The notes below the pieces were generated by a model. That model worked only from the letters and a program-made list of their open reading frames with translations. It was not told where the DNA came from and searched no databases. A DNA stretch of 24,311 nucleotides from a virus: IMG/VR virus record IMGVR_UViG_3300009593_000119, positions 1 through 24,311 of that record; one strand, written 5' to 3'. How positions within the stretch are numbered: the stretch's first letter is position 1; each line of letters begins with the position of its first letter. The position numbers and the translations under genes are program-made. This document shows positions 1-24,311 of the stretch, piece by piece.

Positions 1-439
1 CAAATGCACTATACTGGAAGTTGAATAGAGTACCACTTCCTGTGAATCTCTTAACAGCAGATTCTGCACCTTGACCAGTAATCTCTGTTTGAACAAATGC
101 AACCCATCTGGGTTTCGTTCTACCAAAACCATGAACCCAAACTTTAATATCACCACTACCATTATGAAGTAGACTAAAGTTAGTCTTGGAAGCACCACCA
201 ATATTAAGATCACCGAAGGCATATCTGGTTGTACCTTGCCAGATAAATTCGTAATCCTCTCTTACAGTTTCTGGAGCATCCTCACCATCAATAAGAATAT
301 TCTGGTAATCTAGATACTGACCATCAGTAGATGAGTATACAAGATCAATAATCTTATCATCTGCTAGACTCTGTATAGTTTCACTAGCATGATTAGCAAT
401 GACCCAAGAGTCAATTACTGGTGAAGCAACTGATCCATA
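1..439 (-). repeat. Repeat unit D (partial, continues beyond the window)
   Basis: Residues 770 onward, the last visible copy. It has the head SPVIDSWVIANHASETIQSL and the blocks DAPETVRED, KTNFSLLHNGSGDIKVW and AESAVKRFTGSGTLFNF, each 735 bp from its partner in unit C. The window cuts it at 439 bp. Confidence 0.82.
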
Positions 440-2746
440 GTCTCTGTACTCAAAGATAGCATGAGATAGTGGGTTATAATCGTATGTTCTGAATTCTTCT
501 CCACCAGACCATGACCACAATGAACCTGAACCTGCCCAGTGATCTGTTTGTCTCTCGACTGCATGACCAGTAAATGGTAATGTTCCTTCAGAATTCCAAT
601 TAGGAGTAAAGATCTCATGAGCACTACCAGAAATCTTGATAAGTGGTGTAGTTTCTGGTGGTTTTGCACCAGTAGATTCTGCAGCACCATTAAGAGTATA
701 AAGTTCTCCAGAACCAACATAATCATAAGTTCTATTCTCATCTGCTTTAGCAAAGTTGAATAGAGTACCATTACCTGTGAATCTCTTAACAGCAGATTCT
801 GCACCATGACCACGAATCTCTGTTTGAACAAATGCAACCCATCTTGGTTTGGTTCTACCAAAACCATGAACCCAAACTTTAATATCACCACTACCAATAT
901 GAAGTAGACTAAAGTTAGTCTTCGCAATACCACCAATAGTGAGATCACCGAAGGCATATCTAGTTGTACCTTGCCAAATATACTCCCAATCCTCCCTTAC
1001 AGTTTCTGGAGCATCTTGACCATCTATTAATATTGATTGGAAATCTAGATACTGACCTGTTGTTGTACTGTATACAAGATCAATAATCTTATCATTCGCT
1101 AGACTCTGTATAGTTTCATTGGCATGACTAGCAATGACCCATGAATCAATAACAGGACTGGATACAGAACCAAAATCTCTCTTCTCGAAGATAGCATGAG
1201 ATAGTGGATTGTAATCATAAACTACATTCTCTTGACCACCAGAGAAGTTGAATAGAGTTCCAGAACCCGTCCAATGATCTGTCTGCCTTTCTGATAGGTG
1301 TCCACTGAATGGTATTGTACCAGAACCATTCCAGTTAGGAGTAAAGATCTCATGACCACTACCAGTGATTTCAAATAATAACTGTCTATCTTGTGTATTG
1401 AAGGAAACTGATTCAGAAGCACCACTAATTGTGGAGATATAACCTTTACCTTCATAATGAAATGTTCTTCTCTGTTCACCATTGGAGAGAGTGAATAGAT
1501 GACCTCCACCATTAGCAAGTAGACTGAAGTTAGTCTTCGCAGCACCACTAATCTTCGTCTGAATATAGGAAATCCACCTAGGTTTAACTCTACCTATACC
1601 ATTACCAAATCCAAATAGGGTACCAGAACCATTCCAGTTAGGAGTAAAGTTCTGTTTAGCAGTTCCTTGAACTCTCCAAAGACCCATTGCATATCTGGAT
1701 CCACCTTGCCAGATATACTCCCAATCTTCTATTACGGTCTCTGGAGCATCCTGACCATCTATTAATAGTGATTGGAAATCTAGATACTGTCCAGATGTTG
1801 GAGAGTATACTAAATCAATAATTCTATCACCAGCAAGACTTTGTATAGTCTCGCTGGCATGATTTTGTATTACCCAAGAATCAATTACTGGTGAAGAAAT
1901 TGATCCGAAATCTTTCTTTACAAATAGATCGTCTGAAACACCATCATAATTGTATGTGCGTCTTTCATCTAGACTTGATACTGATGGTAATCTACCAGTA
2001 CCAACATATGAAGGTGTAAATCTTACATCTAATGTACCATCAACTGATACAATACCTGAACCATCTAAATTAGATGTGAATCTAATATCACTGTTGCCAT
2101 TAACAGAGAATAATAGTTGTTTTTCTTCTGGATTGAATGTAGCTACTTCAACCGCCCCAGAGAATTTCTTGAGGGATCCAGTTCCTAATTCATGTACAAG
2201 AGTACTTTGTGTAGTAAAACTACGGAATGGGAGAATCCCATCCGTAGCGATACTAGGTACATAGAAGGTCGTTGAGAGACCACTTAATCGTAAAGTACCC
2301 GAAGCTTGGTAAGGAGCAATTAGACGTGTTATAGCACGACCACGCTCCCATATCTGACCAGTACCAACCCATACCTTGTGTACACTCCAAGTTGGTAGAC
2401 TGACTAGTTTAAGTGTTCCGAATGAGAATACATCTGAAGATGTAGTGATGAGTCCCCAATCGTCTGTAGATACTGCTTGTATTTCGTTTATAGAACCAAG
2501 ATCTATATAATTTCCTGTGCCACTATATACAAGATCAACAATTCTGTCGTCAGCAAGACTTTGTATAGTCTCATTGGCATGATTAGCAATGACCCATGAA
2601 TCAATAGGTAGTTCTGCTACAGATCCATAATCAAGATAATAGAATGGATCACCAGTAGATGGACTGTAGCTATAGGAAAGAATCCCGAATAGATCCTCTG
2701 ATCTAAACGGGAGTATTCTACCAGTACCAGCGTATGAAAACGCCAT
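1..2746 (-). CDS. Giant tandem-repeat tail-fibre/virion protein (3' end beyond the left edge)
   Basis: An uninterrupted frame runs from ATG at 2746 to the window edge: 915 codons are visible and the stop lies outside. I translated it throughout and found no stop. It begins MAFSYAGTGRILPF and is made of ~245-residue units, each headed by a motif like DSWVIANHASETIQSLA (units from residues 40, 280, 525 and 770). Between heads lie short beta-type segments such as GSGTLFNFSGG and SGHEIFTPNWNGSGT. The composition (Gly, Ser, Thr, aromatics; no catalytic motif) and modular beta repeats resemble the very large structural proteins of T4-like marine phages, so a long fibre or appendage is inferred. It starts about 24 nt past an intrinsic terminator, has no late-promoter box of its own and no good Shine-Dalgarno. 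Confident that it is a real gene; its exact role is unknown. Confidence 0.88.
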   Translation of the reverse strand, partial: MAFSYAGTGRILPFRSEDLFGILSYSYSPSTGDPFYYLDYGSVAELPIDSWVIANHANETIQSLADDRIVDLVYSGTGNYIDLGSINEIQAVSTDDWGLITTSSDVFSFGTLKLVSLPTWSVHKVWVGTGQIWERGRAITRLIAPYQASGTLRLSGLSTTFYVPSIATDGILPFRSFTTQSTLVHELGTGSLKKFSGAVEVATFNPEEKQLLFSVNGNSDIRFTSNLDGSGIVSVDGTLDVRFTPSYVGTGRLPSVSSLDERRTYNYDGVSDDLFVKKDFGSISSPVIDSWVIQNHASETIQSLAGDRIIDLVYSPTSGQYLDFQSLLIDGQDAPETVIEDWEYIWQGGSRYAMGLWRVQGTAKQNFTPNWNGSGTLFGFGNGIGRVKPRWISYIQTKISGAAKTNFSLLANGGGHLFTLSNGEQRRTFHYEGKGYISTISGASESVSFNTQDRQLLFEITGSGHEIFTPNWNGSGTIPFSGHLSERQTDHWTGSGTLFNFSGGQENVVYDYNPLSHAIFEKRDFGSVSSPVIDSWVIASHANETIQSLANDKIIDLVYSTTTGQYLDFQSILIDGQDAPETVREDWEYIWQGTTRYAFGDLTIGGIAKTNFSLLHIGSGDIKVWVHGFGRTKPRWVAFVQTEIRGHGAESAVKRFTGNGTLFNFAKADENRTYDYVGSGELYTLNGAAESTGAKPPETTPLIKISGSAHEIFTPNWNSEGTLPFTGHAVERQTDHWAGSGSLWSWSGGEEFRTYDYNPLSHAIFEYRDYGSVASPVIDSWVIANHASETIQSLADDKIIDLVYSSTDGQYLDYQNILIDGEDAPETVREDYEFIWQGTTRYAFGDLNIGGASKTNFSLLHNGSGDIKVWVHGFGRTKPRWVAFVQTEITGQGAESAVKRFTGSGTLFNFQYSAF
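440..1174 (-). repeat. Repeat unit C (735 bp) of the giant fibre gene
   Basis: Residues about 525-769, colinear with unit D at nucleotide level. Bases about 755-985 align to 20-250 with roughly 18 mismatches in 231 by eye, at an offset of exactly 735 bp. This points to recent tandem duplication or homogenisation. Confidence 0.85.
1175..1909 (-). repeat. Repeat unit B (735 bp) of the giant fibre gene
   Basis: Residues about 280-524. The head is FGSISSPVIDSWVIQNHASE, followed by LDFQSLLIDGQDAPETVIED and the WQGG.RYAMG block. The conserved head anchor lies exactly 735 bp from the one in unit C. Confidence 0.8.
1910..2629 (-). repeat. Repeat unit A (720 bp, divergent) of the giant fibre gene
   Basis: This first unit, residues about 40-279, starts at the YGSV tract and carries the head motif DSWVIANHANETIQSLADD. 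It is 720 bp, five codons shorter than units B and C. Its second half is clearly more divergent than theirs, so only the head is confidently aligned. Confidence 0.65.
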
Positions 2747-2769
2747 AAACTACAATCTTTGTGATAAAG

Positions 2770-2801
2770 AAAAAAAAGGGGAACTGCTGTTGCAATTCCC
2801 C
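2770..2801 (-). terminator. Intrinsic (rho-independent) terminator after the 462-aa structural gene
   Basis: On the minus strand a 10-bp stem GGGGAATTGC/GCAGTTCCCC (one G-U pair) closes an AACA tetraloop and is followed at once by eight T residues, then C and more T. It lies 27 bases past the TGA of the 462-aa gene and upstream of the giant repeat fibre. The plus strand has no T tract on the other side, so it acts in one direction only. Confidence 0.92.
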
Positions 2802-2828
2802 CATAATGTAAATATCAATTTGAACAGA

Positions 2829-4217
2829 TCAGTCGAGGCTGACGTTCAATGTTACCTTAATTTGGTCACCTGCGTTTTGAATAGCGTAAGGACCATTTGT
2901 GAATCTTTCAGCAAAGAATATCGCACTATAGAGTGTTACTGATCCAGTTCCATCTAGAGCTGGGGTTGTAGTGAATGTATTTGCATCAGGTGTTTCAAAT
3001 ACAGTGTAAGTAGTAGCAGTTGTAGTATTGTTACCTGTTCCCTGTGCAATATAGATTGTATCTCCTACATTCAATGCATGAGCAGTTGCAGTACACTTAC
3101 TAAAGTCGAACTGAACTTCACCGTTATTAGCGTTATCAGAAATTGTTTCTATAATAGCATTGTTTATATGAACTACTACTGTACCATCAGTATCAGAAGT
3201 TTCATAGTCAATACCTGTAATGATAGTATTAGCATCGATACCATTAGGAGTAGCAGTCTGTGAAACTGTCATTCCTAGAGTTAGATTTTCAGCAACGTTT
3301 GCTTGGAAATCAAGATCATTAGCTACAGCACCAGAAAGTGCAGTATCTAGATAAACTGTTGTACCTGCAATACCAGCAACACGAGTACCAGCAGCAACAC
3401 CTGTACCTGTTACACGTTGCTTAACAGCAATACCAGTAGTAGCAGTTGCAGTAACTTCAAATGTACCAGCAGTACCAGTACAAGCAGTTGTTGCTTTTAC
3501 AGCAGCTAGTGTAAGATATGTGTCTCCAATGTTACCTTTAACACTTGTCTTTTCGATTTGTGTTCCTGCAGCAGCAGTACCAGCATCTGCTACACCATGA
3601 ATGGTTGTAGGTAGATTGTTAGCACGTACCAGCATGTAACCATAAACGTCACCAGCAGGTCCCTCAAATTCAAATGTTTCTTCTGGGTATGAAGCAGTTG
3701 TTCTGCCCTTACCGAAGTCTAGATTCTGTGTAGCAAATGTACCTTGGTTCTTAACACTTAACAGAAGATCGTTTCCATCGATGTCTACGACATATGCACC
3801 AGTTCCAACAGATCCACCAGTTACATAGTCTCCTTTTTTAATTTCAGCATTAGATGCTACGGTAATACCATACTCGCCAGCAGTACCACTACCTTGTACT
3901 TGTACAGCAGCAGTCGAAAGTGTTTGAATTGTCCAACGGTTACCATTCAACAGTTTACCATACTGTTGTGAGTAATCTTGATCATGCCTTGTATTAATAA
4001 TTGGACTATAACCTGTTGCAGGTGCAGTACCATACCCTAGGGTATTATTAGTTGTATAAGGCTCGTAATACGCTGTCTGTGATGGTGTATCAGCTTCTGC
4101 AGGATACGTATTGGTAGTGAAAAGTTTTAAGATAAGATTTCTGGGAATTGCTTGGTTTTGGTTAAGCAAATTACGCAAGGAATCAATTTCACCATTATCG
4201 GTTACTAGCAGTGCCAT
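2829..4217 (-). CDS. Virion structural protein (462 aa, cyanophage MALLV-type)
   Basis: ATG at 4217 follows GGAGAG at 4226-4231, a good ribosome-binding site; the stop is TGA. The N-terminus MALLVTDNGEIDSLRNLL and the C-terminus ERFTNGPYAIQN..DQIKVTLNVSLD match a pattern I recognise from a family of structural proteins in T4-like marine phages; the function in that family is not settled. The middle has about three beta repeats of the form VTGxGVxxGTxVxxIxGTxVxL (around residues 115-155, 245-300 and 310-360), rich in Thr, Ala and Gly, as expected for a beta-helical or beta-sandwich virion protein. It has two exact late-promoter boxes of its own and a terminator, so it looks like a single-gene late unit with high output. 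An abundant tail or decoration component is plausible. Confidence 0.8.
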   Translation of the reverse strand: MALLVTDNGEIDSLRNLLNQNQAIPRNLILKLFTTNTYPAEADTPSQTAYYEPYTTNNTLGYGTAPATGYSPIINTRHDQDYSQQYGKLLNGNRWTIQTLSTAAVQVQGSGTAGEYGITVASNAEIKKGDYVTGGSVGTGAYVVDIDGNDLLLSVKNQGTFATQNLDFGKGRTTASYPEETFEFEGPAGDVYGYMLVRANNLPTTIHGVADAGTAAAGTQIEKTSVKGNIGDTYLTLAAVKATTACTGTAGTFEVTATATTGIAVKQRVTGTGVAAGTRVAGIAGTTVYLDTALSGAVANDLDFQANVAENLTLGMTVSQTATPNGIDANTIITGIDYETSDTDGTVVVHINNAIIETISDNANNGEVQFDFSKCTATAHALNVGDTIYIAQGTGNNTTTATTYTVFETPDANTFTTTPALDGTGSVTLYSAIFFAERFTNGPYAIQNAGDQIKVTLNVSLD

Positions 4218-4225
4218 GTTGGAAA

Positions 4226-4231
4226 CTCTCC
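4226..4231 (-). promoter_or_regulatory. Shine-Dalgarno GGAGAG for the 462-aa gene
   Basis: The minus strand reads GGAGAG, then 8 bases, then the ATG at 4217. It is among the clearest ribosome-binding sites in the window and supports the chosen start. Confidence 0.75.
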
Positions 4232-4257
4232 GTAGTTTATCGTCTGTTGGTTATTTT

Positions 4258-4265
4258 TATTTATA
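4258..4265 (-). promoter_or_regulatory. T4-type late promoter box TATAAATA (proximal of a tandem pair)
   Basis: An exact TATAAATA on the minus strand, 40 bases before the ATG of the 462-aa gene. This octamer is the -10 element read by the T4 gp55 late sigma factor. It lies 16 bp downstream of a second exact copy. Confidence 0.7.
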
Positions 4266-4273
4266 TCCGATAG

Positions 4274-4281
4274 TATTTATA
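4274..4281 (-). promoter_or_regulatory. T4-type late promoter box TATAAATA (distal of a tandem pair)
   Basis: An exact TATAAATA on the minus strand, overlapping the stop codon (4277-4279) of the upstream 238-aa gene. With the copy at 4258-4265 it forms a double late promoter in a 59-bp intergenic gap. Confidence 0.72.
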
Positions 4282-4993
4282 GTTTAAGTTTCAATGAGAT
4301 AACAAATCTACTGATATTAATAGAGTAGAGTACCTCAAATTGAAATATGTCACCTGAATATACTTCGGTAGACCAAGTAGAAAGGGTATCATTTTTTGCC
4401 TTTCTTTCTTGTGAATTATTTAATACACCTAACTGTGGCAATTCTGTACCACATATAGATGTGAAATTTGGGAAGGTATCGTAACTACATTTTTGAATAT
4501 CTAGTTGTAGATTACCCTCATCTTCAGTAATAATTGTCCAAGATTCTATAATACCAGTAACATCTATTGTCATGTTACCTTTGATTCCTGGATTGAGTGG
4601 ATCAGATCCACTATCAATAACATAATTAAGAGTCCTTGTTAAATCAGCAGTCGTTGCATATGCAAGACCAAAGAATGGACTTGATAATGTAGGTGGAGTA
4701 CTGAAAACAATTTTATCGTCTGATATAGTATAATCAGTACCTGGTTCAAGCATTTCACCATTAACAGATATCATCAACTGTTCATCATTAAGAGGATAAT
4801 ATGGATCTCCATCAATAGTTAAAGAGAATGTATCTTCGGTACCATTAAATTGACCAGATATATTATCTAATTTCTTATTGGTAAACTGTGTTGATTTAGA
4901 AGGTATCTCATAATTAACATCAAGTGTGTATTGTGGCGATGGACGCTGTGCTACACGATGAGTATTATTTCCAAGTCTGACATTATATGCCAT
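4277..4993 (-). CDS. Two-module tail/virion protein (238 aa)
   Basis: The ATG at 4991-4993 shares its A with the TGA of the upstream 112-aa gene (TGATG), which suggests translational coupling. Residues about 45-115 match a module common in phage tail proteins, with the pattern FNG..TF.L....PL....LMISVNGEMLEPG.DY.I....I.F. Residues about 120-238 form a second beta-sandwich-like module seen at the C-terminus of many phage appendage proteins: GIKGNMTIDVTG.IESWTI.....G...LDI.K......P, then STW.TEVYSGD.F.FEV......R....LKL. No catalytic motif is visible. It is the last gene of a three-gene unit (62, 112 and 238 aa), ending inside the next late promoter. A fibre or baseplate decoration role is inferred from fold pattern and context. 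Confidence 0.75.
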   Translation of the reverse strand: MAYNVRLGNNTHRVAQRPSPQYTLDVNYEIPSKSTQFTNKKLDNISGQFNGTEDTFSLTIDGDPYYPLNDEQLMISVNGEMLEPGTDYTISDDKIVFSTPPTLSSPFFGLAYATTADLTRTLNYVIDSGSDPLNPGIKGNMTIDVTGIIESWTIITEDEGNLQLDIQKCSYDTFPNFTSICGTELPQLGVLNNSQERKAKNDTLSTWSTEVYSGDIFQFEVLYSINISRFVISLKLKL

Positions 4994-5331
4994 CAGGATA
5001 CCCCATAATTTATTTCAGCAAGACCTTCTATAACCCTTGTTTTATAATCATTAGGAGAAGTTAATAGTATATCATATACATATCTTCTTCTACTTAAAGC
5101 AGATGTTTCAGCAGGGGTTAATGCAATTTGAACATGTCCAAGAGTCCTATCAAGAAATGATAATGTAAATGGAATTCGATCAGTTTCTTTAGCAGAGAAA
5201 CTTTTCTTCAAAGCAGCCTTACCAGTATACCCTGCCATGTTAAGCGGAGTACCATCTTGGTTTGTAATGTAAAAAGAAGTGTCGAAGTTTGCTCCTTGAT
5301 CAATTAGTATGTTAACTGGGACTGCTGCCAT
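4993..5331 (-). CDS. Small beta-sandwich virion protein (112 aa)
   Basis: It starts at ATG 5331, inside the 3' end of the 62-aa gene (20-base overlap), and ends in TGATG with the 238-aa gene. The sequence follows a pattern widespread in phage structural regions: an N-terminal IDQGANFDTSFYITNQDG, then NMAGYTGKAALKKS, then LGHVQIALTP.ETSAL..RRYVYDILLTS and a closing TRVIEGLAEI.YGVS. Such ~110-residue proteins resemble the beta-sandwich N-domains of baseplate or fibre proteins (LtfC/BppU-like), and I infer that role here. No Shine-Dalgarno is evident, so its translation probably depends on that of the 62-aa gene. Confidence 0.72.
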   Translation of the reverse strand: MAAVPVNILIDQGANFDTSFYITNQDGTPLNMAGYTGKAALKKSFSAKETDRIPFTLSFLDRTLGHVQIALTPAETSALSRRRYVYDILLTSPNDYKTRVIEGLAEINYGVS

Positions 5332-5500
5332 CGTTTACATCTGCTGTTTGTTTTTCAAGTAAATCTAGAGTTTCTAAACCACCTTCGAGTTTTAATTTAT
5401 ACTCTTTAAGTTTATCAATCTCTTCCTCACCTTTCTTAATTCTAAAAGCATAATCTTTCAATTGTGCTTCGAATTCTGATCGCATTTTTGATGTATCCAT
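5312..5500 (-). CDS. Small coiled-coil protein (62 aa)
   Basis: ATG at 5500, stop TAA at 5312-5314. Residues about 5-52 are strongly charged and heptad-like (EFEAQLKDYAFRIKKGEEEI, then DKLKEYKLKLEGG), predicting one long helix or coiled coil. It has no signal peptide or membrane segment. It opens the 62-112-238 aa unit, 22 nt after a GATAAATA box, and overlaps the next gene by 20 bases. Similar tiny helical proteins precede appendage genes elsewhere in this window (20453..20641). An assembly helper or connector is only a guess; no family was recognised. Confidence 0.7.
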   Translation of the reverse strand: MDTSKMRSEFEAQLKDYAFRIKKGEEEIDKLKEYKLKLEGGLETLDLLEKQTADVNDGSSPS

Positions 5501-5522
5501 AGCAAAAATATATTATTACTTA

Positions 5523-5530
5523 TATTTATC
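5523..5530 (-). promoter_or_regulatory. Late promoter-like box GATAAATA
   Basis: The minus-strand octamer GATAAATA matches the cyanophage form NATAAATA and differs from T4 TATAAATA only at its first base. It lies in the 45-bp gap after the subtilase gene, 22 nt before the ATG of the 62-aa gene. Confidence 0.5.
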
Positions 5531-5545
5531 TAGGAATTCAAGTAT

Positions 5546-7726
5546 CTATATTATAGTAATCGTACCATGCATTGACCCATGAATCTCACAGTTATAATGA
5601 TAAGTGTTCTTCGGAACACCAGCAGTGTTCCATATAAGTGGTCCTACCTGTGTTCCATTATTTTTAATACCCTCTGGTTGATTGGAAAGACTAGGTTGAC
5701 CAGTGGTTTGTGTCATAGTAATCCACATAGGATGACCATCAAATCCTGATCCTTTAAACTGTAATATATCACCTTGATTAATCACTATTGCTGGATCGGG
5801 AGCATCATTAAAAGTACTCTGTCTATCACTACCAGTCATTATATAATCACCTGGTGCAGAAACAATTGTTATAGTATATACTGGAGTTGGTAAAGATCTA
5901 TAAAAATTATTAGTTCTAGGATACATTTGAGCATTATAGAACATATATGATGGTCTCCTCTCACCTTTCAATGTTTCTTTATACCACCCATCAATAAGAC
6001 CACTTACATTTCTTGGATTAATTGCTCTTATTTCTCTAGTTGTAGAAGTAGATCCACCATGTAATGGATTTGCTCCACCAGCAGCAGACATATCATCAAA
6101 CAAACCACCATTAATATCAAATGTCATTTCATTTTCATAAGAATTATGCTGTATAAATCCCTTTACATCACTATTAGTAAATCTTTCTTTACCTGTTGCT
6201 AACAATGCTGCGATACCACAAACTTGTGGTGATGCCATGCTAGTTCCACTAATAGGATATCTCCAATTAGTACCACCATATTTGTTGTCAACCATACCAT
6301 CACCATTCCTTCCTGATGCAGCATAGATGCCACTTGGATCTGGCCAAGCACTTTGAATCCAATGTCCAGGTGCCCAAACATCAATCACTGGTCCAAAATT
6401 AGAAAAGTCTGACTTTCTAAAATCAGATTCATTTGAAATAGAACCTACAGTAATACAACCATGTGCATTAGATGGAGAAGATCCTCTATGATGATTAAAT
6501 GAGTATGTACCTCCACTAGGAAGATTAAAAGTTATCTTATTATTCCAATCAACAAATTCTGGTGTTAATGAATTTGCCTTTATACCATACTTATCATTGT
6601 TACCAGCAGCAGCAATAACAACTACACCCTCATCAATGGCATCGTTCATGTCATATCTTGTCGCAGTGCTATCCCTATTATATCTGTAATCATTTGCACC
6701 TATACCAAAGTCTGCAGATATTCCTGCCATTGTCCATCCACTAGGACCAGGATTAGCAGCATTGTATGTTATACCACGAACTATAATTTCATTTATATCA
6801 GTTGGAACTAATGCTCTTTCGAAAAATGAATATATTTTCCAACTAGATCCCCAACTATGATTTGTTACTGTAGGATTTTTTTTACCTGTTAAAGGATTAA
6901 TTGGTTTGTATCTATGGAATGCTCTCAAATAATCAAATACTAATGTAGATGTAACAGGAGTTCCAAAACCACTACCAAGATTTATATGTAAACTATAAAT
7001 GTTTGCTTCTCTTGCCCAACCATAGTATTGTCCAGCAACAGTACCTGCTACATGACAACCGTGATATGTTGAATTACCACTATTGGGATGATATACATAT
7101 GATCCTGAAGGAAGTGCATTACCATCATCATCTATACTACCAACATATTGATTTAACTCGGTATACCAATCATATTGTACAAATCTACTTTGTCCAGTAG
7201 TAGGACTATCCCATTCAGCACAATCATATGAAACTGGTTGATCAACAATAACTACATCAACATGTTTTCCATCAGCAAAAACTTCAAGATCGTCATTAAA
7301 GTTTGCAGTTTTTCCTACATCACCTCCCCATAATCCCTTTCTTCTTTGAGCAGTGCTTCCAGCAGAATGTAAATGTCCCCACTGTCTGTCATTATCACCA
7401 TGTAGATAGGTTGCTCCTCCCTTTTCAAAATCTCCATTAAATCCATATGGAGTATTATTAACTTCAGAGTAGTAATTATTAAAAGGTTCAATAACTCCTA
7501 TTGGATCATCATCTATATTAATTTCAACAGCAGCAACCCTAGAATCACTTCGTATATCTTCTGCTTGTGTACTATTCATATAGTACTCTGTACTTCTACT
7601 AATAGGACGTTTTCGATGAAGATGATATCCATCTGATGCCATGTCCGAATAGAAACCTTCTAAATCAGATTTATTTTCAAGTGTAACAACATATAATTTA
7701 TTATCTGAATGATCGTATAGTCCCAT
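5546..7726 (-). CDS. Subtilisin-family (S8) serine protease with C-terminal cupredoxin domain (726 aa)
   Basis: ATG at 7726, one base after the TGA of the 427-aa fibre gene; GAGG precedes it by about 7 bases. Residues ~10-72 resemble an inhibitor I9 propeptide (YVVTLENKSDLEGF ... IRSDSRVAAVEI). The S8 catalytic domain spans ~155-520: Asp162 in VDVVIVD, His222 in YHGCHVAGT, oxyanion Asn376 in AAAGNN, Ser496 in SGTSMASP. All four key residues are present, so activity is expected. The canonical HGTHVAG reads HGCHVAG, placing Cys224 beside the catalytic His. Residues ~616-726 are cupredoxin-like with His665, Cys713, His716 and Met719. No signal peptide is seen, so export is unlikely; packing into the virion with its fibre neighbours is inferred. 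Likely roles are processing of virion proteins or digestion of host surface protein. The protease call is very sure; the copper function is inferred. Confidence 0.95.
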   Translation of the reverse strand: MGLYDHSDNKLYVVTLENKSDLEGFYSDMASDGYHLHRKRPISRSTEYYMNSTQAEDIRSDSRVAAVEINIDDDPIGVIEPFNNYYSEVNNTPYGFNGDFEKGGATYLHGDNDRQWGHLHSAGSTAQRRKGLWGGDVGKTANFNDDLEVFADGKHVDVVIVDQPVSYDCAEWDSPTTGQSRFVQYDWYTELNQYVGSIDDDGNALPSGSYVYHPNSGNSTYHGCHVAGTVAGQYYGWAREANIYSLHINLGSGFGTPVTSTLVFDYLRAFHRYKPINPLTGKKNPTVTNHSWGSSWKIYSFFERALVPTDINEIIVRGITYNAANPGPSGWTMAGISADFGIGANDYRYNRDSTATRYDMNDAIDEGVVVIAAAGNNDKYGIKANSLTPEFVDWNNKITFNLPSGGTYSFNHHRGSSPSNAHGCITVGSISNESDFRKSDFSNFGPVIDVWAPGHWIQSAWPDPSGIYAASGRNGDGMVDNKYGGTNWRYPISGTSMASPQVCGIAALLATGKERFTNSDVKGFIQHNSYENEMTFDINGGLFDDMSAAGGANPLHGGSTSTTREIRAINPRNVSGLIDGWYKETLKGERRPSYMFYNAQMYPRTNNFYRSLPTPVYTITIVSAPGDYIMTGSDRQSTFNDAPDPAIVINQGDILQFKGSGFDGHPMWITMTQTTGQPSLSNQPEGIKNNGTQVGPLIWNTAGVPKNTYHYNCEIHGSMHGTITII
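5549..5881 (-). other. Cupredoxin domain of the subtilase (amicyanin-type copper loop)
   Basis: Residues about 616-726 of the protease. The block begins YTITIVSAPGDYIMTGSDR, continues with IVINQGDILQFKGSG and GHPMWIT (His665), and ends YHYNCEIHGSMHGTITI. Cys713, His716 and Met719 give the C-x2-H-x2-M spacing of amicyanin, the shortest natural type 1 copper loop. With His665 the usual ligand set is complete. Metal binding itself is inference. Confidence 0.78.
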
Positions 7727-7727
7727 A

Positions 7728-9011
7728 TCATGCCTCTATTTGAACATATGTTAATGTTACTGTAACGTCTGCTGTATTACCACTCTTATTAACTACCTTT
7801 GCATATATGTTAGTAGTTGGTGCTCCAGGATCATTATTCCATCCAATAGTACCTGGAGTAATAATTTGTGTAGCACCATCATCTGTAATAATTTCTGCAA
7901 TTACACCTGAACCTGGAAGTGGATCTGTTGTTTCAAGTCTAGAAACATCATTAGTTCTACTTGTAGTATCAGTATAAAGAGTTACCCATGAAGCGTGTGT
8001 TGTTTGAATTTTTAATAAACTAAATGCTTTTGCTGCAGTAATTGTTATATCTGCTGCTGCAGCATCAGCTAAACCTGAAGCAGTGGCAGCACCAGTTGTT
8101 CTGGAAGATAATCCAGTAGAAGCACCACCAGTAGCATCAGTACCAGGAACCCAATTAGAACCATCCCATTTCAATATTTCTCCAACAGCAGGTGCTGTAG
8201 TTGTGTCAACATCTCCTAGGTCATTAATACCTGATGGAATAGATGGTTTATTAGTTAGATCACTCCAGTCACCAGAAAAAGTAGAGAAGGAAGAAAGATC
8301 TGGGGGAGTATATGTGAATAGACCTGAAACATTATTATATGAAAAAGAACCACCACCAGAAGCAGAATTACTAGAAGCAGAAAGATCTGTTAGAGAGATA
8401 CCCCCTCCTCCACCACCGCCACCACCAGATAAATCTGGTGCTGCAATCCATCTAGAACTAGTACCATCCCATTTTAAAACATGACCATCAGTTACAACAC
8501 CAGTAACATTAACATCTGTTATATCATTAAGAGCAATAGCACCAACACTAGTTACGTATCCAGCTTGACTATGGTCACCCCAACTATATGCTGTATTCCA
8601 ATTGGCAGGAGTATAATTTGTAGGAGTAATTTGTGCTGATGTTGCACCAGATCTTAAATTTATTTCTTCTAGTTCACCTAATTCAGTTACAAGTAAATTA
8701 TTTACAAAAGTTTTATTTACTCTACTATCAATTTCACCAATTGCTCTAGCACTTGTATAGAATAAACCATTTACACCCTCTGTAAGATTGGTTGTTGTAA
8801 ATTCTGTAAAATCTATTGAAAGAGTATAAGTATTATTAGTATCATCATAAACTGAAGCAATACCATTTCCAGCACTTACTAATGAATTTATTCTATCATC
8901 AACTTTTTCATTAAAATTAACATCAATATCATTTACATCACCAGCAAGATTGTTTATTACTTGTCTCTGTTGATCTAAAGTATATGTTATTGGTACGTTT
9001 CTTAACGTCAT
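7728..9011 (-). CDS. Modular tail fibre protein with polyglycine hinge (427 aa)
   Basis: ATG at 9011, 24 nt after an AATAAATA box, with AAGGA upstream. The N-terminus MTLRNVPITYTLDQQRQVIN is shared with the 1052-aa fibre (MTLRNVAKDFSLEDQRQEIN) and probably docks both on the same virion site. The middle has fibre repeats known from phages: YSWGDHSQAGY, LNDITDVNVTG, and two copies of EILKWDGSNW-type motifs (about 178-188 and 278-288). A run of nine glycines at about 196-204 makes a flexible hinge. Residues ~305-427 form a beta domain that recurs as the C-terminus of the 214-aa protein (WVTLYTDTTSRTND / PLPGSGVIAEI), a likely receptor-binding or capping head. Its stop lies 1 base before the subtilase start, so the two are probably co-translated. 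Confidence 0.82.
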   Translation of the reverse strand: MTLRNVPITYTLDQQRQVINNLAGDVNDIDVNFNEKVDDRINSLVSAGNGIASVYDDTNNTYTLSIDFTEFTTTNLTEGVNGLFYTSARAIGEIDSRVNKTFVNNLLVTELGELEEINLRSGATSAQITPTNYTPANWNTAYSWGDHSQAGYVTSVGAIALNDITDVNVTGVVTDGHVLKWDGTSSRWIAAPDLSGGGGGGGGGISLTDLSASSNSASGGGSFSYNNVSGLFTYTPPDLSSFSTFSGDWSDLTNKPSIPSGINDLGDVDTTTAPAVGEILKWDGSNWVPGTDATGGASTGLSSRTTGAATASGLADAAAADITITAAKAFSLLKIQTTHASWVTLYTDTTSRTNDVSRLETTDPLPGSGVIAEIITDDGATQIITPGTIGWNNDPGAPTTNIYAKVVNKSGNTADVTVTLTYVQIEA

Positions 9012-9035
9012 AGTACTAGCATTCCTTGATAATAG

Positions 9036-9043
9036 TATTTATT
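9036..9043 (-). promoter_or_regulatory. Late promoter-like box AATAAATA
   Basis: The minus-strand octamer AATAAATA matches NATAAATA and lies in the 33-bp gap before the 427-aa fibre gene, 24 nt from its ATG. The distance is almost the same as for the boxes at 5523 and 12584. Confidence 0.5.
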
Positions 9044-9044
9044 A

Positions 9045-9326
9045 TTACGTGTTAGATGGAGTCCACTGTTTACCCCTTGGAAACAATTGTCCAGAACCTG
9101 GTCTTTGTGGATTGGTATGTCTATCTGAATCAGTTATTGTGTGATCAAATAATGATGATACAGTTTTTGGAACATATGGAACTTTTTCATCACCCCAAGA
9201 TTCAAATCCGTCAGGAACATTAGTGAAATTACCTAATTGAGATCCCTTAAGATGCTTTGTTTTATTATTTCTATCAACAGGAGATTGTATTGTGTGAAAT
9301 GAAGTAGCACCATTTGGAAAATTCAT
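9045..9326 (-). CDS. Small protein of unknown function (93 aa)
   Basis: ATG at 9324-9326 overlaps the TAA of the 863-aa gene by one base (TAATG); AGGA about 9 bases upstream supports the start. It is hydrophilic, without signal peptide, membrane segment or clear repeats, and rich in Asn, Ser, Thr, Pro and His. The start MNFPNGATSF recalls the INFP/ITFP openings of the 214- and 432-aa fibre proteins, so it may be a short relative of those N-terminal modules or a truncated fibre. I do not recognise a family. Tight coupling to a virion gene argues for a virion or assembly role. Confidence 0.65.
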   Translation of the reverse strand: MNFPNGATSFHTIQSPVDRNNKTKHLKGSQLGNFTNVPDGFESWGDEKVPYVPKTVSSLFDHTITDSDRHTNPQRPGSGQLFPRGKQWTPSNT

Positions 9327-11917
9327 TAGGTTGTCCTCGCACAGAATGCTATACCTTTACAAGAATTCTGCGAAATTCCATCAAATGTTTTTTGATTTAC
9401 AGTATATGAAACTTCAATAATCTTATATATTTCAGAAGCAGAAACTTCAATGTTATCTCCAGTATGGAATGTAGTAGCACCTGGAGTTACATTAAATGGT
9501 ATTACAACATAATCATCAGGAAGATAATAAGGAACTGGTGCCCAAGTATTCTGTATAGGTAATCCTTTTATTGGTTTATAATAATCAGCAGCTGCATCTA
9601 TTGCTGTCTGTGATGGTATATCTGATTTATTTCCAGGATAGTAATCAGGCGAATTCTGATAATCATAGCTTCCACCAGTTGATGTTCCTATCTGCCCACC
9701 ACGATATTCAACATCAACTTCTGCTTTATCTCCCTTATAATCTTTAGTATCTACACGTTTATCAAAAGCACTATCTCTAAAATATGGTTTTATTGTGTCA
9801 GTTTCAATATTGTTGGTGTACATATTAGTACTGTAATATGTGCTATGAGACATACTAGAAGTTGAATCGTTTTCAGCATCTCTAAAGTATCCGTATTCTG
9901 CACATCTTCTTAATGCTTTATCCTCACCTAATTGTTCTTCAGTCCCTCTATAATTCTTTGCCATATGTGTCTCAAAAATGATAATTTCTTCAACACCACC
10001 ATAATTACCAGGTCTAAAGTTCGTAAAACCACCTTGCCAAACATGATCTAAATCCCATATCCCATTACCAATAACAGTTCCTTTATGGAAATATAATGAC
10101 AATTGTGATTCATCATTACCTGCAACATTTTGAACAAACTGAAGAATATAGAAGTTTGGATCTTGAGGATCATTGGTGTTTGATTTCCAAACTTGTACCT
10201 TCAATGGATAAGAATTGGCATTAGATCCAACTCCATACTGGAATTCAGCATAATGACTATCATTATAAGTAAAAGAACGTTGATTTTCTGCAATATCAAA
10301 TCCTGATTGACCCTTCCATGAACCTTCATAAGTATCGGAAGTAGATGTTGGATTCCAGTTTAAATAGTTCCAACCAACTCCTGCCCCTATTTGTAGTTCA
10401 TATTCGTTAGCAGGATTTAATTTGATACCATAAAAAGTAGTACCATAAGTTTTATTAGCATCATTTGTTATTTCTACAATTGCTGAATTAACTTGATTAT
10501 ACCTTGCCCAAAAATTAGTACCACCACTACCAATATCCATCACCTGAACACTAGGTACAGCATTTTTATCAGCTATTTGTTGAGTAGTAGCTGAATTTAC
10601 ACCAAATACAATATCATGTGTTGGTGTACTACCACCTGTTTTATCTCCTGGTATAGTAAACACTTCATCAGCAGACCAACCTTTTGCATCTGGTGTTTCA
10701 ACCCTTATTCCAGAGATCTTTCCATATTCACTAGAATTTTGTTCGTAAGTACGTCTATAAACTCTAAATGTACATGCCTCTCTACCTCCACTAGCAGGTA
10801 CTTCATAATCCCAATAAGGTTGATTATATGTAGTAGTATATGTACGTGTATTTGGTTTTACTTCTATATCAAGTTGCATTGCAGGATGATTTTTACATTG
10901 CAATACATAAGTTCCTTGAGTCCAATTTCTCATATGCCAATGAATTAATCCACTACTAACATCTAATTCCACATCACCTGCTGGCATGGTTCTATAACTT
11001 AAATTAGTATAATGAGTAAATGTAGCATTATCTGTTTCTTTTAATTGTCTAACATCACTATATGTACCACCTGGGAAAGTTAAACTAGTATCATCAGTAT
11101 CAACAAAAACAATAGGATGTCCTGCAGTATTGGTTAAATGGAATGTAATATAATCTTCTTGATTAGCTGATATTTTAGTTACTGCAGGAAATTCAAATTC
11201 TAGATCATATACATTGATATCATCATTATGATCTGCAGTATTTCCAGACCACTGACTAGCAAAAGTTATTGCATTACCTGCAAGAGCATCAGCATTTGAT
11301 GCTGCTAATTTAAATACATCTGGATATTGAGTCTGTACTGTTATATCAGTATAATCATCAGGTATAATCAGATAATAAGGATTACCAACCACTAATTCTG
11401 GTGGTAAAGTACCACCACCACTAGGATTTCTTACAATAACTTCCTGCCCTGTTACATAACCATATCCAGCACAAATATGTTTCAAACCACTAACTTGATC
11501 TAAATCTACACCATTAGTTGTATTGGTAGTATAATCTTGCCATTCACTTCCCATCCTATTGGAATAAATTTCACCATTAGTGTAGATAACGTTAGGTTGC
11601 CAAATAGGATTCGCAACAAAAGCACCACCATTTACACTTAATCTTATATGATGAAATGCTTGATATGGCATTTTGACTTGACCACCACCAGTATTTTTCC
11701 AATTAATATCATTCCATCCACCATAATTATATGGTTCTCCAGAACCAGGAGCAAGACAATTAACTATTACACCACCTTTCCTCTCACTAGAACCATGAAC
11801 ACCAGCATCTGCTAGTACTTGTTCTATAGCACTTAAAACATCGGTTCTAGACCATCCTGTGGTTCCTTCGGTGCCACCAACGTGACGAACAAAAGGTGTG
11901 TTATTTTGTATTGCCAT
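9326..11917 (-). CDS. Large virion/tail fibre protein with cupredoxin domain (863 aa)
   Basis: ATG at 11917 abuts the TAA of the 214-aa gene (TAAATG). Residues ~18-60 (TTGWSRTDVLSAIEQVLADA ... KGGVIVNCLAPG) resemble the N-terminal domain of large fibre-like proteins in marine T4-like phages, and the C-terminal GIAFCARTT ending is also typical of them. Residues ~247-356 form a cupredoxin-like domain: ANQEDYITFHLTNTAGHPIV with His267, then YVLQCKNHPAMQLDIEV with Cys341, His344 and Met347, the same C-x2-H-x2-M loop as in the subtilase. The rest is aromatic-rich beta sequence without known catalytic motifs. It is the middle gene of a 214-863-93 aa unit. A virion surface protein is well supported; copper binding is inferred. 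Confidence 0.8.
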   Translation of the reverse strand: MAIQNNTPFVRHVGGTEGTTGWSRTDVLSAIEQVLADAGVHGSSERKGGVIVNCLAPGSGEPYNYGGWNDINWKNTGGGQVKMPYQAFHHIRLSVNGGAFVANPIWQPNVIYTNGEIYSNRMGSEWQDYTTNTTNGVDLDQVSGLKHICAGYGYVTGQEVIVRNPSGGGTLPPELVVGNPYYLIIPDDYTDITVQTQYPDVFKLAASNADALAGNAITFASQWSGNTADHNDDINVYDLEFEFPAVTKISANQEDYITFHLTNTAGHPIVFVDTDDTSLTFPGGTYSDVRQLKETDNATFTHYTNLSYRTMPAGDVELDVSSGLIHWHMRNWTQGTYVLQCKNHPAMQLDIEVKPNTRTYTTTYNQPYWDYEVPASGGREACTFRVYRRTYEQNSSEYGKISGIRVETPDAKGWSADEVFTIPGDKTGGSTPTHDIVFGVNSATTQQIADKNAVPSVQVMDIGSGGTNFWARYNQVNSAIVEITNDANKTYGTTFYGIKLNPANEYELQIGAGVGWNYLNWNPTSTSDTYEGSWKGQSGFDIAENQRSFTYNDSHYAEFQYGVGSNANSYPLKVQVWKSNTNDPQDPNFYILQFVQNVAGNDESQLSLYFHKGTVIGNGIWDLDHVWQGGFTNFRPGNYGGVEEIIIFETHMAKNYRGTEEQLGEDKALRRCAEYGYFRDAENDSTSSMSHSTYYSTNMYTNNIETDTIKPYFRDSAFDKRVDTKDYKGDKAEVDVEYRGGQIGTSTGGSYDYQNSPDYYPGNKSDIPSQTAIDAAADYYKPIKGLPIQNTWAPVPYYLPDDYVVIPFNVTPGATTFHTGDNIEVSASEIYKIIEVSYTVNQKTFDGISQNSCKGIAFCARTT
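10850..11179 (-). other. Second cupredoxin domain with intact copper ligands
   Basis: Residues about 247-356 of the 863-aa protein. The order of parts matches a small blue copper fold: a first His in AGHPIVFV (267), then a final strand-loop-strand YVLQCKNHPAMQLDIEV giving Cys341, His344 and Met347. It is internal rather than C-terminal, and apart from the ligand motifs differs from the subtilase domain, so it is not a recent copy. Confidence 0.7.
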
Positions 11918-12562
11918 TTAATTATCGCCTATTTCTACGAGTGTTAGTTTTACTTGGATGTTCTGGGCAGAACTTGTTCTGTTAGTAACAGAAGCATAAA
12001 TTGTATTTGTCCTAGGAGTATCATTGTTAAATCCTAGTACTGAAGGTGTGAGTACTACAACCTGTCCAGTAGTTGTAGTTCTAACTTCAGCAAGTAATCC
12101 TGATCCTGGACTAGGATCATTACCTTCACTTCTATTAATATCATTATCTCTAGAGGCATCATCACAATATAACCTTACCCAGGCATCATGTGATACTTCT
12201 ATTTTAAATAATGCATAAGCATTATGTCCTGTTATATTTAGTTCTCGTGCCTCTCCTGCTGGGACTGCTATTGCAGTACCAGGGATCTCTTGAATAGAAG
12301 GAACCCCAGTACCACTACTACCTTGGGCACTTTCATTATGCCATCCCAGTGCAGCAGTATAAGTTAAAACTTGATCATCTTGAAGATTAGAAACAGTTAC
12401 GTTCGCAAGATCTTGAATATTGCTTACAAGACCAGTTGGTGAAACACCTTGTGCTTTCCAGGATACTGTATCCCATTGCCAAGTAATACCTGAAGTAGCA
12501 TCAGTAAATTGATCACCATTATTTAATTGATTCGATGCATTAGTAGGGAAATTTATTGCCAT
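11918..12562 (-). CDS. Short tail fibre protein (214 aa)
   Basis: ATG at 12562, 21 nt after a CATAAATA box. The N-terminal module (residues 1-40: MAINFPTNASNQLNNGDQFT ... ITWQWDTVSWKAQG) is the common INFP...GDxxT...W..D...W opening of phage fibres, also seen in the 432-aa protein. A short linker (SNIQDLANVTVSNLQDDQVL, ~47-66) follows. Residues ~95-212 repeat the C-terminal domain of the 427-aa fibre: AYALFKIEVSHDAWVRLY, DPSPGSGLLAEV, LGFNNDTPRTNTIYASV. It is thus a minimal fibre of anchor, linker and head. It ends TAA directly against the ATG of the 863-aa gene. Confidence 0.78.
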   Translation of the reverse strand: MAINFPTNASNQLNNGDQFTDATSGITWQWDTVSWKAQGVSPTGLVSNIQDLANVTVSNLQDDQVLTYTAALGWHNESAQGSSGTGVPSIQEIPGTAIAVPAGEARELNITGHNAYALFKIEVSHDAWVRLYCDDASRDNDINRSEGNDPSPGSGLLAEVRTTTTGQVVVLTPSVLGFNNDTPRTNTIYASVTNRTSSAQNIQVKLTLVEIGDN

Positions 12563-12583
12563 TATCTTCGGTATTTTATTAGA

Positions 12584-12591
12584 TATTTATG
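12584..12591 (-). promoter_or_regulatory. Late promoter-like box CATAAATA
   Basis: The minus-strand CATAAATA matches NATAAATA and lies in the 37-bp gap between the 1131-aa and 214-aa genes, 21 nt before the latter's ATG. Confidence 0.5.
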
Positions 12592-12599
12592 GATTGACA

Positions 12600-15500
12600 T
12601 TAACTTATACCTCCATCGTAATTATCATATGGATGATTACCTACTCCTGATTCCACTGTTGGATCTTCTGCCAAATTAGTATAAACATGAGGAGCTTGAG
12701 CAGCATTATATCCATAGATAGCATTATTTAAATCTTCAGTATTTGTAGAAGGGAATGAACGACCAGAACCCCAGATAATTCTTACAGCACCAGTACATCC
12801 TTTCCAAGCAGCACCTCCACCAGTAGGAGCTCCTGACCCTTGTCCTCCTGCAGGTCCCCATACTCCAGCGTCAGCACCAGCACCACCACCATAATATCCA
12901 CCAGCAACAGCCCCATTATAAATCTGCTCATTCTGACTATAAGGAGGATGTCTTCCATCTCCACTTAACCAACCTCCATTTGCAGGATCTCTACGAATTA
13001 CACCAGCTTTCGCCCACAACCAATGTATTGAACCGCCTTTACCAACAACTGATGGTGCTTGATCATCATCACCTCCACCAACACCATTATTACCTTCTCC
13101 CCATATTCCTGTTCCACCACCACCACCAGCAACAGCACCATACCTACCATCTGGGGGATTTATTTGTGCGTCACCAACTGAATCAGATCCACCGCCACCA
13201 GCTCCACCACCAGTTCCATCTTGACCAGATCCACTGTTAGCACCATCACCACCACTTCCTGAATACCCACCAGCTCCACCACCACCTGTTCCATTATTTC
13301 CAGTACGAGTACCTCCACCGTTTCCACCGTTTCCACCACCGTCTCCTACATAATCTCCACCTTGAGCAATACCATTACCTATTCCTCTTCTACCACCCTG
13401 ACCTCCACCACCTTTAACAGTAGTTGCGTCTATAAAATATGAATCTCCACCATTAGTACCAACATCTGGACCTGATTGAATCTCTGTGTTTGTGGATGGG
13501 AATGCTCTACCTAAACCCCATAGAATTCTTACTGCCCCATTAGATCCAGCAATACCATTACCACCACCTCCACCAGAACCAGGCCCTAAACTAGGGAATG
13601 CTGCAAAAGTTTGTGGATCTCCACCAGATCCACCTTTTCCACAGTGTCCATAAGATCCAGAACCACCACTATCATATGTACTAGCACCAGCACCATTAGT
13701 ACCTTCTCCTTCTAGTCCTACACCACCACCAGCACCACCTTCCCAAGATGCACCAGCACCTCCACCACCAGCACCACCATTACCTTGATTACCAGAACTT
13801 GCTCCAAAACTTATTCCTGTTCCACCCATTCCACCATTACCTGAATATCCACCAGCTCCACCGCCACCACCAGCATAAGATCCATTCTTTGATCCACCTT
13901 GACCACCATTTCCACCACCATCTCCTGTCCAATCACCACCAGTTCCACCATTATTAGTTGTACTCGGACTTCCACCACCACCTCTAACAGTGTTGTAGTC
14001 TAGAAAATATGAATCTCCACCACCTGAATTTTTATTACCAACAACTACAGTATAAGATTGTCCTGGTGTTACAGAAATATTATTTTTCCATCCAAGACCA
14101 CCACCACCATCTCCATGTTTATCAGCACCACCATCACCACCAGCACCTACACAAACAGCAGATACTGATGTAACGTCAGCAGGACAAGTCCAACTATAAG
14201 ATCCTGGCGTTGTCCATTCTTGCTCACCTGCATCGATTGGAACATCATTACCACCAACAACAACAGTATATGATTGACCTGGTGTTACTGAAATATTATT
14301 CTTATATCCTAAACCTCCTCCACCACCACCATCACCTGCAGGATTACCAGATGATCCTGTCCAAGTTTGGTTGGGTGTTGAAGAACCACCACCTCCTCCA
14401 ATACAAACTACAGAAACTGATGTAACATCAGCAGGACATGTCCAACTATATGTTCCTGCTACTGTATATTCTTTTTGACCCACTGCAAAGTTATCATCAA
14501 AACCAGTATAAAAAGTATCAACTGTGGGTCCATTACAAGCTAACAATTTAGTATCAGGTATTTGCTTAACTGGTTCTATATGACTTGAATTCCAAGTATC
14601 TGCACCATATACAGCTCTTCCTGTAACAACACGAACATTAGATATCTGTCCAGCCATAGCAGTACTTTCTCCTGATCCTTGACCATGACCACCAATAGCT
14701 ATCCTCTTCGTACTCGTATCATTAAGATCAGGCATACTAGCAAATTGGAATAAATCTGAATTACTTCCAGAATATTGATGGGTACGATTCCCACTCATAA
14801 AAAGATATAAACCAGTACCTATTCTTTCAAAAACAACATGTCTCCAAGAGTCACTCCCATTCTCACTATCATGTGATAGTAAATGATCTCCACCCAAATA
14901 CCATCTTATTTCAGCATCTTCACCATTACCTCCATAAGCATCTTTATTAGCCTGATTCTGATGATACCATCCGACTGAATTAGTTCCAGTAGGAGCAATC
15001 TTCCATGTAACTTTATTATTCTCATCCAAACCTTCGATAAAAGGAGAGTTGATACCTGCACTACCTAGACCCCAATAAGTTTGACCTGGTGCACCTACTC
15101 CAGGTCTCCACCAAAACTCAATTGTCCAATTATAATTTCCTAAATGAAAATAATTTGGTGTTGGTGGTGTAACTATCAAATATTGAAAATTATATGCTCC
15201 TTTAAATTGAACACTAGATCTTCCATCAATATTAGGAGTTCCATCACCAATTGGAGTATCCCAACTTATACGAACTCCACCATCTCCACCAGCCCCACCA
15301 GATCCAGTTTGTCCACCACCAGTCAGACCCTTTCCACCAGCACCTCCATATAATCCACCAACTCCACCAGTAGATCCATTAGAAGTTCCACTTGGAGGTC
15401 CACCAACACTTCCAGTTTCTCCGAATACTAATGGTACTCCAACTGAACCTGTGCTGCCATTATTTCCACCAGTTTGTCCTTTATATGAATAATCTCCACC

Positions 15501-15995
15501 TTGTACCCATTGTGTTGCTGGATGGCCATTACCACCTACAGCTCCACTCCTGTGTCCATCTCCACCTGATTTAATTACACCATTACCTTCGGTGAACATA
15601 CCTTCTCCACCAGTTTGTCCATAATAACCACCACCATAAGCTTTTACAATATATTGCCCATTAGATTGTCTTTGAACGTATGATGTATTTCCATCACAAT
15701 CATTATAATCAACACTACCCCATACATGTCCAGGACCACCAGGTCCCACACAAACTACTAAAGTTTCTCCAGGAGTAACAGAAACACCATCAGTCCAAAC
15801 TAAACCACCACCACATGCACCATTAGAACTACTTCCACCTGTTGATCCTCCACCGCCACCACCAACAGCCATTATGTTAATATTAGTTACACCAGCAGGA
15901 ACAACAAAGTTAGTCGTTGCTCCAACAGTAGATGCCTCAAAAGTTATATGAGTTTGTTGAACTCCATGAACAAGTAACTGCTGTACAATAGCCAT
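12600..15995 (-). CDS. Glycine-rich adhesin with LamG-like domain (1131 aa)
   Basis: ATG at 15995 overlaps the TAA of the 432-aa gene (TAATG). Residues ~26-246 are a first glycine-rich module: a beta head (TNFVVPAGVTNINIMAVGGG) and a Gly-rich tail ending GGVRISW. Residues ~258-490 look like a LamG/concanavalin-type jelly roll (NWTIEFWWRPG, SWRHVVFERIGTGLYLF, AGQISNVRVVTGRAVYG, DTKLLAC). Residues ~507-1087 hold two more copies of the Gly-rich module, apparently nested (heads at 507 and 590, tails ending GRAFPSTNTE at 838 and GRSFPSTNTE at 1087). Long glycine arrays of this sort form polyglycine-II bundles in the gp38 adhesins of T-even phages such as S16, so a receptor-binding tip is the best inference. 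The LamG part suggests binding to surface carbohydrate. Plus-strand frames here are His-rich artefacts. Confidence 0.85.
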   Translation of the reverse strand: MAIVQQLLVHGVQQTHITFEASTVGATTNFVVPAGVTNINIMAVGGGGGGSTGGSSSNGACGGGLVWTDGVSVTPGETLVVCVGPGGPGHVWGSVDYNDCDGNTSYVQRQSNGQYIVKAYGGGYYGQTGGEGMFTEGNGVIKSGGDGHRSGAVGGNGHPATQWVQGGDYSYKGQTGGNNGSTGSVGVPLVFGETGSVGGPPSGTSNGSTGGVGGLYGGAGGKGLTGGGQTGSGGAGGDGGVRISWDTPIGDGTPNIDGRSSVQFKGAYNFQYLIVTPPTPNYFHLGNYNWTIEFWWRPGVGAPGQTYWGLGSAGINSPFIEGLDENNKVTWKIAPTGTNSVGWYHQNQANKDAYGGNGEDAEIRWYLGGDHLLSHDSENGSDSWRHVVFERIGTGLYLFMSGNRTHQYSGSNSDLFQFASMPDLNDTSTKRIAIGGHGQGSGESTAMAGQISNVRVVTGRAVYGADTWNSSHIEPVKQIPDTKLLACNGPTVDTFYTGFDDNFAVGQKEYTVAGTYSWTCPADVTSVSVVCIGGGGGSSTPNQTWTGSSGNPAGDGGGGGGLGYKNNISVTPGQSYTVVVGGNDVPIDAGEQEWTTPGSYSWTCPADVTSVSAVCVGAGGDGGADKHGDGGGGLGWKNNISVTPGQSYTVVVGNKNSGGGDSYFLDYNTVRGGGGSPSTTNNGGTGGDWTGDGGGNGGQGGSKNGSYAGGGGGAGGYSGNGGMGGTGISFGASSGNQGNGGAGGGGAGASWEGGAGGGVGLEGEGTNGAGASTYDSGGSGSYGHCGKGGSGGDPQTFAAFPSLGPGSGGGGGNGIAGSNGAVRILWGLGRAFPSTNTEIQSGPDVGTNGGDSYFIDATTVKGGGGQGGRRGIGNGIAQGGDYVGDGGGNGGNGGGTRTGNNGTGGGGAGGYSGSGGDGANSGSGQDGTGGGAGGGGSDSVGDAQINPPDGRYGAVAGGGGGTGIWGEGNNGVGGGDDDQAPSVVGKGGSIHWLWAKAGVIRRDPANGGWLSGDGRHPPYSQNEQIYNGAVAGGYYGGGAGADAGVWGPAGGQGSGAPTGGGAAWKGCTGAVRIIWGSGRSFPSTNTEDLNNAIYGYNAAQAPHVYTNLAEDPTVESGVGNHPYDNYDGGIS
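12735..14477 (-). repeat. Two glycine-rich modules, one apparently nested in the other
   Basis: Within the 1131-aa adhesin, the order is head 1 (residues ~507-582), head 2 (~590-655), tail 2 (~657-838), tail 1 (~848-1087). Heads share GTYSWTCPADVTSVSVVC and NNISVTPGQSYTVVVG. Tails share GGDSYF(L/I)D..TV(R/K)GGGG, GDGGGNGG, GGGGAGGYSG and GAVRI(L/I)WG.GR(A/S)FPSTNTE. Confidence 0.7.
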
Positions 15996-17293
15996 TAGGT
16001 AATACCACCACCCATTACTACATATTCATTTGTACCAACACAGACAAGAGTAGCAATTCCTTTCTGTGCTAATGTTCTATTTTGAGAAGTACTATCTCCA
16101 ACAAGGTACATATCTACACTTGATCTTTCTATACTAATGTCACTAGCAGTAGAATTGTATATCGTTACTATATCTCCCTCGGATAATTGATTAGCAGAAC
16201 TAACAGTTATAGTACCACTAGCTTTAACCATCTTACCAGTATCTGAAGCTTGAATTGTGTATGCTGCTGCTTGTGTATTGACAGGTAAAGATCTAACATT
16301 ATCCCAAGCATAATCAGTTCCATTCCAACTTAAAACTTCATTTGCATTTGCTGATGATTTATTAATATGTGTATCTACATCATTGGTATCAAATGTACTA
16401 CCAGTTGCAATAGAAATAACTCCATCAGCAGCAATTTGGATGCCAGTACCACCACTTTTAACACCACCTAATACTGTTGTTGTTGCAACTGGTACAGGGG
16501 AATCAGTAAACTCTAAAGCATTTTCACCAGCATTCACCTTGGTAAACTTACCAGCTTGTCCACTAAAAGAATTTGGAGTATCATTAAGTTCTAACCAATC
16601 ACCTTTACCTTCTGGTGTATCTTTAAGGAATACTTTTATAGTTCCATATCTATAAGTTGTTGGATTATTAATGAAGTTCTGATCACAATCCTGATAATAG
16701 TATTGTGCTCCTCCCTGATATAAACCTAATCCATCCGTTTCCTTACTTACCCATGTAACAGTACCACTCTCTGTAGGTTGACCAGTAGGAGCATTTGCAG
16801 AGCTAGTATCACCAATCTCTATAAATTCACCACCTGGATTTGTTGCAGCAGTGGCCGCTACAAGACGAAACTCTTGACCAGCAGAACTAACATTGAATAT
16901 TACAGTGTCTTCTTCATTAATATGAATAGTTGGATTCGTTCCACTAACAATACCACGTCTATCATTTCCAGTTACAGTATAATCCCCTACCACTCCAGTT
17001 TGACCAGATTGAGGATCTGTAACTGAAACTTGACCATTTCCAGTTACAGTAAAAGTAAAGGTTTTTGGTCCAGGTATTGTACCTGAAAAATTTATAACTC
17101 CATCATTAGCAACTGTTATATCAGTACCACCACCTTTAATACCACCTAATACTGTTGGTGATGCTATGGGTAAACTATAAAAATTTGATTGCCCAACAGC
17201 AACCCACGTACCATCAGTAAAGGTATATGTAATACCATTTATTGTATGCTGTTCATCTGGTGAAGGACTATTTGGAAAGGTTATTGCTGACAT
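15995..17293 (-). CDS. Modular tail fibre protein with degenerate cupredoxin-like domain (432 aa)
   Basis: ATG at 17293, preceded by AGGG about 8 bases upstream and 4 bases after the TAA of the 1052-aa gene. Residues 1-35 are the ITFPNSP...GITYTFTDGTWVAVG opening module shared with the 214-aa fibre. Two copies of a fibre motif occur at ~45-70 and ~270-297 (TVLGGIKGGGTDITVANDGV / TVLGGVKSGGTGIQIAADGV). Residues ~103-223 align in pattern with the subtilase's cupredoxin (DYTVTGNDRRG ... PTIHINEEDTVIFNV), but the copper ligands are replaced (Gln140, Asn206, Asn209; only Cys203 remains). The C-terminal ~90 residues (YTIQASDTGKMVKASGTITV ... LAQKGIATLVCVGTNEYVV) are a well-known fibre end domain. 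A tail fibre is well supported. Confidence 0.82.
   Translation of the reverse strand: MSAITFPNSPSPDEQHTINGITYTFTDGTWVAVGQSNFYSLPIASPTVLGGIKGGGTDITVANDGVINFSGTIPGPKTFTFTVTGNGQVSVTDPQSGQTGVVGDYTVTGNDRRGIVSGTNPTIHINEEDTVIFNVSSAGQEFRLVAATAATNPGGEFIEIGDTSSANAPTGQPTESGTVTWVSKETDGLGLYQGGAQYYYQDCDQNFINNPTTYRYGTIKVFLKDTPEGKGDWLELNDTPNSFSGQAGKFTKVNAGENALEFTDSPVPVATTTVLGGVKSGGTGIQIAADGVISIATGSTFDTNDVDTHINKSSANANEVLSWNGTDYAWDNVRSLPVNTQAAAYTIQASDTGKMVKASGTITVSSANQLSEGDIVTIYNSTASDISIERSSVDMYLVGDSTSQNRTLAQKGIATLVCVGTNEYVVMGGGIT
16625..16987 (-). other. Degenerate cupredoxin-like domain (copper ligands lost)
   Basis: Residues about 103-223 of the 432-aa fibre. It keeps the DYxxTGxDR and P.I.IN..D.(I/V).F pattern of the subtilase domain and the final YYYQDCDQNF ... 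YGTIKV strand. Where copper ligands would be, it has Gln140, Asn206 and Asn209, with Cys203 left. Confidence 0.55.
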
Positions 17294-17297
17294 GTTA

Positions 17298-20200
17298 TTA
17301 CCCTATTTTTTTGAACGTCATTACAGTTCCACCTTTGGAACCACCATACATGGTACCATTGGCTCCAGAGTTAACTTTAAATCTACATCTTTCTTGTGTA
17401 AAATCACTTACATTAATAATAGTTTTTATACTTAAGGCTTTTGCTTCTGGAGATCCACCATTTCCAGAACTTTGACAATACTCAATTCCCTTTCTTACAT
17501 AATCCCAACTACCTCCTCCATTAGTACTATGTTCTATGAAAGATTCCCAACCTCCTGACTCTTGTCCCTGATGGTACGCACCAGCACCAGATGCTTGGAA
17601 CCTAGAAGCAAATTCTATTTCCCACATACCATCACTTGGGAATGTAAATACACCAGCAGTCTCTGTCATACCTGCACCTTTCACTGCAAATGGAGCAGGA
17701 GATCTAGCAACTGTAGTTTGTGTATTTGTTGTAACATCACCTAAAATATTATTATAAATCTTTCTATTTGCAGCATCATTTTGACCAGGACCAGCATTTG
17801 GATATTGTACTATTCCATAACCATCAGCACTATCATCACTGTTTATATCTCCAGCAAACCACTGATCTATTTCAGCAACTCCTAAACCACCACCAATAGC
17901 TTCCTGTTGATCTTCCCAGTCATTATCAGTATATGCAGGGTTTGTATTACCATCAGGAAGAAACTTTGCTGGATATAAATCTTCAATTTGTGTTAATTCA
18001 GGATTTAATGATTTAATAAACTGCATCATATTATCTACAGATAGATCTTCTGCTTGAGACTTTGTTGGATATCCAACTGGTTTCAAATTGTTATTATAAA
18101 AATCTAATACTTGAGTAACATTAGCACCAAGATCTGTTAATGCTTTAGGAAGTGCAGTTTTCTTTCTCTTCCTAAATTTCATCTTACCTGCATCAATAGA
18201 GACTTTATGCTCATCACCAACCCATAATGAATTATCTGATAGGAATAAGTGTCTTATCTTATATTCTGCATTACCTAAATCGTATGCTGCATTTGTTGTA
18301 GGAATAATATGTCCTGTCAACTTTAAGTGACCATCAGCTTCTAATCTAGTACTTGCACCATCATCTAGATATGTCTGTGCCAGATGAGGTGAAGCATCTA
18401 CCCACTGTGTGCTACCCCCATCATCATAATTAATCTTTAAGCTTCCTTCATCAGTTTTCCACCACAAATCACCTGCAGAAGGTGTTGTTGGAGCATTAAG
18501 ACTAATACTTACATTAGCACCTCCACCACCTCCAGCACCAGATTGATCTGCCCATTTCCAATTAGTAGCTTCGTTTGAATCATATACTAAAACTTTATCA
18601 GGACCAACAGTACCACCAGCATTGATGTGTTTCTCTTCTATTACATCATCATCAACACTCCAAACAGTACCTCCAATTGATATAGTTATATCTCCTTTAT
18701 CTCCATCAGTTATTCCACCACCACTTGAAGCTGCTAAAGGTGGACTAGCATCTACCCAATAAGAATCAGGAGTCTCATCTGTATAATAAATCTTAAGTCT
18801 ACCTTCTATCGAAGACCACCACATATCACCAGCAGTAGGACTACCTGGTGGAGTGGCAGCAATAGATACAGATGAATTACCACCACCAGATTGTCCATTA
18901 GCAATAGAAGTGATTATTCCTTTATCATTAACCGTAATATTTGTATTTGTATAAGAACCAGCAGTAATACCAGCAACATTAGGTAAAGAGAATGTTGCTT
19001 TTTTATTAACACCATCCCAATCAATATTAAAATCACTAGTACCAATTAATTCTACAAATGATACAGGATTACCATCATCCACAGATGGGTTTGCTTTTAA
19101 TATAACATGATTAGATGTACTTGTAGAACCTTCTAAAGAATAATTGGAGAAATATCCCCAATCTGTTCCATTAAAGAATTCCCAAATATTACTTCCTTCA
19201 TTAAATCTTACTATAGCATCTGCTAATGCAGAACGTTCAGCAATGATTGATGCATTTAATGATGGTTGTATTGGTGAATATATATCCATATTCCCAGCAC
19301 CAGAACCACCAAGATTTTCACTTAAAGTAATGTCAGTACCATTAACATCTATTGATAATATAGTTGCAGATGCTGTAACACTCAAGTTACCACTATTAGT
19401 AGTGATTAAAGATACTGATGCTCCTTCAACAAGTCCAGTAGTATCAGCCATTGTAAGTATACTACTACCTCCTGTACCAGATACATTATTATACCTACCA
19501 ATATCAGCATTTAATGTAAGACTACTAGTACCAACTGCAGCATTTTGTGATATATTACTTTGAGAACCACTATATGATAAATTTCCTGTAATAGTAACAT
19601 CTTGGAAAGTAACTCCTGTAATTGTTGTTGCACCTCTAGCAGTTACAGAACCTAAAGTATCTGATTCTGATTTTAAATATCCTTCAGTACCATGGTCACC
19701 CCAATCATGTGCATCTTCCCAATCACTAACCATTTGTGCAGTAATGTTTTTGATATAGTTTGGAATAGTAGTATCAGTTGACCAATCAAATTCATCTATA
19801 TCAACATCTATAGCTCTCCAATTACCACTTACAATATTATAAGCAAGAACTTGATCTTCAGTAGGTGTAGTTGGAATATTAACATTATTAAGATGATTTA
19901 AACCAAGAGGAGATCCACTTTTCTTAAAGTTGCCTGTAACATCTACATCACCTGTAACATTTAAATCAGTACCATCAAAAGTTAATTTAGCACTATCTTC
20001 TAATGCACCAACAGTACCGACAATAGGTACTCTACCTGCAGTTAAATCACTAACTGTAACAGATGCAAATACACATTCAGCACCTGTAATATTAGCACCA
20101 GTATTACCAATAACTGTTCCTTGACTTGTAAATGTAGTTGAATCTATACCACCATCTATAACAAGTTTATTAGTAGTACTATTCCAAGTTAATTTGTCTG

Positions 20201-20456
20201 TATCTACTAATGCTCCATTTGTCCCGACGATTACAACTCTTCCTTCTGTTAAATCACTGATTGTAGCAGAGTGAAATACAGCTTCAACATTACTAGTTGA
20301 TATACCAGCATTAAATGATACTGCTGAAGTGAATGTTTTGTATCCACTAAACGAATACGTTCCCTCACGAGTCTGTTGCAAATCAGCAGCAATCTCATTG
20401 ATCTCTTGCCTCTGATCTTCTAGACTAAAATCTTTAGCGACATTTCTTAAAGTCAT
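17298..20456 (-). CDS. Long tail fibre protein with C1q/TNF-like C-terminus (1052 aa)
   Basis: ATG at 20456 overlaps the TGA of the small upstream gene by 4 bases (ATGA). Residues 1-30 (MTLRNVAKDFSLEDQRQEIN) match the 427-aa fibre's N-terminus. A ~65-residue repeat lies at about 55-170 (ATISDLTEGRVVIVGTNGAL / VTVSDLTAGRVPIVGTVGAL). A WGDHGTEGYL motif is at ~252. Two copies of a GDMWW/GDLWW...WVDASP domain are at ~530-575 and ~648-693. Residues ~725-830 hold the YDLGNAEYKIRHLFLSDNSL ... GKMKFRKRKK block common to cyanophage fibres. Residues ~900-1052 look like a C1q/TNF-type jelly roll (GVFTFPSDGMWEIEFASRFQ), a trimeric receptor-binding head. An acidic dockerin-like loop lies at 869-881. It is most likely a trimeric host-recognition fibre. 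Confidence 0.85.
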   Translation of the reverse strand: MTLRNVAKDFSLEDQRQEINEIAADLQQTREGTYSFSGYKTFTSAVSFNAGISTSNVEAVFHSATISDLTEGRVVIVGTNGALVDTDKLTWNSTTNKLVIDGGIDSTTFTSQGTVIGNTGANITGAECVFASVTVSDLTAGRVPIVGTVGALEDSAKLTFDGTDLNVTGDVDVTGNFKKSGSPLGLNHLNNVNIPTTPTEDQVLAYNIVSGNWRAIDVDIDEFDWSTDTTIPNYIKNITAQMVSDWEDAHDWGDHGTEGYLKSESDTLGSVTARGATTITGVTFQDVTITGNLSYSGSQSNISQNAAVGTSSLTLNADIGRYNNVSGTGGSSILTMADTTGLVEGASVSLITTNSGNLSVTASATILSIDVNGTDITLSENLGGSGAGNMDIYSPIQPSLNASIIAERSALADAIVRFNEGSNIWEFFNGTDWGYFSNYSLEGSTSTSNHVILKANPSVDDGNPVSFVELIGTSDFNIDWDGVNKKATFSLPNVAGITAGSYTNTNITVNDKGIITSIANGQSGGGNSSVSIAATPPGSPTAGDMWWSSIEGRLKIYYTDETPDSYWVDASPPLAASSGGGITDGDKGDITISIGGTVWSVDDDVIEEKHINAGGTVGPDKVLVYDSNEATNWKWADQSGAGGGGGANVSISLNAPTTPSAGDLWWKTDEGSLKINYDDGGSTQWVDASPHLAQTYLDDGASTRLEADGHLKLTGHIIPTTNAAYDLGNAEYKIRHLFLSDNSLWVGDEHKVSIDAGKMKFRKRKKTALPKALTDLGANVTQVLDFYNNNLKPVGYPTKSQAEDLSVDNMMQFIKSLNPELTQIEDLYPAKFLPDGNTNPAYTDNDWEDQQEAIGGGLGVAEIDQWFAGDINSDDSADGYGIVQYPNAGPGQNDAANRKIYNNILGDVTTNTQTTVARSPAPFAVKGAGMTETAGVFTFPSDGMWEIEFASRFQASGAGAYHQGQESGGWESFIEHSTNGGGSWDYVRKGIEYCQSSGNGGSPEAKALSIKTIINVSDFTQERCRFKVNSGANGTMYGGSKGGTVMTFKKIG

Positions 20457-20641
20457 TTAACTAATTTCTTAAGGAGGGACTTGATTTCGGACATTTCTTC
20501 CTTCAAAGTATTTAGTTCTTTGATGGCATTCTGAAATTCACCCGAAAATGATTTAGGTGCTTTTGGAGCAACATTAATTATTGCTCCAGTGTTAGTATCT
20601 CTAACAAAATTCTCATGACCTTTAACTTTAAGATACTCCAT
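20453..20641 (-). CDS. Small conserved coiled-coil protein of marine T4-like phages (62 aa)
   Basis: I place the start at ATG 20641, one base after the TAA of the giant upstream gene, giving MEYLKVKGHENFVRDTNTGA. An upstream TTG at 20656 would add five residues and overlap that gene, and has less support. Residues 1-30 (KVKGHENFVRDTNTGAIINV) resemble a small conserved protein I recall from T4-like marine phages. The C-terminal ~25 residues (FQNAIKELNTLKEEMSEIKS, then LLKKLVK) form a heptad-patterned helix. It overlaps the 1052-aa fibre by 4 bases, so the two are probably co-translated. Function unknown; it may help assemble or attach the neighbouring fibres. Confidence 0.78.
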   Translation of the reverse strand: MEYLKVKGHENFVRDTNTGAIINVAPKAPKSFSGEFQNAIKELNTLKEEMSEIKSLLKKLVK

Positions 20642-20642
20642 T

Positions 20643-23600
20643 TTAATAGGAAGCAACTGCCCTCATATCCTGTATTTTAGGAATATATGAAGGATCCGAT
20701 GTCTTCATAACAATTTTAATAGCAAAAGAAGAAAAATCTTTTAAACTATCAACAGTATATCTCAACTCTTGATAAGAAGATTGCTTTTCATACTGTCCAG
20801 AAATACTATTTTCAGATGTAGCAATAATATCTTTATTATCTGGACCACCATCAACATTGAAATATTCCCAATCAATATCATTGAAATTCTCTTGTGATGC
20901 TAATAGTTTTGTCTTATAAAGAATCTTAATATCTTCGATATTTTTAACATTGGCAGTTATATAAACATTAACTGCAGTTGCAGGATTATCAATATAGATC
21001 TCTTTAGTAACATATTTCGAAACACCTGAAGTGTTAATAGAACCATCTTCAGGAACATAATCAACACCATTACCATATGTCATAGTTTTAATTTCTGCAA
21101 ATTTTGCAGTGCTTAAAGTAGATCCTTCAAAATCAATAATTTCTCCCTGACGGAATATATCATAAACCTGATCACTTGTTGCTGGTGTTCTAGCATAATC
21201 ACTACCAGCAGTAATAGGACTTATATAATTATTGTTAATAGGATTCTTATCGTTTTCTATAGTTAAAGACTTGGTTTTAGAATCCCACAAAACTACCTTA
21301 CCACTTATTTTATTATCATATTTCTCACTTAAATTAGATGGGTTATATGCAGTAATAGTTGATCCTGTAACAAAATTAGGAACCTGTTCAAATATACCAG
21401 CAGGAGAAATTGAAGTTACTGTGTCTAGATCAGTCTGAACAGTGAAATTTAGTTTTTCATTAACTTCAAAATTCAAAGAATTCTTAATCTTAACATAAAC
21501 ATCATTATTAATAACCTGTAAAACTTCGGAAGATGCTCCTGATTTTTGACCTGAAACATTTTGACCTGTTGTTATAACAGTACTACCATTACCAGTAACT
21601 GTAAATTTATAGATTGGATGTAATTTAAGAATTTGATATTTCTTTCCGTATCTATTTTCTGTACCAGTAGTATTCTCAACTCTATTAGATCCTAATTTAA
21701 CAGAACTAGTTCTTAAATCAATCAAAGGTGATAAATGTGATTTGGTTGATGAAAGATCAATCTTATACACTAATGAATTATCAACACCATTAACTATTTC
21801 ATTGATACTAGAAGCAATAACCTTTTGATTTAAGAAGAATTGCTCTTCATTCAAGAAAGTAGTTTCTTTTGATGACTGTGAATAGGAACTATAATTTGTA
21901 GTTAAAGAATCAACAGGAACGATATTTGTTGTAGTTACATAACTATCAATCTTTGTATCAGATGTTTGTAAGTACGGAACTTGTGCATATAGTTTCTCAT
22001 ACTTTCTATTATATGATGCTAGTATATTTGTACCACCACCAAAACCTGTAACTGATGCTCTAGCAGGACCAACAACTGTATAACTATCAATACCAGAGTT
22101 AGCAACTGTATAAAGAGTATTTTCTATATCACTAACATCATAACCAGCAAAACTCTCTACTCCTCTAAAGTAAACTTTAGATTTTCCATCTGTTTCAAAT
22201 CCATTATCACGATGATTTATCTTAACTATATTACTATTATTCTTAAACAACGCAGATGTTGCAGTACTATTTGCTAAAGCATATGTCTCTATAGGATCTG
22301 ATGCTAATTTTTCATAACCCAATTCTTCATTAGTTAATAATAATTCAGCAGTTCTACTAATATCAAATTCTGCTCTGTATAGAGTAAATTTAATATCTTC
22401 AAACAAATCTTCTGTCCAATTATCAACGTTTTGTGACTTAAATACTGAACCTAACAGTGGTTGTGTATTAACAACTAATCCAGAAGAAATATCTGTCTCG
22501 CCAAGTCTAGATGACCATATCTCATACTCTGTTGTATCGCATTCAATATTAAGAGCATAATCTGTATTATCTTGTAGATATACAGGATAGTTGAAATTAA
22601 ATCTTGTGGGAATAGTTGAGTTAACTGTAGTATCTGTATCAACAGCAATACCCATTCTAACTGCTGGTTCATCTATAACAATTTCAGACTCAATAATTGC
22701 TCCTGTAGCAGAAGAACCTGATCCTCTAACAACAACTGCAGGTGCTTCAGTATATCCTCTACCAGATATAGCAACATCTGCTAGATAAATTTGTCCATTA
22801 GATACCTTAACAGATCCCGTAGAATTACTACCACCAGGTAATTGAGGATTCTCAACTGTAATTGTTGCTCCTTCATAACCAGAACCTAATTTAGTAACAT
22901 TTAATGATGATACTCTACCAGAATCTTTAGCAGTCTTTAAACCAATCGTTGCATTATTAGCATTATTATATTGTGTAACACTATTTAAAGTAAGATCTTC
23001 ATTTGCTTGGAATGAAGTACCATTGTGGTTACTCAATACAAATGTATATACTTGCTCGTTAGTAATTGAAATCTTACCATTACTAGTAGGCAACACCTCA
23101 AACATATTTCTATCATATACCTTGGAAAGAGGTCCAATAGCAAGTGATCTACTACCAGTTACATTCTCTCCAACTGTTAATGTTATATTACCAGAAGAAT
23201 AAACTTTGAGGAATGTATCTGGATATAAAGTAACTTCAGATCCTGGTAGAATATACTTTCCTGGCTTCTCACTATCTACATTACTTAAATAAACTCTTAT
23301 AGGAATAGAAGAACTCTTCTTGGAGAAGAATAAATCTACACCAGTAGAGAACATACCACCTTCAAAGTTTTCCACCTTAAATGTCTGTGCAAGTGGGTTG
23401 GGTCTAGCAACATTTTCAGTATTACTATCAATCAACTGAACACCTTCATTTGCTTTGAAGAATGCTGGTGCAGTAGAAATAATAGATGCAGGATTCTCTG
23501 GTAAAATACAAGTTGCATAGAACTTAACTTCAGCATAAGTATCCACAGAATTCTTGTCTGAATCTGTAGAACTAGAAGTAAATCTAATTGTCTTGATACC

Positions 23601-24311
23601 TGTTGAGAATCTTATTTCTTCCGAAGTATCATCATATTGAACTTGATTAACATCTCCACTCCAAGGAGTATTCTCTTTAGGAGCATTACCTGCAGGAACT
23701 AAAAGAATACCACTAGCATTACCATACTCATCTGTAATGATAGGTGTATTAAATGAAGTTAATGAATTACCAGCAACTCCAGTAAATCTGGAATCTGTCA
23801 ATACCCATCTATCAATATTTCTTTGCTCCATAAACACATAAACTTGTGTCTTTGGTTTTAATCTCTTAAGAACAAATTTGACTGGAATAGATCTTGCAAA
23901 AAATCTTAAAGAATCTACAACAGTAGTATTATTAACAGTCTTATATCCAACACCCTTTGCTATTTCATTATTTTGTGGACTAATATTAGAAGAACTTGAT
24001 ACAGAAGCATTATTAACACTAGATGCTGCGGAATCAGAATTATTTTCTGATAATGGATTTATATTATAGAAAGCTTTATTAACACCAACCCAGTTGACTA
24101 CAAATGAATTGTATATACTAGAGAAACTTTCTGTAACATCCTTTGTAAGGAATATAGAGAATAAACCAGTATTATTATCAGTCAATAATGGTGCAACAGT
24201 AGTATCATACCATTGATCAACATTAGGATTTAATGAAGCATCACCAAGATATTGTATAACAACAAATGGATTAGGATTAATAGTTTTTGTAGCAAATGCA
24301 TTATGAGCATA
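20643..24311 (-). CDS. Giant virion structural protein, 5' end beyond the right edge (at least 1222 aa)
   Basis: The frame is open from the window edge to the TAA at 20643-20645; the start is outside. A TTG at 24185 is not the true start, since 42 further codons upstream (including NPNPFVVIQYLGDASLNPNV) read on in frame. Recognisable parts, counted from the right edge: a PLAQTFKVE...GGMFSTGVDLFF block (~306-330), which I recall from large baseplate-associated proteins of cyanophages; two GxGYEGATITVENP/GRGYTEAPAVVV beta repeats (~460-520); IVKINHRDNGFETDGKSKVY (~690-710); and KIDLSSTKSHLSPLIDLRTS (~855). No enzyme motif was seen. It probably belongs to the baseplate or fibre base, possibly the DUF4815-type protein, but the diagnostic N-terminus is not in the window. 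It heads the densely overlapping run down to 12600. Confidence 0.85.
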   Translation of the reverse strand, partial: YAHNAFATKTINPNPFVVIQYLGDASLNPNVDQWYDTTVAPLLTDNNTGLFSIFLTKDVTESFSSIYNSFVVNWVGVNKAFYNINPLSENNSDSAASSVNNASVSSSSNISPQNNEIAKGVGYKTVNNTTVVDSLRFFARSIPVKFVLKRLKPKTQVYVFMEQRNIDRWVLTDSRFTGVAGNSLTSFNTPIITDEYGNASGILLVPAGNAPKENTPWSGDVNQVQYDDTSEEIRFSTGIKTIRFTSSSTDSDKNSVDTYAEVKFYATCILPENPASIISTAPAFFKANEGVQLIDSNTENVARPNPLAQTFKVENFEGGMFSTGVDLFFSKKSSSIPIRVYLSNVDSEKPGKYILPGSEVTLYPDTFLKVYSSGNITLTVGENVTGSRSLAIGPLSKVYDRNMFEVLPTSNGKISITNEQVYTFVLSNHNGTSFQANEDLTLNSVTQYNNANNATIGLKTAKDSGRVSSLNVTKLGSGYEGATITVENPQLPGGSNSTGSVKVSNGQIYLADVAISGRGYTEAPAVVVRGSGSSATGAIIESEIVIDEPAVRMGIAVDTDTTVNSTIPTRFNFNYPVYLQDNTDYALNIECDTTEYEIWSSRLGETDISSGLVVNTQPLLGSVFKSQNVDNWTEDLFEDIKFTLYRAEFDISRTAELLLTNEELGYEKLASDPIETYALANSTATSALFKNNSNIVKINHRDNGFETDGKSKVYFRGVESFAGYDVSDIENTLYTVANSGIDSYTVVGPARASVTGFGGGTNILASYNRKYEKLYAQVPYLQTSDTKIDSYVTTTNIVPVDSLTTNYSSYSQSSKETTFLNEEQFFLNQKVIASSINEIVNGVDNSLVYKIDLSSTKSHLSPLIDLRTSSVKLGSNRVENTTGTENRYGKKYQILKLHPIYKFTVTGNGSTVITTGQNVSGQKSGASSEVLQVINNDVYVKIKNSLNFEVNEKLNFTVQTDLDTVTSISPAGIFEQVPNFVTGSTITAYNPSNLSEKYDNKISGKVVLWDSKTKSLTIENDKNPINNNYISPITAGSDYARTPATSDQVYDIFRQGEIIDFEGSTLSTAKFAEIKTMTYGNGVDYVPEDGSINTSGVSKYVTKEIYIDNPATAVNVYITANVKNIEDIKILYKTKLLASQENFNDIDWEYFNVDGGPDNKDIIATSENSISGQYEKQSSYQELRYTVDSLKDFSSFAIKIVMKTSDPSYIPKIQDMRAVASY

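Follow-up and report, generated by a model that had tools for sequence, protein, structure and literature searches.

Phage tail enzymes are mostly known to act against sugars or peptidoglycan. What, then, does a complete subtilisin-like protease do directly behind a tail-fibre gene? This question is raised by a gene for a 726-residue protein (ATG start; positions 5546..7726, minus strand) on a virus fragment of 24,311 bases, which was analysed as a whole and is called the window here. The nearest phage record was Marine virus AG-345-P14 (Kyanoviridae), which aligned to 76% of the window with 87.1% identity. An earlier note, made by reading the sequence, had proposed an S8 subtilase carried on or in the virion, which either matures fibres or cuts host surface proteins during adsorption. 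The open reading frame and its catalytic residues D162, H222, N376 and S496 were all recovered as described there, while a C-terminal cupredoxin, covering the last ~113 residues, had been overlooked. Open reading frame, Pfam, PHROG and structure model together described an S8 subtilase gene with a cupredoxin at its end; the whole product resembled phrog_9158, a family of unknown function, with an E-value of 2.7e-179. We assign a probability of roughly 55% to the reading that the product is a late-expressed subtilase zymogen at the tail-fibre tip, which cuts host surface proteins during adsorption.

Using tblastn, relatives were found in 44 phage records, nearly all of cyanophages, and a profile scan of IMG/VR yielded at least 558 stretches with relatives. 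Contrary to what had been supposed, an intact subtilase at this place is thus not unusual. The protease relatives studied were the best 80 of the at least 558 IMG/VR candidates. The copy of the window itself (L001) was excluded, and L004 duplicates L003, both being from the same phage. Several contigs were near-identical, and 63 of 79 remained at 88% identity. Alignment A2 comprised 40 sequences, the window and 39 drawn from these 63; alignments A3, A4 and A6 consist of chosen members and not of full sets. Homologues are already annotated as S8 peptidases in the cyanophages S-H9-1, S-WAM2 and S-H38, and also as T4-GC 292 in P-SSM2. The S8 peptidases mentioned for P-HM1 and P-HM2 (T4-GC518; PMC3037559) were likened to them by description only, as given in the accessible part of that source. 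The published accounts found give, in their accessible parts, no function, no link to a tip domain and no cupredoxin for these annotated peptidases. Cyanophage subtilases are therefore known already. For the fibre pairing and the cupredoxin no printed account was found among open-licence papers, and among the same papers no phage-tail subtilase or phage-tail cupredoxin was found described.

The S8 catalytic domain (residues 94-570; 6017..7447, minus strand) was assigned by its structural match and its unsubstituted catalytic residues. Pfam Peptidase_S8 (PF00082) matched with an E-value of 7.5e-26 and 91.5 bits versus a cutoff of 21.8, so the subtilase match is not due to chance, and a chance open reading frame was ruled out by the same value. 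The AlphaFold model of the whole protein reached a mean pLDDT of 79.2 and a pTM of 0.66. The structural superposition suggested in the earlier note was carried out and led to proteinase-K-like enzymes, with residues 94-570 aligning best to 2b6n_A (Z 32.0, 2.2 A, 273 residues). Among 105 aligned stretches, Asp, His, Asn and Ser of the catalytic set were kept in 102, 102, 103 and 104, respectively; the remainder were gaps in fragments and none was a substitution. All four were present in 40 of 40 sequences of alignment A2. Outside the 105-stretch set, S-CAM1 carries Glu at the position of Asp162. The protein shares its fold (Z 31-32) and catalytic set, and probably its N-terminal propeptide, with the proteinase-K-like S8 subtilases 2b6n, aqualysin I (4dzt) and proteinase K (2prk). 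Unlike these, it shows no signal peptide by eye, has a catalytic domain of ~477 versus ~280 residues due to large insertions, ends in a cupredoxin and is encoded by a late gene paired with a fibre gene. The "subtilisin-like" domain of phage tail sheaths (PF04984) resembles it in name alone. In one such sheath the subtilase-like domain is reported to lack the triad, in the accessible part of the account (PMC13118943), whereas the window protein has the full catalytic set. A sheath domain was ruled out by this set together with the Peptidase_S8 match above the cutoff.

An I9-type propeptide was placed at residues 1-88 (7463..7726, minus strand), based on PF05922 matches in the family and on drops in pLDDT and conservation. 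The earlier suggestion of an I9-like propeptide held at the family level, where PF05922 (Inhibitor_I9) was found in 23 of 35 aligned members at E<=1, mostly weakly and at best with 5.4e-4, but not for the window's own N-terminal domain, which gave zero Pfam matches including PF05922. A profile of the propeptide run against solved structures returned spectrin only, a chance match. Residues 10-75 are conserved, with 15 of 66 positions invariant in A2; pLDDT falls at residues 76-88 and conservation at 76-93, and cleavage probably takes place inside the low-confidence linker 76-93. The N-terminus showed no hydrophobic stretch by eye, in agreement with the earlier statement that a signal peptide is absent. 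Taken together, the catalytic set, the fold match and the conserved I9-type N-terminus give the gene product, as judged from sequence and model, the build of an active subtilase zymogen with predicted activity.

The cupredoxin (residues 614-726 with ligands H665, C713, H716 and M719; 5549..5887, minus strand) was defined by model, profiles and ligand conservation. As the structure search with the whole model listed the S8 part only, residues 607-726 were modelled separately, reaching a pLDDT of 93.4. All 50 matches listed by VIA-align were blue-copper or multicopper proteins, the best being 6tfo_C, the N-terminal domain of a three-domain nitrite reductase (Z 10.5, 1.9 A, 92 residues); the best Foldseek match had an E-value of 2.5e-5. 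A profile of 32 members found plastocyanin and amicyanin as top solved relatives (E 0.004-0.006). Pfam Copper-bind (PF00127) was found in 29 of these 32 at E<=0.1 and above the cutoff in the relatives L092 and L102; the window's own cupredoxin gave no match to PF00127. The four ligands were invariant in 32 of 32 chosen members (A3; 10 invariant columns in all) and in 37 of 37 A2 rows reaching those columns, and among 81 protease ORFs that contain a cupredoxin stretch, 77 had one or more complete ligand sets. Where cupredoxins occur in tandem, ten relatives had a copy without its ligands (patterns such as ESNV), the last copy being intact. The persistence of full ligand sets where other copies degenerate argues for a copper site in use, and from these sequences the C-terminal cupredoxin very likely binds copper. 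Fold and ligands resemble those of the blue copper proteins plastocyanin, amicyanin, rusticyanin and 6tfo, and the C-x2-H-x2-M spacing is that of amicyanin. In contrast to free blue copper electron carriers, the domain is here built into phage tail proteins, either alone or as tandem copies, and some of its copies are degenerate. In S-CAM1 the S8-like protein SXBG_00005 (L111:4299-6554), which lies downstream of a tip-domain gene (see below) and carries the Glu mentioned above, has its cupredoxin inside the S8 domain and apparently circularly permuted, with the C-H-M loop ahead of the HPF His.

The cupredoxin was missing from 20 of 98 complete protease ORFs and is thus not essential to the protease. 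The same module was found in the baseplate-fibre connector family phrog_677 and in the tail spike gene of P-SSM2 that adjoins its protease, and an 863-residue protein of the window showed a partial match to it. A stray host petE gene was ruled out, as the cupredoxin forms the C-terminal part of the protease and is found again in further tail proteins. A hypothetical protein with a four-ligand cupredoxin, adjoining collagen-like genes, was also observed in the freshwater Actinomycetia phage DSL-LC01 (L026:4020-5405), so the module extends beyond cyanophages. Since other tail proteins carry the same module, its probable role is that of a contact or docking unit stabilised by the metal; a redox role is possible. 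More doubtful is a further step, in which copper-loaded, redox-capable cupredoxins on the fibre-tip protease and other tail proteins would have a copper site working in infection. If true, this site might, for instance, sense or exchange electrons at the envelope of the photosynthetic host, or gate the protease. In the literature searched, no earlier account was found that deals with conserved blue-copper-type sites in the tail proteins of phages.

The fibre gene that had been reported one base upstream of the protease is present at 7728..9011 (minus strand) and encodes 427 residues. Ahead of the pair lies the late-promoter-like box ATAAATACTAT (9032..9042, minus strand), and the next such box (5523..5529, minus strand) stands ahead of the gene at 5500. 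Both resemble the T4 late consensus. The late-type box named in the earlier note was thus found, but ATAAATA is rarer in the window than expected by chance (5 versus 13.2). All 5 copies lie on the coding strand, 22-57 nt ahead of gene starts. As boxes of this type stand before 9011 and before 5500, the late unit probably consists of the fibre and the protease only.

A survey of phage genomes, likewise suggested before, found relatives in the 44 records. The adjacency of fibre and protease was near-invariant: of 99 protease ORFs, 97 had an adjacent frame upstream, in 85 cases one base away. The last ~115 residues of the fibre form a conserved tip domain (7731..8105, minus strand), which we propose as the mount of the protease and for which 0 of 28 members matched a Pfam family. 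By eye it was common to the upstream fibre frames, barring distant forms and the S-TIM54 fusion; these distant forms, of P-SSM2, AG-345-E02, S-SCSM1, Sf-CH5 and S-T4, end in another motif, which they share among each other (also by eye). Among annotated phages, a long S8 match (>=72% of the query) was always accompanied by the tip domain (28 of 28 records, with several entries duplicating one phage). Using the tip domain as bait, 84 tip frames were obtained in 80 loci, 82 of them with readable downstream sequence. These were followed by a subtilase in 78 cases, by a second protein class in 3 and by no frame in 1. We are aware of the fact that 78 of 82 is biased upwards, since 27 of the 28 rows of the bait alignment (A4) were protease-linked and only the 80 top-ranking of 570 candidates were used; some contigs were also identical to those of the protease scan.

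The tip domain recurs in another gene of the window (214 residues; 11918..12562, minus strand), which is followed by the 863-residue protein (9326..11917, minus strand), a class 2, non-protease partner, and S-BM3 likewise has a tip-domain gene with a non-protease partner. Judging by these two pairs, the tip domain appears to be a mount of general use. The 863-residue protein had no PHROG match. In S-H9-1, S-BM3 and S-SCSM1 a relative comes after a tip-domain gene, the one of S-SCSM1 being virion-marked, and the 863-residue protein appears to be another, non-protease partner of the tip, conserved at its C-terminus. In S-BM3 a gene of ~8 kb annotated as "peptidase S8" (SBM3_00202, T4-GC_519; L112:1-1328) lies near SBM3_00199, the tip-domain gene that has the class 2 protein as its direct partner. 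Further genes of the window encode a glycine-rich repeat protein of 1131 residues (12600-15995; phrog_4474), with a GC skew of -0.53 at 13001-14000, and a fibre-like protein of at least 915 residues (2-2746), which is cut by the window end and contains, by eye, repeated units (YDYNPLSHAIFEKRDFGSV..., GSGTLFNF...).

Behind the protease other domains were found as well: a Laminin_G_3 lectin in L096 (Pfam), an esterase-like domain in L101 (just under the cutoff) and L016 (weaker), and glycine-rich domains in L057 and L076. In L016 (S-MbCM7; 4986-7907), L083, L100 and L101, ~300 added residues lie between the S8 domain and the cupredoxin, and it is the inserts of L016 and L101 that appear esterase-like by weak Pfam matches.

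Evidence for a place in the virion came from distant relatives. In S-SCSM1 the S8 domain lies inside the 1411-residue SSCSM1_228, marked "virion protein", and in S-TIM54 within a 2140-residue protein labelled as virion structural protein. We counted 48 "virion protein" marks in the S-SCSM1 record, and 45 proteins are given for its virion mass spectrometry in the accessible part of the report (PMC9602691); with this difference the mark is good but inexact evidence of detection. Non-structural genes such as the translational repressor SSCSM1_70 are marked and some predicted baseplate and fibre genes are unmarked, which suggests that the mark records detection and not prediction. The proposal of a virion-linked protease is thus supported by the near-invariant gene pair, the fusions into large virion proteins and the S-SCSM1 mark, and of the two roles offered in the earlier note, host-surface cutting is somewhat favoured over fibre maturation. 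Against the proposal counts that the virion mark sits only on a 27%-identical relative (S-SCSM1), with none for a close form of the gene, and that the peptidase of S-CREM1 is not named among its 14 virion proteins in the accessible part of that account.

From the computed fold, catalytic and ligand sets, gene pairing and module shuffling we infer the virion position in this phage, the activity, the substrate and the copper in the following way. Fibre and protease would be expressed late from the two-gene unit, and the subtilase zymogen would join the phage tail by docking on the conserved tip domain at the fibre's C-terminus. The protease itself would remove its I9-type propeptide. At adsorption it would cut cyanobacterial surface proteins and thereby clear or expose the receptor, with the C-terminal modules as exchangeable contacts with the host surface. 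The unsubstituted catalytic residues, the fold match at Z 32, the conserved propeptide, the fibre pairing, the fusions and the modules all count for this reading. In T-even phages the adhesin gp38 is encoded directly after the fibre gene of gp37. The arrangement here is alike in gene order, with a partner directly after the fibre gene and proposed at the fibre tip; it differs in that the partner is an enzyme.

Alternatively, the protease might act during assembly, cutting the upstream fibre or a nearby tail protein, and stay in the particle perhaps only incidentally. Such a maturation protease would agree with the close link to a single fibre gene within a late unit and with the lack of a visible signal peptide. 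However, the same tip domain also precedes a non-protease partner, so maturation of the tip does not require the protease; relatives are fused into large virion proteins; and lectin, esterase-like and cupredoxin modules at the C-terminus fit a surface role better. As these modules are swapped behind the protease, the evidence leans toward the host surface, and we consider maturation unlikely. The constant fibre pairing, the fusions of S-SCSM1 and S-TIM54 into large virion proteins and the virion-marked relative in S-SCSM1 argue against a protease acting outside the virion, either inside the cell or after release at lysis. The late box and the signal peptide missing by eye would suit an enzyme freed at lysis; nevertheless, we regard it as highly improbable.

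A bound propeptide could also block the active site for good, with the S8 fold acting as an adhesin. In PCSK9, which the structure search also listed (Z 28-29), the propeptide stays bound and blocks the active site. In S-CAM1 the gene pair persists with Glu in place of Asp162, which counts against host-surface cutting and, for this phage at least, speaks for a structural or binding role. In the other relatives studied, however, the catalytic residues are unsubstituted, which is hard to explain without catalysis, even if autoprocessing alone could preserve them. A purely binding role is therefore quite unlikely in our view.

With cutting of host surface proteins from the fibre tip as the preferred reading, a widespread tail-fibre protease would, if true, be one means by which cyanophages overcome the protein coat that surrounds Synechococcus and Prochlorococcus, and may offer a handle on the host range of these phages.

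Follow-up and report, generated by a model that had tools for sequence, protein, structure and literature searches.

Type 1 copper sites are the electron-transfer centres of respiration and photosynthesis, and to our knowledge none has been described among the structural components of a virion. The petE gene (plastocyanin) of cyanophages is a separate metabolic auxiliary gene and not a part of the virion (PMC3037559), and for marine phages it has been proposed that T4-type tail fibres bind iron via HxH motifs (PMC11705849). In openly accessible journal papers on phages, no cupredoxin or plastocyanin-like domain was found in connection with tail fibre, virion or baseplate, and the combination of cupredoxin and cyanophage led only to a paper on Borgs that mentions each word once. 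The DNA analysed here, referred to as the window, is a stretch of 24,311 nucleotides from IMG/VR record IMGVR_UViG_3300009593_000119, in which a subtilase gene ends with a cupredoxin domain.

Rusticyanin and the N-terminal domain of the Hyphomicrobium copper nitrite reductase (CuNIR) are like the phage domain in fold and in ligand order, His...Cys-His-Met, and the GH(S)F of rusticyanin lines up with GH(P)F in the phage. Rusticyanin differs in its longer Cys-to-Met loop and in the residue following the first His, which is Pro in the phage copies, and no respiratory partner was seen for the phage domain. Amicyanin shares the C-x2-H-x2-M loop but has PHN, with Asn after the first ligand His, where the phage family has the invariant Pro666, and the phage domain is fused to a protease with no obvious signal peptide; genes for methylamine dehydrogenase, the partner of amicyanin, were not recognised in the window. 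Plastocyanin has the same copper ligand set, but a loop two residues longer. Among phage proteins, the cyanomyovirus Peptidase S8 proteins of phrog_9158 belong to the same family as the window protein over the full length, while the gp9 connector of phrog_677 has a C-terminal cupredoxin with intact ligands in common with it but is without a protease domain.

The subtilase-cupredoxin gene and its surroundings

The window is cyanomyovirus DNA. The record closest to it is that of Marine virus AG-345-P14 (Kyanoviridae), with 87% identity across 76% of the window. In the PHROG search, several of the genes nearby matched families of tail and virion-structural proteins, and phrog_677, the family of the gp9-type baseplate wedge-tail fibre connector, matched the C-terminus of the fusion protein. 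The first-pass annotation had described a cupredoxin domain fused to a phage subtilase, and the protease part was borne out by the Pfam match and by the Asp-His-Ser triad and oxyanion Asn of the S8 family, which are intact and invariant in an alignment of 27 fusions (Table 1).

Table 1. Coordinates of the features discussed in the text (positions in the window).
Feature	Position	Strand	Basis
Subtilase-cupredoxin fusion gene, 726 aa	5546..7726	-	phrog_9158 match over full length, E 2.7e-179
N-terminal ~60 aa (res. ~9-70), compact alpha/beta, putatively propeptide-like	7517..7702	-	AlphaFold2 and interpretation
Catalytic D162, just ahead of the Pfam-matched stretch	7241-7243	-	invariant in 27 fusions
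Peptidase_S8 match, res. 214-529	6140..7087	-	Pfam PF00082, E 7.5e-26
Catalytic H222	7061-7063	-	invariant in 27 fusions
N376 (oxyanion Asn)	6599-6601	-	invariant in 27 fusions
Catalytic S496	6239-6241	-	invariant in 27 fusions
Low-confidence linker, res. 570-615	5882..6019	-	AlphaFold2, pLDDT below 50
Cupredoxin (type 1 copper) domain, ~111 aa, res. ~616-726	5549..5881	-	AlphaFold2, Foldseek, VIA-align, profiles
His665, predicted Cu ligand, followed by invariant Pro666	5732..5734	-	sequence and alignments
Cys713, predicted Cu ligand	5588..5590	-	sequence and alignments
His716, predicted Cu ligand	5579..5581	-	sequence and alignments
Met719, predicted axial Cu ligand	5570..5572	-	sequence and alignments
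Variable cassette, 54-58% DNA identity to AG-345-P14	5560..5895		DNA comparison
Second cupredoxin domain, ligands intact (GHP...CKNHPAM)	10859..11209	-	HMM, E 5.6e-19
Third copy, ligand-less (GQEF...YYYQDCDQN), inside 15995-17293	16630..16999	-	HMM, E 8.4e-18

The full-length AlphaFold2 model is of moderate quality (pLDDT 69.8). Strands and helices in residues 10-69 are modelled at a pLDDT of about 82 and are followed by a low-confidence stretch (73-93), and the N-terminal 70 residues or so may resemble a subtilisin propeptide, presumably of the I9 type; Pfam gave no match for this unit. Residues 570-615 are very low in the same model, indicating that the linker between protease and cupredoxin is probably a flexible tether. 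On inspection by eye, the fusion shows no obvious signal peptide.

Two more copies of the domain were found in the window. The one with intact ligands belongs to a tail-region protein of 863 residues (9326-11917), for which neither Pfam nor PHROG gave a match at the thresholds applied. Adjoining the tail genes is also a very glycine-rich protein of 1131 residues (12600-15995) with repeated glycine blocks.

The probable copper domain and conservation of its predicted ligands

His665, Cys713, His716 and Met719 are present at these numbers in the ORF, with the C-x2-H-x2-M spacing pointed out in the first-pass annotation, and its assignment of the last ~110 residues to a cupredoxin was upheld by an AlphaFold2 model, by matches to type 1 copper folds and by profile matches. 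The model of the domain, for which 48 window and viral-contig sequences were used as input, has a pLDDT of 94.5 and a pTM of 0.86. His51 of the model (H665) is located just ahead of strand 53-56, Cys99 (C713) at the end of strand 94-99, and His102 and Met105 in the short loop preceding strand 106-111, and this placing of ligands relative to strands and loops fits the cupredoxin topology. Foldseek gave rusticyanin as the top match (E 6e-5), with type 1 copper proteins, nitrite reductases and laccases among the matches, and in VIA-align the best match was the N-terminal domain of the three-domain CuNIR of Hyphomicrobium (Z 10.5, 1.9 A over 90 residues), with rusticyanin at Z 9.9 (95 residues, 2.5 A). 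A profile built from 19 homologues matches plastocyanin, amicyanin and rusticyanin with E-values of 7e-5, 1e-4 and 2e-4, respectively. In the profile alignments Cys, the second His and Met line up with those of plastocyanin and amicyanin, while the first His lines up with that of rusticyanin and is offset by two residues relative to the other two. The proposed amicyanin type is correct as regards the loop, but the best structural matches lie with CuNIR and rusticyanin, and the first His is followed by Pro and not Asn. The Pfam models Copper-bind and Cupredoxin_1 weakly match 13 and 9 of the 19 family members (best E 5.8e-5 and 4.8e-5, respectively), the window copy being without a match to either, and neither a Pfam search with the window protein nor a search of the window with Cupredoxin_1 found a cupredoxin. 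Taken as a whole, the domain very probably contains a true type 1 copper site, and we infer that it binds copper.

An alignment of 19 sequences, in which the homologues share 24-45% identity with the window copy, has just seven invariant columns (H, P, Y, C, H, M and I); these include all four ligands, which therefore do not vary freely among homologues. Searches by tblastn or HMM without a ligand motif supplied 16 of the 18 relatives in this alignment; L002 and L005 were found with six patterns covering the whole protein, one of which includes the first His. In the larger scans of viral contigs the patterns were short peptides containing a ligand, and the loci were therefore divided according to the pattern that caught them. 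Among the matches listed, the four ligands (HCHM) are kept in 49 of 49 loci caught by the Cys pattern only, in 60 of 60 caught by the His pattern only, and in 114 of 206 caught by neither; for domain copies in subtilase ORFs the figure among the matches listed is 80 of 83. Copies without the full site are largely siblings in which several or all of the ligands are lost at once, for example the second copy in gp10-like proteins, and a few copies deviate at a single ligand. Such ligand-less siblings show that the fold can also be of use without copper. A further alignment (A4) had been pre-selected for intact ligands and was for that reason not used as evidence of conservation. Pro always follows the first ligand His in the alignments, a feature that marks off the family from plastocyanin and amicyanin, which have Asn in this position, and from rusticyanin, which has Ser.

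Occurrence of the fusion and a variable cassette

The first-pass annotation knew of no other fusion of a protease and a cupredoxin in phages, but the architecture turned out to be a conserved one. It is found within phrog_9158 and in at least seven named cyanomyoviruses, namely S-H9-1, S-CAM4, ACG-2014e, ACG-2014h, ACG-2014i, ACG-2014j and AG-345-P14, and at least 68 fusion ORFs are present among the loci listed; some of these ORFs are near-copies of each other, and in some the domain is present two to four times. In the records consulted these proteins are of unknown function, "hypothetical protein" or subtilisin-like, and the copper domain is not named. The orthologous subtilases of S-WAM2, S-RSM4, S-H38 and S-CREM1 are without the cupredoxin domain, indicating that it is an accessory module that the protease as such does not need, and the subtilase of S-SCSM1 has none within the stretch that was read. 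In marine cyanomyoviruses the domain is present on gp9, gp10-like, tail fibre and subtilase proteins; phage records with a match number 327 for the gp9 version, which has the domain at the C-terminus, and 216 for the gp10-like version, these being counts of matching records and not of verified ligand sites. The domain of the window is thus one instance of a widespread and apparently undescribed tail module of marine phages and not a one-off.

Compared with AG-345-P14, most of the protease part lies at 75-95% DNA identity, the linker at 82% and the stretch just upstream of the cassette at about 80-90%; the identity falls to the level given in Table 1 over 5561-5890 and returns to 96-99% immediately downstream, in the reading direction of the gene. 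The borders coincide with the cupredoxin domain and the ligands are retained within them, and this sharply bordered variability of the copper domain relative to the closest sequenced relative, with the ligands kept, is a new observation. At the protein level the protease of the window is 74-76% identical to those of the four nearest relatives in the alignment, compared with 38-46% for the cupredoxin, and in distant fusions with a protease only 29% identical to that of the window the domain is equally close (43-46%). The comparison of sequences looks like a replacement of the module, or very fast local divergence, in which the metal site was kept; blastn with the cassette DNA against phage records found no donor, and despite the sharp borders the low identity could also come from rapid divergence instead of exchange. 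Mosaicism of this kind is typical of tail parts in contact with the host, which favours a contact role for the domain.

Other stretches of the window vary as well. Positions 16056-16955, inside the ORF with the ligand-less copy, show 57-62% identity to AG-345-P14, in which the corresponding stretch has no detectable cupredoxin copy, and positions 10956-11855 are another stretch of a tail gene that varies between the two.

A possible role in the tail and relatives in bacteria

Gene order and labels in related phages point to the tail. A gp9-like or tail-pin gene directly precedes the subtilase gene in S-H38, in S-CREM1 and on the contig of locus L206. In the record of S-SCSM1 the subtilase homologue is labelled 'baseplate wedge subunit (virion protein)' and a cupredoxin-bearing protein 'long tail fiber proximal subunit (virion protein)', and 45 virion proteins of this phage were identified by mass spectrometry (PMC9602691). 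These labels, together with the virion proteome, make it likely that the protein of the window is located in the virion.

The reading that we consider the most plausible, and moderately probable, is a subtilase associated with the tail or baseplate, with a type 1 copper module that is exposed, exchangeable and of the host-contact type; this reading presumes copper occupancy, a virion location, contact with a surface and a link with proteolysis. Following the propeptide-like N-terminus, the S8 domain and the flexible linker, the blue copper domain would be exposed at the tail and take up copper after assembly or lysis, a loading through Sec export being disfavoured by the lack of an obvious signal peptide. 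It might then serve as a compact, copper-stabilised and exchangeable contact module for the host surface, which would place the protease on host surface proteins during adsorption.

The ligand-less siblings in gp10-like proteins and in the window would agree with a purely structural beta-sandwich spacer, the ligand set of which would hold zinc or nothing at all in the virion. In copies with the site, however, all four ligands, the axial Met among them, have been retained at 24-45% identity and across what appears to be an exchange of the cassette, and a spacer would not need the Met, which makes this explanation improbable. Somewhat less so, but still unlikely, is a copper Trojan horse or scavenger, where the sites of the tail would compete for copper or would themselves be recognised by host surface proteins involved in copper uptake; the many potential copper sites per tail, on several proteins per genome, the parallel iron proposal for T4-type tail fibres of marine phages and the variability of the module, like that of host-contact parts, fit with it, but no receptor is known, and surface copper receptors of cyanobacteria are generally poorly defined.

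Type 1 sites elsewhere carry electrons and the fused protease is intact, and the copper domain might thus pass electrons or sense redox state and so switch the protease; we regard this as very unlikely, as the domain is also found on gp9, gp10-like and fibre proteins that have no protease, related proteases lack the domain, and the linker is predicted to be flexible. A chance motif in an unrelated C-terminal domain could be suspected from the Pfam searches with the window protein alone, but is effectively refuted by the model, the fold and profile matches and the conservation of the ligands.

Extending the preferred reading of an exposed host-contact module, it is possible, although we propose it only tentatively, that the tails of marine cyanophages carry many true blue-copper sites, on gp9, gp10-like, fibre and protease proteins, with the copper domain as an exchangeable host-contact module, tail copper acting in adsorption and viruses forming a copper-binding pool in seawater. 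Loading of the sites would mean that copper is carried on the tails of very abundant ocean viruses, which matters for adsorption, for trace-metal chemistry and for the parallel idea of iron in phage tails.

Marine bacteria, chiefly Bacteroidota, also have the domain with its ligands. Locus L206, filed as a Gammaproteobacteria MAG, was rejected as a cellular fusion since the neighbour is a phage gp9-like gene, and the tandem arrangement of gp9-like and subtilase genes indicates that the contig is viral at least in part. In many proteins of marine Bacteroidota (L187-L265) the domain ends the protein, with a loop such as CSLHGGM at the extreme C-terminus. Marine alphaproteobacterial and other genomes (L226, L240-L243, L248-L251, L256 and L258-L260) encode proteins of about 430 residues with two tandem copies, having for example NHPL..CLFHGGM followed by GHPF..CQFHGSM.
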